DNA from: Chryseobacterium wanjuense
GTDB lineage: Bacteria > Bacteroidota > Bacteroidia > Flavobacteriales > Weeksellaceae
Assembly (NCBI RefSeq): GCF_900111495.1
Contig: NZ_FOIU01000001.1
Location: 1-64,000 of the forward strand
DNA: 64,000 nt
Direction: 5' to 3'
The first letter of the stretch is position 1, and each line of letters starts with the position of its first letter. Below, piece by piece: positions 1 to 64,000 of this stretch. Below the pieces are notes generated by a model. The model was given only the letters and a program-made list of their open reading frames with translations. It was not told where the DNA came from and did no database searches. Both the position numbers and the translations under genes were made by a program.

Positions 1-95
1 TTTTGATAATTTTTTGTTGTGTTGTCATAATACTTAATCTGTTTTAAAGTTATTTAATTTGATTATAACTGTCAGATTAAGTATTGACTAATTCA
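1..95 (-). mobile_element. Putative insertion-sequence end with start of a transposase (partial)
   Basis: The RHS-type gene stops abruptly at 93. Just beyond lies a 13-bp perfect inverted repeat (29-41 with 73-85, AATACTTAATCTG). An ATG at 26-28 on the minus strand opens a frame, MTTQQKIIK, that runs off the window. From memory, IS481-family transposases of Bacteroidota often begin with a very similar string, and a start codon about 65 bp inside the element end is typical of an IS. Only nine codons are visible, so the family call is inference. The alternative is an unrelated short gene with a chance AT-rich repeat. Confidence 0.4.
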
Positions 96-1811
96 AATAA
101 ACTGATCATTAGAATCTTTATTTGTTTGACTTTTTAGTCTTAAACCATTTCCTACAGTTAATTTACTATAATCATATTGATTGAAAAGATTATTTGCACT
201 ATTTAGTTCATATTCAAAAAGCGAAGAACCTTTTGTAGGATAAATAATTTTTGTAAGAACAGCAGATTGCGTATAATTAATATCAGCTTGTTTAAAATTA
301 TTGTTATAATTATTATCCAATGGTATGGCTGTTGGATAATTAAAATCAGTGGGATTTAAAAACAATGTCTTATTGCTAAAACCACCATTAGAATATCCCC
401 AATAATCTACTCCCATTGAATTTTTCGAAGGTAATAATGTTTCATTATATCCAAATATGTAAGGAGTATCATTATTTATTGTAATTGATAAGAGCTTAAG
501 TCTTTTCTTTAATCTATCTTGTGAATAGATTTGATAAGGCTGATCTATTGTTATAGAATTCTGAGAGTTAAAATAGTCATAATTGAAGTTAACTGTTTTT
601 ACAATCTGATTTAAATTATTTTGTTCTTCTATCTTATCTAATTTTTGTGTAGGAAAATCGACACGATCAGAATAATAGAAATTAATTTTACCAAAATTTC
701 CTGATATATTGTTTATAAGTAAATAATTTTGTGTCGTAGACCAGTTAATCAATGGTGGTGTCATAAATCCAACACTTTGAGAACTACGAAACGGATTCAT
801 TGCTGAACCAGGATATTGTTCGTCAAATTCTCCTATCCATGTAAAGTTTTGTGAGTTTGATAACGGTAAAGAATTATAATGATATGTTTGATTACCGTAA
901 GTATAATTTAGTTTTTGTCCTATCGATACTAAATTTTTAACATTAGAATATTCATTATATGTAAAATTTATATCGTTATTGTTAATATCTGTTATTTTTG
1001 TAATAAAATAATTTTTACTCACACTGGTTAACGTTCTTACATCTTCAACTCTTGAGAAATAAAATTTAGTTCCTGTCGGATCAATGATTGTAAAATAGGA
1101 ATTACTGTTGTAAGAAATTTTATATCCTTTTTTATTCAAGCAATAAAAAGTTGGTGTAAAAGTTGTCACAAAATTCGTGGGATAATTACTTATAATAAAT
1201 TCTAACTTCTCACCAAATAAGTTGCATGTAAATATGTCTGGTGAGGTATCTGTATCTGCCTGAAAAGAGTTGTTTAAATCTTCAAAATTCCCATTTAATG
1301 GTAAAAACCCATCAATTGTCTTATAATACGAATAAGCATCCTTAGTGGGTTGAGATACAAATCCGGCCGGCAAAGGTTGAACACTGTGAGGGAAATAATT
1401 ATTAAAAGGATTTGCTGATTTTGTAAAATCTGCTAGATATTTTTTTTCAGTTCCAAAATCACTATAGCCTCCTAAAATTGATTGTGTAATCGACGGAAGG
1501 CTTATGTCCCATCCCAATCCCGTAGATCCAGCTTCTTGTGTAACTTTTACACCATTTCCCGAAATATATTTTAATATCAGGGGAATTTTAATAGTTCCTG
1601 ATTCAGCCGTAAGTAAGGGAATTTGAGGGCTATTAGTTCCTGTATATTCCGAATTTTGAATATCCCCATATCTTAAAAATGTTGCTGTTGATGGAGAATT
1701 AGGAAGGTTTTTAAAATAGTATTCACTGTATTTGTTTTGATCATTCTGAGCCTGTATTATAGAGAAGAAGGTCAGACCCAATACAAAACTTAATATTATA
1801 TTTTTTTTCAT
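93..1811 (-). CDS. SpvB/RHS-type N-terminal region, secreted, probably truncated
   Basis: The 572-residue protein has a signal peptide (residues 1-21, ending IIQAQ). The segment at about 45-115 has the shape of the N-terminal region of Bacteroidota SpvB/RHS cell-surface proteins: a TGTNSPQIPL stretch, then VKVTQEAG and the GLGW motif at 98-101. Family members normally run well past 1000 residues into YD repeats and an RHS core. This one ends shortly after the segment GNGLRLKSQ, so the repeat and toxin-like parts are missing. It follows the T9SS gene by 6 bp in the same direction, so the two are probably co-transcribed. A putative IS end directly downstream may explain the truncation. Whether the remnant is functional is unknown. 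Confidence 0.65.
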   Translation of the reverse strand: MKKNIILSFVLGLTFFSIIQAQNDQNKYSEYYFKNLPNSPSTATFLRYGDIQNSEYTGTNSPQIPLLTAESGTIKIPLILKYISGNGVKVTQEAGSTGLGWDISLPSITQSILGGYSDFGTEKKYLADFTKSANPFNNYFPHSVQPLPAGFVSQPTKDAYSYYKTIDGFLPLNGNFEDLNNSFQADTDTSPDIFTCNLFGEKLEFIISNYPTNFVTTFTPTFYCLNKKGYKISYNSNSYFTIIDPTGTKFYFSRVEDVRTLTSVSKNYFITKITDINNNDINFTYNEYSNVKNLVSIGQKLNYTYGNQTYHYNSLPLSNSQNFTWIGEFDEQYPGSAMNPFRSSQSVGFMTPPLINWSTTQNYLLINNISGNFGKINFYYSDRVDFPTQKLDKIEEQNNLNQIVKTVNFNYDYFNSQNSITIDQPYQIYSQDRLKKRLKLLSITINNDTPYIFGYNETLLPSKNSMGVDYWGYSNGGFSNKTLFLNPTDFNYPTAIPLDNNYNNNFKQADINYTQSAVLTKIIYPTKGSSLFEYELNSANNLFNQYDYSKLTVGNGLRLKSQTNKDSNDQFI

Positions 1812-1817
1812 TTTTGT

Positions 1818-3377
1818 TTATTTCTTTATCAATTTAGCATTTGCTGTTTTACCTATATCAGTTTTTATGGTGATGAGATAAGCTCCCTGAATTAAAGGCT
1901 GCGTATTAATCTTCGTCACTTTATTCTTAGTTTTCAGACTTTGCAACTGTCTCCCAGACATATCATACAACAAAATCTCAGCTTCCTTGAAATCAAAACC
2001 GATTTCTACATACGCATAGTCTGAGACAGGATTCGGATAGATCTTAATATCCTGTTTTTCGATGAGTTGATCAATCTGCTTATCTCCCAATTTTACAATC
2101 TTCCAGTTTTCCTTTCCAAGTTCCTCTGCACTGGTTCCGGCTAATACAATTGAACCGTCTCTGTTTAATTTTATATCAGCCAATCTTTCCTCCTTCTTTC
2201 TCGATTCTCCCTTTACGTATTTTCTCCACTGCTCATTACCATTGTAATCCAAATACAACATCCAGAAAGTTTCATCATCACTTTCTATACGACCTTCTGC
2301 CTGAGTGTAGCCTCCTAGCAAAACCCCTTTTGAAGATTTGTCATCAGAAGCATGTAAGATACTCATCCCCATCAATACATCTCTGTTTTTGAAATTGTAA
2401 GATTTCTGCCAGATTTCTTCTCCTCTTTCATCGAGTGAAATCAACCATAAGTCTGTTCCTTCTTCGATCCCTACAGATTTATTTCCAGACCTTTCCGATC
2501 TTGATTCTCCTCCGATTAAATATCCTGTTGATGTTAAAGAAAGTGTTCTTAAATGATCATCACCTTTTCCTCCAAAATTCTTTTCCCATTCTACTTTTCC
2601 GTCTTTTGAAAGTTTAATGATCCAATAATCGCCCTCACCGAAGTTTTCGGTTTTCTTTGATCCGCCTGCATTACTTCTAGAATAAATTCCGAGTAAAGCT
2701 CCACCATCCTTTGTTGGAATCATTTTTTCAACTTCATCGAGTCCTTTTCCCCCTAAAATAAGTTGTGATAGCTCTTTGCCATTTTTATCCAGCCTTACAA
2801 TGAGAACATCCTTTGAGCCGTAACCCTTCATTTTAGAGTCCTGAGCGGAGACGAAGGATCCGGCCACAAAAAAACCAAGATCAGTCGTCTGAATAACAGC
2901 TCTTGCTTCTTCATCTGAAGCTCCACCAATGGTTTTCTGCCATAATTCATCTCCAAATTCATTGAGTCTAATCAGCCAAATATCTGATCCTCCTTTAGAA
3001 TCGTCTTTTTTATCCAATCCTTTTCCTGAATAAGAAGTTCCTGCCGCTAAAAATCCACCTTCCTGAGTAGCCACTGTTGCAGACAAAAAATCATGATTCT
3101 GCCCCGAGAAATATTTCTCCCAGACTTCTTCTCCTTGCTGGTTTAATTTTATAAAATGATAGTCATAACCGTTATTCTGCTTACTTCCAGCCCCCAGTTT
3201 CTGATCTCCAGCCTGAATCGAGCTTCCTGAAATGAGATATTGCTGATCAATGGTTGTGGTAACCTGACTTAAAAAATCCTGTGTTGAGGATTTAATGTCT
3301 TTCTGCCAGACTACTTCCTGAGCAGATGTACTCAGAATTGTGCATAAGAAAAGTGCACCTGTGTAGAATTTATTCAT
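1818..3377 (-). CDS. T9SS type A sorting-domain protein with repeated beta-propeller-like blades
   Basis: The 519-residue secreted protein has a signal peptide ending near STSAQ. Several repeats of about 55-60 residues follow, of the form 'D.WLIRLNEFGDELWQKTIGG..DE', rich in Trp and Gly; these probably fold as beta-propeller blades. The last 75 or so residues start with KIYPNP and form a type A T9SS sorting domain, so the protein is expected to cross the outer membrane and be attached to the surface or released. It heads a two-gene unit with the truncated RHS-type gene. In many flavobacteria a protein of this kind precedes an RHS-type gene. Its ligand or substrate cannot be told from sequence. 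Confidence 0.75.
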   Translation of the reverse strand: MNKFYTGALFLCTILSTSAQEVVWQKDIKSSTQDFLSQVTTTIDQQYLISGSSIQAGDQKLGAGSKQNNGYDYHFIKLNQQGEEVWEKYFSGQNHDFLSATVATQEGGFLAAGTSYSGKGLDKKDDSKGGSDIWLIRLNEFGDELWQKTIGGASDEEARAVIQTTDLGFFVAGSFVSAQDSKMKGYGSKDVLIVRLDKNGKELSQLILGGKGLDEVEKMIPTKDGGALLGIYSRSNAGGSKKTENFGEGDYWIIKLSKDGKVEWEKNFGGKGDDHLRTLSLTSTGYLIGGESRSERSGNKSVGIEEGTDLWLISLDERGEEIWQKSYNFKNRDVLMGMSILHASDDKSSKGVLLGGYTQAEGRIESDDETFWMLYLDYNGNEQWRKYVKGESRKKEERLADIKLNRDGSIVLAGTSAEELGKENWKIVKLGDKQIDQLIEKQDIKIYPNPVSDYAYVEIGFDFKEAEILLYDMSGRQLQSLKTKNKVTKINTQPLIQGAYLITIKTDIGKTANAKLIKK

Positions 3378-3829
3378 AACCCGTGTTTATTTTTGAGTTG
3401 TTAATTATTAATTTTAAATCGCTGCAAAATTATTTCTTTTACTTCACGTTAGAAAGATTTATTACAGAGATTTAATGTGAATATGATCTTTTTTTGCAAA
3501 GATATTGCTGTATAACGACAGAACTTGTCGTGTTATTAGTAAGTCTAATGGATTGGATGCGCATATAGAAAATGCACTCATTAAATAGAGTAGTTTTTTA
3601 TTCATCGTTGTGTGTTTTATATTTACATGGCAAAGCTAAAAAAAATATTTAAACTATAAAAATATTTTATATAATTAACTTATTATTAATTAAATACAAA
3701 TCCAATCTTGGTTATTGTCTTGATTTAAAATTTATTTACATCAATTCTAAAAAATACTTTTAAAGTTTTTTTAATTCAGAAAACTTTTGTGTGAAAATTT
3801 CTGAGAGTAACTTTGTCAAAATTTTAAAA
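3378..3829. other. Divergent intergenic region
   Basis: This AT-rich region lies between divergent genes and holds no credible ORF. On the minus strand CAAAATTA at 3425-3432 reads TAATTTTG, a -7 box for the T9SS gene, without a clear -33 element. A short inverted repeat (ACGACA 3514-3519 with TGTCGT 3526-3531) might be an operator. The promoter of the phosphodiesterase is at the right end. Confidence 0.4.
3787..3815 (+). promoter_or_regulatory. Bacteroidota-type promoter of the phosphodiesterase gene
   Basis: TTG at 3787-3789, an 18-bp spacer and TAACTTTG at 3808-3815 match the TTG/TAnnTTTG consensus. Transcription should start near 3821, nine bases before the ATG at 3830. This argues against a longer GTG-initiated reading from 3791. 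Confidence 0.6.
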
Positions 3830-5113
3830 ATGAAGAGAGGATTACAATGGTTAATGATAATATTTTCGTTAACAGTTTTTGGACAAAAAGGAACGGTTGA
3901 TACAGCTCAGATAGTTATTCCCAATCGATATAACAGTGTTGAAGCACAGACAAAACCTTATGTGATCATGATTTCTGCGGACGGTTTTCGCTATGATTAT
4001 GCTAAAAAATACAATGCCGGAAACCTTTTGAAGTTTTCTAACGGGGGAGTTCAGGCAAAGGCAATGATTCCAAGTTATCCAAGCATCACTTTTCCGAATC
4101 ATTGGAGCTTAATTACCGGACTTTATCCTTCTCATCACGGGTTGATTGATAATTATTTTTACGATTACAAAAGAAAGGAAGCTTATGCCATGAGTGATAG
4201 AAAAAATGCTGAAGACGGAAGCTGGTACGGTGGAATTCCGCTTTGGGGACTGGCTGAAAAACAGGGGATGATTTCTGCTTCTTTGATGTGGGTAGGCTCT
4301 GCAAGTGATGCGGGAGGTATAAGACCGACATATTATTATCCTTATCACGAAAAATTCACTCCATCCGAAAAAGTGGATAAAGTGATCGACTGGCTGAAGT
4401 TGCCGATGGATAAAAGACCTCATTTTATCTCTTTGTATTTCCCTGAAGTTGATGGCAGTGGCCATCATTTTGGACCTGAGACGAAGGAAACGGAAGAAGC
4501 GGTTCATTTGGTTGACAAGGCAATAGGAGAGCTGGTTCAAAAAGTAAATAATTTAGGCTTAAAGAATGTAAATTTTATATTTGTTTCCGATCACGGAATG
4601 ATAAAAGTTGATGGCGGAAATCCTCTTGAAATTCCTGCAATGCTTTTAAATAAAGAAAAATTTGATATATATAATTCCCAGACTTTGTTAAGAGTTTATG
4701 TTAAAAATCCGGAAGAAGTCAAAGCGGTTTATAAGGAATTAAAAGCCAATAAAACTGATGACTATGAAGTGTATCTGGATAAAAAATTCCCGAAATATCT
4801 GCATTTTGCTACAAAAGATGATAAGTATAACCGAATCGGGCAAATTTTATTAGTTCCGAAAGCTCCGAAAGTATTTTTACCAAAAGGAAAAACAACATCT
4901 GTAGGAAAGCATGGATACAACCCTGCAATCGTGCCTGAAATGAAAGCGACATTTTTAGCTTGGGGGTCGGAGTTCAAGAATAATTTAGTTATTGATGAAT
5001 TTGCTAATATTAATGTTTATCCATTGGTTGCTGAAATTTTAGGATTAAAAATTAATGAGCCTATTGATGGAAAACTAAAAGTGTTGAAAAAGACTTTAAA
5101 AGAGAATAAATAA
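3830..5113 (+). CDS. Ectonucleotide pyrophosphatase/phosphodiesterase family protein
   Basis: This is a 427-residue exported metallo-phosphodiesterase of the alkaline phosphatase superfamily (NPP family), which splits phosphodiester or pyrophosphate bonds in nucleotides or related substrates, probably in the periplasm. I start at the ATG at 3830 because it gives a clean signal peptide (MKRGLQWLMIIFSLTVFGQ) and lies behind a good promoter. Metal ligands and nucleophile are visible: Asp in ISADGF, Thr in SITFPNH (about residue 87), D and H in EVDGSGHHFGP, DH in VSDHGM, and the late His in GKHGYNP. The set is complete, so it should be active. It is monocistronic. The natural substrate is not predictable. 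Confidence 0.85.
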   Translation: MKRGLQWLMIIFSLTVFGQKGTVDTAQIVIPNRYNSVEAQTKPYVIMISADGFRYDYAKKYNAGNLLKFSNGGVQAKAMIPSYPSITFPNHWSLITGLYPSHHGLIDNYFYDYKRKEAYAMSDRKNAEDGSWYGGIPLWGLAEKQGMISASLMWVGSASDAGGIRPTYYYPYHEKFTPSEKVDKVIDWLKLPMDKRPHFISLYFPEVDGSGHHFGPETKETEEAVHLVDKAIGELVQKVNNLGLKNVNFIFVSDHGMIKVDGGNPLEIPAMLLNKEKFDIYNSQTLLRVYVKNPEEVKAVYKELKANKTDDYEVYLDKKFPKYLHFATKDDKYNRIGQILLVPKAPKVFLPKGKTTSVGKHGYNPAIVPEMKATFLAWGSEFKNNLVIDEFANINVYPLVAEILGLKINEPIDGKLKVLKKTLKENK

Positions 5114-5224
5114 TTTTTTAATTTGATATTAATTCATTTTAAGATAAAGTTTCGGCGAGCCGAAGGCTCGCCGAAACTCATTTATACATTCACATTGTGA
5201 AAAGGACATTCAAGTCAAAAGAAA

Positions 5225-6109
5225 TCAAGCATTAAACCTTTCCGCAAACTCCTTAGCAAACTCCTCCAGTTTTACCTTACCATCCACATACGCTCCATGC
5301 TCAATAAAATCCTTCTGTACAACTCCGGTTCGGATTCCACGTCCCATTTCAGTGTACAATTCAGCAATTTCCTGTGGAAGACCGGCCTGAAGCATTCCGT
5401 TTAATGAATCTTCATCCTTAAACTCTACCCACTGAAGTTCAGGTTTTCCAATGGCAAGACCGAAAGTTTTAGCAAAATCAGAAGCTTGACGAAGATCACT
5501 TACAATATATCTTACATTTTTACTGTCTGAATTCTTAACCAACTCTTCAGCCGCCGCTTTTGCAATATCAATGGGATGAACCAGCGGAACTTTTACATCT
5601 TCAGGATAATTTCCTCCGATAATTCCTGCGTTTTTAATTAATGGAATGTCATTAAAGAAATTAATATAAAAATACCCGGCTCTTAAAAATGTAACGGAAG
5701 TATTTTCCAATCCGTTGTAGAGTTTTTCAATATGGTAAAGTGTTTTTATCGGTCCGTTTTCTACTGGTGATTCTGCACCGATGCTGCTTAACATCACAAT
5801 TCTTTTCAAACCCGTTTTTCTGATGGCTTCTGTGTAGTTTTTCCCTGCATTAATGGTGTTTTCAACAATATTTTCAAAACCCAGATTCGGAGGAGTCATT
5901 AAAAAAGCGGCATCTTTTCCTTCAAAAGTTTTAATTAAAAATTCTAAATCTGTGATAGAACCGATCGCTGCTTTTGCCCCTAAAGCCTCGATTTCATTTT
6001 TCTTGGATTCGTTACTGCTGATTACAGTAATGTCATGTCCTTCAGCTATTAATTGTTGAGCAAGCGGTCTTGCTACATTTCCTAATGATCCTGTGATTAC
6101 AATTTTCAT
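5225..6109 (-). CDS. NAD(P)H-binding NmrA-like oxidoreductase (atypical SDR)
   Basis: The 294-residue soluble protein has an N-terminal Rossmann motif (MKIVITGSLGNVARPL, residues 1-16). The region around TPPNLGFENIVENTINAGKNY and the middle VMLSSIGAES resemble the QorB/NmrA group of atypical short-chain dehydrogenases, which sense NAD(P) redox state or reduce quinones. No classical YxxxK pair is obvious, as is common in NmrA-like members. It is transcribed divergently from an HxlR regulator with overlapping promoters, so it is very probably the target of that regulator and part of an electrophile or quinone stress response. A second NmrA-like protein lies at 36152-36907. Confidence 0.8.
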   Translation of the reverse strand: MKIVITGSLGNVARPLAQQLIAEGHDITVISSNESKKNEIEALGAKAAIGSITDLEFLIKTFEGKDAAFLMTPPNLGFENIVENTINAGKNYTEAIRKTGLKRIVMLSSIGAESPVENGPIKTLYHIEKLYNGLENTSVTFLRAGYFYINFFNDIPLIKNAGIIGGNYPEDVKVPLVHPIDIAKAAAEELVKNSDSKNVRYIVSDLRQASDFAKTFGLAIGKPELQWVEFKDEDSLNGMLQAGLPQEIAELYTEMGRGIRTGVVQKDFIEHGAYVDGKVKLEEFAKEFAERFNA

Positions 6110-6223
6110 ACGTAAATTTTTTTATTGTTTTTAATGGTTTGTATGTAATCGCAGAATATTAGTTTTTATAAGTTGACTAACTAAATGCGATTTCATAATA
6201 AAATATTTTTTTATTTCCTGAGA

Positions 6224-6262
6224 CAAAGTTATATTTGTACTTACTTTTATACAAGTACTTAC
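6224..6262. promoter_or_regulatory. Overlapping divergent promoters with HxlR-type operator
   Basis: Plus strand: TATATTTG at 6230-6237 is a perfect -7 box for the HxlR gene, with a poor -33. Minus strand: 6224-6231 reads TAACTTTG and 6252-6254 reads TTG, a complete promoter with a 20-bp spacer for the NmrA-like gene. The inverted repeat GTACTT (6237-6242) / AAGTAC (6253-6258), part of an 18-bp-spaced direct repeat GTACTTAC, covers the plus-strand start region and the minus-strand -33. One bound dimer could shut both promoters. Confidence 0.6.
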
Positions 6263-6277
6263 CCTAAAGTATGTATT

Positions 6278-6640
6278 ATGACAGCCATTAAAGAAAGCTC
6301 AACCATCCAGCAGAACAAGAAATACGCGCTGGATTCCTGTCCCGTAACCTATGTTATGGAAAAAATCGGTGGTTTCTGGAAACCCATTATTTTATATCAT
6401 CTGTCGAATGGTGATAAAAGGTACAGTGAATTAAAACGTGCGATTCCGGCCGTAACCGAGAAAATGCTGATCCAGCATCTCAAACAGCTGGAAGCCGACG
6501 GATTGGTTATAAGAACGGCAAAACCGGTCATTCCACCTCATGTAACTTATGAATTAAGCAAGTCAGGAAAAGGATTGATTCCGGTCATTCATGCCATGGC
6601 AGAATGGGCATTTAAAGATATGAATGTGAAAATTAAATAA
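6278..6640 (+). CDS. HxlR-family winged-helix transcriptional regulator
   Basis: The 120-residue regulator is the right length for the HxlR family. The core CPVTYVMEKIGGFWKPIILYHL, then RYSELKRAIPAVTEKMLIQHLKQLEADGLVIR, is the typical MarR-like winged helix with the conserved Cys near the N-terminus that many members use to sense electrophiles or oxidants. I chose the ATG at 6278. The longer frame from 6185 would run through the promoter and operator and add an unrelated Phe/Tyr-rich leader. It is divergent from the NmrA-like oxidoreductase and probably represses both that gene and itself. Confidence 0.85.
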   Translation: MTAIKESSTIQQNKKYALDSCPVTYVMEKIGGFWKPIILYHLSNGDKRYSELKRAIPAVTEKMLIQHLKQLEADGLVIRTAKPVIPPHVTYELSKSGKGLIPVIHAMAEWAFKDMNVKIK

Positions 6641-6642
6641 TG

Positions 6643-6682
6643 TAACAACGTAACAATATAACAATATAACAATATAACAATT
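6643..6682. repeat. Short tandem repeat, unit TAACAATA
   Basis: Five head-to-tail 8-bp units starting at 6643, 6651, 6659, 6667 and 6675: three identical, the first and last degenerate. It begins right after the HxlR stop codon. Such arrays are prone to slipped-strand length change. Confidence 0.75.
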
Positions 6683-6696
6683 AAGAAATGTAATTT

Positions 6697-6731
6697 CCCT
6701 AAACCCTAAACCCTAAACCCTAAACCCTAAA
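6697..6731. repeat. Five perfect CCCTAAA tandem repeats (telomere-like)
   Basis: Five exact copies of CCCTAAA lie between the convergent HxlR and alcohol dehydrogenase genes. The unit equals the plant-type telomere repeat, but here it is internal to a bacterial chromosome and probably a simple slippage-prone array. Confidence 0.85.
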
Positions 6732-6732
6732 C

Positions 6733-6760
6733 AAAAAAAGACCCTCCGAAGAGAGCCTTA
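6733..6760 (-). terminator. Rho-independent terminator of the alcohol dehydrogenase gene
   Basis: Read on the minus strand, AAGGCTCTC-TTCG-GAGGGTCTT forms a 9-bp stem (two G-U pairs) with a UUCG tetraloop, followed by a run of T. The G-U pairs only work in this strand, which fixes the direction. Confidence 0.7.
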
Positions 6761-6779
6761 GTTAAAAAATATACGAAGA

Positions 6780-7835
6780 TTACAAAGATTGCATATCAAT
6801 AACAAAACGATATTTCACATCGCTTTTCAACATTCTTTCATACGCTTCATTGATGTCCTGAATTTTAATTAATTCAATATCAGAAACAATATTATGCTTT
6901 CCGCAGAAATCCAGTAATTCCTGAGTTTCGGCGATACCTCCGATCAGTGATCCCGCTACAGATCGTCTTTGGAAGATCATGGGTCTTGTACTTGGCTCCT
7001 CATTTTCGAATTCCCCTACGAATCCTACTAAAACCAACGTTCCGTTCAAGGCAACAGTCTGCATATAAGGATTAATATCATGCTCATAAGGAACCGTGTC
7101 GATAATGACATCAAATTTACCTTTTACAGCATCCATCTGTGCCTGTTCGGTAGAAATTACGACGTGATCGGCACCCAATTTTTTCGCATCTTCAGTTTTT
7201 CCCGGAGTTCTGGAGAATAAAGTCACTTCAGCTCCCAACCCTTTGGCAAGCTTGATGGCCATATGTCCCAACCCTCCTAAACCTACAACTGCAACTTTAG
7301 AATCCGGACCGACATTCCAGTGTCTTAATGGAGACCAGGTTGTAATACCTGCACAAAGAAGAGGTGCAACAGCTGCCAAATCCAGATTTTCAGGAACACT
7401 AAGCACAAAATGCTCATCAACAACTACTTTTTGAGAATATCCGCCGAAAGTATGACCTCCCAAATGTTTATCCTTCCCGTTGTAAGTTCCTGTAAAACCG
7501 TTTTGGCAATATTGTTCCAAATCATGTTTACAGCTCTCGCATTCTCCGCAAGAATCAACCATACAGCCCACTGCAGCCAGATCTCCGACTTTAAATTTAG
7601 AAACTTCGCTTCCTACATTCGTGATTCTTCCCACAATTTCATGTCCGGGAACAACAGGATACAAAGATCCTCCCCAGTCATTTCTCGCTGTGTGAAGGTC
7701 AGAGTGACAAACGCCGCAGTATAGAATTTCAATTTCTATGTCTTTTGCGGTTACTTCTCTTCTGTTGATATTAATTTCTTGTAAGTCAGCAATTTTAGAT
7801 TCTGCTCCGTAAGCTTTTACCGTGAATGTGCTCAT
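6780..7835 (-). CDS. Zinc-dependent NAD(P)-dependent alcohol dehydrogenase (CAD/YahK-like MDR)
   Basis: A 351-residue medium-chain dehydrogenase that interconverts alcohols or aldehydes, probably with NADP(H). Catalytic zinc ligands are Cys40 (YCGVCHSD) and His65-Glu66 (PGHE). The structural zinc is held by Cys96, Cys99, Cys102 and Cys110. The nucleotide-binding GLGGLG lies near residue 185, and the Ser-Arg after the second strand (LFSRT) fits NADP preference. Length and motifs match the cinnamyl-alcohol-dehydrogenase/YahK group of broad aldehyde reductases. It is divergent from an AraC-family activator, the probable regulator. A hairpin terminator follows. Confidence 0.88.
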   Translation of the reverse strand: MSTFTVKAYGAESKIADLQEININRREVTAKDIEIEILYCGVCHSDLHTARNDWGGSLYPVVPGHEIVGRITNVGSEVSKFKVGDLAAVGCMVDSCGECESCKHDLEQYCQNGFTGTYNGKDKHLGGHTFGGYSQKVVVDEHFVLSVPENLDLAAVAPLLCAGITTWSPLRHWNVGPDSKVAVVGLGGLGHMAIKLAKGLGAEVTLFSRTPGKTEDAKKLGADHVVISTEQAQMDAVKGKFDVIIDTVPYEHDINPYMQTVALNGTLVLVGFVGEFENEEPSTRPMIFQRRSVAGSLIGGIAETQELLDFCGKHNIVSDIELIKIQDINEAYERMLKSDVKYRFVIDMQSL

Positions 7836-8007
7836 TTGTTTTTTGGTTTAAGTTTAATTTTAAATCTGTTGATTTCTCAAGTACAAAAGTCGATAGTTTA
7901 AAATTAACAATACTTATACAAATTACAGAAAGATTTACCAATTTTACAGGCAGTATAAAATGTCCGCCGGAAAATGGTAATTTTGATTATCAATAAAAAT
8001 ATATTTC

Positions 8008-8910
8008 ATGCAAAATCAGGAGATTGAGATCTATAACAGCGTCTCGGAATACAATAAAATGGCCAATCATGAGACATTGCATCCGTTGGTAAGCATTATC
8101 GATTTCTCGAAATCTGATCCTATCTGCCAGTTCAGAAGGGTGTTTGGTTTTTATACGGTTTTTCTGAAAGATATTATGTGTGGAGATATGCATTACGGCA
8201 AGCACAGCTATGATTACCAGGAAGGAACATTGGTTTTTATTGCGCCCGGACAGACGTACGGAATTTATAATGACGGAAAGTTTATTCAGCCGGCGGGTTA
8301 TGCCTTGATATTTCATCCGGATTTAATCAAAGGGACGAATTTGGGTAAAAATATCAAGGATTATAATTTCTTTTCCTATGAAGTTCATGAAGCGCTTCAC
8401 CTTTCGGAAAAGGAAAGGGAAATTGTGTTGGAATGCTTTAAAAATATTAAACTTGAGCTCGAACAGTCCATTGATAAGCATAGTAAGTCATTAATTGTCA
8501 ATAATATTGAGTTGTTTCTGAATTATTGCATGCGCTTTTATGACCGCCAGTTCATCACAAGAGATCATATCAATCAGGGAGTGATAGGTAAATTTGAAGG
8601 GTTGTTGGAGGCATATTTAAAATCTGATAAGCCTAAAAGCATTGGTTTCCCCATGGTCAATTATTTTGCGGAACAACTAAATCTTTCGGCGAACTATTTC
8701 GGGGATCTCATAAAAAAAGAACTTGGAATTTCCGCACAGGAATATATTCACAATAAGCTGATCGACGTAGCAAAAGACCAGATTTTTGATCCCTCAAAAT
8801 CCATCAGTGAAATTTCGTATGATCTAGGGTTTAAATATCCTCAGCATTTTACAAGATTATTCAAAAGTAAGGTTGGAGTGTCTCCGAGTGAATATAAAAC
8901 TTTAAACTAA
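8008..8910 (+). CDS. AraC-family transcriptional regulator
   Basis: A 300-residue regulator with an N-terminal cupin-like sensing region (about 20-150, including GTLVFIAPGQTYGI) and a C-terminal double helix-turn-helix (about 205-298). The DNA-binding part shows the AraC hallmarks LNLSANYFGDLIKKELGIS, then ISEISYDLGFKYPQHFTRLFKSKVGVSPSEY. A -7 box TAATTTTG at 7978-7985 precedes the gene. The -33 is poor, consistent with control by an activator. Adjacent divergent alcohol dehydrogenase is the likely target; AraC proteins of this type often control divergent aldehyde or quinone reductases. Confidence 0.87.
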   Translation: MQNQEIEIYNSVSEYNKMANHETLHPLVSIIDFSKSDPICQFRRVFGFYTVFLKDIMCGDMHYGKHSYDYQEGTLVFIAPGQTYGIYNDGKFIQPAGYALIFHPDLIKGTNLGKNIKDYNFFSYEVHEALHLSEKEREIVLECFKNIKLELEQSIDKHSKSLIVNNIELFLNYCMRFYDRQFITRDHINQGVIGKFEGLLEAYLKSDKPKSIGFPMVNYFAEQLNLSANYFGDLIKKELGISAQEYIHNKLIDVAKDQIFDPSKSISEISYDLGFKYPQHFTRLFKSKVGVSPSEYKTLN

Positions 8911-9002
8911 AACTTTAAACACGAATTTCACTAATATTTTCACGAATAACACCAATATTTTATTAATGGAATGTCATTTGTGTTTAAATTAAAAAAATAA
9001 AT

Positions 9003-9160
9003 TGTTCCAGATGTCAATTTTTCAATGTTTTATCAGTGAAATTTATGCAAATATTAGTGCTATTTGTGTTTAAAATAAAAAAAATAAGTTTGTTCCAGAT
9101 GTCAATTTTTCAATGTTTTATCAGTGAAATTTGTGCAAATATTAGTGTCATTTGTGTCTA
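9003..9160. repeat. 88-bp-period direct repeat (two copies) before the esterase gene
   Basis: Two near-identical blocks of about 70 bp start with TGTTCCAGATG at 9003 and 9091. Each ends in a CAAATATTAGTG..ATTTGTGT string that also occurs, inverted or degenerate, at 8910-8985 and in the palindrome at 10543-10641. The esterase gene is thus bracketed by relatives of one AT-rich repeat. Confidence 0.75.
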
Positions 9161-9206
9161 AAAATAAAAAATCACTAAATTTAATATCAAATAAATTTTG
9201 TTTTGG

Positions 9207-10535
9207 ATGACAACACAGCAAAATATAGGAACACATTCTTTTCATACACCTTTTGGAAAAATTTTAGCATTAAAGGAAAATGGCGTTATCAAAGCCAAAA
9301 GCATCCGTTATGCCCGTTCTGAAAGGTACAAAATGCCTGTTCCCGTTGAAACTGTAGAGTCTGAGGAGATTTTGGATAAAACTCCGGTTTGCCCGCAGAA
9401 TATCAGTCCGCTCTTAGAAAGGCTGATCGGTAAAACGGATCTCGAAAAATTTCAACCAGATGAATCTACCCAATTTTTGACCATTACCCGTCCCGAAAAT
9501 TTTAGTCAAAATGAAAAACTTCCTGTTGTCGTTTGGATTCACGGAGGTTCTTATGAAATCGGCTGTGGCGATCTTCCCACTTCGGATCCTTCGGTTTGGG
9601 TGAAAGAACAAAATATGATGGTGATTTCCGTCTCTTACCGTCTCGGACTTTTCGGTTTTTTGGGCGGTGATGAAAATCGGCCTGCAAATCTTGGTTTGTT
9701 TGATATCATGGAAGCCTTGCGATGGATTCAGAAAAATATTCAAAGTTTTGGAGGAGATCCTGAAAATATTACGCTTTTTGGACAATCTTCCGGAGGTGAT
9801 GCCATTGCACACCTGATGATTTCAGAAGGAGTTGATAATTTATTTCACCGGGCTATTATTCACAGTGCGCCGCTTGGTTTCAGGCTGAAAAGAAACAAAA
9901 TGTCATTAGAATTTTTCCGGAAAACAGAATTTCTGAAAGATGAAACTGATCCTTTAAAAATGACGGAGGGATATGTAAATTTTTTACCATCATTCAGAAA
10001 ATATGGTTTAAAAACTTCAATGCCGTTTTGTACACAATATGGTTATCCTCCTTTATGCACGGAAGAAGAAAGCCAGGAAAAATGGAAGGAAAATGCAAAG
10101 AAATATGATGTTTTAATGGGTTTAAATCATGATGAAACTGCATTTTATGTAAAAACAGCAGAGCAGGGAATTTATACCTATTTACATGAAAAAATTCTCA
10201 ACAGAATCGTTCGTGTAACAACCGATTCCATCTACGAAAAACCGGCGAATATGTTTGCGGAGAACTATTCGGAAGGAGGAGGAAATATTTATTTGTTTAA
10301 AATTCATTCAACCATAAAAAATAATTATATCGGAGCATCACACTGCTTTGATCTTCCTTTAATTTTTGCCAATGAAACCGCCTGGAAATCATCAGAATTA
10401 CTAAAAGATGTTCCATGGCAATATATGGTTGAAAACGGAAAAAAGCTTCGTGCGCTCTGGGCAGAATTTGCCCGAAAAGGAAAAATCTCCGATGATTCTG
10501 AAAGACCGGAAATTCTTCGTCTCCGAAAAGTTTAG
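9207..10535 (+). CDS. Type B carboxylesterase (PnbA-like)
   Basis: A 442-residue alpha/beta-hydrolase of the carboxylesterase type B family, which hydrolyses carboxylic esters. The oxyanion-hole motif is VWIHGGSYEIG, the nucleophile elbow is GQSSGG with the catalytic Ser, an acidic residue lies in NHDETAFY and the His in GASHCFD. No signal peptide is evident, so it is probably cytoplasmic. I start at the ATG at 9207 (MTTQQNIGTH); the frame extends back only to a TTG at 9198. It is 50-60 residues shorter than many family members. Flanking AT-rich repeats suggest a single-gene unit, and a long palindrome separates it from the convergent amylase gene. Confidence 0.85.
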   Translation: MTTQQNIGTHSFHTPFGKILALKENGVIKAKSIRYARSERYKMPVPVETVESEEILDKTPVCPQNISPLLERLIGKTDLEKFQPDESTQFLTITRPENFSQNEKLPVVVWIHGGSYEIGCGDLPTSDPSVWVKEQNMMVISVSYRLGLFGFLGGDENRPANLGLFDIMEALRWIQKNIQSFGGDPENITLFGQSSGGDAIAHLMISEGVDNLFHRAIIHSAPLGFRLKRNKMSLEFFRKTEFLKDETDPLKMTEGYVNFLPSFRKYGLKTSMPFCTQYGYPPLCTEEESQEKWKENAKKYDVLMGLNHDETAFYVKTAEQGIYTYLHEKILNRIVRVTTDSIYEKPANMFAENYSEGGGNIYLFKIHSTIKNNYIGASHCFDLPLIFANETAWKSSELLKDVPWQYMVENGKKLRALWAEFARKGKISDDSERPEILRLRKV

Positions 10536-10542
10536 TTTTATT

Positions 10543-10641
10543 TTTAAACACAAATGTCACAAATTTTCACAAATAATTTTTTAAACGTTTTCGCATTAAT
10601 TAGTGTCATTTGTAAAAGCATTCGTGATATTTGTGTTTAAA
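10543..10641. repeat. 99-bp imperfect palindrome between convergent genes
   Basis: The arms 10543-10560 (TTTAAACACAAATGTCAC) and 10624-10641 pair with one mismatch, and pairing continues imperfectly inward. It fills the space between the esterase and amylase stop codons and could act as a terminator in both directions. The arm sequence recurs near 8920 and 9060-9160. Confidence 0.7.
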
Positions 10642-10645
10642 TCAA

Positions 10646-12118
10646 TCATTCAGCAACCCAAACACTCACATTCCCAGCCGGAACCGGGAAGCTTCCCCAT
10701 CCGTTTTCATCGATCGTTACTTTGTTTTCAAATCTTCCCAACAAGTCGTAGAAAGTTTTTCCAATATATTTTTCACCCATTTCCATAGGTTTTTCATAAG
10801 CGTCTTTATTGCTCAAAACAACGGCACATCCGGAATGCTCTTCATCTCCTTCACGAACCCAGCCGAGACAATTGGCATCTTCAAAATAATCTCTCTGTTC
10901 GCCGTAAGCATGATCTTTTCGGGCTTTTAGCAGTTCTTCGATTTTATCAACCTTATCTAAAAATATTTCCTGATCGTTGCCTTCTCTGTCTTTGTCGACA
11001 TAATGAGCACCGTACAAATCGGGATAAAAAACACAAGGATAGCCATCTTTTCTCAACAGAATCATAGCATAAGCCAAAGGTTTAAACCATAATTCCACAG
11101 GAGCTTCCAGATCCTGCAAAGGCTGGGTGTCGTGGTTATCTACAAGGCTTACTGAGTGAAGCGGATCTGCCTGAGTAAGGCTTCCGTCGAAAATTCTTCG
11201 TAAATCATAAGAACCACCTTCTTTGGAGGCAGTATGGAAATTGTTTTGTAACGAACTGTCGAATAAGCTCATACAACCTTCCGTAACTTCGATGTATTTT
11301 TGAAGTAAATTCAGATATCCGGGAGCCCAATATTCTCCCACAGCAAAAATATTTTTCCCCGAATTGGAACGTAATAAAGTAAGCCATTCTTTATAAAAAT
11401 CAAATGAAATGTGCTTGAGCGCATCCAGTCTTACTCCATCAAAATCCGTTTCGTCAAAATACCATTTTGCCCAATTGTTCAGCTCTTCGCGTACAAAAGG
11501 GTTGCGGTGTTCAATATCGTTGTACATCAGATAATCGTAGTTTCCTTTTTCATCATCGATCATCTCTTCCCAGTCGGTTCCGTATTCGTTTTTTATTTTA
11601 AAAATATGGGAATCCATACCTTCTGCATAGTCTACGCCGCTGAAACAGGTGAAATTCCATTCAAAATCTGAATATTTTTTTCCTCTTCCCGGAAAGGTAA
11701 ATTTTGTGTAGGATTGGATCTCTATTTCATCGGAAATGATTTTTTCGCGGTTTTCCTCATCTACTTTTACAGCCTTAAAGCTTTCCAGCTCGTCTCCGCC
11801 ACCTTTATGTCCTAAAACAATGTCGACAATCACCTGAATATTTTTCTCCTTTAAAGCTTTAATTGCTTGAATATAATCTTCTTTCGTGCCGTATTTTGTG
11901 GGAATGGTTCCTTTTTGATCAAATTCTCCCAAATCATATAAATCATAGGCGTCGTAACCTGTGGAATGCCCTCCTGTTGCGCCTTTGTAAGCGGGAGGAA
12001 GCCACACTGATGTTATTCCTAAGTCTGCCAGATATTGTGCATGCTTTTCAGCTTCTTTCCATAACTTTCCGTCTCCTTCCGAATACCAATGGAAAAACTG
12101 AATCATCGTTTCATTCAT
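10646..12118 (-). CDS. Cytoplasmic alpha-amylase (GH13, GH13_5-like)
   Basis: A 490-residue alpha-amylase without a signal peptide, so it should degrade maltodextrins or glycogen-type glucans in the cytoplasm. The (beta/alpha)8 barrel begins at once (MIQFFHWYSEGDG). The four GH13 regions are present: DIVLGHK (99-105), GVRLDALKH with nucleophile Asp232, AVGEYW with acid/base Glu262, and VDNHD with Asp330. Length and region I match the liquefying, mostly bacterial GH13_5 type. It is convergent with the esterase and precedes the DNA polymerase IV gene by 44 bp on the other side, with no functional link apparent. Confidence 0.9.
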   Translation of the reverse strand: MNETMIQFFHWYSEGDGKLWKEAEKHAQYLADLGITSVWLPPAYKGATGGHSTGYDAYDLYDLGEFDQKGTIPTKYGTKEDYIQAIKALKEKNIQVIVDIVLGHKGGGDELESFKAVKVDEENREKIISDEIEIQSYTKFTFPGRGKKYSDFEWNFTCFSGVDYAEGMDSHIFKIKNEYGTDWEEMIDDEKGNYDYLMYNDIEHRNPFVREELNNWAKWYFDETDFDGVRLDALKHISFDFYKEWLTLLRSNSGKNIFAVGEYWAPGYLNLLQKYIEVTEGCMSLFDSSLQNNFHTASKEGGSYDLRRIFDGSLTQADPLHSVSLVDNHDTQPLQDLEAPVELWFKPLAYAMILLRKDGYPCVFYPDLYGAHYVDKDREGNDQEIFLDKVDKIEELLKARKDHAYGEQRDYFEDANCLGWVREGDEEHSGCAVVLSNKDAYEKPMEMGEKYIGKTFYDLLGRFENKVTIDENGWGSFPVPAGNVSVWVAE

Positions 12119-12162
12119 AAAATTATAATTTGGTCTTTACAATGTAGTGAAAAATTTTCACA

Positions 12163-13260
12163 TTATTGATCCTCAAATTCCTTAAACGGGATTTTTAGTT
12201 GAACGGAAATCAGCTTTTTTTCCTCGGTATTAAGTTGTGAAAGAGATAAGCCTAATAATCGGACAGGCTTATCAAAAGGTCGAAGTTCCCAGAGTTTTTT
12301 TCCGGTGTTAAAATATTGCTCGGGTGAAGAAAAGTATTCTTCTTTGGTAATGCTTCGCGTATATAGGGAGAAGTCTTTATATTTAATTTTTAACGTTAAT
12401 GTTCTTCCGAGAATATTATTTTTCTGCAAACGATTGTGAAGTTCGTCGCTTAAGCTTTGAAGTTTTTCATTGATCTGCTGTTCGTCAAAAAGGTCTTCAA
12501 AAAAAGTTCTTTCCACCGCCACACTTTTCTGAATCCGATGAGGTTTTACTTCGGAAGTATGAATTCCGCGGACAACGTTATAATAATATGCTCCCGATTT
12601 TCCAAATAATCTGGTAAGGTCTTCAAGAGATCTTTTCTTTAAATCTTTTCCTTTAAAAATGCCTAAACTAAACATTTTGTTAGCTGTAACTTTCCCTACA
12701 CCGTAAAATTTTTCAACGGGTAATTCTTCAAGAAAGCTTTCAATTTTATCGGGATGAATGGTTTTTTGTCCGTTGGGCTTATTGATGTCGGAAGCTACTT
12801 TTGCCAGAAATTTATTCACAGAAATTCCTGCGGAAGCAGTAAGACCCGTTTGTTCGAAAATCTTTTGGCGGATTTCTTTCGCAATCTGATTGGCAGATTC
12901 TATTCCTTTTTTATTTTCGGTGACATCGAGATAAGCTTCATCCAAAGAAAGAGGTTCTACCAAATCGGTATATTCATAGAAAATTTCCCGGATTTTTCTT
13001 GAAATTTCTTTATAACGCGGAAATCGTGGCGGAACAAAAATCAAATGCGGACATTTTTCTTTTGCTGTTTTACTGGGCATCGCAGAACGGACGCCAAATT
13101 TTCTGGCTTCATAGCTCGCCGCCGAAACGACACCCCTGTGACCACCGCCCACGGCAATCGCTTTTCCCCTCAGCGCAGGGTTGTCATGCTGTTCCACGGA
13201 AGCATAAAATGCATCCATATCGACATGAATAATTTTGCGTATCGGAAAAGGAAAATCCAT
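12163..13260 (-). CDS. dinB: DNA polymerase IV (Y-family, translesion)
   Basis: A 365-residue Y-family polymerase that copies past damaged bases. Metal-binding residues are visible in HVDMDAFYASVE (Asp14 and Asp16) and SLDEAYLDV (Asp107-Glu108). The thumb helix-hairpin-helix region around FYGVGKVTANKMFSLGI and the little-finger domain near KSVAVERTFFEDL follow. The C-terminus lacks an obvious QLxLF-type clamp-binding tail, though ISVQLKIPF could serve. The flanking genes are unrelated. I see no LexA-type box upstream, so SOS control is not supported by the sequence. It is a different family from the DinB-like (DfsB) protein at 38641. Confidence 0.93.
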   Translation of the reverse strand: MDFPFPIRKIIHVDMDAFYASVEQHDNPALRGKAIAVGGGHRGVVSAASYEARKFGVRSAMPSKTAKEKCPHLIFVPPRFPRYKEISRKIREIFYEYTDLVEPLSLDEAYLDVTENKKGIESANQIAKEIRQKIFEQTGLTASAGISVNKFLAKVASDINKPNGQKTIHPDKIESFLEELPVEKFYGVGKVTANKMFSLGIFKGKDLKKRSLEDLTRLFGKSGAYYYNVVRGIHTSEVKPHRIQKSVAVERTFFEDLFDEQQINEKLQSLSDELHNRLQKNNILGRTLTLKIKYKDFSLYTRSITKEEYFSSPEQYFNTGKKLWELRPFDKPVRLLGLSLSQLNTEEKKLISVQLKIPFKEFEDQ

Positions 13261-13382
13261 ATCACAAAGATATGGATTCTTGTATTTTATGATTAATTTC
13301 TTTTGTCTTAAAACAAAAGAAACAAAAATTCAAGACTTGGAAACTCCGACTAAAAATAGACTCTGTTGTAAATGAGCTACAT

Positions 13383-13507
13383 TTTTAACCATTAAGATTT
13401 TTATTAAGAAGTGAAGTTTAATTAAGAAAATCAAATAGATTTTAAATCTTAAAGCAACGCTAAACTTAATATTCTTAATTCCTTAATAAAAATCTTAATG
13501 GTTAAAA
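13383..13507. repeat. 125-bp MITE-like element with 26-bp perfect inverted ends
   Basis: The arms 13383-13408 and 13482-13507 (TTTTAACCATTAAGATTTTT..) are perfectly complementary, with an AT-rich centre. It lies between two co-oriented genes. The ends resemble in style, but not in sequence, the other palindromes of this window, notably 31321-31433, which also begins TTTAACCA. Confidence 0.8.
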
Positions 13508-13552
13508 TAAATAATAAAATGCAAATCTTTGCACTTTGAAGTTTGATTAAAA

Positions 13553-14068
13553 TTATTTCAAAAGCTTATCAATCGTAGCCTGAATTTCCGGGTCTTCCGG
13601 TGAAATGGCGTAATATTTTGCAATCGCAGATTTTTGGTCGATCACCATATATCTCGGAATCCAGTTGAGGTCGACGTAGTTGTTGAAATCATTTTTCCAG
13701 CCGGATACAAACCAATAGTTTTCTTTGTCTTTCATTTCAAATCTTTCCAGACTTTTTTCAAAACCTTCTTTGGAACGGTCTAATGAAAGGAAAACAAAAT
13801 CAATATTCTTATTGTTTTCTTCTAATTCTTTGGCTTTTGGAAGGGCCTTCAAACAATCTCTGCACCATCCGGCCCAAAAATCGAGTACTACAACTTTTCC
13901 TTTATGTTGATCAAGAATTTGCTGAATAGTAATCGTTTTTCCTTCTTCATCTTCCAGTTTTTGAGCTAAAGCTTCTTTGGAAAAGCCTGTTTTATTGGCC
14001 TGTGGAACTTTTTGTGAGCAGCCTAATCCAAAAATACTTAATGTAAAAAATAATAATAACTTTCTCAT
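13553..14068 (-). CDS. Thioredoxin-fold (TlpA-like) lipoprotein
   Basis: A 171-residue membrane-anchored thioredoxin-fold protein. I start at the ATG ending at 14068. It gives a lipoprotein signal (MRKLLLFFTLSIFGLGC) with lipobox Cys17, and a -7 box (minus-strand TAGATTTG at 14089-14096) lies just upstream, inside the longer alternative frame. The redox motif is WAGWCRDC (Cys69 and Cys72), preceded by VVVLDFW, as in TlpA/ResA proteins. It probably reduces or shuffles disulfides, for example in cytochrome c maturation or oxidative protein repair, on the periplasmic side. WCRDC differs from the usual WCxPC by lacking the Pro, which tunes redox potential. The partner is unknown. Confidence 0.8.
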   Translation of the reverse strand: MRKLLLFFTLSIFGLGCSQKVPQANKTGFSKEALAQKLEDEEGKTITIQQILDQHKGKVVVLDFWAGWCRDCLKALPKAKELEENNKNIDFVFLSLDRSKEGFEKSLERFEMKDKENYWFVSGWKNDFNNYVDLNWIPRYMVIDQKSAIAKYYAISPEDPEIQATIDKLLK

Positions 14069-14416
14069 TTTTTCAATTTCATTTAATGCAAATCTAAACA
14101 ATGAAATGCAATTGGAGCGTTATTTTGATGAATTAGTTAAGATTTATGAGATTGAAGATTTCTATTAAACTTAAATAACACATAAGAAATTTATAGACAT
14201 ATTACACAGCCTAAAAAGAACCCATTAGCTTTGAAAATCTTTGATTTTTACTTATGTTTTCTGAATTTTTTCAAATTTTTGAGTTAAATCTATTGTGACT
14301 AATGTGTTGGAATTTTTAATAGAGTTTATTTAAATATGATTTTTCTAATGTCACGTTTAGATCCTCTCAGGATGACAAACTTCGAGAAAATAACTTAGAA
14401 TAAAATAAAGGAAAGT
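14069..14416. other. Intergenic region, no convincing gene
   Basis: This holds the promoter of the thioredoxin gene and AT-rich sequence. A 20-codon plus-strand frame at 14106-14168 (MQLERYFDEL..) looks codon-like but is too short to support. A fragment TCCTCTCAGGATGACAAA near 14362 is a degenerate piece of the repeat seen at 54759-54863. Confidence 0.35.
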
Positions 14417-15232
14417 TTATTGATAATTCTTCACCAAGCCTTTCACTACTGTGATCACATTCGGCATCGCTTTATTGGCAGCATTCAGAACTTCTTCGTG
14501 AGAAACTGAAAATGCAATGTCCGGACCGCCAAGATCTGTAATGATGGAAATGCAGAAAACATCCATTCCCATATGTTTGGCAACGATCACCTCCGGAACG
14601 GTACTCATCCCGACCATATCGCCGCCGATCGCTTTGATCATCCCGTATTCTGCGGGTGTTTCAAATGTCGGACCTTGTAATGCAACGTAAATTCCCTTAT
14701 GGATTTTAATATTATTTTCTTTGGCTGCGTGTTCGGCCACGGAAATCATTTTCTTGCTGTAAGCTTCACTCATATCAACAAATCGAGGACCGAAAGAATC
14801 GATATTTTTGCCACGAAGCGGATGTTCGGGCATCATGTTGATATGATCTTTTATGATCGCAATATCGGCAATGTTAAAGCTGGAATTTACTCCGCCGGAA
14901 GCATTAGAAAGAATCAGATTTTTAATTCCTAACAGATGAAAAACCCTTATCGGAAAAACAACGGTTTCAATAGAATGTCCTTCATAATAATGAAAACGGC
15001 CGCTCATCATCAAAACTTTTTTGCCCTCGAGAATTCCGCAGATTAATTTTCCGCTGTGGCCAACTACCGTTGTTTGAGGAAAGTTTGGAATTGCAGAATA
15101 TTCTAAAGTATGAATGGCTTCAACTTCATCCTGTAATTTTCCCAATCCCGAGCCCAAAACAATAGCGAAATCAGGGGTTTCTTTAATGATGTTTTTAATA
15201 AAATCTGCTGTCTGCTTAATTTTTTCTAACAT
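14417..15232 (-). CDS. punA: Purine nucleoside phosphorylase (trimeric PNP-I type)
   Basis: A 271-residue enzyme for phosphorolysis of inosine and guanosine to the free base and ribose-1-phosphate (purine salvage). Signature elements: IVLGSGLG near residue 24, the GHSGKL phosphate loop, MSGRFHYYEGH, SNASGGVN, the PTFETPAEY substrate segment, and VGMSTVPEV. Length and the GxFxxxPTFETPAE pattern match the trimeric PunA/human-like class, not the hexameric DeoD class. It overlaps the end of lpxK by 17 bp (the LpxK stop lies within this gene), so the two are translationally linked. No functional relation is apparent. Confidence 0.9.
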   Translation of the reverse strand: MLEKIKQTADFIKNIIKETPDFAIVLGSGLGKLQDEVEAIHTLEYSAIPNFPQTTVVGHSGKLICGILEGKKVLMMSGRFHYYEGHSIETVVFPIRVFHLLGIKNLILSNASGGVNSSFNIADIAIIKDHINMMPEHPLRGKNIDSFGPRFVDMSEAYSKKMISVAEHAAKENNIKIHKGIYVALQGPTFETPAEYGMIKAIGGDMVGMSTVPEVIVAKHMGMDVFCISIITDLGGPDIAFSVSHEEVLNAANKAMPNVITVVKGLVKNYQ

Positions 15233-16241
15233 AATCTAAGATGATTTGATTGAATTCTTCCTTTTTATCAATAATCACATTGATAGGCCAGTAGTAAACA
15301 ATGTCTCTAAGATAGTCAAAAGTTTTTAGACGAACATAATCCTTTTCTGTGGTTAAGATTAATTTATATTCACCTAATTTTTTGTATTCGGCAACGATTT
15401 TTTTAATATCATCATCCGTAAAATTGTGATGATCTCTGAATTTTAAATGCTTTACTCTTTGCGAAAATTTTGCAAGATGGGTCAATAAAGGTTTTGGATT
15501 GGCGATTCCTGTAATTAAAAGAATATCATAATAATTCAGGTTGTTGTCGGGAAGCATTTTTTCTTTTCCGTATACATTTTCGTCGTATCCGATGGATGAA
15601 AAGAACACTTTTTGCTTGTGGGAAGGTCTTATCCTTGAAATATAATATTGCTTGGTTTCTTCCGTGAGTTCATCGGGACATTTGCTTACCATAATGATAT
15701 TCGCCCTTCTTACGCCGGTTCTTGATTCTCTTAAATCTCCTGCAGGAAGAAGATGATCTTTAAAATAAGGATCATTAAAATCGGTCATCATAATCGTGAA
15801 TCCCGGTTTGATGGCTCTGTGCTGCATCGCATCGTCCAGTACCAGAACATCCAGATCCATATCGGAAATCACTTTTTGAGCTCCGGGAACCCTTTCTTCG
15901 GAAACTGCGATCACAAAACGGTTTTTAAAACGTTCAAAAAGCTGCATCGCTTCATCACCTACCATTTTGTAATTGCTCTCATAGTTGGTGACAGCATACC
16001 CTTTCGTGAGTCTTCCGTAGCCTCTGGAAAGCACTCCGGTTCTGTAATGTTTAGCTAAAAACTGAGCAAGATACATCACCATCGGAGATTTCCCGCTTCC
16101 GCCCACAGAAAGGTTTCCGACATTGATTATCGGAGTCTTGAATTTTGTCGATTTTAAAATTCCCAGATCATACATTGTGTTTCGGATACCCGTTACCATG
16201 TGATAACCTAGGGAAAAAGGATAAAGGTACCATCTTTTCAT
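15216..16241 (-). CDS. lpxK: Tetraacyldisaccharide 4'-kinase
   Basis: A 341-residue inner-membrane-associated kinase that phosphorylates the 4' position of the lipid A disaccharide, giving lipid IVA. I start at the ATG ending at 16241 (MKRWYLYPFSLGYHMV), which matches family N-termini with their membrane-associated helix; the longer frame from 16301 adds an unrelated leader. The P-loop is VGGSGKSPMV, followed by LSRGYGR, EVGDEA-like VGDEAMQ and the Asp-His region DDAMQHR typical of LpxK. A minus-strand TATTTTTG (16249-16256) lies a few bases before this start, implying a very short leader. The 3' end overlaps the PNP gene. Confidence 0.92.
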   Translation of the reverse strand: MKRWYLYPFSLGYHMVTGIRNTMYDLGILKSTKFKTPIINVGNLSVGGSGKSPMVMYLAQFLAKHYRTGVLSRGYGRLTKGYAVTNYESNYKMVGDEAMQLFERFKNRFVIAVSEERVPGAQKVISDMDLDVLVLDDAMQHRAIKPGFTIMMTDFNDPYFKDHLLPAGDLRESRTGVRRANIIMVSKCPDELTEETKQYYISRIRPSHKQKVFFSSIGYDENVYGKEKMLPDNNLNYYDILLITGIANPKPLLTHLAKFSQRVKHLKFRDHHNFTDDDIKKIVAEYKKLGEYKLILTTEKDYVRLKTFDYLRDIVYYWPINVIIDKKEEFNQIILDYVRKN

Positions 16242-16321
16242 ACGATTGCAAAAATAGGAAATTTCATATGGATTTGGCTTACTATGGTAGGTACTTTTCA
16301 ATATTTATTTTAAAAATTTGA

Positions 16322-16353
16322 TTGATAATTATCATTAAATTAGAGTATTTTTG
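16322..16353 (+). promoter_or_regulatory. Promoter of truA
   Basis: TTG at 16322-16324, a 21-bp spacer and TATTTTTG at 16346-16353 fit the Bacteroidota consensus. The expected start is near 16359, about 13 bases before the truA start codon. Confidence 0.6.
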
Positions 16354-16371
16354 TAGAGTTATTTTATTACA

Positions 16372-17106
16372 TTGAGGTATTTTATTGAGTTTTCCTACAA
16401 CGGCAAAAATTATTTCGGCTACCAGATCCAGCCGGATGCTATTTCCGTACAGGAAGAATTGGAAAAGGCACTTTCCACGATTTTAAGGGAAGAGATTAAA
16501 ACAACAGGAGCAGGAAGAACAGATACGGGCGTTCATGCCAAGAAAATTTTCGCCCATTTTGATACAGAAAAAGTTTTGAATGATGATCTTCCCCGAAGAT
16601 TAAACAGTTTTCTTCCGCCTGATATTTCGGTGAAAAGAATTTTTCAGGTAAAAGATGATTTTCATGCCCGTTTTGATGCGACGTACAGAACGTATGAATA
16701 TTATATTTCCTTGGAAAAAAATCCTTTCACCCAGGAATTTGCATGGCAGCATTGGAAAAGACCTTTAGATATTAATAAAATGAATGAAGCCTGTAAGATT
16801 TTATTTGAATATGAAGATTTTACAAGTTTCGCTAAATTACATACCGACAACAAAACCAATCTTTGCAAAATGTACAAAGCAGAGTGGGAGCAAAACGGGA
16901 GCGAACTGAAATTCACGGTTTCTGCGAATCGTTTTTTACGGAATATGGTGAGAGCAATTGTTGGAACCATGGTAGAAATCGGTTCGGGGAAGATGAAACC
17001 TGAAGATTTACGAAAAGTAATTGAAGACAAGCATCGTAATGCTGCAGGAACTTCCGCGCCGGCTCATGGGCTGTATCTGGTGGATGTCGGGTATGAATTT
17101 GATTAA
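16372..17106 (+). CDS. truA: tRNA pseudouridine synthase A, TTG start
   Basis: A 244-residue enzyme that makes pseudouridine at positions 38-40 of tRNA anticodon stems. The protein opens MRYFIEFSYNGKNYFGYQ, as family members do. The catalytic Asp lies in GAGRTDTGVHA, and later motifs are FHARFDATYRTYEYYI and RFLRNMVRAIVG. The start codon is TTG: no ATG is available upstream, because the frame meets a TAG at 16354-16356, and starting later would remove the first conserved strand. A good promoter sits immediately upstream. Confidence 0.93.
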   Translation: MRYFIEFSYNGKNYFGYQIQPDAISVQEELEKALSTILREEIKTTGAGRTDTGVHAKKIFAHFDTEKVLNDDLPRRLNSFLPPDISVKRIFQVKDDFHARFDATYRTYEYYISLEKNPFTQEFAWQHWKRPLDINKMNEACKILFEYEDFTSFAKLHTDNKTNLCKMYKAEWEQNGSELKFTVSANRFLRNMVRAIVGTMVEIGSGKMKPEDLRKVIEDKHRNAAGTSAPAHGLYLVDVGYEFD

Positions 17107-17130
17107 GGATTTTAAAAACATAAAAACATT

Positions 17131-17478
17131 ATGATGTCAATTTTTATTATGATTGGAGCCTACAGATATTATGCAGGGCTTGCACAGAGATTTGGGAAGA
17201 CGAAATGGCATTTCGGGCTTTTGGCTATTGGGATTTATCTTGGATTTCAGATTTTGTTTCTTTTTTGTTACGGAATTTATAAAGGACTTACAAATCCTAC
17301 TGCTTTGAGCAACAATAATAATTATGACTATGGGAATTTTACATTTGTTAATTTTATAAGCTGGTTATTTGCTATTGCTGTCGTATATGGATTTCACACC
17401 TATCTTGAAAAGAAATTCACAAAGGAAATGGTAAGAAAGCCTTCTTCGGAAATTGAAGAAATTGGAAATAAGGAATGA
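17131..17478 (+). CDS. Small membrane protein of unknown function
   Basis: 115 residues. Two hydrophobic segments (about 28-50 and 72-92) separated by an Asn/Tyr-rich loop (SNNNNYDYGNFTFVN) predict a hairpin in the inner membrane. The short N-terminus carries the RYYAGLAQRFGKTKWHFGLLAIGIY pattern seen in small Bacteroidota membrane proteins. The C-terminal tail is charged (SSEIEEIGNKE). It starts 24 bp after truA and is probably co-transcribed with it. I do not recognise a named family. Confidence 0.65.
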   Translation: MMSIFIMIGAYRYYAGLAQRFGKTKWHFGLLAIGIYLGFQILFLFCYGIYKGLTNPTALSNNNNYDYGNFTFVNFISWLFAIAVVYGFHTYLEKKFTKEMVRKPSSEIEEIGNKE

Positions 17479-17541
17479 TAATAATGATGGTGACATGATA
17501 TTTTTAAGTCATCATTTTAATTTACATAAAAACTAAAAACC

Positions 17542-18129
17542 ATGGATGAAATCGAAAAACTGGCTTTTGCCCTGAATCATTTCGCCGGACTTACAGAAGA
17601 AGATTTCAAATTATCTGAAGATTTCTGGCTGCCCAAAAACTACAGTAAAGGAGATTTCTATAACCTTCGCGGAACGGTTTGTACCTATTTCGGATTTATA
17701 GTTGATGGTGTTTTCCGTTCTTATACTATTGATGAAAAAACGGGAGAGGAGAAGAATGTTTTTCTTTATTCTGCTAATGGTTTTGTGGTTTCGTTTAAAA
17801 GTTTTATCAATCAGATTCCCTGTGATTATCATACTCAGGCGCTTACGGATGCTTCGATTATTTATATCCGCTATACCGATCTGCTTTCATTGTATCAGCA
17901 GTCGCACCGATGGGAAAAATTTGGAAGGCTTTTGGCGCAGGAAGCTTTTAATATTACCATGTCGAGAATAGAAGGATTTATTTTAAAATCTCCTGAAGAA
18001 AGGTATTTAGACCTTATCAAACAGCATCCTGATATTTTTAATAATGTTCCGTTGTATCATATTTCTTCTTATTTAGGTATTCAGGGGCCATCTCTGAGCA
18101 GAATCCGAAAAAGAATTTCGGGTAAGTAA
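17542..18129 (+). CDS. Crp/Fnr-family transcriptional regulator
   Basis: A 195-residue protein with an N-terminal cyclic-nucleotide-binding-like beta barrel (GDFYNLRGTVCTYFGFIVDGVFRSYTIDEKTGEEKNV) and a C-terminal helix-turn-helix (about 170-193, YHISSYLGIQGPSLSRIRKRI). No cysteine cluster for an Fe-S centre is present, and the cAMP-binding residues are not conserved, so the signal is unknown. Bacteroidota carry many such one-domain regulators next to a stress or hydrolase gene. A near-perfect palindrome 5 bp downstream of its stop codon, before the hydrolase gene, is a plausible binding site. Confidence 0.85.
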   Translation: MDEIEKLAFALNHFAGLTEEDFKLSEDFWLPKNYSKGDFYNLRGTVCTYFGFIVDGVFRSYTIDEKTGEEKNVFLYSANGFVVSFKSFINQIPCDYHTQALTDASIIYIRYTDLLSLYQQSHRWEKFGRLLAQEAFNITMSRIEGFILKSPEERYLDLIKQHPDIFNNVPLYHISSYLGIQGPSLSRIRKRISGK

Positions 18130-18133
18130 TACG

Positions 18134-18153
18134 ATTTTAACCAAGGTTAAAAT
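18134..18153. promoter_or_regulatory. Palindromic operator candidate for the Crp/Fnr-like regulator
   Basis: ATTTTAACC-AA-GGTTAAAAT has two perfect 9-bp arms around 2 bp. A weak -7 box (GAACTTTG, 18173-18180) lies downstream; if transcription starts near 18187 the palindrome is centred at about -43, the position of a class II activator site. Crp/Fnr proteins bind palindromes of this kind. Confidence 0.5.
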
Positions 18154-18213
18154 TATCCTCATTTTATTCGCGGAACTTTGTCTCATAATTTAAAACCAAT
18201 AAAAATAAAAGTT

Positions 18214-18984
18214 ATGAAAACAAACACTATCGTATTAATTCATGGATTATTTGTGAACAATACAAGCTGGAAAGAATGGAAAACTTATTTTGAAGCTCAG
18301 GGCTACACCGTACACACACCTGCTAATCCGGGACACAACGGAGATCCTAGAGATCTGAAAAAGAATTTTCCGGCAGATTTGAAAGATGTGGGATTTGATG
18401 ATGTGGTAGATCATTTATCAAGATTTATTGATACACTTCCTGAAAAACCTATTATTATCGGGCATTCATTTGGTGGATTGATGGTTCAGAAACTGATTGA
18501 TATGGGAAAAGCTGTTGCCGGAGTAAGCATCGACGGCGCTCCTCCAAAAAATGTGATGGCTCCCTTTTCCACCGTGAAAATCGTTTGGCCGGTGGTGAAT
18601 TTCTTTAAAGGAAATACCGTATTTATGGGGTCAAAAGAATGGTATCACAAAGCTTTTTTCAATAATTATTCTAAAGAGGAAAGTGACAAATTATATGAAA
18701 CCATTGCTGCACCCGAAAGCAGAAAATTGGCAAGAGATCCGCTATTCAAATCTTCTGCAAAGCTGGATTTGCAAAAACCTCACGAGCCCTTGCTTTTCAT
18801 TGCGGGTGAAAGAGATCATATTTTTGCTGCCAATTTTTCAAGAAAAATTGCCGGAGCTTACAAAGACAAAAACAGCATTGTTGATTTTAAAGAGTTTCCC
18901 GGAAGAAGCCACTTTATCGCTGGTGAAAAAAATTGGGAAGAGGTTGCGGGATATGTTTTGGATTGGATTAAAAAAGTAAATTAA
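18214..18984 (+). CDS. Alpha/beta hydrolase (AB hydrolase-1 type)
   Basis: A 256-residue soluble alpha/beta hydrolase. VLIHGLFVNNTSW supplies the oxyanion HG motif, IIGHSFGGLM the nucleophile Ser elbow, LFIAGERDHIF the acid Asp, and SRHF-like GRSHFIAGE the catalytic His. The triad appears intact. The start at 18214 (MKTNTIVLIHG) is preferred to a TTG at 18178 that would place 12 unrelated residues before the first strand. It lies downstream of the Crp/Fnr gene with the operator palindrome between them, and a strong terminator follows. The substrate is unknown; relatives include esterases and chloroperoxidase-like enzymes. Confidence 0.82.
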   Translation: MKTNTIVLIHGLFVNNTSWKEWKTYFEAQGYTVHTPANPGHNGDPRDLKKNFPADLKDVGFDDVVDHLSRFIDTLPEKPIIIGHSFGGLMVQKLIDMGKAVAGVSIDGAPPKNVMAPFSTVKIVWPVVNFFKGNTVFMGSKEWYHKAFFNNYSKEESDKLYETIAAPESRKLARDPLFKSSAKLDLQKPHEPLLFIAGERDHIFAANFSRKIAGAYKDKNSIVDFKEFPGRSHFIAGEKNWEEVAGYVLDWIKKVN

Positions 18985-19005
18985 TATACATTTACATACA
19001 CATTG

Positions 19006-19040
19006 AAAAAGAGACGGCTTGGGGAGTTGGTCTCTTTTTT
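19006..19040 (+). terminator. Rho-independent terminator of the hydrolase gene
   Basis: AAAAAGAGAC (19006-19015) pairs perfectly with GTCTCTTTTT (19030-19039), and a T-rich tail follows. Confidence 0.8.
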
Positions 19041-19090
19041 ATTTAATCAAACCTTTAAGGTTTAGTTGAGGAAAGACGAAGATTTAAAAG

Positions 19091-19222
19091 AACGACTGCG
19101 ACCCTAGCCCAGATTGCAGCATTTGTTTGAGCTCATTTTATGGGTTTTCGGGGGCTGCGGCAAAGCCGCAGCCCCCGAAAACCCATAAAATAGCGAGTGC
19201 GGAAAGCTGGAAAAAGCTCCTG
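19091..19222 (+). ncRNA. Flavo-1-like structured RNA with a perfect 27-bp hairpin (candidate)
   Basis: The region reads CTGCGACCCTAGCCCAGAT, then TGCAGC, a variable hairpin, and AGCGAGTGCGGAAAGCTGG followed by AAAAAGCTCCTG. The conserved CTAGCCC..GAT and GGAAA..AGCTCC flanks agree with what I recall of the flavobacterial Flavo-1 RNA motif. The hairpin (19135-19161 with 19165-19191, loop AAA) is perfect, GC-rich and has 27-bp arms. The surrounding 300 bp has no convincing gene. A 71-codon frame across it (19127-19342) is mostly hairpin and is not counted. Function is unknown; it could also be a REP-type repeat. Confidence 0.5.
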
Positions 19223-19393
19223 AAAAAATTAGAAGCAAGAACTTATTCAATTAAAACCGGAAAAATCATCTATACCATAAATAATACCGATCTGAATTTT
19301 TCATCAGGAATTCATGAAGTTGTAAAGGCTGGGAAATTATAAAGTCTTATTTTTGCAGAGAATTTTATTTTAATTCTTTCTTCAATTCGTACA

Positions 19394-21154
19394 ATGAAAA
19401 AACAAGATACCTGGGGAATTATCAAGAGGCTGTTCTTTATCGGAATGAAGTTTCGTTCTTGGTTCGTCATTACGCTGATCATCTCCATCATACTGGCCAT
19501 AGTTTCTACCTACAGGCCTTATCTTACTATGCAGGTTGTGGATAATGACATCACAGGGCTGAAAGATAAAGCGCTGATGATGAAGCATATCTACTTGTTG
19601 GTAGGTCTGGTGTTTGCGGAAACGGTCCTGAATTTTTTTCTGGTGTATTTTTCCAATTATATTTCCCAAAATGTAATCCGGGACATTAGAGAAAGACTTT
19701 ATAACAAGCTTATTTATTTTAAAACTTCTTTTTTTGATAAAACTCCGATCGGGCAGCTGGTAACAAGAGCGGTTGGTGATGTAGAAACCATTGCAACGGT
19801 GTATACAGACGGTTTTCTGATGGTTTTCGGAGATATTTTGAGAATTATTTTCGTATTGGTGATGATGTTCATTACGAATGTTCACCTGAGTTATATTACA
19901 CTGGCGATTTTGCCGCTGATGGTGGTGATTACGAGATTTTTCCAGAAAAGACTGAAAAAAGCATTTGGAGACGAAAGAACGTGGACGGCCAATCAAAACT
20001 CATTTGTTCAGGAAAGGCTGGCGGGAATGCCGATAATTCAGGTGTTCAACAGGCAGAATTCTGAGTTTAAAAAGTTTGATGATATTAATATTACCTTAAA
20101 AGACGCTTTGTTGAGAACGGTTTTCATCTTCTCACTGTTTTTTCCTGTGGTAGAATTAATTTCTTCTCTTTTCATCGGTTTTATCCTGTTTTATGGAAGT
20201 TATACAACGATTAAAGCAGGGGTTGTCATTGCTTTTATTCAATATATTTCGATGTTGATTCGCCCTTTGAGACAAATTGCCGACAGATTCAACAATATCC
20301 AGCGTGGTATTGTGGGTGCGGAAAGAGTTTTAGGCTTAATGGATGAAGAAAATTCGATGCCGAATACCGGAAAAGTGCAAAAAGATCACTTTGACGGAAA
20401 AATTGAGTTCCAGAACGTGCATTTTGCTTATGATGAGAAGCAGGAAGTACTGAAAGGAATTGATTTTAAAGTAAATCCGGGAGAAACCGTAGCAATTGTT
20501 GGAGCAACCGGAGCCGGAAAATCTACGATTATCAGTTTGATTACCAGATTGTATGATATTAATTCAGGGAAAATTTTAATTGATGATGTAGATCTGAAAG
20601 ATTATGAATTGTATTGCCTGAGAAGCCATATCGGAGTGGTGCTGCAGGATGTTTTCCTCTTCCACGGAAGTATTTTTGAAAACCTGGCGTTTGGTGATGA
20701 AACCATTACTTTAGATAAAATAAAGGCGGGAGCAAAAGAAATTGAGGTAGATGAATTCATTGAAAGCCTTCCCGGAGGTTACGATTATGTTGTGAGCGAA
20801 AGAGGTTCGTCGATTTCTTTGGGGCAGAGACAGTTATTGTCGTTTTTAAGAGCCTATTTATCAGATCCTAAGATTTTAATTCTTGATGAGGCAACTTCTT
20901 CGATTGACCATGAAAGTGAAAAATTGATTCAGAGAGCAACCGAAAAAATTACCAAAAACAGAACCTCGATCATCATCGCACACAGACTTTCCACCATTGA
21001 AAAGGCCGATAAAATTATCGTTATGGAACACGGAAAAATCGTTGAAGAAGGCAAGCATCTGGAGCTTCTGGACAAAAACGGATATTACGCAACATTGTAC
21101 AAAGCCCAGCTGAGACACGAGGTGGAAATGGAAGAAGAGGAAAGAAAATCATAG
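19394..21154 (+). CDS. ABC exporter, fused permease/ATPase (MsbA/multidrug type)
   Basis: A 586-residue half-transporter expected to dimerise in the inner membrane and export lipids or drugs. The N-terminal part (about 1-320) has six hydrophobic helices, the first at 20-40. The ATPase domain has Walker A GATGAGKST (about 376), the Q-loop near VVLQDVFLF, a signature reading SLGQRQ (canonical LSGGQ degenerate at the second Gly), Walker B ILILDEATSSID and the H-loop AHRLSTI. All catalytic parts are present. Convergent with the patatin-like gene, with a shared terminator. The substrate cannot be inferred. Confidence 0.9.
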   Translation: MKKQDTWGIIKRLFFIGMKFRSWFVITLIISIILAIVSTYRPYLTMQVVDNDITGLKDKALMMKHIYLLVGLVFAETVLNFFLVYFSNYISQNVIRDIRERLYNKLIYFKTSFFDKTPIGQLVTRAVGDVETIATVYTDGFLMVFGDILRIIFVLVMMFITNVHLSYITLAILPLMVVITRFFQKRLKKAFGDERTWTANQNSFVQERLAGMPIIQVFNRQNSEFKKFDDINITLKDALLRTVFIFSLFFPVVELISSLFIGFILFYGSYTTIKAGVVIAFIQYISMLIRPLRQIADRFNNIQRGIVGAERVLGLMDEENSMPNTGKVQKDHFDGKIEFQNVHFAYDEKQEVLKGIDFKVNPGETVAIVGATGAGKSTIISLITRLYDINSGKILIDDVDLKDYELYCLRSHIGVVLQDVFLFHGSIFENLAFGDETITLDKIKAGAKEIEVDEFIESLPGGYDYVVSERGSSISLGQRQLLSFLRAYLSDPKILILDEATSSIDHESEKLIQRATEKITKNRTSIIIAHRLSTIEKADKIIVMEHGKIVEEGKHLELLDKNGYYATLYKAQLRHEVEMEEEERKS

Positions 21155-21204
21155 TATAATTTTAAGTATTCCGAATTTGGTGTGATAAAAATTTCTTTAA
21201 TAAT

Positions 21205-21240
21205 AAAAGAACAGGCAAAAATATATTGCCTGTTCTTTTT
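21205..21240. terminator. Bidirectional terminator between convergent genes
   Basis: AAAAGAACAGGCAA (21205-21218) pairs with TTGCCTGTTCTTTT (21226-21239): a 14-bp perfect stem with A/T tails on both sides, serving the ABC exporter and the patatin-like gene. Confidence 0.85.
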
Positions 21241-21250
21241 TATTATACAA

Positions 21251-23611
21251 TTAAAATTTAAAACCGATACTAAAATATACTCTCCATAAATTAATGACAT
21301 CATTTTTTGAGACATTAATATTAATAGGTCCTAAGACAGATTGATAGCCAAGATTAAGACCATAACTGAAGATGTTAATACTTTCTTTGAAAGGAGTGAG
21401 GTAATAGCTTCCCATTCCATAATGAAAAGATGGAGTAAGGTAAAACTTTTTGTAGATATTGTATTGAAAGTCAATTCCTAGTTTAGCTAAAGAGTTTATG
21501 GGCGCTTCCTTTTGTCTGAAACCGTTGAATTCGGGATTGTTTCCATTGAAATTATACTCACTTCCTCCAAGATAAAATTTCTGATTGAGAAAAAGATAAG
21601 GTGTCTGATTTTCCACTTGAGGTGTAAATGAGAAGTGAGTTCCTAAAAATACATTTGCCTTTACTGATAGCTTTTTAAAGATTGGAAAAACATAATTTTC
21701 ATTGACAATTAAACTTATCATATTTTTAGATGCAGAATAATAACGCTCAGATGGGTTTAGGTATTGATAAAGTGAGGGTTGTGTATTTTCTAGATCATAT
21801 AAATTATATTTATTTCCAAAATAATATTTAGAAATAATTTGTAGATTATTCCCGGAAGTCGGATAATATTTTTCATTCAGACTGTTCTGGTTGAATTTTA
21901 AAAATAGGTTAAAATCATTATGCTGATATACTTTATTATCAAAATTTCCCGTAATGAACTGGCCGATTTTGTCTACAGAATGATTGATTTTTTCGATATT
22001 ATATTCTATTCCTGATGAAATCATCGCATTGGGATTGATAGTATAATTAATCGCTGTATTAAAATTAATATTTCTGTAAATATAATTGTCGGACAAGCTC
22101 ACATTATCATCATCACTGTTTATTAATCGAAGGATAAAATCATTGCTTTTCAATTGAGAGGTATTTCCTTCAGCGCTGATCCACCAATGGGAAGTATTTC
22201 CCAGAAATTTCTGAAACTGCAGTCGTCCTTTAAAGTGTTCGGAAATATCCAGAGTAGCCAAAGCACGGAATCTTTTTTCAAGATTTCGATACGTATAATT
22301 TACGATAATTCCTACAGATTGCTCGTTGTCATAATGTAATGCCAATTTAAAAGCAGCCGGATTTACTCTTTTTACAAAAATATTCATGATCAATCCATCA
22401 TCAGAATCTGTATAGGTATAATAGACTTTTTCATAATGCCTCATCCCAAAAACCCTGTCAATAGCTTCATTTACTGTTTTTGCATCATAATATACTCCTT
22501 TTTTCAAACCCATTAAATTGTTAATAGTTTCTATTTCAGCAGTATTATTTATAGGAGTGCCGTTATCTTCACTATAAGTGAATTTTACAGTTGGTTTCTT
22601 TATTTCTTCAATTAATTGATGATCATAAATAATTCCCAGCTTATGCTGTTCATTGGCTAAAGCAATAAATTCGGGGAGATGTTTTTTAGCTTCTTGTTCA
22701 CCGATTTTAATGATTTCTTTATAGTTTTTAAAATCTTTTGTAGTATACTTATTGAGAGGAGTTACAAAATCTACTAAAATGTCAGACATTTTCTTCTGTT
22801 GATTATAATCCTGTACAGAATGAAATGCATGGGTCTGGTAAATCATTTTCATAGGATTTTCAATTTCTTTTTTTGTAAAAAGCCTGAATCCCGTATATCC
22901 TCCAATAATGTAATTGGCTCCCATATCTTTAACCTCCTGAACGGGGAAGTTGCGATCTAAGCCACCATCTACAAGCAGTTTTCCATCGATATAAACCGGA
23001 GCAAAAGCTGCTGGAATTGCCAGTGTCGAACGTATGGCCAATGCAAGCGAACCTTTTTTTTGCATTACTAGGCCTCCGTTGATAATATCAGAAGAGGTAA
23101 GCTCTACGGGAATACGGAGTTTACTGAAATCATTAATATGCTTCGCCGGAAAGGTAAGTGTGTTAAGGACTTCCGACATATATTGACCTTCAATATAAGA
23201 TCCCGGTAACGTAGGCAAACCATCAATGACCGGAAACTCCATAATGTATTTATTATACTCGTCTTTTTCACTGATGTTCACTTTATTGTAGGGAATTTTG
23301 TTGCTTAAAACCCTTTTCCAGTCTGTAGAATAAACCATTTTTTTTAATTCGTTTCCGCTATATCCCATCCCATACAAACCTCCTAAAATCCCACCCATAC
23401 TGGTTCCGGTAATATAATCTACTTTTATTTTTAAAGAATCCAACATCTTGAGAATTCCAATATGGGCAAAACCTTTTGCACCGCCACCGCTTAATGCGAG
23501 ACCGAATTTTGTGTCTTTTGTAATAAGAGAGGAATGAATTTTTATTGAATCTTGCGAATACAGTAACGTAATTGTCATTATCAATGACAAAATGGTGAAA
23601 ATTTTTTTCAT
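21251..23611 (-). CDS. Patatin-like phospholipase with C-terminal outer-membrane barrel
   Basis: A 786-residue exported protein. After a signal peptide (ending LLYSQ) comes a patatin domain: GGGAKG at 42-47, the nucleophile elbow GTSMG with Ser71, and the dyad Asp in LLVDGGLDRN. A POTRA-like segment (about 350-425, from FTYSEDNGTPINN to YTDSDDGLIMNIFVK) leads into a BamA/TamA-type beta barrel that ends in the aromatic FSIGFKF. The layout matches PlpD-type (type Vd) lipases, in which the barrel exports or anchors the lipase. Both catalytic residues are present, so phospholipase A activity is plausible. It is a single gene, convergent with the ABC exporter. Confidence 0.88.
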   Translation of the reverse strand: MKKIFTILSLIMTITLLYSQDSIKIHSSLITKDTKFGLALSGGGAKGFAHIGILKMLDSLKIKVDYITGTSMGGILGGLYGMGYSGNELKKMVYSTDWKRVLSNKIPYNKVNISEKDEYNKYIMEFPVIDGLPTLPGSYIEGQYMSEVLNTLTFPAKHINDFSKLRIPVELTSSDIINGGLVMQKKGSLALAIRSTLAIPAAFAPVYIDGKLLVDGGLDRNFPVQEVKDMGANYIIGGYTGFRLFTKKEIENPMKMIYQTHAFHSVQDYNQQKKMSDILVDFVTPLNKYTTKDFKNYKEIIKIGEQEAKKHLPEFIALANEQHKLGIIYDHQLIEEIKKPTVKFTYSEDNGTPINNTAEIETINNLMGLKKGVYYDAKTVNEAIDRVFGMRHYEKVYYTYTDSDDGLIMNIFVKRVNPAAFKLALHYDNEQSVGIIVNYTYRNLEKRFRALATLDISEHFKGRLQFQKFLGNTSHWWISAEGNTSQLKSNDFILRLINSDDDNVSLSDNYIYRNINFNTAINYTINPNAMISSGIEYNIEKINHSVDKIGQFITGNFDNKVYQHNDFNLFLKFNQNSLNEKYYPTSGNNLQIISKYYFGNKYNLYDLENTQPSLYQYLNPSERYYSASKNMISLIVNENYVFPIFKKLSVKANVFLGTHFSFTPQVENQTPYLFLNQKFYLGGSEYNFNGNNPEFNGFRQKEAPINSLAKLGIDFQYNIYKKFYLTPSFHYGMGSYYLTPFKESINIFSYGLNLGYQSVLGPININVSKNDVINLWRVYFSIGFKF

Positions 23612-23691
23612 TATTTGTGTGTTTTTGCAAATATAAGGAAATCTGATAAAGAGTTTTTTAATCAGTCCTTATTTAACTTTTATTTACATAA

Positions 23692-24309
23692 TCATTTATC
23701 GGGAAATAGTTTCTTGAATGCACAAAAAATAAAATTCTGTGTTGTATCAAAAGGTGTTGTATGATCTTCTATAATACAATTGATTTTCTCAAAATTTTCA
23801 TGAAACTGACTGCTCATAGTTTCTTCATCGTATTGTTTGATTTCCAGTCCGCTGCATTTTGTAGGTCCGTTTTTTGAAAAAGTTCCTAAAATCATGAACT
23901 TATTGATGCTTTTTTTCGCAATTTCAAGGTATTTTGAAATCTGTTCCGGTGTTGTCAGAAAATGAAAAGCCGCTCTGTCATGCCAGATATCATAGGTTTC
24001 AGTTGGCGCGAATTCTGTGATGTCTGTAGTGATCCACTGTACTTTTTCAGCTTTTTTGCCCAGTCTTTTTTTTGCTTTTTCTAATGCTTTTGCAGAAATA
24101 TCAAGAACGGTAATATTTTCAAAACCTTCTTCTAAAAGGAAATCGACAAGATTGCCGTCACCGCCGCCGATATCAATAATTTTCGCATCTTTTTTCAATC
24201 CAAAAGAATGGATAAAATCTAAGGAAGTCTGAGGTTTTTTCTGTGTCCAGCTTACCTGATCCGGATTTTTGGTTTCATAGACGTTTTCCCAATGGTTTTT
24301 GTTGGTCAT
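23692..24309 (-). CDS. Class I SAM-dependent methyltransferase
   Basis: A 205-residue soluble methyltransferase. Motif I is IIDIGGGDGNLVDFLL (SAM binding), followed by ITVLDISAKALEKAKKRLG and DIWHDRAAFHFL. The opening NHWENVYETKNPDQVSWTQ is shared with the small trans-aconitate/thiopurine-type methyltransferases common in Bacteroidota. The acceptor is unknown. It starts 42 bp after the stop of the DUF4919-like gene and runs in the same direction, so the two may be co-transcribed. Confidence 0.85.
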   Translation of the reverse strand: MTNKNHWENVYETKNPDQVSWTQKKPQTSLDFIHSFGLKKDAKIIDIGGGDGNLVDFLLEEGFENITVLDISAKALEKAKKRLGKKAEKVQWITTDITEFAPTETYDIWHDRAAFHFLTTPEQISKYLEIAKKSINKFMILGTFSKNGPTKCSGLEIKQYDEETMSSQFHENFEKINCIIEDHTTPFDTTQNFIFCAFKKLFPDK

Positions 24310-24351
24310 TTTAGAAATAATTAAAAAAGCTAATTTAAAATTTTAACCTTA

Positions 24352-25026
24352 TTAATCGAACATTCTCCCATAAAGTTTACTCACATTAAAATATAGCCCC
24401 GGAATTTTATATTTATCCTTTTCAAATTTCTGATAATCACATTTTCCGTCATAGCTTTGGGCCTGGGATTCCAATTCGAACATATTCATCAAAACATATT
24501 CATGGGAAACGGAAATGACATGGAAGCCCGTTTCGCATTTTAATCCGTCGCCGGAACTGAGAATAGCACCCAGCAATCCGTGGAAATTAATTGAAGTTTT
24601 CTTGGCCATCGCTTCATCTTTGGTTAAATGATACAGATACGCCAGATAATTCATGGCTCGAAGATCCAGCGGATTTTCTTCCAGTGCTTCACGGAAAAGC
24701 TTCAGCCCTCTTGGAAGATCTTTATCTGTAATGTTTTCACCGCGATAAAATTTTGACATTTCCTCAAAGTTTTTCCCCGTTTTATAAGGTGAATAATTTT
24801 TCTGGAAAGTCTGTCCAAAATACAAATGTCGATATTGGTCTCCCGTGATTAGTGTATCGCTTGCCTTTAATTTCTTTAAAAGATTCGGGTAATAAAATTC
24901 AGAATTTTTGTCTTCAATATTTTTTTGAATGGCATCATAATCCGGTGCCTTGAATTCCGGTTTTTGAGCCTGTAAAATATTAAACAAGCCCAACATTATT
25001 ACTACAAAAAATGTTCTCATAGTCAT
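24352..25026 (-). CDS. DUF4919-like exported protein
   Basis: 224 residues with a signal peptide (MTMRTFFVVIMLGLFNILQAQ). The segments LKASDTLITGDQYRHLYFGQTFQKNYSPY and LNYLAYLYHLTKDEAMAKK, a TPR-like helical pair, agree with what I recall of DUF4919, a family known mainly from Bacteroidota. The ending GMFD-like (KLYGRMFD) is conserved in such proteins. It is predicted periplasmic with helical repeats. No role is known. Probably the first gene of a unit with the methyltransferase. Confidence 0.65.
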   Translation of the reverse strand: MTMRTFFVVIMLGLFNILQAQKPEFKAPDYDAIQKNIEDKNSEFYYPNLLKKLKASDTLITGDQYRHLYFGQTFQKNYSPYKTGKNFEEMSKFYRGENITDKDLPRGLKLFREALEENPLDLRAMNYLAYLYHLTKDEAMAKKTSINFHGLLGAILSSGDGLKCETGFHVISVSHEYVLMNMFELESQAQSYDGKCDYQKFEKDKYKIPGLYFNVSKLYGRMFD

Positions 25027-25254
25027 GGTTTCAATAGTTTATTATAATTTTTTATAAACGTAAAAAGTACGGAATACGTATAAATATTGCAAAATCAATT
25101 TAGTATTTTCAAATAAATGAATAAAATGTTAACAGAATGTTATGTTTATATTAATAAATTTATTAACTTTAATCAGAATTTAAACACTACCCCTAAAAAA
25201 TGGTAGGGTGTTTGATAAATAAATCATTAATTTTTATTAAATCCAACAATATAG

Positions 25255-25467
25255 ATGAAGAATATCCAAGATGAATTTCAAGTTTTTAAAGACGAATTGA
25301 GAAAGTTGAATATCGAAGTACAGAAAGTAGTGAAAGTGGGGAACGGGAGTATGGATTTCCACGAAGTATTTTACAAATCACCGAGATATCATGATGTAAA
25401 AAGTGTATATGTTCAGCGACATAATCTGGACAATATTCTTGAAAAATTCAGGCAAGCCTATCATTAA
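25255..25467 (+). CDS. Small conserved-looking protein of unknown function (70 aa)
   Basis: A 70-residue hydrophilic protein: an N-terminal charged helix (IQDEFQVFKDELRKLNIEVQKVV), a central Gly turn (GNGSMDFHEVFYKSPRYHDV) and a basic C-terminal helix (NLDNILEKFRQAYH). It has no signal or membrane segment. Support for a real gene: codon use like its neighbours, an ATG after an A-rich leader, a long own upstream region (25027-25254) and a near-perfect GC-rich terminator 6 bp after the stop. I do not recognise the family. Confidence 0.65.
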   Translation: MKNIQDEFQVFKDELRKLNIEVQKVVKVGNGSMDFHEVFYKSPRYHDVKSVYVQRHNLDNILEKFRQAYH

Positions 25468-25473
25468 AATAGA

Positions 25474-25510
25474 ACCCGCGGCTCAGAGAATCTGAGCCGC
25501 GGGTCTTTTA
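25474..25510. terminator. Strong bidirectional terminator
   Basis: ACCCGCGGCTCAGA (25474-25487), loop GAA, TCTGAGCCGCGGGT (25491-25504), then CTTTTA. A 14-bp GC-rich perfect stem between the convergent 70-aa gene and the MFS gene; in the other direction the T-run is TTTTA-like and weaker. Confidence 0.85.
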
Positions 25511-25527
25511 TATATCATCAATAAAGA

Positions 25528-26820
25528 TCAATCTTTATCCAGTGTCGATGTTTCTTTCGTATCTTTCATTCTTGCATACACCAGAAACGAAAAGAAAATA
25601 CAAATTGTAATGTACCAGTAAAAATAGTGCTCTACATTAGCCTGTTTAAACCAAAGGGCAACATATTCAGCTGTTCCTCCAAAAATCGCAACCGTAAGGG
25701 CATAAGGTAATCCAACGCCTAAAGCTCTTACTTCGGAAGGGAAAAGTTCGGCTTTTACAACGGCATTAATGGAGGTATAGCCACTCACAATAATCAAAGC
25801 AGACATGATCAAAAAGAAAGCTCCCCACATCGAGGTTGTTGTACTTAATGCATTCAGAAGGGGATAGGTGAAAGCTGTTCCCAGAATCCCGAAACATAAA
25901 AGCAAAGGTCTTCTTCCTATTTTATCGGATAATGCACCAAAAACAGGCTGCAGACAAGCAAAAATAAATAAGGAAATAAATGAAAGCAGGGTCGACTGTT
26001 CTTTTGTAAGATGAACCGTATTCACCAAAAATTTCTGCATATATGTAGTGTAGGTGTAAAACGCCAGTGTTCCTCCTAGAGTCAGCCCGACAACAGTCAA
26101 TAAAGCTTTAGGATGTTTTAATAATTCTTTTATGCTTCCTTTTCTCTCTTTTTTTACATCTTCATTTCCTTCAAAAGCCTCTGTTTCATGTAAACTGGAT
26201 CTTAAATACAGAGCAACCACAGAAAGAATGGCACCAATGACGAAAGGAATTCTCCATCCCCAGGTTTCCAGCTGGGTTTCCGTAAGCAATAATTTTTGTA
26301 AAATAAGCTGAATACCAAGAGCCGTAAGCTGGCCGCCAATTAATGTCACATATTGAAAACTGGAATAAAAACCTCTCCGGTCTGAGGTGGCCATTTCGCT
26401 GAGGTAAGTCGCAGAAACTCCATATTCCCCACCAACACTTAATCCCTGTAAAAGCCTTGCAACAAGAAGCAGCAATGGAGCCAAAATCCCGATCGTATCG
26501 TAAGTTGGAGTAAGAGCAATGAGCAACGAACCGAATGACATCAGTAAAACCGAAAGCGTCATAGCTCTTTTTCTCCCGACTTTATCGGCAATACTTCCAA
26601 ACATCCATCCTCCGATCGGACGCATCAGGAAGCCGACCGCAAATATTCCGGCTGTATTCATCAATTGTGCATTGAGATCAGAATCCGGGAAAAACGAATG
26701 TGAAAAATAAATGGAAAATGCAGCATAAGCATACCAGTCATACCATTCTACAAGATTTCCTATAGAGCCGCCGACAATGGCTTTTATCCTTTGGGCAGTG
26801 GTAATGTGCGTTGTATTCAT
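25528..26820 (-). CDS. MFS transporter, metabolite:H+ symporter type (alpha-ketoglutarate permease-like)
   Basis: A 430-residue 12-helix inner-membrane symporter. The opening SIGNLVEWYDWYAYAAFSIYFSHSFFP, the loop 2-3 motif GSIADKVGRKRAM and LLQGLSVGGEYGVSATYLSEM are diagnostic of the MHS family, which imports dicarboxylates, betaines or shikimate with protons. The nearest remembered pattern is the alpha-ketoglutarate permease KgtP. It follows the porin gene by 21 bp in one transcription unit, so outer- and inner-membrane uptake of the same anion is likely. A histidine kinase/response regulator pair just upstream may control the unit. Confidence 0.85.
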   Translation of the reverse strand: MNTTHITTAQRIKAIVGGSIGNLVEWYDWYAYAAFSIYFSHSFFPDSDLNAQLMNTAGIFAVGFLMRPIGGWMFGSIADKVGRKRAMTLSVLLMSFGSLLIALTPTYDTIGILAPLLLLVARLLQGLSVGGEYGVSATYLSEMATSDRRGFYSSFQYVTLIGGQLTALGIQLILQKLLLTETQLETWGWRIPFVIGAILSVVALYLRSSLHETEAFEGNEDVKKERKGSIKELLKHPKALLTVVGLTLGGTLAFYTYTTYMQKFLVNTVHLTKEQSTLLSFISLFIFACLQPVFGALSDKIGRRPLLLCFGILGTAFTYPLLNALSTTTSMWGAFFLIMSALIIVSGYTSINAVVKAELFPSEVRALGVGLPYALTVAIFGGTAEYVALWFKQANVEHYFYWYITICIFFSFLVYARMKDTKETSTLDKD

Positions 26821-26841
26821 AGGGGTAATATATTAATTTTT

Positions 26842-28254
26842 TTAAAGTACTATTTGAAGAGATAATAAAAATTCGCCTTTTCTGTCAGAAATTCTTTTAG
26901 AAGAGATGTCATATAGAGGTCTGCTGCTGTATTGAGCGACAATTCTTGCATTTTGACCATACAAATAAAAATTGGCTCCGACATCGTAATAACTTCCTGT
27001 CTGGTTTAAAGCTCTCATGTCTTTTAAAGCATAATTAAAATAAGGCTGAATTTTCAAAATCTTACTGAATTTTGGAATAACAAAACCGATCTGAGAGAAC
27101 CAGATATTTCCGGTACCCATCAAAACCCGGTTGTTTCCGGCGCCTTCTATCATTTTTTGTCCCTTAAAATCAGGATCAGGAGTTCCGGGATTCATTATTC
27201 CGCTTATTCTTAGATAATCAGGACCAAAATTATAATTGTAAAATACCGAATATAAGGTGAGTCCCATTTCTTTTCTTTTTTCTCCCAGCGGAATTTCAGA
27301 ATAGACATCTGCTCCAAAAATATTGGTGTTATGAGATTCAAAAACATTCTCTGAAGGCTGGGTTTGCGTTGCATCTTTATTGGTGTAAAAGCCGGCTCCA
27401 AGATTAAGAATTTTTTTGGAAGCGAGGTTATTTCCAGCTAAAAAAGAAGTAGCGGTAACTTCTTTTTCGAAAAACTGATAGTAAGCATATCCTGCAAAAG
27501 ACAGTTTCCCGCTTTGGTTATTATCCACAGCCGGACCTCCGACTGCAGGGGTAGTTTTGGTAGCAAATGGTTTGTTGATGCTGAAACGGTAATTCAGCCT
27601 GTCAAATTCACCATGTACAAATACTCCCAACTGTCGGGCAAACTGATCTGCAATTTCTATCGTAGGAAAATTAAAAACCGGAATATCTGCAGCAAGCATT
27701 TTGGTCGTACTCGCATTGGTCATTCTGCTTACACCGTTCCAGGAGTGAAGCCCGGCTCCGATGTAAATATTGTTCTTATTAGGCTTTCCGGTCTGGAAAT
27801 TATTTCTGGGAATAATGGCCAATTCGTTGTATGCATCATGAAAGAAAAAAGGTGCTTTTTTTCCTGCTCCACTGGCTCCGGTTCCTGTTCCGCCGCCGGA
27901 ATTGAAGTTCTGGTTATTAATTCCCATCTGCAAAAATATAGAATAAAAAGGCGTCAGCTGACTTTGCATGATAAGCCTCATTCTTCTGATTCCTGCATCG
28001 TACGTGTGTTCCTGAGCGACTCCGTTTACCAAGGTTCCGGGATTATTATCAATACTGCGGAGCCATATCTGGCTGGAAATAGTGAATTTCAGCCATTTGT
28101 CTTTTTCGGGGTTGAGGTTGATTTTAAGTTCTCCGATATCTAAAGGATTCTTTTCTTTAGGCATATCTTCTGTCTTTTTTTCAACCTTGATACTGTCTTG
28201 AGCCTGAGTATATTGTAAAAATATAAGCGTCAGAATTAAAAATAATTTTCTCAT
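26842..28254 (-). CDS. Outer-membrane porin-like beta-barrel protein
   Basis: A 470-residue exported protein with a signal peptide (MRKLFLILTLIFLQYTQAQ). A periodic amphipathic pattern runs through the chain, with the typical motifs WLKFTISSQIWLRS, IRRMRLIMQSQLTPFYSIFLQMGI and the C-terminal GEFLLSLQIVL. It resembles the phosphate-selective/OprO-P-like porins of Bacteroidota that sit next to transporters. It shares an operon with the MHS-type permease and probably lets the same substrate through the outer membrane. Confidence 0.75.
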   Translation of the reverse strand: MRKLFLILTLIFLQYTQAQDSIKVEKKTEDMPKEKNPLDIGELKINLNPEKDKWLKFTISSQIWLRSIDNNPGTLVNGVAQEHTYDAGIRRMRLIMQSQLTPFYSIFLQMGINNQNFNSGGGTGTGASGAGKKAPFFFHDAYNELAIIPRNNFQTGKPNKNNIYIGAGLHSWNGVSRMTNASTTKMLAADIPVFNFPTIEIADQFARQLGVFVHGEFDRLNYRFSINKPFATKTTPAVGGPAVDNNQSGKLSFAGYAYYQFFEKEVTATSFLAGNNLASKKILNLGAGFYTNKDATQTQPSENVFESHNTNIFGADVYSEIPLGEKRKEMGLTLYSVFYNYNFGPDYLRISGIMNPGTPDPDFKGQKMIEGAGNNRVLMGTGNIWFSQIGFVIPKFSKILKIQPYFNYALKDMRALNQTGSYYDVGANFYLYGQNARIVAQYSSRPLYDISSKRISDRKGEFLLSLQIVL

Positions 28255-28355
28255 AGGTTTCTTTACAGCACCTAAACAATTAATAAATTCTGAAGAAATT
28301 TTGAAGTTTTGAACTAAATTCGATTATTGTTTTTAAATTATTGATTTTTAGTTAT

Positions 28356-29621
28356 TTAATTTTTAAATTTCATGCTGAAAGTATGCAGATTATTATTAAA
28401 CTGATAAGAAATTTCATGATTGTAAATTTCCAAAATCTTCTTCACGAGCGACAATCCTATGCCGATCGAGTTCTGATCGGGATTTCCACGCTTGAATCTT
28501 TGAAATAATTCTTCGGAAGAAATTGTAGGAATATTTCCTGTATTTGAAATATAAAGATGATTATCGGTAAGTTGTATGAAAATTTTTCCGTTTCTGATAT
28601 TATGCCTTTCAGAATTGCTGATGAGATTATTAATGACAATACAAGCCAGATTTTTATCAAAATTAATAAAAACATTTTCCTGAATTTCTTTTACTAAAGT
28701 AATATTTTGCAGCTCAATAATATCTTCAAAATAACTGATCCTTTCTTCTAATAATTCCGATAAATTGATATAAGCAGAATCACTTTTTTCAAAATGTTCA
28801 AGTTTCGCAAGAAGGATCAATGATTGGTTGATGGATGATAACCTGTCGATTTCATCATTCATCGAACATAAGACTGAGAGTTGGTTTTCGGAAAGATCAT
28901 GTTCCATAAGCAGTTCTATTTTTCCTTTGATGGAAGCAAGGGGAGTCTGGAGCTCGTGAGAAGTGTTTTCGGACAACTCTTCAAGAAGATGATAATCTTT
29001 TTTCGAACTTTCAGACATGGTGATCAGGAATTTATTCATCTCCTGAAATTCCTGGGTATCCGTTTTCATCAGATTCATCGGACGGTTATCCTTTAAACTG
29101 AATTTTTTAATCTCATCCAAAGCCTGATAGAAAGGTTCCAGGATATTTTTTGAGATCAGTACGCTTAAAATGATGGTTAAAATAATCAGAAAAACCATAA
29201 TCCAGGCAAGAACCATCAGAAGGCTCATGAGAAAACGGTTTTCGATGACAGTAATATACCGTACACTCGTAATCGAATATTTTCTGTGATGAATAATAGG
29301 ATAGGTGGTTACGGAAATTTTGTTGATGTAAGACTGTATACTTTTATTCCAGATATATTTTTCTTCAATAATTTTTTCTTTTTCAGGAGCGGAACCCGGA
29401 AGAATTTTCACCTGTGTCTGTCGGTGATGAAATTTCAGAAAGTCGTAGTTGGGATTTTGTTCCAGTTTTTTTGTGACATAGTTGTTGAGGTCTTCCAGCT
29501 TGAGGATCGCAGAACGCATTGTCGCCCTTTCGAAGGCAAAATAGAGAATTCCAAAGCCTGTGAGAAGCACAAACAAAACAAGAATGGTGAAAGACCGGGC
29601 AAAACGCAAACTCAGATTCAT
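28356..29621 (-). CDS. Sensor histidine kinase
   Basis: A 421-residue membrane kinase: TM1 about 10-30, a periplasmic sensor loop of about 100 residues, TM2 about 130-155, HAMP, then the dimerisation/phosphoacceptor helix with H-box SHELQTPLASIKGKIELL, N-box NNLISNSERHN and G-box GIGLSLVKKIL. All catalytic boxes are intact. It overlaps the response-regulator gene by 4 bp (ATGA arrangement), so the two are translationally coupled. The downstream porin/MFS unit in the same direction is a plausible target, though the sensor loop gives no ligand. Confidence 0.9.
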   Translation of the reverse strand: MNLSLRFARSFTILVLFVLLTGFGILYFAFERATMRSAILKLEDLNNYVTKKLEQNPNYDFLKFHHRQTQVKILPGSAPEKEKIIEEKYIWNKSIQSYINKISVTTYPIIHHRKYSITSVRYITVIENRFLMSLLMVLAWIMVFLIILTIILSVLISKNILEPFYQALDEIKKFSLKDNRPMNLMKTDTQEFQEMNKFLITMSESSKKDYHLLEELSENTSHELQTPLASIKGKIELLMEHDLSENQLSVLCSMNDEIDRLSSINQSLILLAKLEHFEKSDSAYINLSELLEERISYFEDIIELQNITLVKEIQENVFINFDKNLACIVINNLISNSERHNIRNGKIFIQLTDNHLYISNTGNIPTISSEELFQRFKRGNPDQNSIGIGLSLVKKILEIYNHEISYQFNNNLHTFSMKFKN

Positions 29622-30295
29622 CTGTCAATCCATTTGTATCCCAGTCCATACACGGTTTGAAGGTAATCTTTACAGCCTGCATCGGTGATTTTTTTGCGGA
29701 TATTTTTCAGATGCTGATAGACAAAATCCACATTATCCATACTGTAGGTGTAATCTCCCCAAAGATGGCTTGCAATAGACTGTTTAGACAGCATTCTGTT
29801 CTGATTGTTAATAAAATAAATCAGCAGATTGAGTTCTTTTTTGGTAAGATTGAGGATGTTGTTGTTTATTTTACATTCTTTAGACTGAAGATCAATATGT
29901 ATTTCATTAAAATTTAAAAACCGATTGTTTTCAGGCATTTTTCTTCTGAGAACTGCCTTTATCCGGGAATGAAGCTCGGGTAATGAAAAAGGTTTCGTCA
30001 TATAATCATCTGCGCCGTCATCCAGCCCGGTCAGTTTGTGATCGAGAGAATTTTTGGCGGAAACAATGATAACGCTGGTTTCCGGAGAATAGCTTTTAAT
30101 ATGTCTTAAAATTTCAAGTCCGTTGCCATCGGGAAGCATAAGATCCAGAAGAATGCAGTCGTATTCGAAAAGTTCAATTTTTTCTAAAGCTTCTCGCGTG
30201 TCGGAAGCGGTTTCGCAGATATAATCTTCTTTTTTAAAGTAGATTATAACCGTATCTAAAAGATCTTTATGATCTTCTATAACAAGAAGTTTCAT
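29618..30295 (-). CDS. OmpR/PhoB-family response regulator
   Basis: 225 residues: a receiver domain (phosphoacceptor Asp in DCILLDLMLPDG, about residue 52; acidic pair in VIEDHKD; Lys in MTKPF) and an OmpR-type winged helix (about 130-224, ending LQTVYGLGYKW). It is the first gene of the pair with the histidine kinase. It is expected to bind direct repeats at target promoters after phosphorylation; no such site could be assigned with confidence. Confidence 0.92.
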   Translation of the reverse strand: MKLLVIEDHKDLLDTVIIYFKKEDYICETASDTREALEKIELFEYDCILLDLMLPDGNGLEILRHIKSYSPETSVIIVSAKNSLDHKLTGLDDGADDYMTKPFSLPELHSRIKAVLRRKMPENNRFLNFNEIHIDLQSKECKINNNILNLTKKELNLLIYFINNQNRMLSKQSIASHLWGDYTYSMDNVDFVYQHLKNIRKKITDAGCKDYLQTVYGLGYKWIDR

Positions 30296-30401
30296 TTTGA
30301 ATTCGGTTTTTTTCCATATTTATTGTAGCCAAAATACAAAAAACAGATTGAATACAATGAAACACGTTTAAATTAAAAAAAAACGAATTATAGTTTAATT
30401 T

Positions 30402-31151
30402 TTAAAACCTAAAACCTAATGAAAGTCCGCTTCTAAAGCCAATCCAAGGCCCGTCAATCAATATTCTGGCTCCATTCGCATTGGTTTCAACGGTATAATT
30501 CACAAAAGGAATGTCGAGATTTTCTATTTCCTGTTTCAGCTGAGCCTGCATATCAGGTGTGAGAACCACATCACTGGTCATCGTGAAATCTCCTTTTCCT
30601 GCTCCGTAATGGGCACCCGCAATCCATAAATCTAAGACTAAATTTTGCTTGCTGGTAAGGAAAAACTGTACGCCAACCATCACCCCACCACTGTTTCCAT
30701 TGGCATTTCCGAAACCTTTCAATGGAATCTGGTAAGTTGTCCCGCTGAAATTATAATCATAATAAAAATCAAAAGTATTGGAAGTAATTTTTGAATATCG
30801 GTAATAAGGCGCTACATAAAATCCTTTTCCATACCCCGCTCCGAGATAAAACCGGGGTTCTATGGTAAAATTAAATACCTTCACTTCAAGATTCTGAAAT
30901 CTTCTTTCATCTTCGTCACTTAAAAAAGAATTGATAAAAGGTACTTTTCCTTCCGGCATGGCTCCAAAACTCATATTGACGGAAAGCCATTTTGTAAAAG
31001 CTCTTTCATAAGAAAGATTGATATTTCTGAATGCATAAGCTGTAACGTTGGTTTTTACAATATTCATTTTGTCCGAAGAAACAGCGGCTGGTTCCTGTGC
31101 GTTTATTTGAGAAAAAATAAAACAAGGAAGTAAAATGAGATATTTTTTCAT
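30402..31151 (-). CDS. Outer-membrane beta-barrel protein, DUF3575-like
   Basis: 249 residues, signal peptide (MKKYLILLPCFIFSQINAQ). The chain alternates short amphipathic strands: VKTNVTAYAFRNINLSYERAFTKWLSVNMSFG, then VKVFNFTIEPRFYLG, and a final GFRSGLSLGFRF ending in Phe as outer-membrane barrels do. It resembles DUF3575, a small barrel family of Bacteroidota. The central Met/Asp/Gln-rich helix (TPDMQAQLKQEIENL) would be extracellular or periplasmic. It is a monocistronic gene upstream of the response regulator. Role unknown. Confidence 0.65.
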   Translation of the reverse strand: MKKYLILLPCFIFSQINAQEPAAVSSDKMNIVKTNVTAYAFRNINLSYERAFTKWLSVNMSFGAMPEGKVPFINSFLSDEDERRFQNLEVKVFNFTIEPRFYLGAGYGKGFYVAPYYRYSKITSNTFDFYYDYNFSGTTYQIPLKGFGNANGNSGGVMVGVQFFLTSKQNLVLDLWIAGAHYGAGKGDFTMTSDVVLTPDMQAQLKQEIENLDIPFVNYTVETNANGARILIDGPWIGFRSGLSLGFRF

Positions 31152-31320
31152 GATTTTATATTTTAAGATTGGTGGTATTTTGATGAAAGCAAAAAACGGG
31201 CAAAAAATCGTTGAGGTATAAACTTAATTTTTATTTATGATTGATAATTAAAATACAATTCATGATTATGATTAAAATGTTTAAAATTTTCACAATAATT
31301 CTTTTTAAACTCATTGAAAA

Positions 31321-31433
31321 TTTAACCACAAAAACAAAAGATATTACTGAGCTATTTAAAGTTGAGCTATTTAAAAAAAACCTGCAAAAGAATAAAAATC
31401 AATAACTAATGTTTTACATCTTTTGTGGTTAAA
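31321..31433. repeat. Palindromic intergenic element with internal direct repeats
   Basis: Arms TTTAACCACAAAA (31321-31333) and its complement at 31421-31433 are perfect over 13 bp. Inside, GAGCTATTTAAA occurs twice (31349-31360 and 31364-31375). The style matches the 13383-13507 element, which begins TTTTAACCATTAAG. Confidence 0.7.
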
Positions 31434-31454
31434 ATAAAGGCTAAGTTCAATAAA

Positions 31455-31483
31455 AAATCCGCTCAGAAATTTCCGGCGGATTT
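31455..31483 (-). terminator. Terminator of the T9SS protein gene
   Basis: On the minus strand AAATCCGC pairs with GCGGATTT across a 13-base loop and a T-rich tail follows. Confidence 0.7.
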
Positions 31484-31505
31484 GAAATATGAATTAAAAT
31501 ATAAA

Positions 31506-32510
31506 TTATTTTTTAATGAATTTTGAAGCTTCCGGTTTTTTATTATCCTTTGCTGAAACTTCGATGAAATAAGCGGCAGGCGGAAGTTCTGAAATCTGTA
31601 CCTTTCCTGCTTTTACGTCAGATGTTTTGATTAATTTTCCATCTAAGCTATAAATTTTCGCTGTTGAATAATTTTCCGTTTTCCCTTTAAATTCGATAAA
31701 ATCCTGCGCCGGATTAGGATAAATTTTCAATCCTTTTTTTCTGGCAGTAAGATCTCCCGTTGATAACGTTGTAAGATTCAAAGCCTGTGCTCCGTTGGTT
31801 GTCTGGTTGTTGATTCCCGCCAAAGGAACGTTGATGATAACCTGAGTCGTGCTCAGTAAAGGAAATTTATGCGCACTGTCATAGTACGAATAAGCGGTAT
31901 TGACGATGGTTCCGATCGGGAACATAAAAGTGGTATCGTTGGGTAAATAAAGACTAAAATTCTGAACGGATTTAATTCTGAGTACATTCGGATACGTTGA
32001 AGACCCGAGAATCAATGTTCCGGAAGCATCTGCTGAAACATTGATGGTTCCTTTGCATAAGCCGTTGGCTGTGGTAGAAGTAAATGTTCCCTGTGCCTGA
32101 TCTGTTTCCGTATATCCGAAAGCGGCAGGATAGGAAATGAAAGTTCCGTTGTTTGCAGACAGATTAAGGGTCGCATCGGGAGTGATAAGCCCTGTGATTT
32201 CAAGTTTTGAAGTCGACTGCTTGTACATAAAAGTATTTCCTGAAGAAACCATTTTTAATGTAGAGCTTGGAAATGTAGTCACATCACCCGTCGTCGGAGT
32301 TGAATAGGTTGTAGTAGCTGCAGCACCTTGTGTCAAAGAAGCATTGTTGAAGGTTGTATTGGCTCCCGTAGCAGAATTATCTACCGTTCCGTTGATGGTA
32401 ACATTGTTCACCGTTTCGCCTGCAACAGGATCATTAAATGCTTTGGTAATAGTAGTTTGAGCTGTGCATAAGCCAGAGGCCGCCAGCATAGAAAATAGAA
32501 TTCGTTTCAT
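31506..32510 (-). CDS. T9SS type A sorting-domain protein, secreted
   Basis: 334 residues. A signal peptide (MKRILFSMLAASGLCTAQ) is followed by a Thr/Asn-rich beta region with phrases such as ITLNGTVDNSATGANTTFNNASL-like repeats, then a C-terminal type A sorting domain beginning KKGLKIYPNPAQDFIEFKG (about residue 255) and ending EVSAKDNKKPEASKFIKK. It should be exported by the type IX system and displayed or released. It carries no recognisable catalytic domain; an adhesive or surface-layer role is a guess. It stands alone, with its own terminator. Confidence 0.75.
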   Translation of the reverse strand: MKRILFSMLAASGLCTAQTTITKAFNDPVAGETVNNVTINGTVDNSATGANTTFNNASLTQGAAATTTYSTPTTGDVTTFPSSTLKMVSSGNTFMYKQSTSKLEITGLITPDATLNLSANNGTFISYPAAFGYTETDQAQGTFTSTTANGLCKGTINVSADASGTLILGSSTYPNVLRIKSVQNFSLYLPNDTTFMFPIGTIVNTAYSYYDSAHKFPLLSTTQVIINVPLAGINNQTTNGAQALNLTTLSTGDLTARKKGLKIYPNPAQDFIEFKGKTENYSTAKIYSLDGKLIKTSDVKAGKVQISELPPAAYFIEVSAKDNKKPEASKFIKK

Positions 32511-32593
32511 GTATAAAAATTTAGCTAAAGATACTTAAAATCTGATACTTAAATGGATTTTCTTTACAAGCTAGAGATTAATAAAAAATAAAA

Positions 32594-32617
32594 AACCGCT
32601 CAAAAAAATGAACGGTT
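32594..32617 (-). terminator. Terminator of ribB
   Basis: On the minus strand AACCGTTC pairs with GAGCGGTT (one G-U pair), then a T-rich tail. The same AACCGTTC-type stem recurs behind several genes here (38595, 39222, 41599). Confidence 0.6.
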
Positions 32618-32707
32618 ATTCTGTACGTTAAATATTTTATTTGAGGTCATGAAGCCGGAAGTTCATTATTGGTAAAACTTCCTGCATCTATCTTCCAGCC
32701 AAAAAAC

Positions 32708-33358
32708 TTAATTCTGGCTGATCATCATTTTGCGATAAGAATAAATATCTTCAATCGTCACGACGGTCATTGCTTTTTTCTCTGCAAAATCTACGATCTC
32801 TGGCAATCTGGCCATTGTTCCGTCTTCGTTGGTAAGTTCACAAAGTACGGCATCTTCACCGAGGTTGGCCATTTTTATGAGGTCTACACTTCCTTCCGTA
32901 TGTCCGCGTCTTTCGAAAACACCGTCTTTTTTTGCCACTAAAGGAAACACGTGTCCCGGACTTGCAATGTGTTCGGCTTTTGCATTTTCTGCAACCGCCG
33001 TTCTGATCGTTGTTACACGGTCTTTGGCAGAAACTCCCGACTCGACGCCTTCTTTGGCTTCGATGGAAATGGTAAATGCGGTCTGGTTTTTAGAATTGTT
33101 GGTTTCCACCATGGGACGAAGGTTCAGGTGTCTGCTTTTCTCTTCCGAAATGCACAGGCAAACGATTCCGCTGCATTCGCGGATTAAAAGTGCCATGTCT
33201 TTTTCTGTAATGGTGGAGGCAGGAAAGATGATGTCGCCTTCGTTTTCACGGTTTTCATCGTCTACCAGCAGGATGCCTTTGCCTTGTTGTAGTGTTAAAA
33301 GTGCTTTCTCTACACGTTCTTTCGGAGTGGCTCCGAATTTTTCAATTAATTTTTCCAT
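32708..33358 (-). CDS. ribB: 3,4-dihydroxy-2-butanone-4-phosphate synthase
   Basis: A 216-residue enzyme that makes 3,4-dihydroxy-2-butanone 4-phosphate from ribulose 5-phosphate in riboflavin synthesis. The metal/substrate motif [11 protein letters not shown] is at about 36-46; SPGHVFPL and [11 protein letters not shown] follow, and the Cys in CLCISEE is in place. It is only the RibB domain; no GTP cyclohydrolase II part follows, so it is not the ribBA fusion. An FMN riboswitch lies about 100 bases upstream, so riboflavin end product should repress it. Confidence 0.93.
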
Positions 33359-33715
33359 GTTATTTTACTTTTGAAAGTTAAAATACACTTCGGTACATGG
33401 AAATGAAATACAACACAATGAGTCCATCGAAATAGTCTCACTGATTGCTCCATTTTCTTCTCCCATCCAGACTTTAACTGTCGGTTTTGGAATTCCACCA
33501 AATCAGTCCCTTCAAAAGAAAGGAGTCGCGGACTGTAACCGCCGGTAGGGAATTTCACCCTGCCCCGAAGAAAACTTATACTAAGTTTTACTGTATGTTT
33601 CTGTTTTAATTTAAATTTTTAATTCATTGATTTTTATTTAACGTACAGACGACAAATTTCGGGAAGTTTTTTGGAATGAAGAAGAATTTATTAATTTTTA
33701 TAAATATCCCTGACA
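33359..33715. other. ribB leader region
   Basis: The gene-free stretch holds the FMN riboswitch and an AT-rich segment on each side. I see no second gene. Confidence 0.6.
33455..33570 (-). promoter_or_regulatory. FMN riboswitch (RFN element) controlling ribB
   Basis: On the minus strand the RNA shows the conserved RFN parts in order: GGGGCAGGGTGAAATTCCC, TACCGGCGGT, AGTCCGCGA, then GGACTGATTTGGTGGAATTCC, CCGACAGTTAAAGTCTGGAT. The closing stem pairs the 5' CTTC-side with GGGAGAAG. No convincing terminator with a T run follows before the ribB ATG, so control is more likely at translation or with an unusual terminator. Confidence 0.93.
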
Positions 33716-34156
33716 TTATTTTTCTCTGCAGGCACACTCATGATTTTCATTGATATATGCAATCGAAAGGGTACAGATTTTTTCTAAAACATCAATATTA
33801 ATATCAGACAATTTTTTGATGTAGATACAGGCTTTACCCATTTTAAATTTTCCGAGATCATCTAATAATGGTTTACTTTCTTCGGTTGGCGAATAGACGT
33901 ACAGTGAAAACTCTGCTTTGCGCGGTGAAAAGCCGATGATTGGAGCATCACCTTCATGTCCGCTTGCATATTTGTAATGATAGCCGCCGAATCCTATGAT
34001 GGTAGGTCCCCACATTTTAGGTTCAAATCCTGACCATTTGCTCATTAGCTTGATTAGCTCAAAACTATCCGCTTTCTTTTCATCCTTTTCTACATATGAA
34101 TTAATAAAATCGGTGACACTGACTGCTGTTTCTGTGGTTTTGTTTGCTTTAGCCAT
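33716..34156 (-). CDS. DUF1801-domain protein
   Basis: A 146-residue soluble protein. The core MWGPTIIGFGGYHYKYASGHEGDAPIIGFSPRKAEFSLYVY is the DUF1801 (YdhG-like) fold pattern, and GKACIYIKKLSDIN continues it. The N-terminal helix (VTDFINSYVEKDEKKADSFELI) and a C-terminal CxC (HECACREK) are visible. Its leader shares the 15 bases AAATCTAAAATCATG with the YciI gene at 35933. Genes of this family commonly neighbour ECF sigma factors of the 41/42 types; the exact biochemical role is unknown. Confidence 0.8.
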   Translation of the reverse strand: MAKANKTTETAVSVTDFINSYVEKDEKKADSFELIKLMSKWSGFEPKMWGPTIIGFGGYHYKYASGHEGDAPIIGFSPRKAEFSLYVYSPTEESKPLLDDLGKFKMGKACIYIKKLSDINIDVLEKICTLSIAYINENHECACREK

Positions 34157-34319
34157 GATTTTAGATTTTGTTTACACCCCTTTGATATATTTTGTTTTTG
34201 TAAAAATAAAATATACTTTATTGTTTATATTTAATTATCAAAAATTTGAGAATCAAAAGTAAAACAAGTGATAATGCTGACCTTACAGTAATCCTTATTC
34301 CATCGAATTTTGTAGATTA

Positions 34320-35561
34320 TTATTGATTTTTTTCCGTCAACTGATCAATATATTTTTTCAAAGTACAGGAAACCGAACTCGAATTGGAAAGCTTCAATGC
34401 TTTTTCAAAATTTTCTATAGCTTTCACATCATTGATATCCGTATAAAGATGACCCAACAGCGAATAATAAAAAGGATTATCCATAAGATTGAGTTTTTCG
34501 GCTTCAGAAATAGCAGCGGATTTTCCCCTCACTTTCGCAAAGGCAAAAGTACGGTTGAGTGCAGCGATAGGAGAGTACTCGATTTGTAAAAGCTGGTTGT
34601 ACAACTGTAAAATATTTTCCCATTTTTCACCGGTGTCTTTTTTCTTGGTGTGCCAATAAGCAATGGCGGCTTCAAGGTGAAATTTGGTAAGGGTATTTCC
34701 GAAAGCACTTTGATTTAAAAATTTTATTCCTTTTCCAATTAAAGCATGATCCCATAAAGTATCATCCTGTTCTTCGTATAAAATATTTTCGCCATTTTCA
34801 CTGATTCTTGCATTAAACCTTGACGAATGAAAATACATCATGGCTAATAATGCGTTCGTAGAAGGTGAATTGGTCATGGGATTTTCGAGAAGTAATGAAG
34901 TAAGTCTTATCGCTTCTTCGCATAGATCTTTTCGCAAAATAGCATTTTGAGAGGTGGAATAATACCCTTCAGAAAATAGTAAATATAACGTTGTAAGAAC
35001 CGTCTGTAAATTAGAATTGATCTGTGATACGGAAGGCTGCTCGATTTTTATGCCTTCTGTTTTTAATTTTTCTTTGGCGCGTTTTAATCTTTTATAAACG
35101 ACTTCCTTATTCACCAAAAAAGCGTCGGCCACTTCCTGTGTTCCGAATCCGCAGAGTAAATGTAAGGCTAAAGAAATTTGAGATTCCTTTGAAATAGATG
35201 GGTTACAGATGGTAAACATCATTGCAAGCTGGCTGTCGATAATGTTTTTCTGGGAAAGGTCTATGTCAAATTCTTCGGTGTTGGATGAGGTGTATTTTAT
35301 TTCAGTTGAGATTTTCTGTTGAAATAGCTGATCCCTTTTTAAATGGTTTTTGGTCTTATTTTTTGCCACTGTGTAGAGCCAGGCTGTCGGATTTTCCGGG
35401 ATTCCGTTGATGCTCCAGGATTCTGTGGCGGTGAGAAAAGTATCGCTCACGATGTCTTCGGCAATTTCGATATGGTCGATACCAAATGTCGAACAGAGCA
35501 CGGAAACAATTTTCCTGTACTCTGTCCGGAATAAATTTGGTATTAATGCCTGTTCGTGCAT
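34320..35561 (-). CDS. ECF42-type RNA polymerase sigma factor with C-terminal TPR-like extension
   Basis: 413 residues: sigma-70 region 2 (about 10-75, with EIAEDIVSDTFLTATESW and NPTAWLYTVAKNKTKNHLKR), region 4 (about 120-170, LLCGFGTQEVADAFLVNKEVVYKRLKRAKEKL) and a helical C-terminal extension of about 240 residues including IAALNRTFAFAKVRGKSAAISEAEKL, as in ECF42 and the DUF6596 group. No anti-sigma gene is adjacent; such sigma factors are thought to be controlled through their extension. The YciI/DGPF gene directly upstream (21-bp gap) is the usual partner of ECF42 sigma factors. Confidence 0.85.
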   Translation of the reverse strand: MHEQALIPNLFRTEYRKIVSVLCSTFGIDHIEIAEDIVSDTFLTATESWSINGIPENPTAWLYTVAKNKTKNHLKRDQLFQQKISTEIKYTSSNTEEFDIDLSQKNIIDSQLAMMFTICNPSISKESQISLALHLLCGFGTQEVADAFLVNKEVVYKRLKRAKEKLKTEGIKIEQPSVSQINSNLQTVLTTLYLLFSEGYYSTSQNAILRKDLCEEAIRLTSLLLENPMTNSPSTNALLAMMYFHSSRFNARISENGENILYEEQDDTLWDHALIGKGIKFLNQSAFGNTLTKFHLEAAIAYWHTKKKDTGEKWENILQLYNQLLQIEYSPIAALNRTFAFAKVRGKSAAISEAEKLNLMDNPFYYSLLGHLYTDINDVKAIENFEKALKLSNSSSVSCTLKKYIDQLTEKNQ

Positions 35562-35582
35562 TTAATTTAAATATAAAAAAAA

Positions 35583-35933
35583 TTATTGTGTCACAGGAGG
35601 AATCGCCATTCTTACTTCCACGCTTGCTCCCCATTGAAGAATCGGGCATCCTTTTGCAATTTCTACAGCTTCGTCATAATCATTGGCTCTGATAATGAAC
35701 ATTCCGCCGATGGATTCTTTGATTTCTGCGTAAGGTCCGTTGGTTACGGTGTCGCTTTTTACCACTCTTCCGCCAAGGTCCCATCTTTTGGGTGGAGCCA
35801 CCAGTTTGTTTTGTGCTGCAATACTTCCCAGCCAGTCCTGAAACGGCTGAATAGAAGCCTGCATCTGTTCCGGTGAAGGAGAAGCATCTTTATTAATAAT
35901 ATCTCTGTGTATTGCTATTAAAAACTCGTTCAT
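35583..35933 (-). CDS. YciI/DGPF-family protein
   Basis: A 116-residue ferredoxin-like-fold protein. It lines up with DGPF/YCII proteins: MNEFLIAIHRDIINKDASPSPEQMQ, then GPYAEIKESIGGMFIIRANDYDEAVEIAKGCPIL and the C-terminal VEVRMAIPP. The catalytic-type His of some YciI members is replaced in part, but WDLGGRVV is kept. It is the first gene of a unit with the ECF42 sigma factor, an association described for this sigma class. Function of DGPF proteins is not settled. Confidence 0.85.
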   Translation of the reverse strand: MNEFLIAIHRDIINKDASPSPEQMQASIQPFQDWLGSIAAQNKLVAPPKRWDLGGRVVKSDTVTNGPYAEIKESIGGMFIIRANDYDEAVEIAKGCPILQWGASVEVRMAIPPVTQ

Positions 35934-36151
35934 GATTTTAGATTTAAAATTTTAATGATTGTAATTGGATTGTATAAATTTAGTAAACTTGATTTACATT
36001 TTTAACCATAAAATTTAGCTTGATTTTATGCCTTGTTTGTCGTTCCGTAGAAGCATTGAAAAAGTTAAAATTAATTTTAATCTATTCTGTTTAAATTCTT
36101 TCAGAATGACAAAAATGTGGAATTATTTCTGCTGTTTTTATGATTAAATTA

Positions 36152-36907
36152 TTATCTCTGATTTTCCGGGTTGGAAATCCACTCGTCATAATGAATGGTT
36201 CCCAGCTTTGCATCGTCTTTCGGAATTAAAGTAGCATCATTCAAAGGAGCGCCGAAGTATTTTGCTTCCGGGCTTGCAACCACTTCGTCAGGATTTTTCA
36301 TGATCGCGGTGTATTTTTTTACCAGATCGGATAATTTAATTTTGTCCGGACCGCCGATTTCTACCGTTGAATTTTTCGGTTCACCGATCACAACTTCCGT
36401 CATTGCTTTTACAACATCATCTGAAGCGATTGGCTGGATAAGAGCTGGAGAAACTAAAATTTGATGGTCAACCGTACTGGAGTGAACGATCCCGCCTACA
36501 AATTCGAAAAATTGGGTCGAATGCACGATGCTGTAAGGAATTCCTGCAGATTTAATAATGTCTTCCTGCACCTGTTTTGCTCTGAAATATCCGCTTTCCT
36601 GCAAACGTTCCGTGCCGACAACTGAAAGTGCGATGTGATGATTAACACCCGCTTTTTTCTCTGCTTTCATCAAGTTTTCACCCGATGTTTTGAAGAAGTT
36701 CATGACATCGTCATCGGCAAAAGAAGGGGAGTTGGCAACGTCTACAACAACGTCTACATTTTCAAGAGCCTGATCCAACCCTTCTCCCGTAAGTGTATTC
36801 ACTCCGGAGTTCGGGGAAGCGGCCAAAACCTCATGTCCGAGATTTTTAAGGCTGTTGACAAGCTTGCTTCCGATAAGACCTGTACCGCCGATTACTGTGA
36901 TTTTCAT
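36152..36907 (-). CDS. NmrA-like NAD(P)-binding reductase/epimerase
   Basis: A 251-residue protein with an atypical SDR fold: MKITVIGGTGLIGSKLVNSLKNLGHEVLAASP carries the GxxGxxG motif at residues 7-13, followed by VDVVVDVANSPSF, HIALSVVGTERL and IVHSTQFFEFVGGI. It matches the NmrA/NAD(P)H azoreductase-like group often found beside ECF41/42 genes. It is a probable stress-type or quinone reductase gene. The intergenic region at 35934-36151 between it and the YciI gene is AT-rich with no other feature I can support. Confidence 0.82.
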   Translation of the reverse strand: MKITVIGGTGLIGSKLVNSLKNLGHEVLAASPNSGVNTLTGEGLDQALENVDVVVDVANSPSFADDDVMNFFKTSGENLMKAEKKAGVNHHIALSVVGTERLQESGYFRAKQVQEDIIKSAGIPYSIVHSTQFFEFVGGIVHSSTVDHQILVSPALIQPIASDDVVKAMTEVVIGEPKNSTVEIGGPDKIKLSDLVKKYTAIMKNPDEVVASPEAKYFGAPLNDATLIPKDDAKLGTIHYDEWISNPENQR

Positions 36908-37017
36908 TGTGTATAATTTTTATGGGTTTATACTGTAATGACAATCGGATTTCCGGGATTGGACAAAAAATGTGAAAAAAAAATTGAGGATGGGAGAAAA
37001 GGATGGAAGAAAAAGAT

Positions 37018-37107
37018 GGAAGCTGGAGGAGGGAGGATGGAAGTTGTTACCGTAACAAGATATAACAGCGTATTTGTCAAACTTCCAGCTTCCCACCTCC
37101 AGCTTCC
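37018..37107. repeat. Purine-rich imperfect palindrome
   Basis: Arms 37018-37045 and 37080-37107 pair with three mismatches in 28; both contain GGAAGCTGGAGG. A purine-rich run (36965-37015) of related GGATGGAAGA units precedes it. It sits between the NmrA-like and DUF2200 genes. Confidence 0.75.
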
Positions 37108-37121
37108 TACCAAAACAAAAT

Positions 37122-37481
37122 CTATTTCCTCAGAATTTTATCCATGGATTTTCCTTTGGCTAATTCATCGATCAATTTATCCAGATAACGGATATTTCTC
37201 ATCAGTTCATCTTCGATTTCTTCTACGCGATAGCCGCAAATGACTCCTTTTATCAGGGAAACATTGGGATTGATTTTGGGTGCGTTTTCAAAAAAATCTT
37301 TGAAATTGGTTTTGTTTTCCAGGATTTCCTGAAAGCTTTTTTCATCGTACCCTGTGAGCCAGAAAATAATTTCGTGCACTTCTTCCTTTGTGCGTCCTTT
37401 CTTTTCTGCTTTTTCAATATAATGCGGATAAACTCCGGCAAAAGACATTTTATATACTCTTTCGAAATTTTTATTTTGCAT
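37122..37481 (-). CDS. DUF2200-family protein
   Basis: A 119-residue soluble protein. The string [39 protein letters not shown], then [41 protein letters not shown], agrees with DUF2200, a small all-helical family annotated without function. It lies 5 bp after the stop of the RibD/DHFR-like gene, on the same strand, so the two are probably co-transcribed. Confidence 0.8.
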
Positions 37482-37486
37482 TGTTT

Positions 37487-38032
37487 TTATTTTTCAGGTT
37501 CATAAATCAGCTGTACCACTCCCGATTTGAAGACGTTTGTTTTGATTAATTTTAAATGTAACCGTTCTTTTAAATCTTCAAATAAAGGTTTCCCGTTTCC
37601 TAAAGCAATCGGATGAACGGAAATTCTGTAGACATCGATTAAATTTAACTGAATAAAAGTTTTAATAAGACTTGCGCCGCCGTAGAGCCAGATGTCTTTT
37701 CCGCCCTGCTTCTTGATTTCATCAACTTTTTCTGTAATATCTGAATGAATGAAAGTTGCATTTTCATCTTCTCTGCTCTGACTTGAAAATACAAATTTTT
37801 CCTTTGAATGAACAGCTTCCCAAAGTTTGATTTCTTCCGGATCTGCATTTTCACCGGGTTGGTAATTCCCCCACGAGTCGTAGCTAACTCTTCCATAAAA
37901 AATAGTATCAATGCTTGAAAGAAAACCATCAAAATCCATATCATCATCCATGATGCACCAATCGATTTCACCATTAGGTCCTTCAATAAATCCGTCTAAA
38001 GTGGTAGCGAGATCCAGAATTATTTTTTTCAT
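37487..38032 (-). CDS. RibD C-terminal/dihydrofolate reductase-like protein
   Basis: A 181-residue reductase-like protein. [25 protein letters not shown] and the later [37 protein letters not shown] form the DHFR-fold seen in RibD C-terminal domain proteins (YyaP/YwjB-like), which may reduce pterin-like or unknown substrates with NADPH. No deaminase part is present, so it is not RibD. It leads the pair with the DUF2200 gene. Confidence 0.82.
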
Positions 38033-38107
38033 ATAAATGAGTTATGTGAATAATGAATTTTTTAACCGTCAACTAAAAACCGTCAACGAGCAACAAGCAA
38101 CCATCAA

Positions 38108-38533
38108 CTAGTTAATAATCTCCGCATCCGGATTCTCACGTATCTTGGCTAGTCTTTCCTTCCAGCTTTGGAGTTCTTCGTCGGTCAGTTTTATCCAGTC
38201 TGTTATTTCACCGACGATTTTTACGGGATCTTGGCTGCGGTATGATCTGGTGGGATTTCCCGGAAATTTTTTGTCGGTTACATTGGGATCATTTTCGAAT
38301 TGTCCCATAGGTTCCACGATGTAGATTCGTTCCTCGCCATCTCCTTTTGCCAGCGCAGCAGCCAATCCGGCACCGTTTTTTAAAGCTGTAAAATAGATGT
38401 GATTCATGATTATTTCTGGATAATAATTCGATTCGAATCCGGCAGTGAGTAGGTCACCAATTTGCAGATCAGCTTTTGTTCCGTGGTAGAATGGGCCGTT
38501 GTCCAGGATTTGTTCGTCTTTTTGATTTTCCAT
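38108..38533 (-). CDS. arr: NAD+ rifampin ADP-ribosyltransferase
   Basis: A 141-residue enzyme that transfers ADP-ribose from NAD+ to rifampin and inactivates it. The family pattern is complete: GPFYHGTKADLQIGDLLTAGFESNY, HIYFTALKNGAGLAAALAKGDG, ERIYIVEPMGQFENDPNVTDKKFPGNPTRSYRSQDPVKIVGEI. The catalytic His, Tyr and Asp are present in YHGTKAD, YFTAL and QDPVK. It should give rifamycin resistance if expressed. It is flanked by chromosomal genes on the same strand with similar base composition and no mobile element, so it looks resident. Confidence 0.9.
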   Translation of the reverse strand: MENQKDEQILDNGPFYHGTKADLQIGDLLTAGFESNYYPEIIMNHIYFTALKNGAGLAAALAKGDGEERIYIVEPMGQFENDPNVTDKKFPGNPTRSYRSQDPVKIVGEITDWIKLTDEELQSWKERLAKIRENPDAEIIN

Positions 38534-38594
38534 TTTGCGTGTGTATTTGGGTTTTTCGGAACCTGTAAACTTAAGAATTTGTTTTTACATAGAA

Positions 38595-38620
38595 AAACCG
38601 CTCTGGAAATAGAACGGTTT
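38595..38620 (-). terminator. Terminator of the DinB-like gene
   Basis: AAACCGTTCT pairs with AGAGCGGTTT on the minus strand (10 bp), followed by T-rich sequence, before arr. Confidence 0.65.
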
Positions 38621-38640
38621 TATATATTTAATTTTATAAT

Positions 38641-39156
38641 TTAACTCACAGCAACATCTGCGTCTTTATAGATGTTCCAGAAATTATAATCTGTCATTGG
38701 AGCATCGGTGATTCCGACGTTTCGTCCCATGGTTACGATCTGTCCTCTATGATACGTTCCGTGGATGACGATGTGTTGGATGTATTCGTACTTTGAAAAG
38801 TCACATTGAAACCATTGTGATTCGATTTTTACATTTTTTGCGAGATCTTCTTCAGAAAGGCTTTCAACGTATTTCATGAGTTTTTCCGAGTTGTTTTTTA
38901 TTCCGGAGAAAATTTCGTCTTTGGTTGTTTTTGCTGAGGTTTCTGCAAAATTAAAATCATTATTTTCCGCAATGTGGCTCCACCAATATTCCTGGGTCTG
39001 CCAGATGTGGTGTAATGTTGCCAAAATCGTCGGAAAACTTGAAATAACTTCCTGATTCAGCTGTTCATCAGACTTTGTGGAAAGCCAGTCGATGTACTTG
39101 TTGACCACCCAGTTGTTGTATTGGACGGTGTGGGTGATTAGGGTTTTTAGATTCAT
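38641..39156 (-). CDS. DinB/DfsB-family four-helix metalloprotein
   Basis: A 171-residue four-helix-bundle protein of the DinB/YfiT superfamily. The metal ligands His and His-x-x-x-His are in TLHHIWQTQEYWW and HGTYHRGQIVTMGR, typical of thiol (bacillithiol or mycothiol) transferases and damage-inducible hydrolases. Here the thiol or substrate is unknown. Note that this is unrelated to DNA polymerase IV. It belongs to the stress cluster with arr and the RibD-like gene. Confidence 0.85.
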   Translation of the reverse strand: MNLKTLITHTVQYNNWVVNKYIDWLSTKSDEQLNQEVISSFPTILATLHHIWQTQEYWWSHIAENNDFNFAETSAKTTKDEIFSGIKNNSEKLMKYVESLSEEDLAKNVKIESQWFQCDFSKYEYIQHIVIHGTYHRGQIVTMGRNVGITDAPMTDYNFWNIYKDADVAVS

Positions 39157-39221
39157 CGTGAAATATTTTATAGTTTGGTGCTATAAAATTAATGAAAAGT
39201 CTTTGATTTTGATTAAAGAAA

Positions 39222-39253
39222 AAACTGCTCTAATAATTAAAGAACGGTTTCAC
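39222..39253 (-). terminator. Terminator of the Kelch-protein gene
   Basis: AAACCGTTCT pairs with AGAGCAGTTT on the minus strand with one mismatch, then T-rich sequence. Confidence 0.5.
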
Positions 39254-39276
39254 ATTATTTTGATGAATATATGTTT

Positions 39277-40215
39277 TTAATTTGACTGGTCACGAGCGGA
39301 GAGTGTTTCTTCACTAATATCCGCAACCTGAATGCTTTTAATGGCTGATTTGGTTGATGACGTTGTACTTCCACCCATGATGTATAATTTATTGTTATAA
39401 ATTTCCGCAGCAGCATGTCTTCGCGGGATCATATTGGATGTTAACTGATGCAGTTTATTGGTTTCTGTATCGAAATAAGCCAAAAAAGTTTGATTATTAG
39501 AACCTCCTACAATAAAAATCTTATGACCGGATACCGCTAATGAATGGCCGGATATGCCAACAGGCATCGTATATTGCTCAGTCCAAAGATTTTTGTTGAG
39601 ATCGTAAACATTAACCAAACGGGATGATGTACCGTTAAAACCACCAATAACATACAATTTATCATTCACAATTTTGCCCTTTGCTTCTCTGGCTGTGGGC
39701 ATATTGGGTAATGGATGCCATGTATCTGACGCAATGTCATAATATTGGAATCTGTCAGAAAATACAGTGGTGGCGGCGTTGTTTAGCCCACTTCCTCCAA
39801 ACGTATAAATTCTTCCGTTATGGATGGCAGAACCTGCATTTCCTGTGTAGGCACGGTTAACAGCTCCCTTCGTTTTTTTATGAGTTTCAAGGTCTACAAT
39901 TTCAAGATGGCTGTTTCCCCACCCGTTAAAAATATAAATTTTATTATCGTAAGTCTCCGAATTGGCAAATCTTTTAGGAACCAGACTGGAGTTGATGATA
40001 CTCCAACGGTTATCTTTAATATTGTATTTCTCAATAATAGTAGCATTGCCATCCGAATCTTTATAGCCATTGCTTACATAGATATTGTCACCTGCAATAG
40101 CACTAGTTATCGCTCCTCTTTTCATCGACATATCCGAAAGATGTTTAAAATTCAGGATTTGTGCATTGGCTAAGCATAAACCGAAAAGTGAAAGGAGGAA
40201 TAGTCTTGTTTTCAA
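39277..40215 (-). CDS. Exported Kelch-repeat beta-propeller protein
   Basis: A 312-residue protein with a signal peptide (MKTRLFLLSLFGLCLANAQ) and about five or six Kelch blades, each with a Gly-Gly pair and a spaced Trp/Tyr (for example GRIYTFGGSGLNNAATTVF, NDKLYVIGGFNGTSSRL, NNKLYIMGGSTTSS). Kelch propellers of this kind include N-acetylneuraminate epimerases and ligand-binding proteins. No sialic-acid gene is near, so the role is unclear. It follows the Shedu-type gene but has its own intergenic space (40216-40445) with a terminator. Confidence 0.8.
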   Translation of the reverse strand: MKTRLFLLSLFGLCLANAQILNFKHLSDMSMKRGAITSAIAGDNIYVSNGYKDSDGNATIIEKYNIKDNRWSIINSSLVPKRFANSETYDNKIYIFNGWGNSHLEIVDLETHKKTKGAVNRAYTGNAGSAIHNGRIYTFGGSGLNNAATTVFSDRFQYYDIASDTWHPLPNMPTAREAKGKIVNDKLYVIGGFNGTSSRLVNVYDLNKNLWTEQYTMPVGISGHSLAVSGHKIFIVGGSNNQTFLAYFDTETNKLHQLTSNMIPRRHAAAEIYNNKLYIMGGSTTSSTKSAIKSIQVADISEETLSARDQSN

Positions 40216-40373
40216 TGGCGTTGAGGTTTGGTTTAATTGATTTTCTGTGTAGAAAAATATGTTTTAAATATAGGGAAAAGTTACGGATTGGAAATCTGCG
40301 ACATCAGATCTTCTTTGAAATTTTGATACAAGTACGTGATACTTTTTTTTCTTACTGTAATTATTTAAAAATG

Positions 40374-40398
40374 AAAACCGCTTTGAGGAAGCGGTTTT
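40374..40398. terminator. Bidirectional hairpin behind the Shedu-type gene
   Basis: AAAACCGCTT (40374-40383), loop TGAGG, AAGCGGTTTT (40389-40398). T runs lie on both strands. Between it and the gene lie two CGGGAGA copies (40422-40428, 40439-40445). Confidence 0.65.
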
Positions 40399-40445
40399 TT
40401 GTTTTGTTTGTTGCTCAAAGCCGGGAGACTTTGCGCAGCGGGAGA

Positions 40446-41531
40446 TTACTTTCTGCGTAACTTCCGATAAAATGTATCCCATGATTCCAATTTAAATGGT
40501 AAGTTAAAGGTCGATTCAAAATTATGTCTTTTGTAGCTTTCCTCTAAATCATTTTGAGTACGCCCACCTATTACTATATTATGAATGTTAATATCTTTAT
40601 TTTTATCTACAAGAGTGTCTTGTTCAGGACCAATAAATGCATTAAAAAGCTTATCTCTATTGAATGCTTTTTCTCTACAGTCATGAACAAGATTTCTAAA
40701 AGATGTTATATTTTCATGTATATATCTTAATCTATCACGAATTTGATTAGCCGCCGTATCAATTTTATAATTGAATTTTTTATAATTGCCTTTATTTAGT
40801 AAATTAAAATCAGCTCCTTTTACTTCAATAAGGAATACATCCATTCTTGACATGCCTGTTAAAAGCATAAAATCAACAAAGCCATTATTTATAGGGAACT
40901 CAGAAAAGCATACATAGCTATCATTTGGAGATGCGTAGATCTCTGCAAAAAAAGACAAATCATTTTTTAACAAATTCAAAAACTCAGTTTCAGTTGAATT
41001 TTTTGTTATTAATTCGTACAAAGAATTTTTTGAAATCATATTTTTTTCAATTTCAAACTGTCTTAAGATATATTGAGATTCTAACTGGTCAGGTAATTCT
41101 GAATGTGGAGCAATTAACGTTCTAAGTTGTTCAATTTCCTCCAACAATTCAATATTTTTGAGAGTCATATCACCTATTTCATTATCATCACATTCAAGTA
41201 ATTCTAAAACTCTTTCGTATGTTATAGATTCCCATTCTGTATTATTTTCTTTATTCAATTTAATAATATCAAAGATATGGTTGCGACCAATAGATGGTTC
41301 ATAATGTTCAATAAAAATACTAGTTTCAGTCATTCGATATTTCTCAATTAACGTTTTACAAATTGCTTCAATAGAATTTGTAACAGATGCAGAAGTATTT
41401 TTTGTATCTAAATCAGTAATAAGTACTAATATTTTTGAATGGGAATTTACAAATGTTCTAATTCTGCAAATTCCATCTTTATTGTAATTATTTGCGAATG
41501 AGTATCTAAGAATGAAGTCATTAATTTTCAT
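40446..41531 (-). CDS. sduA: Shedu-type (DUF4263) antiphage nuclease with an unrecognised N-terminal domain
   Basis: A 361-residue protein from the ATG ending at 41531; the frame extends back to a TTG at 41552, but a minus-strand TAAATTTG -7 box at 41550-41557 supports the later start. Residues from about 175 to 350 match the Shedu/SduA (DUF4263) pattern: ETEFLNLLKNDLSFF, the strand with Asp220 (GFVDFMLL), LIEVKGAD with Glu236 and Lys238, and Gln263 in TAANQIRDRLRYI, a complete PD-(D/E)xK nuclease core, then IVIGGRTQ. Shedu is a known single-gene antiphage system. The first 115 residues (CRIRTFVNS, KILVLITDLD, SASVTNSIEAICKTL, IFIEHYEPSIGR) form a separate alpha/beta-looking domain I cannot name. 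No other defence gene is nearby. Confidence 0.72.
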   Translation of the reverse strand: MKINDFILRYSFANNYNKDGICRIRTFVNSHSKILVLITDLDTKNTSASVTNSIEAICKTLIEKYRMTETSIFIEHYEPSIGRNHIFDIIKLNKENNTEWESITYERVLELLECDDNEIGDMTLKNIELLEEIEQLRTLIAPHSELPDQLESQYILRQFEIEKNMISKNSLYELITKNSTETEFLNLLKNDLSFFAEIYASPNDSYVCFSEFPINNGFVDFMLLTGMSRMDVFLIEVKGADFNLLNKGNYKKFNYKIDTAANQIRDRLRYIHENITSFRNLVHDCREKAFNRDKLFNAFIGPEQDTLVDKNKDINIHNIVIGGRTQNDLEESYKRHNFESTFNLPFKLESWDTFYRKLRRK

Positions 41532-41598
41532 AATTGTATTTTTTACTTTCAAATTTAATAATTCTGACTAAGAATTTATGTGTGTCTAATAATAAAAA

Positions 41599-41624
41599 AA
41601 CCGCCCCACAAAAGCAGAACGGTT
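41599..41624 (-). terminator. Terminator of groEL
   Basis: On the minus strand AACCGTTCTGC pairs with GTGGGGCGGTT over 11 bp with G-U pairs, loop TTTT, then seven T. Confidence 0.75.
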
Positions 41625-41654
41625 AGTATATTAAATTGTCTCAGCGACACGCTG

Positions 41655-43721
<2,067 letters not shown>

Positions 43722-43728
43722 CTGCTTT

Positions 43729-44007
43729 TTATCCAATAATTCCTAAAAGATCTCCTTCTTTTACAATTAAATAATCCTTTCCTTCCAATTTCAATTCAGA
43801 ACCTGAATATTTTCCATAAAGAACTTTGTCACCTACTTTAACAGTTGTAGGCTCATCTTTTTTACCGGGACCTACTGCTACTACAGTACCTTCTTGAGGT
43901 TTTTCTTTTGCGGTGTCCGGAATAATAATACCTGAAGCTGTTTTAGTTTCTGCAGCGATCGGCTCGATCAAAACTCTGTCTGCTAATGGTTTAAAGTTTA
44001 CTGACAT
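43729..44007 (-). CDS. groS: Co-chaperonin GroES
   Basis: A 92-residue co-chaperonin that caps Gro[15 protein letters not shown] at the start, the mobile-loop region [31 protein letters not shown] and [11 protein letters not shown] match the family. It heads the groES / four-helix-bundle / groEL unit. Normal length. No CIRCE box or clear TAnnTTTG box could be found in 44008-44154. Confidence 0.96.
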
Positions 44008-44120
44008 AATATATTTAATTTTTTTAATTATTCTGTGTTGTAATTCTCTAAATGTGTGCCATCGGTTGCCTGTGGATGAAATGGCAGATTTTTGTTTTTG
44101 AGTGTGAAATTTTGGCAGAA

Positions 44121-44149
44121 AAAAAGTTTACCACTGGGGCAAACTTTTT
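44121..44149 (-). terminator. Terminator of the DUF3108-like gene
   Basis: AAAAAGTTT (44121-44129) pairs with AAACTTTTT (44141-44149); on the minus strand three more pairs (including G-U) extend the stem to 12 and a T run follows. Confidence 0.7.
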
Positions 44150-44154
44150 TGATT

Positions 44155-44877
44155 TTATTTTACGGATTCCATCACCATTTTCCTTCCATTGGAATCGATT
44201 TCCTGTTTTAGAACTTCCCTTGTTGAAGTATCCAGATAATATGTGACGATTGTTTTTCTATCCTGAATATCATCTGTTGTTTTTACGATCCAGACTTTTC
44301 TGCCATTAAGCTCACCTTTATTTACATCTTCAATATAAGCTTTTACCACTCCTTTTTTTGCTGCCGGATTATAATCGAAGATAGGCATTTCGGTGGAGTA
44401 GTGTTCCTTTAAAGGCAAAAATCGTAATAAACCCGGATAAGAATTGCTGTCAAAATATTCAGTAGAAACACTTTCATTAATATTGTCTTTTTTCTGAGTT
44501 TTTTTATCAAGATAATATCCGGTCACTTTATTTTTTCCGAATTTCAACTGCATATCTCTTGCAGAATTATATGATGAATGATACACCGGCTGGAAGTCTG
44601 AAATCTTCACCAACGTTGAATCTACCCACGGAATATCAGGAGACATATTCATTTTTACGCTCGTTTTGATGAGAAGAGTTGTCTTATCTACTTTTTTAAC
44701 TTCTGTGGTAATCTTTCCGATTTCTTTCTTATGGGTTCCGTTTTCGATGTACCAGATAGAATTGGACGTTTCGTCTTTAATGTATTTGGATTCGATTTTT
44801 ACGTTGTCGGGAGTGAGTGTTTTTTGTGCAAAAAAATTGGCACTGCTCATTATTAATAAGATCAGGAATATTCTCAT
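44155..44877 (-). CDS. Exported DUF3108-like protein
   Basis: 240 residues with a signal peptide (MRIFLILLIMSSANFFAQ). The beta-rich chain has TSIWYIENGTHKKEIGKITTEVKKVDKTTLLIKTSVKM, then QLKFGKNKVTGYYLDKKT and GRKVWIVKTTDDIQDRKTIVTYYLDTSTREVLKQEID, resembling the LolA/DUF3108-like half-barrels of Bacteroidota that recount lipid or polysaccharide handling. It lies just downstream of the M1 peptidase gene and could be co-transcribed with it (54 bp). No function known. Confidence 0.55.
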   Translation of the reverse strand: MRIFLILLIMSSANFFAQKTLTPDNVKIESKYIKDETSNSIWYIENGTHKKEIGKITTEVKKVDKTTLLIKTSVKMNMSPDIPWVDSTLVKISDFQPVYHSSYNSARDMQLKFGKNKVTGYYLDKKTQKKDNINESVSTEYFDSNSYPGLLRFLPLKEHYSTEMPIFDYNPAAKKGVVKAYIEDVNKGELNGRKVWIVKTTDDIQDRKTIVTYYLDTSTREVLKQEIDSNGRKMVMESVK

Positions 44878-44931
44878 GATTTTTTTAATAATAAGTAGTG
44901 CCTTTTATGTAAAAGTTACATTACTTTTGGG

Positions 44932-47310
44932 TTACTTTTTCCCTGCTGCCTGCATCGGATTTACTTTTCCGTTGGAAGCTCCTCTTGCATTTCCGCCTTC
45001 TTTTTGTTTAAATAATTGGAATTTTGAAGTTTCTGCTGTTCCGCCACTGTTGCTCCAGAAATTATTTGAAGTGTCGATATCGGCAGTTTCTTTCATCGGA
45101 TCAAGCTGAATTGATTTTAATTTTTTATCAAAATAATACGTTTTAGAAACTTTCTGCTCATTCATTCTCCAGATCTGAGCCGAAGATTTGTCGGTTAATT
45201 TGCTGCCGTCTTCGAACGTGAATTCCAGGATAATAGGCATTACCAAACCTCCTTTATTATTAAAATCAATCTGATACGCCGTGATATTTTTAAATTTATC
45301 TTTTTCCTTTTGGCTTAAAGGTTCCGTTCCTTCTGTTTTGAGAGTGTACTCTTTATTGGTATCCACTTTTTCCTGACCTCTGTCGTATCTATAGTAGAAA
45401 TCCTGAGCGTCTTTATCTTTGTCTACATAGAAAGTGATATTCTTGTCTTCTTTGTTTCTGATTTTTGAAATATCTTCAAATTCGTTTAATAAAGGCTTAT
45501 CAACTTTGTATTTTGTTTCTTTATCTTCTCTCGCTGCTGTCTCGAAATCTGGGGTTGCAATCGTTACCTTATCGATAGAAATGTCTACCGGATCTGTTCC
45601 GTAGAACCATCCTCTCCAGAACCAATCCAGGTCTTCACCACTCGCGTCTTCCATTGTTCTGAAGAAATCTGCAGGTTCAGGATGTCTGAAAGCCCATCTT
45701 TTTGCATAGGTTTTAAAAGCTTTATCAAAAAGTTCTCTTCCCATAATGGTTTCACGAAGAATATTCAGTCCTGTTGCAGGTTTTGCATAGGCATTCGGGC
45801 CAAACTGAACAATATTTTCAGAATTGCTCATGATGGGTTCCAGTTGATCTTTCGGAAGCTTCATGTAGTCTACAATTGTCCAGGCCGGACCTCTTTTGGA
45901 AGGGAATTTATTATCCCATTTTTCTTCTGTAAGATATTCTACGAAAGTGTTTAGTCCTTCATCCATCCATGTCCATTGTCTTTCATCTGAATTAATGATC
46001 ATCGGGAAGAAGTTATGCCCAACTTCATGAATAATAACCCCTAACATTCCGTTCTTAATTCCTTCCGAATAGGTTCCGTCTTTTTCTGTTCTTCCGAAAT
46101 TGAAACAGATCATCGGATATTCCATTCCATTGGCCGCTTCCACAGACTGTGCCACAGGATACGGATAAGGAATCGTAAATTCTGAATAAGTTTTAATGGT
46201 GTGAGCTACAGCTTTTGTTGAATATTTTCTGTATAATCCGTAAGCTTCTTTCGGGTAAAAGCTCATCGCCATTACTTTATTGTTGTTTTCAGGAATGGTA
46301 ACGCCCATTCCGTCCCAAACGAATTTTCTTGAGGACGTCCATGCAAAATCTCTTACATCATTCGCTTCGAAAGTCCAGGTTTTTCTTTGTTTTGAGTGGT
46401 TCTTTTCTGCTTTTTTAGCTTCGTCCAATGTTACAATTTCTACCGGTTCAGAAGAAGTTTTAGACTTATTATATCTTGCCAGCTGATCTGATGTTAATAC
46501 CTGATCATAGTTTTTACACTCTCCGGTTCCGCCCACAACGTGATCTGCAGGAACATTCATTGAAACTTTAAAATTTCCGAATACTAAGGCAAATTCTCCT
46601 CTTCCTGTAAACTGATGATTCTGCCATCCGTGGAAGTCGCTGTAAACGCACATTCTCGGATACCATTGGGTCATGGTGTAAAGGTCGTTTCCGTCTTCAG
46701 GGAAATTTTCGTAACCGCCACGACCGCCCATTTTCATCCTGTTGGGGATGTTGTAGTTCCAGTCTACTTTGAAAACAAGTTTTTCGCCTTTTTTCAGAGG
46801 TTTTGGTAAATCAATACGCATCATGGTTTTGTTTACCGTATATTTTAAGGGATTTCCCGATGCATCCGTTACTTTTTCAAGATTTACACCGTATCCGTTA
46901 TCTTTTGCAGGCAATTCGGTAGGTCTCAGCTGCTGATCATTCGATGCTTTCGGAAGGGTAGATGAGAATGGGAAATCTGCTTTTTTTACTGTAGATTGTT
47001 GATTTTCGTCCAGTTGAAGCCAGATATATTCAAGTTCATCGGGAGAATTGTTGTAATAGGTTACCGTTTCCGAACCCTTCAGATTTCTTTTATCTTCATC
47101 AAGATAAGCTGAAATTTCGTAGTCAGCCCTGTTCTGCCAATACCCTTGACCAGGCGCTCCGGAAGCTGTTCTATAGATATTGGGAGTAGGAAGAATGGTT
47201 CCGAGTTGTTCAAATTTGTTCCCATGATTACTTCCGGGATTGTTCTGTATATTTTGAGCAGTTAACCCGACATAAGCAAATACTGAAAGTGCGGCAACTT
47301 TTAGTTTCAT
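44932..47310 (-). CDS. Exported M1-family zinc metallopeptidase
   Basis: A 792-residue peptidase with a signal peptide (MKLKVAALSVFAYVGLTAQ). The zinc site HEVGHNFFPMIINSDERQWTWMDEGLNTF carries HExxH and the Glu 19 residues later; the GMEYP in EAANGMEYPMICF is the substrate-binding GxMEN equivalent, altered here to GMEYP. M1 aminopeptidases normally read GAMEN, so exopeptidase specificity may differ. An N-terminal beta-domain (DYEISAYLDEDKRNLKGSETVTYYNNSPDELEYIWLQLD) precedes it. It has no T9SS signature; it is probably periplasmic. Flanked by the DUF3108-like gene and, upstream, by HupE and DUF6702 genes, a recurrent flavobacterial group. Confidence 0.88.
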   Translation of the reverse strand: MKLKVAALSVFAYVGLTAQNIQNNPGSNHGNKFEQLGTILPTPNIYRTASGAPGQGYWQNRADYEISAYLDEDKRNLKGSETVTYYNNSPDELEYIWLQLDENQQSTVKKADFPFSSTLPKASNDQQLRPTELPAKDNGYGVNLEKVTDASGNPLKYTVNKTMMRIDLPKPLKKGEKLVFKVDWNYNIPNRMKMGGRGGYENFPEDGNDLYTMTQWYPRMCVYSDFHGWQNHQFTGRGEFALVFGNFKVSMNVPADHVVGGTGECKNYDQVLTSDQLARYNKSKTSSEPVEIVTLDEAKKAEKNHSKQRKTWTFEANDVRDFAWTSSRKFVWDGMGVTIPENNNKVMAMSFYPKEAYGLYRKYSTKAVAHTIKTYSEFTIPYPYPVAQSVEAANGMEYPMICFNFGRTEKDGTYSEGIKNGMLGVIIHEVGHNFFPMIINSDERQWTWMDEGLNTFVEYLTEEKWDNKFPSKRGPAWTIVDYMKLPKDQLEPIMSNSENIVQFGPNAYAKPATGLNILRETIMGRELFDKAFKTYAKRWAFRHPEPADFFRTMEDASGEDLDWFWRGWFYGTDPVDISIDKVTIATPDFETAAREDKETKYKVDKPLLNEFEDISKIRNKEDKNITFYVDKDKDAQDFYYRYDRGQEKVDTNKEYTLKTEGTEPLSQKEKDKFKNITAYQIDFNNKGGLVMPIILEFTFEDGSKLTDKSSAQIWRMNEQKVSKTYYFDKKLKSIQLDPMKETADIDTSNNFWSNSGGTAETSKFQLFKQKEGGNARGASNGKVNPMQAAGKK

Positions 47311-47377
47311 AACCGAATTTGTTTAAGAATTAGCAAATATAATAATAAGTAGTTGAAAAGTTTAAAATGTTTCAAGA

Positions 47378-47959
47378 CTAAAAAGGAATTCTTTCTAAAG
47401 CCATTTTTAGTGACAAAGCAAAAACACCGGACGAAACAAACAGAATCCAGTCTTTTTGGTTAACCCTGAAGATTTTAAGCAAAATAAATAATAAGATTAA
47501 AATACCAAAAACAATGGCAATTTGCCCCAATTCCAGCCCGATATTAAAGCCTAGAAGCGGTATGGCAATGCTTTGGCTTTTCGCAATCATCACTCGGGCG
47601 GTATTGGCAAACCCCATCCCGTGAATGAGTCCGAAGATTAAAGCTAAATAATAATTGGCCTTCATCAAGGTCTGTTTTTTATTTTTCATCAGGATATTGT
47701 CCAGCGAAGTCAAAACGATCGTAGACGGAATTAAAAATTCAACCCAAGCGGAATTGATTCTTATAATGTCTAAAATGCTTAAAGCTAAGGTGATAGAATG
47801 TCCGATTGTAAATGCTGTCACCAGAATTAATATTTTTTTCCAGTCTTTGTAGGAATAAACGGCTATCAAAGCCAATACAAAAAGCTGATGATCCAGCGCG
47901 TCCAAAGAAATGATATGTTCCCAGCCAAGGTGTAAATAGAATAGAAAATCCTGCATCAT
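47378..47959 (-). CDS. HupE/UreJ-like membrane protein
   Basis: 193 residues with about six hydrophobic helices. FLFYLHLGWEHIISLDALDHQLFVLALIAVY, then TIGHSITLALSILDI and IFGLIHGMGFANT contain the His-rich signatures (HxxH-type) of the HupE/UreJ family, which includes nickel/cobalt permeases and a second metal-unrelated class common in Bacteroidota. No hydrogenase or urease genes are close, so metal import is only one option. It sits 67 bp upstream of the M1 peptidase, same strand, and divergent from the DUF6702 gene. Confidence 0.8.
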   Translation of the reverse strand: MMQDFLFYLHLGWEHIISLDALDHQLFVLALIAVYSYKDWKKILILVTAFTIGHSITLALSILDIIRINSAWVEFLIPSTIVLTSLDNILMKNKKQTLMKANYYLALIFGLIHGMGFANTARVMIAKSQSIAIPLLGFNIGLELGQIAIVFGILILLFILLKIFRVNQKDWILFVSSGVFALSLKMALERIPF

Positions 47960-48024
47960 AAAGTAAAATATAAACGCTTACGAAAATAATGATTAATTTC
48001 GGAACAAATTTAATGAACTGTGTT

Positions 48025-48525
48025 ATGAAGAATTTTTGGTTGTTTCTGCTTCCTGTGCTTTTTCTGTTTTCTTTTTCTGAAGCAAAACACCCTTATCATG
48101 TGGGTTCTGTGGAAATTAATTATAATTCTAAATCAAAAACTTTTGAGATTACCGGGAGATTTTTTCTCGATGATCTTGAAAATGCCCTTGGAAAGAAATA
48201 CGGACAGTCTTTTCATTTTAATGATCCAAAATATAAAGCACAGCTTAATGAAGCTTTGAGAAAATACTGTTCAGAGTATTTTAAGCTTAAAACCAATAAC
48301 CAGTTTTTGAAAGTTGATTTCGTCGGTTACGAAGAAGATCACGAATCCGTAAATGTCTATCTGGAATCTGAAGGGGTACAAAATCCCCGGAAAGTAGAAA
48401 CTGCCGTTAGTTTTCTGTACAATCTCTTTGATGACCAGATCAATATTGTGCATATCATCGTCAACGATGTAAGAAAAAGCGAGAAACTGACGTATCCTAA
48501 TCGTTATTTATACCAGCAATTCTAG
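48025..48525 (+). CDS. DUF6702-like exported protein
   Basis: A 166-residue protein from the ATG at 48025, which provides a signal peptide (MKNFWLFLLPVLFLFSFSEA); two upstream ATGs in frame (47989, 48013) would only lengthen the leader. HPYHVGSVEINYNSKSKTFEITGRFFLDDLENALG, KVDFVGYEEDHESVNVYLESEGV and NIVHIIVNDVRKSEKLTYPN agree with DUF6702, a family found beside M1 peptidases and HupE-like proteins in flavobacteria. Divergent from HupE with a 65-bp gap, so the two share a promoter region. Possibly a periplasmic partner of these proteins. Confidence 0.72.
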   Translation: MKNFWLFLLPVLFLFSFSEAKHPYHVGSVEINYNSKSKTFEITGRFFLDDLENALGKKYGQSFHFNDPKYKAQLNEALRKYCSEYFKLKTNNQFLKVDFVGYEEDHESVNVYLESEGVQNPRKVETAVSFLYNLFDDQINIVHIIVNDVRKSEKLTYPNRYLYQQF

Positions 48526-48950
48526 TTTTCTTAAACAAATAAATTTTTGTTATTTTTTATTGAATTAAAATTTTAAACCAAATCTGCCACATTGGTTGAT
48601 TTTAATTTTATGTTAATTTATTCACTTTATTTTGATTAATTTATTTGTTTTGAATGTCTTTTATTTTGATTTAAGTAATTTTAAATCAATTATTTAAGTT
48701 AGATTTTATTTCTTTTTTGTGTGAGTTTTTAAAACGGCTTGTCTAAAATTAAATTTATTTTTTGTGATATTTTCAATGTTTAATTTATTATATTTGTTTT
48801 TATATAAATAGTTATTTTTATATGAAATTATAGATGTTGATATATGAATTTTCTTTTATTATCTAAAAATTCATAAAAAAATTCTGTTTTTATTGATTGT
48901 TATTTAAGGTTAAAATAAAATAAAAAAAATAATACTAAAATAAACTTTCC
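48526..48950. other. Very AT-rich intergenic region upstream of the first secreted paralog
   Basis: About 80% A+T with no ORF. One exact -7 box TATATTTG (48789-48796) is seen; a TTG (48762-48764) lies 24 bp before it, somewhat far. A leader of about 150 nt would then precede the gene. Confidence 0.35.
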
Positions 48951-50549
48951 ATGAAAATTAAACATCTTTACTCATCATTAGCATTTTTTGCTGCAACTAC
49001 AATTATTCAAGCTCAAGTCGGGATCAATACGGCTAATCCGCAGTCCTCACTGGATGTAGTTGGTAACGGAAGCAATACCTCTTTTAAAGACGGAATTATG
49101 GCTCCGAGAGTTTCAAAACAACAGTTGGCATCAAAAGTTGCCGGCACATATGATTCAGCACAAAACGGAGCTTTGGTATATGTGACGGATATCACAACTC
49201 CGTCCGGTGTTACACCGAGTTTGGTTCAGGTTGCTGATATTAATGCAGCCGGATATTATTATTTCGATGGTACAGCCTGGAGAGCTTCTTCTTCGGCTCC
49301 AGTTAATATTTATAATTCAAACGGAACTCTCACCAATAACAGGGTTGTAACGACTACCGGAAACCAGCTGAATTTTATAGGACCCAACACAAATATTGCA
49401 GTTGCCACAGCCGGTACGGAAGGAAGAATTTCACTTACAGGCTCTACGAGGGGATCAATAGGACTTATTTCCGGAACATCCGTCTTGAACTTATTTCAGG
49501 ATAATGCGAATGTAGCTCAAATTACGACCAACGGAACTTCTACCGGATTAAATTTTGCTACTTTAAATGCTACTCCTCTTAATTTTTTAACCAGCGGAAG
49601 CAGCAGAATGATCATCACCAGTGGAGGAAATGTAGGCATAGGAACTACTTCTCCTGATACAAAACTTCATGTGGTTTCTACCGTTGCCAGCGCAAACAGA
49701 TATAACATCATTGATGCTACTGCAGGAACAAATCAATACGGAATCATTGCTTTAAGAAATACTTCAGCACTTGCGACAGGAAATTTTTCATTAATCGGTT
49801 TTACGAATAGTGGTCCTACGTCGGGGGGGGCAAACTGGGCTTTGGGGTCTGTCCGTACAGGAGCTACTTTAACCAACGGCTCTGAAGAAGATTTTTATAT
49901 TGGAAACTCTACAGGTGGAGGTTTGATTGAAAGAATGAGAATCAATCCAACGACAGGAAATGTAGGAATCGGGACCTCCGGAGCTACCAATAAACTTCAC
50001 GTTAATGCGACTAATCCTTTGAGACTGGAAGGTTTACAGCCGTCTTCAGGAACATCGGGAAGTTTAACGGTAAATAGTACCGGTGTTGTTCAGCTGCAAA
50101 ATTCGGCAAGCATCAGTGCGGTAAGAGCAACAGGGAATATTTCGATTACCACTAATAATGCATTTACCAATACAGGTACAGCAACAGAAACTTTCGATAA
50201 TCTTAATGAATTTACCGGAAATACTTTTACAGCGACAGCAACAGGACTTTATAAAGTTGAATTTATTGTCAATTATCCTCAAAGACCTTCAACAGATGAT
50301 ACGGGGGACGGATATTTGGGATTTGCAAAAATTGTATTGAACGGAGTTGATTACGCAACAATGAACGTAAAAGTTTCACTTCCCGAAGCGAGTGGTGCAC
50401 CTTCATATAATACCTGTACAAATTCTTCATTGGTGAAAATGACGGCAGGAAATACCCTTACTTTTCAAGGATTGACTTTCGGTTCTTCCCCAACTGCAGG
50501 AACGCCGATTACGGCTTCATTTACGATTAATATTGTACGAATAGATTAA
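48951..50549 (+). CDS. Secreted beta-rich repeat protein with C1q-like C-terminus (paralog 1)
   Basis: 532 residues, signal peptide (ending IIQAQ), then VGINTANPQSSLDVVGNG, the flavobacterial 'GIGT/GINT..P..SLDV' start seen in phage-tail-collar-like surface proteins. The middle repeats NVGIGTTSPDTKLHV and NVGIGTSGATNKLHV. A module NIIDATAGTNQYGIIALRNTSALATGNFSLIGFTNSG..SEEDFYIGNSTGG (about 245-320) is shared with the gene at 50966. The last 140 residues (SAVRATGNISITTNNAFTNTGTATETFDNL to ASFTINIVRID) read as a C1q/TNF-like jelly roll. It has no T9SS tail. Probably a surface or secreted adhesin-like protein. Confidence 0.65.
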   Translation: MKIKHLYSSLAFFAATTIIQAQVGINTANPQSSLDVVGNGSNTSFKDGIMAPRVSKQQLASKVAGTYDSAQNGALVYVTDITTPSGVTPSLVQVADINAAGYYYFDGTAWRASSSAPVNIYNSNGTLTNNRVVTTTGNQLNFIGPNTNIAVATAGTEGRISLTGSTRGSIGLISGTSVLNLFQDNANVAQITTNGTSTGLNFATLNATPLNFLTSGSSRMIITSGGNVGIGTTSPDTKLHVVSTVASANRYNIIDATAGTNQYGIIALRNTSALATGNFSLIGFTNSGPTSGGANWALGSVRTGATLTNGSEEDFYIGNSTGGGLIERMRINPTTGNVGIGTSGATNKLHVNATNPLRLEGLQPSSGTSGSLTVNSTGVVQLQNSASISAVRATGNISITTNNAFTNTGTATETFDNLNEFTGNTFTATATGLYKVEFIVNYPQRPSTDDTGDGYLGFAKIVLNGVDYATMNVKVSLPEASGAPSYNTCTNSSLVKMTAGNTLTFQGLTFGSSPTAGTPITASFTINIVRID

Positions 50550-50599
50550 TAAAAAGTTCACCCTTAATCCCTCAGACATAAATTCTATCAACACAAATA

Positions 50600-50632
50600 A
50601 AAAAATACCTGCGTCTTTTCGTGGGTATTTTT
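50600..50632 (+). terminator. Terminator of secreted paralog 1
   Basis: AAAAATACC pairs with GGGTATTTTT (50622-50631) across a G/C-rich neck and TCTTTT loop, followed by T's. Confidence 0.7.
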
Positions 50633-50752
50633 TATTAAATGATGTTAAATATCTTATAGGTGAATTGTTTTTAATAAATGTAAATTTTTTGGCAGTGAAT
50701 CGTTTTATTAAATCTGTTTTTATTAAGTAGTTGATATTTAGTTATTTATTTA

Positions 50753-50841
50753 AAATGGTATACAAATGGTATACTATTTTAAACTTACATTTAAATTTTT
50801 GAAAATTAATTAGTTAGAGAAAGTAGTACGTAAATGGTATA
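50753..50841. repeat. AAATGGTATA repeats, candidate regulator sites upstream of paralog 2
   Basis: An exact 11-bp tandem duplication AAATGGTATAC at 50753-50763 and 50764-50774, and a third copy AAATGGTATA at 50832-50841, within the 416-bp AT-rich region before the gene at 50966. They could be operator sites or phase-variable units. Confidence 0.55.
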
Positions 50842-50965
50842 ACGGTTATTTACATAATGAAATAAAAAAAATCTACTTTCACACATTCTTTTTTATTCTA
50901 AATAAAGTTAATAAAACTTTCACTTTAAAGATTTAAAAAATAATAAAAAAATACAATCAGAATTT

Positions 50966-52555
50966 ATGGAAAAAAATTTCAGATTAGTAATGCTTTTCAC
51001 TGTGTTGAGTGTTGCTAAGTTAGTTGGACAAGTAGGGATTTCAACAAATAATCCATTAGCTACTTTACACGTAGATGGGGCAAAAGATAATCCCAATATG
51101 GGGGTTCCCAACAGTGCTCAGGAAAGCAATGATGCTGTTGTGACTTCAACGGGGCAGTTGGGAGTAGGAATCATTAAACCGACAACAAAATTTCAAGTTG
51201 TCGCAAATACGGCGAACGCCAACAGATTTACATTAATTGATGCACCGACAGGTACCAATCAGTATGTAACTCTTGCTTTGAGAAATACATCTCCTTTGGC
51301 AACCGGAAATTATTCTATTTTAGGATTTACGAATAGCGGGCCAGCGTCGGGTGGTGCCAATTGGGGACTTGGAACAATTCGTACAGGAGCTGTATCCGCA
51401 AGTGGAAGTGAAGAAGAGTTTTTTATAGCAAACTCCACAGGGGTTGCTTATAATGAACGGATGAGAATTAATACAATCGGGAATGTAGGAATAGGTACAT
51501 CGTCACCGAATCCGAGTGCAATATTGGAATTATCAAGTACAACAAAAGGTTTTTTACCAACCAGACTTACGACGGCTCAAAGGGATGCTATTACTCCTAA
51601 ACCGGCAGGTCTCATGATTTACAATACAGACACCAATTGTATGGAATACTGGAATACAACAATGTGGGTTGGGAATTGTGCTGCTCCTAGCGGAACAAAT
51701 ACCATTACCAACTGTACTTCAGGAGCTTTGAGCGGAACATACGTACAAGGAACTCCAATGAATGCAGGAAATACTGTTACAATTACTGTAAATGTAGCTC
51801 AAACAGGAGCTTGGTCGATAACCTCCAATACAGTAAATGGAGTGATTTGGTCTGGCTCGGGAACATTTACAAGTACCGGAGTTCAAAACGTAACACTTAC
51901 GGCAAGTGGAACACCTACCAACAGTGGAACATTTGATTATACTTTCAACTTAGGAAGTAGTAGTTGTACAAGAAGCATTACGTTTAACGGAAATACTCCT
52001 TCATCAATGTGTCAATTTGGGCCAGATGACTTACCTAATAACTCTTTTGTTACGAGTAATGGAATACAAATATCTGTTTCCGCAACACACACTGGAGATA
52101 AAGGTGTGAATACTACAGGTTGGTACGGCTGTGGTCCGGCAGGAGCAGCTAACGCAGTATATATGTCGAACTTTTGGCTATTTGGCCTTAAAAATGGAGT
52201 ACATACTTCAACTACTACAACCTATTCATTTAGCAGACCAATCAGCAATGCTGAAGTGAGCATGAGCGAACTTGATGTTAATCAATCGGTAACAATTACT
52301 GCTCAGGATGTAAATGGAAACAACGTTTCGGTAGTTTTGACTAAAACTAAAGATTGTATATCCTATAATAATACTGTATCTGGAAATACTGTAACTGCTA
52401 CTAACGGTAGAAATACAAGTCTTTCTATTAGAGTAGGAGGCGCATACTACAGAAAAATAACGGTTGTACACAATGGTGTTTCAGGTTCTTACAGACCAGA
52501 AACAAATAATGCAACAGCTGCGAATCTTACACTTTGTAATGCTGTTGCTCAATAG
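50966..52555 (+). CDS. Secreted repeat protein (paralog 2) with Ig-like/jelly-roll end
   Basis: 529 residues; signal-like start (LVMLFTVLSVAKLVGQ), then VGISTNNPLATLHVDGA. The central module (TLIDAPTGTNQYVTLALRNTSPLATGNYSILGFTNSG to NSTGVAYNERMRINTIGNVGIGTSSPNPSAILELSSTTKG, about 85-185) repeats that of the neighbour gene at about 60-70% identity by eye. Then LPTRLTTAQRDAITPKPAGLMIYNTDTNCMEYWNTTMW, a motif common in flavobacterial surface proteins. The C-terminal half differs from paralog 1: it is rich in Thr/Ser with cysteines (CTSGALSGTY, SSSCTRSI, CQFGPDD) and Ig-like repeats. Direct repeats precede it. Confidence 0.65.
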   Translation: MEKNFRLVMLFTVLSVAKLVGQVGISTNNPLATLHVDGAKDNPNMGVPNSAQESNDAVVTSTGQLGVGIIKPTTKFQVVANTANANRFTLIDAPTGTNQYVTLALRNTSPLATGNYSILGFTNSGPASGGANWGLGTIRTGAVSASGSEEEFFIANSTGVAYNERMRINTIGNVGIGTSSPNPSAILELSSTTKGFLPTRLTTAQRDAITPKPAGLMIYNTDTNCMEYWNTTMWVGNCAAPSGTNTITNCTSGALSGTYVQGTPMNAGNTVTITVNVAQTGAWSITSNTVNGVIWSGSGTFTSTGVQNVTLTASGTPTNSGTFDYTFNLGSSSCTRSITFNGNTPSSMCQFGPDDLPNNSFVTSNGIQISVSATHTGDKGVNTTGWYGCGPAGAANAVYMSNFWLFGLKNGVHTSTTTTYSFSRPISNAEVSMSELDVNQSVTITAQDVNGNNVSVVLTKTKDCISYNNTVSGNTVTATNGRNTSLSIRVGGAYYRKITVVHNGVSGSYRPETNNATAANLTLCNAVAQ

Positions 52556-52579
52556 TTTATAATTTTATTGTCATAAAGG

Positions 52580-52607
52580 AAAAGCAGAACGTTATTGTTC
52601 TGCTTTT
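52580..52607. terminator. Terminator between convergent genes
   Basis: AAAAGCAGAAC (52580-52590) pairs with GTTCTGCTTTT (52597-52607). The plus-strand T-run overlaps the stop codon of the minus-strand gene at 52608. Confidence 0.8.
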
Positions 52608-53201
52608 TTATTTTTCAAGCTGTAAAAGTGAATTAATTCCTTTTGCATGTTCCCGTAAATCAGGAAAAAAATCATCATAACATTGTTGGAGGACACTTTT
52701 ATTTTCTAAAAAAGCCTCAAAAACGGGGATGTTTAGATCCAGATATTTAGCTTTGTTTAAAACATTTCTCATACTGAATTTGATGTTCTGGTCTTCACGG
52801 TAATTGTACAGCCAGTCATCTGCTTCCATTCTTACAAGCATCGTTTTGAAATTTTCGGGTAAAAACCTTTCATGGTCGTTTAAAACTTTATAAACATGAA
52901 GTGAATGTGCCTTCCACTGCGCCAAAGAATGTAAGCTTAAATCATTAGCCACAAAATAATCCATAGCAACATCTACAAAAGCTCCTGCATATAATCTTAC
53001 CAACGGTGCAAAAACCTTTTTGGCTTCATGAATTGCGGGGTGAGAATCGGTAAAGGTGTCGATCGCACGATGAAGAGTAATCCCGTCCTGGATATCTTTC
53101 GGAAAAGAAAACCGGTCTCTGTTAGGGATAAAATCTTCCAAAAACTGCCCGACAATCTGTCCGTCCGAAAAAGTAAGAAAAGAATGAGCAAGATAATTCA
53201 T
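52608..53201 (-). CDS. acpH: Acyl carrier protein phosphodiesterase (AcpH-like)
   Basis: A 197-residue enzyme that removes 4'-phosphopantetheine from holo-ACP. The metal-binding signature is NYLAHSFLTFSDGQIVGQFLEDFIPNR, later DGITLHRAIDTFTDSH and DVAMDYFVAND, as in the DUF479/AcpH family. No signal peptide. The flanking genes are unrelated; the leader of radA separates it by a palindromic repeat. Confidence is moderate because the biochemical role rests on family assignment. Confidence 0.8.
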   Translation of the reverse strand: MNYLAHSFLTFSDGQIVGQFLEDFIPNRDRFSFPKDIQDGITLHRAIDTFTDSHPAIHEAKKVFAPLVRLYAGAFVDVAMDYFVANDLSLHSLAQWKAHSLHVYKVLNDHERFLPENFKTMLVRMEADDWLYNYREDQNIKFSMRNVLNKAKYLDLNIPVFEAFLENKSVLQQCYDDFFPDLREHAKGINSLLQLEK

Positions 53202-53224
53202 GTCTTAAAGTTATGAGTTTTGAG

Positions 53225-53293
53225 TTATAAATTATGAGTTGATCAAAGTAATTAATATAAACTATCAAAGAACTCATAACTCATAATTTATAA
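53225..53293. repeat. AT-rich palindromic element between acpH and radA
   Basis: TTATAAATTATGAGTT (53225-53240) and its complement (53278-53293) are perfect 16-bp arms; weaker pairing extends outward on both sides through repeated ATGAGTT/AACTCAT units. Confidence 0.7.
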
Positions 53294-53304
53294 CTTATAA
53301 TTCA

Positions 53305-54657
53305 TTAAAACAATCTTTCGTGGAAATCTTCAATTTTGCTTACTTCTTCAATTTTAATTCCAAATTTTTTCTTGGGAAGTTTATTCAGATTAGAAACAAA
53401 AATTTTCTCGTAGCCTAGTTTTTCTGCTTCGGTAATTCTCTGTTCGGCCTGTGCAATCGGACGGATTTCTCCACTAAGACCAATTTCTCCTGCAAAACAA
53501 TAATGTTCGGAGATCGCAATATCTTCGTTGGACGAAAGAATAGAAGCCACAACAGCCAGATCCAAAGCGGGGTCGTCTGTTTTTATTCCTCCTGTGATAT
53601 TTAAGAAAACATCTTTTGCACCCAATTGAAAACCTGCCCTTTTTTCGAGAACGGCAAGAAGCATATTTAATCTTTTGGCATCAAAACCGGTTGAACTTCT
53701 TTGCGGAGTTCCATAAACTGCCGTGCTTACCAATGCCTGAATTTCCAATAACATCGGTCGGTTTCCTTCCAGAGTCACAGCAACAGAATTTCCGGAAAGC
53801 TCTTCGGATTTTTTTGTAATTAATATTTCAGAAGGATTTTTAATTTCTTTTAAACCTTGAGAAATCATTTCATAAATCCCGATTTCAGAAGTTGATCCGA
53901 AACGGTTTTTATTGGCTCTCAGCAATCTGAAAAGGTGGTTTCTGTCCCCATCAAAATTCAAAACTACGTCTACCATGTGTTCCAGGACTTTTGGGCCGGC
54001 AATTTGTCCGTCTTTTGTGATGTGACCGACTAGAAAAACGGGAACATTATTTTCTTTAGCATATTTAATGATCTCATTGGAACATTCTCTGATCTGGGAA
54101 ACCGTTCCCGGAGAACTTTCAATCAGTTGAGATTGTAGGGTCTGGATAGAATCGATAATAACGAAATCCGGTTCCAGCTTTTTGGCTTCGTGAAGAATTT
54201 TTTCCAGTGAGGTTTCTGTGAAAAGAAAACAGTTGGGATTTTGAATATCCGTTAATCTGTCGGCTCTCATCTTGATCTGAGACGCACTTTCTTCCCCCGA
54301 AACATAGAATACTTTTTTCTTCATTTTCAGGGCAAGCTGGAGAAGCAGGGTAGATTTTCCGATGCCGGGTTCACCACCGATTAATGTTACCGATCCTAAA
54401 ACAATTCCTCCTCCCAAAACGCGGTTGAGCTCTTCGGATGGTGTTTTTATTCTTGGTTCTTCATTGGTTTCTACTTCAACAATATTTATTACGTGTTGTT
54501 TAGATTTTGAAAAAGGCGGAGTTTTGTGTGAGCTTGTCTTTTCCACAACTTCTTCCACTAAAGTATTCCATTCACCGCAGCTTTTACACTGTCCCATCCA
54601 TTGTGGATACTGTGCTCCGCAGTTTTGACAGAAATATGCTGTTTTTAATTTTGCCAT
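53305..54657 (-). CDS. radA: DNA repair protein RadA
   Basis: A 450-residue DnaB-like branch-migration ATPase for recombinational repair. The N-terminal zinc site is CQNCGAQYPQWMGQCKSC, Walker A is GGEPGIGKSTL, Walker B sits in DFVIIDSIQTL, the RadA-specific motif KNRFG is in RANKNRFGST, and the Lon-type C-terminal domain has GAKDVFLNITGGIKTDDPALDLAVVASI. Full length and all motifs are in place. It shares its strand with acpH but a palindrome separates them. Confidence 0.95.
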   Translation of the reverse strand: MAKLKTAYFCQNCGAQYPQWMGQCKSCGEWNTLVEEVVEKTSSHKTPPFSKSKQHVINIVEVETNEEPRIKTPSEELNRVLGGGIVLGSVTLIGGEPGIGKSTLLLQLALKMKKKVFYVSGEESASQIKMRADRLTDIQNPNCFLFTETSLEKILHEAKKLEPDFVIIDSIQTLQSQLIESSPGTVSQIRECSNEIIKYAKENNVPVFLVGHITKDGQIAGPKVLEHMVDVVLNFDGDRNHLFRLLRANKNRFGSTSEIGIYEMISQGLKEIKNPSEILITKKSEELSGNSVAVTLEGNRPMLLEIQALVSTAVYGTPQRSSTGFDAKRLNMLLAVLEKRAGFQLGAKDVFLNITGGIKTDDPALDLAVVASILSSNEDIAISEHYCFAGEIGLSGEIRPIAQAEQRITEAEKLGYEKIFVSNLNKLPKKKFGIKIEEVSKIEDFHERLF

Positions 54658-55011
54658 GATGTAAAATTATGAAAAAACTTAGAGTCTGTTTAGATTGTAA
54701 TTTGAGAATTGTAAAAAGTTGTATAAGATTTTCTTTACATTATAAAAAGCTAATGGAGATCCTTCGATTGCTTCGCGCTCAGGATGACAGCACTAATACT
54801 AACTGTTCGCAATTGCCGGAATAATTTGCCAGTGTCATCCTGAGCGCGAAGCAGTCGAAGGATTTTTTAATTAAACCAAAATATTATAAGATTAAATTTA
54901 ATTCAAAAATAATTTTATCAAAATCAAGAAAATAACATAGATCAATGTCCCGTTATGATAACTGGCGTATTTTTGCTTTAAGATTAAATCTAATAAAAAA
55001 ATAAATATATA
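54658..55011. other. Intergenic region upstream of radA and the YceI gene
   Basis: The main feature is the palindrome 54759-54863. The rest is AT-rich, holding the promoter sides of both divergent genes. No ORF is seen. Confidence 0.5.
54759..54863. repeat. GC-richer palindrome of the Bacteroidota 'CATCCTGAGCG' type
   Basis: Arms 54759-54789 and 54833-54863 (31 bp) pair with one mismatch and carry the phrase TCATCCTGAGCGCGAAGC, a dispersed repeat seen widely in Bacteroidota genomes. Total about 105 bp. Confidence 0.8.
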
Positions 55012-55581
55012 ATGAAAAAGATATTTTTAACTTTTGTATTCGCACTTGTAAGTGTTGTAGGATTTGCACAGACAGGTTGGGCAGTAGATCCGATGCATTC
55101 TTCTGTAAATTTCAATATCAAGCATATGGGAGTCAGCTTTGTGCAGGGAAGATTCGATAAATTCGACGGGAAAGTTGCTACGAAAGGCAATGCTCTTGAC
55201 GGTGCGGAAATTTCGATGATGGTGGATGTAAACTCCATCAATACGGGTGTTGAGATGAGAGACAAACATCTGAAAAGTGCAGATTTCTTCGACGGAGAAA
55301 AATATCCGAATATGACTTTCGTTACGACTTCTATTACAAAGGATAAAAATAATTCTTATCTGTTGAAAGGAAAACTTACCATTAAAGATGTTACAAAAGA
55401 CATCACCGTTCCGGTAACTTTCGGTGGTATTACCAAAAACCAGCAGGGAAAGGAGATTATGGGAATTCAGACAACATTTAAAGTAAACCGTTTAGATTAT
55501 AATATTAAATATGATCCTACGGGAGCAGGTGTGGCTAAAGACGTTGACGTTAACTTATATTTTGAGTTAATTAAGCAATAG
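55012..55581 (+). CDS. Exported YceI-family protein
   Basis: A 189-residue protein with a signal peptide (MKKIFLTFVFALVSVVGFAQ). WAVDPMHSSVNFNIKHMGVSFVQGRFDKFDGKV is the hallmark start of the YceI lipocalin-like fold, which binds polyprenoid lipids in the periplasm; the middle KYPNMTFVTTSITKD and the end YDPTGAGVAKDVDVNLYFELIKQ also match. It is monocistronic. Physiological ligand unknown (isoprenoid quinones or similar are known of the family). Confidence 0.9.
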   Translation: MKKIFLTFVFALVSVVGFAQTGWAVDPMHSSVNFNIKHMGVSFVQGRFDKFDGKVATKGNALDGAEISMMVDVNSINTGVEMRDKHLKSADFFDGEKYPNMTFVTTSITKDKNNSYLLKGKLTIKDVTKDITVPVTFGGITKNQQGKEIMGIQTTFKVNRLDYNIKYDPTGAGVAKDVDVNLYFELIKQ

Positions 55582-55608
55582 TTTTCATATATAATTTGGT
55601 TTAGGAAG

Positions 55609-55640
55609 AAGGTTTTCAATTTTTTTGGAAACCTTTTTTG
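55609..55640 (+). terminator. Terminator of the YceI gene
   Basis: AAGGTTTTCAA (55609-55619) pairs with TTGGAAACCTT (55625-55635, one G-U), then six T. Confidence 0.75.
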
Positions 55641-55646
55641 TTTTTT

Positions 55647-55835
55647 GTTGGTAATCGCAAAGGGGCCAAGGTTATTGAATACCACCATGCTTTTAAGACG
55701 CAAGGATTTTATCTGCGATAAAATTTAAGAGTGATATTTTTTAATATTTAAAGTAATATTGCTGAAAATCTATGATTTTCTTGCGCCTTAAAACGTTTTC
55801 ATTTATAAAATCTTTGCGCCTTTGCGATTACCAAC
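55647..55835. repeat. Palindromic element, ends GTTGGTAATCGCAAAGG
   Basis: Arms 55647-55673 and 55809-55835 pair at 24 of 27 positions. The interior includes further GCGCAA/TTGCGC strings. It matches a dispersed flavobacterial repeat with 'GCGCAAAG' phrases. Confidence 0.75.
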
Positions 55836-55868
55836 TATAAAAATTCAAGATTTAAAATCGTAACAAAA

Positions 55869-55899
55869 TTGCTTTGTATTTCTTTTTCCCCTAACTTTG
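55869..55899 (+). promoter_or_regulatory. Near-perfect promoter of pyrG
   Basis: TTG at 55869-55871, 20-bp spacer, TAACTTTG at 55892-55899. Start expected near 55905, about ten bases before the ATG at 55915. Confidence 0.75.
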
Positions 55900-55914
55900 C
55901 ACAAACCTAATCTA

Positions 55915-57522
55915 ATGAGTAAAAAGAATACAAAGTACATCTTTGTGACAGGAGGTGTAACTTCATCTTTGGGGAAAGGAATCGTTTCTGCTTCTCTGGG
56001 ACTTCTACTAAAATCACGCGGCTTTAATGTAACGATCCAAAAACTAGATCCTTATATCAATATCGACCCAGGAACACTGAATCCTTATGAACACGGAGAA
56101 TGCTATGTAACCGAAGATGGTGCGGAGACGGATCTGGATTTAGGCCACTACGAGCGTTATCTTGATGCTCCTACTTCCCAAAACAATAACGTTACCACAG
56201 GGAAAATCTACCAAACTGTTATCGAAAAAGAAAGAAAAGGAGATTTCCTTGGAAAAACAGTGCAGGTAATTCCTCATATCACAAACGAAATCAAACGTAG
56301 AATTAAAATCTTATCTAAACAGAACTACGATATCATTATTACTGAGATCGGTGGAACTGTCGGAGATATAGAATCTTTGCCTTATATCGAAACTGTTCGC
56401 CAGTTGAAATGGGAATTGGGAGAGAAAAACTCTATGGTGATTCACCTTACTTTGTTGCCATATTTGGCTTCAAGTGGAGAATTAAAAACAAAACCTTCTC
56501 AGCATTCCGTTCGTCAATTAATGGAAAGCGGAATTATGGCGGATGTTTTGGTTTGCCGTACAGAACATAAAATCCCGAAAGATCAGAGAGCAAAACTGGC
56601 TCAGTTCTGTAACGTGCCTTTAGATAATGTGATTGAATGTAAAGATCTGGAAACGATCTATGAAGTTCCGATGTACCTTCAAAAGCAAAACTTTGATGAT
56701 GTTGTCCTTAAAGAATTAGATCTAAAAAGTGATAAAGATGCCGATCTTAAAGAATGGAAATCTTTTTTAAAGAAATTCCAGAATCCTAAAAAATCTATCG
56801 AAATTGCTTTGGTTGGAAAGTATGTATCCCTTCAGGATTCTTATATTTCAATTGCTGAAGCTTTCAAGCACGCAGGTGCGGATGTGGAAACGGAAGTGAA
56901 GGTCAGATGGGTGTACAGTGGCGATATTACGGAAGAAAATATTAAAGATACTTTAAAAGGTGTAGACGGAATTCTGATAGCTCCAGGTTTTGGTGACAGA
57001 GGAATTGAAGGAAAAGTGCTTACCGCAAGATATGCAAGAGAAAATAAAGTTCCGATGTTGGGAATTTGTTTGGGAATGCAGATCATGACGATCGAATTTG
57101 CAAGAAATGTTCTTGGATATTCTAAAGCCAACTCAATGGAATTTGATACTTCTACACCGGATCCTGTAATTTCAATTATGGAAGAACAGAAAAATGTAGT
57201 AGATAAAGGCGGAACAATGCGTCTGGGAGCTTGGAAATGTTCTTTGAAAAGCGGTTCAAAATTAAACGACATTTACGGAACTAAAAATATTACAGAAAGA
57301 CACCGTCACAGATATGAATTCAACAGCGATTATATCGGTGAATTCGAGAAAAACGGTTTTCTGGCAACAGGTACAAACCCGGAAACAGGATTGGTAGAAG
57401 CATTGGAAATGCCGGAACATCCTTTCTATGTGGGAGTTCAGTACCACCCGGAATATAAGAGTACGGTTGCAACGCCGCATCCTTTATTCAGAGCTTTTAT
57501 TAAGGCTTGTACACCGAAATAA
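55915..57522 (+). CDS. pyrG: CTP synthase
   Basis: A 535-residue enzyme that makes CTP from UTP, ATP and glutamine. Starts at the ATG 55915 (MSKKNTKYIFVTGGVTSSLGKG) behind a near-perfect promoter; the longer TTG-led frame from 55897 starts inside the -7 box. The synthetase domain P-loop is GGVTSSLGKG and the C-terminal glutaminase has the nucleophile Cys in GICLGMQ with His-Glu in QYHPEYK. Full length. It precedes yidC but two terminators lie between. Confidence 0.97.
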   Translation: MSKKNTKYIFVTGGVTSSLGKGIVSASLGLLLKSRGFNVTIQKLDPYINIDPGTLNPYEHGECYVTEDGAETDLDLGHYERYLDAPTSQNNNVTTGKIYQTVIEKERKGDFLGKTVQVIPHITNEIKRRIKILSKQNYDIIITEIGGTVGDIESLPYIETVRQLKWELGEKNSMVIHLTLLPYLASSGELKTKPSQHSVRQLMESGIMADVLVCRTEHKIPKDQRAKLAQFCNVPLDNVIECKDLETIYEVPMYLQKQNFDDVVLKELDLKSDKDADLKEWKSFLKKFQNPKKSIEIALVGKYVSLQDSYISIAEAFKHAGADVETEVKVRWVYSGDITEENIKDTLKGVDGILIAPGFGDRGIEGKVLTARYARENKVPMLGICLGMQIMTIEFARNVLGYSKANSMEFDTSTPDPVISIMEEQKNVVDKGGTMRLGAWKCSLKSGSKLNDIYGTKNITERHRHRYEFNSDYIGEFEKNGFLATGTNPETGLVEALEMPEHPFYVGVQYHPEYKSTVATPHPLFRAFIKACTPK

Positions 57523-57533
57523 TACAAGTTATT

Positions 57534-57566
57534 AAACCTTCAAGGTTTTTAAAATCTTGAAGGTTT
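57534..57566 (+). terminator. First hairpin after pyrG
   Basis: AAACCTTCAAG pairs with CTTGAAGGTTT (11 bp). The tail is only partly T-rich. Confidence 0.65.
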
Positions 57567-57606
57567 GAATGAATATAAAGTAATTTTCCAATTACAAACG
57601 TCATAA

Positions 57607-57642
57607 ATAAACTCAGACTGATTATTCTCAGCCTGAGTTTAT
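57607..57642 (+). terminator. Second hairpin after pyrG
   Basis: ATAAACTCAGACTG pairs with CAGCCTGAGTTTAT (one mismatch), followed by TATATAG. Confidence 0.55.
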
Positions 57643-57708
57643 TATATAGTAATATATTATAGCATAGAGTTTTGATAAAAAAACAGTATTTTTGTCGACT
57701 CGAATTAC

Positions 57709-57743
57709 AGAACAATACTCTATAAATTACAGAATATTGTTCT
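57709..57743 (+). promoter_or_regulatory. Inverted repeat in the yidC leader
   Basis: AGAACAATA (57709-57717) pairs with TATTGTTCT (57735-57743); AATTACAGAA also occurs twice (57704, 57726). It lies between a -7 box TATTTTTG (57687-57694) and the ATG at 57780, so it would be in the leader RNA of yidC or be an operator. Confidence 0.45.
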
Positions 57744-57779
57744 ATTATATAATAGGTAAAAAATTTTAATTAAAATAAA

Positions 57780-59576
57780 ATGCAACAGAACAACGGACTC
57801 GATAAAAGTCAAATGATTAGTTTTGCGGTTTTATGTTTGGTTCTCTTTGGTTTCATGTTTTATTTCCAAAACAAGCAATCGAAGGAGGAGCAATTGAAAG
57901 CTCAGCAACAAAAGACCGAACAGGTAAAAAATGCTGTAAAACAAACTCAGGCAAGCAATATCAATCCAAATGTAACTCCTAATGCAATTCAGACGGCAAA
58001 TCTTTCCAACAAAGAATTGAAAATTGAATTCAACAGTCTGGGAGGGCAGGTTTCTAAAGTAGAACTTGCAGAATACAAAGCATACGATCACAAAACAGAT
58101 AAGGCAGACCTTCCGCTTTATTTAATCAATAAAAATAATTCAAACTACGGATTCCAGTTTAAAGATAAAACAGGGAAAGTCATTAATACTAAAGATTTAG
58201 TTTTCTCTCCTACGGTTAACGGAAACGCTGTGACGATGACGGCTAATTATAACGGAGCAGTTATTCAGTTCGTTTATACTTTACTTCCGAAATATACATT
58301 AGATTTTAAAGTAAGAACGCAGGGGCTTGCAAAAATAACTTCTGACAACAAAGCAGATTTTATCTGGAATTATAATGTAAGAAATTTAGAAAAGGGTAGA
58401 GCTCAGGAACAGTCTCACTCGGAATTCTCGTACGCTTTCAATAATTATAAAGATTATGATTATGATGGAAGAACGACAATGGAGGAGGAGAAAGAGACCC
58501 TTAACTGGATTGGTGTAAAACAACAGTTTTTCTCTTCTGTGATTGAATCTAAAACAGGATTTACACAAAGTAAAGGAAATCAGGAAACCGTTGAAGAAGG
58601 TGAGTATTTGAAAAAACTGAACTATGAAGGTTTTGTTCAAATGACAGGAAGTGAGTTGAATCAGGATTTTACCTGGTACTTCATGCCTTTAGATCTAAAA
58701 TTATTAAAATCTTACGATAAAAACTTCGATGAAATTTTACCATTAGGTTGGTCTTTCATTGGAGCGATGAACCGTTATTTCTTCATGCCGATGTATAATA
58801 TCATTGCAAGTTGGGGAATAACAGCAGGTTGGGTGATCTTCTTAATGACCATTATCGTTAAGTTGATCCTGTCGCCGATCATGTACAAGCAGCACAAATT
58901 GAGTGCGATGATGAGAGTAATCCGTCCGGAAATTGATGAGGTGAATGCTAAGCTGAAGGATGCAGACCCGATGAAAAAGCAGCAGGCAACCATGGAAGTC
59001 TATCGAAAGGCCGGTGTGAATCAGATGGCTGGATGTCTCCCGGCGTTGGTTCAGATTCCGATTTTCTATGCGCTATTCCGTTTCTTCCCGAACTTTATTG
59101 ATTTGAGAGGGAAAGGGTTCTGGTTTGCAAAAGATTTGACGGCTTATGATGATTTGATTAAACTGCCATTTAAAATTCCTTTCTTGGGAGATCATTTAAG
59201 TGTTTTCGCTTTGGCGTGTACAGTGGTGATTTTGATTTATACCGTTATGACGTCAGGGAACATGCAGCAGCCGCAACAAGAAGGTATGCCAAATATGAAA
59301 GTATTGATGTATATCTTCCCTGTTACATTCTTATTTTTCTTAAATACTTCTGCATCGGGTCTTTCTTGGTATTATTTTGTGTCAAACGCAATTAATATCC
59401 TAATTATCCTCGTGATTAAATATTGGATTTTAGATGAAAAGAAAATTCATGCACAGATCCAGGCGAATAAGGAAAAACCAAAAACTGAAGGTAAGTTCCA
59501 GAAACGTATGAGAGAAATGATGGAGAAAGCTCAGGAACAGCAAAAAGTGCAAGAGCAAAGAGGTAAAAAGAAATAA
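57780..59576 (+). CDS. yidC: Membrane protein insertase YidC
   Basis: A 598-residue inner-membrane insertase that helps Sec-dependent and independent proteins fold into the membrane. TM1 (SFAVLCLVLFGFMFYFQ) is followed by the large periplasmic beta domain (60-340) and the conserved core with IIASWGITAGWVIFLMTIIVKLILSPIMYKQHKLSAMMRVIRPEI, the hydrophilic-groove Arg is in the family place near the RPE, and later NQMAGCLPALVQIPIFYALFRF. The C-terminal basic tail (EKAQEQQKVQEQRGKKK) binds ribosomes. Downstream of pyrG with its own promoter and leader. Confidence 0.95.
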   Translation: MQQNNGLDKSQMISFAVLCLVLFGFMFYFQNKQSKEEQLKAQQQKTEQVKNAVKQTQASNINPNVTPNAIQTANLSNKELKIEFNSLGGQVSKVELAEYKAYDHKTDKADLPLYLINKNNSNYGFQFKDKTGKVINTKDLVFSPTVNGNAVTMTANYNGAVIQFVYTLLPKYTLDFKVRTQGLAKITSDNKADFIWNYNVRNLEKGRAQEQSHSEFSYAFNNYKDYDYDGRTTMEEEKETLNWIGVKQQFFSSVIESKTGFTQSKGNQETVEEGEYLKKLNYEGFVQMTGSELNQDFTWYFMPLDLKLLKSYDKNFDEILPLGWSFIGAMNRYFFMPMYNIIASWGITAGWVIFLMTIIVKLILSPIMYKQHKLSAMMRVIRPEIDEVNAKLKDADPMKKQQATMEVYRKAGVNQMAGCLPALVQIPIFYALFRFFPNFIDLRGKGFWFAKDLTAYDDLIKLPFKIPFLGDHLSVFALACTVVILIYTVMTSGNMQQPQQEGMPNMKVLMYIFPVTFLFFLNTSASGLSWYYFVSNAINILIILVIKYWILDEKKIHAQIQANKEKPKTEGKFQKRMREMMEKAQEQQKVQEQRGKKK

Positions 59577-59599
59577 TTTATACCTTATATATAATAAAG

Positions 59600-59628
59600 A
59601 AGAGAAGCGGAATGCTTCTCTTTTTTTG
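59600..59628 (+). terminator. Terminator of yidC
   Basis: AAGAGAAGC (59600-59608), GGAAT loop, GCTTCTCTT (59614-59622), then T's. Confidence 0.8.
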
Positions 59629-59685
59629 TTAACATCTATATGTGTTAATTTTCGTTAAAATATCACAAATTGTAGAATTATATTT

Positions 59686-60270
59686 TTAATCATATTTCAG
59701 TCTGAAAGACCTTCGATGGTATTTGGTTGGCCCAAATTTTATCAGAGCTTCCTGATGCTTTTTGGTGGCATATCCAAAATTGGTGTTCCAGCCATATTCA
59801 GGATGTTCATCGTGAAGTTCAATCATTAATTTGTCCCTGTAATTTTTAGCTAAAATAGATGCCGCAGCAATAGACAATACTTTTGCATCTCCCTGAATAA
59901 TACATTCATGCGGAATATAATTATAGGGATGGAATCTGTTTCCGTCCACTAAAATCAACTCGGGTCTCACGGTCAATTTATCAAGAGCCTGATGCATTGC
60001 ATGGATGCTTGCATTCAAAATATTATGCTGATCTATAAACTCTGCAGAAAGTTCTGCGATGGCATAATCTTGAACATTATCTTTTATATAGCTGTCAAGA
60101 TCCATTCTGGTCTTAAAATTTAATTTTTTTGAATCATTAACTAAATTTTGGTTAAAATTATCACTTAAAATTACAGCCGCCGCAACTACAGGACCACATA
60201 AGCACCCTCTACCCACTTCATCGCAACCTGCTTCAACATAAAAAAATGACCACTTTTTTAACAAATCCAT
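59686..60270 (-). CDS. rnhB: Ribonuclease HII
   Basis: A 194-residue nuclease removing RNA from RNA-DNA hybrids and misinserted ribonucleotides. AGCDEVGRGCLCGPVVAAAV holds the catalytic DE; the further Asp residues are in LILVDGNRF and SIAAASILAKNYRDKLM. RnhB-type length. It stands alone, its 3' end facing yidC. Confidence 0.93.
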   Translation of the reverse strand: MDLLKKWSFFYVEAGCDEVGRGCLCGPVVAAAVILSDNFNQNLVNDSKKLNFKTRMDLDSYIKDNVQDYAIAELSAEFIDQHNILNASIHAMHQALDKLTVRPELILVDGNRFHPYNYIPHECIIQGDAKVLSIAAASILAKNYRDKLMIELHDEHPEYGWNTNFGYATKKHQEALIKFGPTKYHRRSFRLKYD

Positions 60271-60329
60271 AATTATATTGAATTAATAAATGTATTAAGG
60301 TGCAATATTAAAGATTTTTAACAAAATAT

Positions 60330-60360
60330 TTGGTTACTTTAAGAAAGTTTTTCATATTTG
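60330..60360 (+). promoter_or_regulatory. Promoter of the SusC-like gene
   Basis: TTG at 60330-60332, 20-bp spacer, CATATTTG at 60353-60360 (one mismatch to TAnnTTTG). The leader is about 25 nt. Confidence 0.6.
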
Positions 60361-60391
60361 CAGGTAATAAAAAAAATAATCAATTTTAAAT

Positions 60392-63300
60392 ATGAAGAAA
60401 TTAACTACAAGTGTTTTAGCTGTAGTTCTTACATCATCATTTGTGATGTTAAGTGCCCAGCAAACGCCTAATGACACGCTAAAAACTACCGATATACGCG
60501 AGGTTGTTGTTACAGGAGCTTTAGGGATTAAGAAGCGACAGGATGCGGTAACATCTTCTAACCAAGTTGTTAATTCAGCGGAAATTACTCAAGCTAATAA
60601 CCCTAATGCTATCCAATCTCTTACCGGAAAAGTTTCAGGTTTGCAGATTAACACAACTAACAACTCTGTAAATTCTACAACAAGAGTTGTTTTAAGAGGT
60701 CCAAGATCAATTTCTGGAAATAACCAAGCATTAGTAGTGATTGACGGTGTGATTTCAACATTAGGAATTTTACAAAACTTACCACCGGAAATTATTGATA
60801 ATATGAACGTTATTAAAGGGATGCAAGGAGCGGCTCTTTACGGTGAAAAAGGAAGTAATGGTGTTATTGTTGTTACAACGAAAAGAGGTACAAAATCTGA
60901 AAAATTACAATTTTCATTAACAAATTCAATTGATTTCTCTTCGGTATATAAACTACCTATTTTCCAAAAGGAATATGGGCAAGGATGGCCTGGAGATGCT
61001 TTTGATACTACAGATTACGGAGGTACAAACTGGACTCCTTACGAAAACTCAAACTGGGGACCGGCATACTCGTCATCATTGGGAGGTCAGAATTTACTTG
61101 TAGGTTTGCCCCAAGCTGATAATACTTGGTTTACAGATACATTTTCTCCTAAGAAAAATCATATAGCAAAATTCTTCCAAACAGGCGTTTTATTACAGAA
61201 TGGATTATCAGTTACAGCAGGTGGTTCTGATTCGTATGTATTTTTATCTGTTAACAGGGCAGAAAATGACTTCGTTGTAGATAAAGATAATCTAAAGAGA
61301 AATAACTTTATTTTAAAAGCAGGTAAAAAAATTGGTAATTTCAGAATTGACGGTAACGTTAACTATTTGGATCTAAGAACTTCTCAAACATCTGCGGGTT
61401 TATACAGTCAATTGCTTCAAACGCCTACTAATGTTGATATTACCAAATTTAGAAATTCTTTGCCTGATGCAGGTCATTCAATGTATATTACAAACCCATA
61501 TTGGTTGATAGATAATAATAGATTTGATGATAAAAGTAGGACTTTTACAGGATTAATTAATTTAGAGTATAAATTAAATGATCATGTTTCTTTCACATAT
61601 GCTGGTACAGTGGTTTCAGGATCATCAATATCTGAGAGTCACCTAAACGCTTTCAATTTTGACAGGGTATATCGAGGAACTGATACTTATCTTGACGGTC
61701 ATTCTCCAAGTGATGGTACTTTCGGTGTAGAACCAATTGTTTCCAATTATTATAAGTCTGTAGGCTCTAGCTTTAGATATTATGGAGATTTAATGGCTAA
61801 TTTTGATTATGATTTAACAAATGATATCAACATGAAATTAAATGTTGGTCATAATATTCAAGATACTAGTGGGTCTACCACATCTGTTGGAGGTAAAAAT
61901 CTAAAAATTCCAGGATGGTATCATATTAATAATGTTCTTCAGCCTGATCAATTCTATAGCTTGGATAACGGAAAGACTCAAGTAAGATCGTATGCTTGGT
62001 TTGCAAACTTAGATTTATCATATAAAGATTATTTGTTCTTAAACTCTACCTTTAGATACGAGAAAAGCTCATTGACAAGTATTAACCCTGTAGATTCTCA
62101 AGGAAATGCTTTACCATTTAATAATGAACCTTTTGCATATTATTCATTTGGAGGGTCTTTCATTCCTACAAAAGCTTTTGAAAGTTTAAAAGGGAAAGTC
62201 TTAAATTATGCGAAAGTAAGCTTATCGTATAGTAAAGTAGGTAACGTTCAAACTATTGGTGTTTACGGATTAGATCGTGTTGGTGCTTTCCCTACTGGTT
62301 ATCCTTTTGGAGATTTATCTTCTTATTTGCCAACCACATCATATTACTCTCCTGATGTACAACCAGAATTCTTCTATTCAAAAGAGGCATCATTACAATT
62401 AGGTTTCTTTAATGATCGTATTACTTTTGAAGGATCAGTATTTAGAAATGATAATGATAATATGATTACATCGGTTACTACTTCTTCTGCATCTGGAATT
62501 ACAAGTATTTTGGATAATATTGGAAACAGTAGGAACCAAGGTTTTGAATTAGATTTGGGTTTAACTCCTATCAAAACAAAAGATTTTGAATGGAAATTAA
62601 GAGGGTCTTATTCTACTTATAGAACAAAAATTATTTCGTTAGCAGATGGGTCACCTGATACACCTTTAACTGTTTACGGTAGACCAGCTGTGGGTATTTA
62701 TGCCGTGGTTGGAGATGATTTTCCAATGATTAAAGGTACAAAATATCAGAGAGATCCTAATGGAAATATAATTGTTGATGCAAACGGAAATCCTTTGTCT
62801 ACCTCTACATTAGAAGTTTTAGGTAAAGTAAACCCCGATTATATTTTAGGATTTAGTACTTCATTTAAGTTTAAAGGAATTACTTTAAGTGCAGTTGCAG
62901 ATTATAGAACGGGAAATAGCTTCGTTGCATTATCTAAGACTACATTAGGGTTTGCGGGAAATCTTGAACAGACGGCAGGTTTTGACAGATCTCAAGGGTA
63001 TATTATTCCAAACTCTGTTCAATTAGTAAATGGTCAATATGTTGCAAATACAACTACGGTAGGTGATGATCCATCTTATTTTGGTGTTAATAGTTATTTT
63101 ACACAAGGAGCTTTCCAAAGTGTAGGTGAAGAGTATGTTGTTGATGGTACTGCATTAAAAGTAAGAGAAATTGCTTTAAGCTATGATATTCCGAAATCAG
63201 TTTTAAGAAATACGTTTGTAAATTCTTTGACTATTGGAGTATATGCAAGAAATCCTTTTGTAGTTTATGCTAAGGATAACAGAAATTTTGCAGATCCTGA

Positions 63301-63397
63301 AACATCTTCTACGAATGGGAATGCGGCAGGTGTTGCTCTAACAGGGCAATATCCGACAATCAGAAATTATGGTTTTAACCTAAATGTAACTTTCTAA
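60392..63397 (+). CDS. SusC/RagA-type TonB-dependent outer-membrane transporter
   Basis: A 1001-residue outer-membrane importer that works with a SusD lipoprotein to take up a nutrient such as a glycan or peptide. Signal peptide MKKLTTSVLAVVLTSSFVMLSAQ; a TonB-box-like REVVVTGALGIKKRQDAV; plug domain with QALVVIDGVIS and NVIKGMQGAALYGEKGSNGVIVVTTKRG; then a 22-strand barrel ending FNLNVTF. It lacks an N-terminal carboxypeptidase-like (CNA-B) domain, so it is the short form. The substrate is not given by context; no glycosidase lies within the window downstream. Confidence 0.93.
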   Translation: MKKLTTSVLAVVLTSSFVMLSAQQTPNDTLKTTDIREVVVTGALGIKKRQDAVTSSNQVVNSAEITQANNPNAIQSLTGKVSGLQINTTNNSVNSTTRVVLRGPRSISGNNQALVVIDGVISTLGILQNLPPEIIDNMNVIKGMQGAALYGEKGSNGVIVVTTKRGTKSEKLQFSLTNSIDFSSVYKLPIFQKEYGQGWPGDAFDTTDYGGTNWTPYENSNWGPAYSSSLGGQNLLVGLPQADNTWFTDTFSPKKNHIAKFFQTGVLLQNGLSVTAGGSDSYVFLSVNRAENDFVVDKDNLKRNNFILKAGKKIGNFRIDGNVNYLDLRTSQTSAGLYSQLLQTPTNVDITKFRNSLPDAGHSMYITNPYWLIDNNRFDDKSRTFTGLINLEYKLNDHVSFTYAGTVVSGSSISESHLNAFNFDRVYRGTDTYLDGHSPSDGTFGVEPIVSNYYKSVGSSFRYYGDLMANFDYDLTNDINMKLNVGHNIQDTSGSTTSVGGKNLKIPGWYHINNVLQPDQFYSLDNGKTQVRSYAWFANLDLSYKDYLFLNSTFRYEKSSLTSINPVDSQGNALPFNNEPFAYYSFGGSFIPTKAFESLKGKVLNYAKVSLSYSKVGNVQTIGVYGLDRVGAFPTGYPFGDLSSYLPTTSYYSPDVQPEFFYSKEASLQLGFFNDRITFEGSVFRNDNDNMITSVTTSSASGITSILDNIGNSRNQGFELDLGLTPIKTKDFEWKLRGSYSTYRTKIISLADGSPDTPLTVYGRPAVGIYAVVGDDFPMIKGTKYQRDPNGNIIVDANGNPLSTSTLEVLGKVNPDYILGFSTSFKFKGITLSAVADYRTGNSFVALSKTTLGFAGNLEQTAGFDRSQGYIIPNSVQLVNGQYVANTTTVGDDPSYFGVNSYFTQGAFQSVGEEYVVDGTALKVREIALSYDIPKSVLRNTFVNSLTIGVYARNPFVVYAKDNRNFADPETSSTNGNAAGVALTGQYPTIRNYGFNLNVTF

Positions 63398-63409
63398 TAA
63401 TTGAATAAA

Positions 63410-64000
63410 ATGAATAAAAATAAATTTTTAACAACACTTCTAGTTGTCGCAATGGGTCTTACAGTTACTTCTTGCTCCAACGATTATTTGGATGTAAATG
63501 ACAATCCAAATGCTGTGCAGGCTGAGAAAATTACACCGGATCTTATTTTTCCTGGTGCTGTAAGTACTGCCTATAGAACGCAGGCTAATACAATGATGCA
63601 GTTCGGTAATTTAATGATGAATAGCTGGGCTGGTAATACATATAGCTTTGGTGGTCCATTTGCAAGAGAATTTAATTTATCAACAGTTGATAATACGTTC
63701 TATACAGGTATTTGGGGATTATATCCGAGAATTGCAAACTTTGCTCAGATTGAGACATATCCTAATGCTGATCATAAGCAGGATTATTATGTTGCAATGG
63801 CTAAAATTATGAAGGCTTATTATATGCAATATATTGTTGACTTATATGGTGATGCTCCTTACTCTGAAGCCTTCAAAGGACAAGACAATATGACGCCTAA
63901 ATATGATGACGATGCTTCTATTTATAGAGCATTGATTACTAATATTAATGAAGCAATTACATTAATTCAGACAGCACAAGACACTAATATTAATAATATC
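63410..64000 (+). CDS. SusD/RagB-type nutrient-binding lipoprotein (partial, runs off the window)
   Basis: 197 codons are visible. Lipoprotein signal MNKNKFLTTLLVVAMGLTVTSCSN with the lipobox Cys at residue 22 (TSC). Then NDYLDVNDNPNAVQAEKITPDLIFPGAVSTAYRTQANTMM and AYYMQYIVDLYGDAPYSEAFKG, the classic start of the SusD_2-like family. It follows the SusC-like gene by 12 bp, the standard susCD order. The gene is cut at the window end at 64000. Confidence 0.92.
   Translation, partial: MNKNKFLTTLLVVAMGLTVTSCSNDYLDVNDNPNAVQAEKITPDLIFPGAVSTAYRTQANTMMQFGNLMMNSWAGNTYSFGGPFAREFNLSTVDNTFYTGIWGLYPRIANFAQIETYPNADHKQDYYVAMAKIMKAYYMQYIVDLYGDAPYSEAFKGQDNMTPKYDDDASIYRALITNINEAITLIQTAQDTNINNI

Follow-up and report, generated by a model that had tools for sequence, protein, structure and literature searches.

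The window, the 64,000 nucleotides at the start of contig NZ_FOIU01000001.1 of Chryseobacterium wanjuense, carries a gene for a Shedu (SduA) nuclease with a C-terminal PD-(D/E)xK domain. The gene lies directly behind groEL, and the interval behind the groEL terminator is a genus-wide hotspot that collects swappable genes. In many related genomes the interval holds short units with partial groEL 3'-end copies between them, and the Shedu gene probably reached the hotspot as one such unit, the units being moved mainly by homologous recombination. The protein is an additional member of an already known family; its location at a groEL end seems not to have been known.

The open reading frame occupies 40446..41531 on the minus strand, with an ATG at 41531 and 361 codons before the stop, and the plus strand of the same segment has many stops in the frame of the Shedu gene. 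A possible TTG start lies 21 bp upstream, against which M1 is invariant in 55 of 55 aligned homologs. A preliminary description of the gene, made from the letters alone, had proposed a Shedu/DUF4263 nuclease, and profiles, catalytic residues and fold bear this out. Pfam SduA_C (PF14082) matches residues 178-355 (40467..41000, minus strand; 3.5e-25, 89.5 bits, cut-off 27) and the PADLOC SduA model spans residues 1-361 (5.5e-148), both far above chance. The PD-(D/E)xK core named there (D220, E236, K238, Q263) does not vary among the 55 aligned sequences, and the best fold matches are EcSduA and BcSduA, residues 151-361 having the nuclease-domain fold of the solved Shedu proteins. The window protein shares SduA_C and the catalytic residues with the type I anti-phage nucleases EcSduA, BcSduA and VcSduA, and is likewise encoded by a single gene with a separate N-terminal domain. 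A search of 5.8 billion proteins returned 180 homologs. Identities span 41-93% for the 120 that were listed, nearly all of which are full-length matches, and every one of these has PF14082. Comparison with plasmids gave no match, and comparison with phages a single one (36%), from an unannotated faecal record.

The N-terminal domain (residues 1-125; 41157..41531, minus strand) is predicted to adopt a beta3-alpha-beta3-alpha arrangement (pLDDT 88.8, pTM 0.84). It had been singled out as an uncharacterized domain of this gene. That it carries no Pfam name holds, no domain having been assigned in a Pfam search of residues 1-150, but it is not specific to the gene: nearly all of the 120 listed homologs, as well as the PADLOC model, cover the whole protein, so the domain is family-wide and common to the homologs found, and N-terminal diversity among Shedu proteins is already described (PMC12137116, PMC12904381). 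The searches made gave no match between this domain and the N-terminal part of EcSduA or BcSduA, to which it may still be related, and Pfam shows no GHKL ATPase like the one described for VcSduA. EcSduA is a tetramer whose N-terminal clamp holds DNA ends, after which the nuclease cuts at a fixed distance, and other Shedu proteins have differing N-terminal domains that may set specificity (PMC12904381, 2026 review); a Vibrio study likewise regards Shedu as a common nuclease with diverse N-terminal domains (PMC12137116). By analogy with these characterized proteins, the window Shedu would be an oligomer in which the N-terminal part controls the timing of the nuclease, and phage DNA invading the cell would be cut, possibly in response to a signal received through residues 1-125.

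Within the genus, Shedu was present in three of 173 genomes: that of the window, a second one (G089) with a 77% identical copy, and a third (G143) with a 47-residue piece at a contig end. Both full-length copies lie directly behind groEL, which in the window is intact (41655..43280, minus strand), and the window gene is, as had been stated, alone between groEL and the next gene. The suggestion that it was inserted between ordinary genes gains support from this distribution and from the site. The locus is not kept in all relatives, and the interval itself is variable. Over the 130 bp behind groEL, the sequences of 35 relatives resemble one another up to the end of the terminator, a terminator-like hairpin at 41599..41624 (minus strand) in the window, and then mostly diverge; exceptions include the pairs L033/L047 and L053/L058. 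The variable interval runs until shared genes are reached, for example the Kelch-like gene (39277..40215, minus strand; label from the preliminary description), which marks the shared far edge of the hotspot and whose family occurs in 25 of 36 loci. In one genome (G029) a shared gene begins 147 bp past groEL, close to an empty site.

Several features flank the window gene. The GC content is 0.26-0.31 in sequence windows over Shedu and 0.35-0.43 in adjoining ones, with 0.30 reached again at 43250-43749, away from the gene. The sequence TAAATTTG (41550..41557, minus strand) fits the Bacteroidota promoter motif TAnnTTTG and may be a promoter of the gene's own. On the 3' side of the gene stands a terminator-like hairpin (40374..40398, minus strand, listed on both strands). 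The CGGGAGA repeats behind the stop codon had been read as a sign of insertion; they are present, as two 7-mer copies 17 bp apart just 3' of the stop, but do not bear that meaning. One of them is contained in the palindrome CAAAGTCTCCCGGCTTTG (40416..40433, minus strand), which occurs once in the window genome at up to 2 mismatches, and palindromes like CAAAGTCTCCCGACTTTG gave 45 strict-pattern matches in 117 genus loci, 40416-40433 of the window among them. The motif is half of a palindrome that other loci of the genus also contain, and not an insertion junction. No counterpart of CGGGAGA or the palindrome was seen on the other side of Shedu, so the motif is not a target-site duplication, and repeats made by insertion were rejected as well.

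A better sign of insertion lies outside the segment that had been described, in the repeated groEL 3' ends of related genomes. In 68 of 117 genus loci the groEL 3' end recurs as 134 partial copies that include 20 bp or more of coding sequence and mostly the terminator, all of them downstream of groEL and on the groEL strand; the other 49 loci show none. These loci are a non-random set made up of 35 same-genus relatives, the window, G089 and a further 80 genomes of the genus, chosen by descending groEL similarity, and several that end at contig ends were nevertheless counted. At a score of 50, 180 raw clusters in 77 loci were reduced to 143 in 68, from which intervals, left ends and array positions were computed; dropping the intact groEL's own end in L072 and eight copies with less than 20 bp of coding sequence left 134 without changing the number of loci. 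The copies begin anywhere between -247 and about -20 (signed positions refer to the groEL stop), with clusters near -200 (21 of 134), -137 (22) and -115 (16). Two start before -209 and 122 extend to +50 or further, the last ~203 bp of the window's groEL (41655..41857, minus strand) being near the usual maximum stretch of relatives' copies.

No copies were obtained in the controls, namely the reverse strand, the groEL segments -1250..-725 and -725..-250, and 96 kb before groEL across 116 loci. When the groEL protein was compared with the whole genomes of 59 relatives, almost every extra match involved its last 25-67 residues and lay within ~6 kb behind groEL on the same strand; two (G021, G056) hit other parts of groEL. 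Two groEL matches were found in 75 of 173 genus genomes versus 2 of 147 in the rest of the family, where at most four candidates were scored per genome and the count is less sensitive. For an asparaginase-like comparison gene, more than one match was seen in 5 of 173 genomes, at the protein level, where short copies could be missed. Two kinds of small palindromic element were observed next to groEL copies. A hairpin near ATCCTTGTCAAGGTTTAAAACCTTGACAAGGAT, perhaps a small palindromic mobile repeat, stands directly before copies starting near -116 or -140 (L033, L035, L037, L061, L063, L101, L118), and palindromes like CAAAGTCTCCCGACTTTG at times stand just before copies (for example L080 at +970 and L131 at +1022), a looser form of the pattern occurring within 120 bp before 8 of 143 copies versus 5 of 672 background windows.

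The 142 intervals delimited by groEL copies have a median length of 963 bp (8 below 100 bp, 16 above 3.5 kb), and 95 of them contain exactly one ORF of at least 100 aa; of 55 distinct cassettes, 53 have their longest ORF oriented like groEL. Ninety intervals fall into 19 families that recur between genomes or species, 14 of which are found at differing array positions. The families were built by single linkage, and in the two largest of them intervals as different in length as 381 and 10228 bp are grouped on the strength of a shared part. The start of the groEL copy agrees within 10 bp among all members in 7 of 19 families, at values that mostly differ between families, and right boundaries disagree in 12 of 19, so that decay or further genes blur the boundaries. 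A leader motif near TATGGTTTTCCGTAAGGAAATA begins 41 of 254 units (one counted twice) versus 0 of 224 background windows. In the 173 genomes this motif gave 70 matches in 58 genomes, with none for a reversed control pattern; a position could be assigned to 64, of which 54 are on the groEL strand no more than 20 kb downstream of groEL and 10 elsewhere. The whole resembles a cassette array in which groEL ends stand where attC sites would.

Among 120 ORFs behind groEL in 33 of 35 relatives, the best-ranked families (the best 25 of 262 from PADLOC and the best 25 of 52 from Pfam) include reverse transcriptases, AbiJ, AbiLi, Mrr, GmrSD, TIR, AAA and Schlafen proteins and hydrolases. Further cargo comprises ecotin, an NTF2-type immunity protein, a hydrolase and propeller proteins. 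In a random sample of 20 cassettes from the 55 distinct ones (interval up to 3.5 kb, ORF of at least 120 aa, one per family, the G089 Shedu included), PADLOC at 1e-5 named 4 of 20 genes versus 1 of 20 in a control set located more than 9 kb away, a difference too small for us to claim an enrichment of defence families.

The Shedu gene of G089 is a cassette of this kind. From 12 bp past its stop codon a decayed groEL end can be aligned (about -103 to +63, clear over the last part), with a score of 61.5 versus at most 25.5 in 100 shuffles; this copy fell below the score cut and was spotted by eye before being scored. There is another copy further on, at +1909. No groEL copy is detectable in the 238 bp that follow Shedu in the window, where the score of 20.5 does not reach the 24.5 that marks the 95% level of shuffles, and the leader motif has no match in the window genome. 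From its position and from the G089 case we infer that the window gene, too, belonged to an array; it would have arrived as one unit, and its trailing groEL copy would have been lost or never present.

In the reading that we consider probable, each unit would consist of a leader, a gene and a groEL 3' end, and strains would exchange units chiefly through homologous recombination inside the repeated groEL ends, a process that would leave groEL whole. In 14 cassette pairs with at least 94.5% identity, high identity starts +18 to +99 from the preceding groEL stop in 13, and on the right side it continues 15-102 bp into the groEL copy in five and ends at or before the copy start in nine; alignments were inspected for five of these pairs, and L033/L047 is uninformative, its groEL sequences being as similar as the cassettes. 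Right ends that vary in this way are easier to reconcile with homologous recombination than with a single fixed integrase site. Homologous recombination would also be expected to carry along some of the donor groEL end, and the lack of such co-transfer counts against its simple form: 19 pairs sharing the first cassette showed no consistent excess of groEL 3'-end identity, although two came near (0.058 and 0.054 of controls as high), and transfer of the donor end with the first cassette was therefore not upheld. The pairs used in these two comparisons, and in that of 41 pairs described below, share genomes and are not independent. Neither the near-constant left end nor the missing co-transfer follows directly from homologous recombination; later within-species exchange may lie behind them.

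The same observations bear on an alternative that we regard as rather doubtful, in which a tyrosine recombinase puts small elements into the groEL 3' end, each bringing its own groEL end and leaving the old one as a remnant, and integrase-less, decayed elements stack up as in streptococcal CIMEs. A solo tyrosine recombinase (276-286 aa, 80-87% alike) is convergent to groEL in G101 (+64; L144 +64..+924) and G106 (+65; L125 +65..+898), and lies 23 bp past a groEL copy in G188 (L081 +5341..+6171, convergent to the copy); its occurrence at groEL or a copy in three loci leaves room for an enzymatic origin. Broken partial relatives are found ~3.7 kb (G172, 91%) and ~1.7 kb (G148, 89%) behind groEL, judged by coordinates, and relatives 72-73% alike are convergent to the 3' end of the asparaginase-like gene in four genomes (L195-L198). 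The crowding of copy starts near -200, -137 and -115 fits this alternative as well, and stacking of decayed elements at a gene 3' end is described (PMC5704250). Against it, tblastn searches that used the integrases of the window genome placed tyrosine recombinases no more than 9 kb from groEL in 4 of 117 loci, one of them of a different, multicopy type, so that the recombinase is missing from nearly all arrays; none of the window genome's own integrases had a match near its groEL. Were the solo recombinase the maker of arrays, they might be expected at the asparaginase-like 3' end, where none was seen at the protein level (the 5 of 173 genomes above), although short copies could be missed. The varying right boundaries and the absence of a visible joint exchange of the groEL 3' end with the first cassette also speak against it.

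The interval could also be a plain, insertion-prone genomic island that received Shedu by illegitimate recombination, the groEL copies of relatives being unrelated. The window gene without a groEL copy behind it, the leader motif absent from its genome, the gene's low GC content and the flanks retrieved for 32 Shedu loci outside the genus, none of which contains groEL, would agree with this, but the G089 Shedu occupies the corresponding site and is immediately followed by a groEL end, and copies occupy the intervals of 68 of 117 loci, which makes this explanation unlikely. Finally, replication slippage that time and again duplicated the groEL 3' end in tandem, followed by insertions that separated the copies, would account for their shared orientation behind groEL and for some being closest to their own genome's groEL, but is highly improbable, as 14 of 19 families of the intervening units reappear in other species at a different place in the array, and as the 41 pairs compared have 90-99% identity across the unit but mostly not in the sequence past the copy.

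Compared with known systems, the groEL units share with mobile integron cassettes their short, mostly single-ORF make-up, single direction, terminal characteristic repeat and occurrence in several species in differing order. The repeat here derives from the groEL 3' end with its terminator and would be like attC in role; boundaries vary, and no integrase, of the intI type or another, was found in most arrays, tyrosine recombinases lying near groEL in 4 of 117 loci. CIMEs and tandem island accretion (PMC5704250) are likewise stacked, with a copy of the target gene's 3' end after each element and mostly without a recombinase. The groEL units differ in being ~1 kb long with mostly one ORF, in copies of up to ~270 bp with varying start, and in showing no single crossover point, although decay blurs copy starts.

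The groEL-end arrays are perhaps a novel form of cassette array or accretion site, maybe a new type of capture platform; a literature search with limited coverage of subscription papers and preprints found no report of them. As a cautious proposal, held with somewhat less than even confidence, the groEL 3' end and terminator might serve as a gene-capture platform without a resident integrase, an attC-like place of exchange beside an essential gene where mostly single-gene cassettes are swapped across species by homologous recombination, with Shedu, Gabija-like, TIR, SLATT and immunity proteins and many unnamed ones as cargo. If groEL ends are true exchange points, the whole genus would have a common, easily located store of small genes, many of them without a known family and adjoining known defence genes, each a candidate defence or competition gene, and the mechanism of exchange would be open to direct testing.

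Two minor observations concern neighbouring genes. In G109, twelve matches 37% identical to the solo recombinase, most of the same length, occur on contigs C1 and C2, one of them ~3 kb behind groEL; they look as if they belonged to a multicopy mobile element. Between groES and groEL, the window contains a 119-aa ORF (43335-43694) that presumably resembles four-helix proteins linked to rRNA intervening sequences, and a 46% identical ORF occupies the same place in G089.
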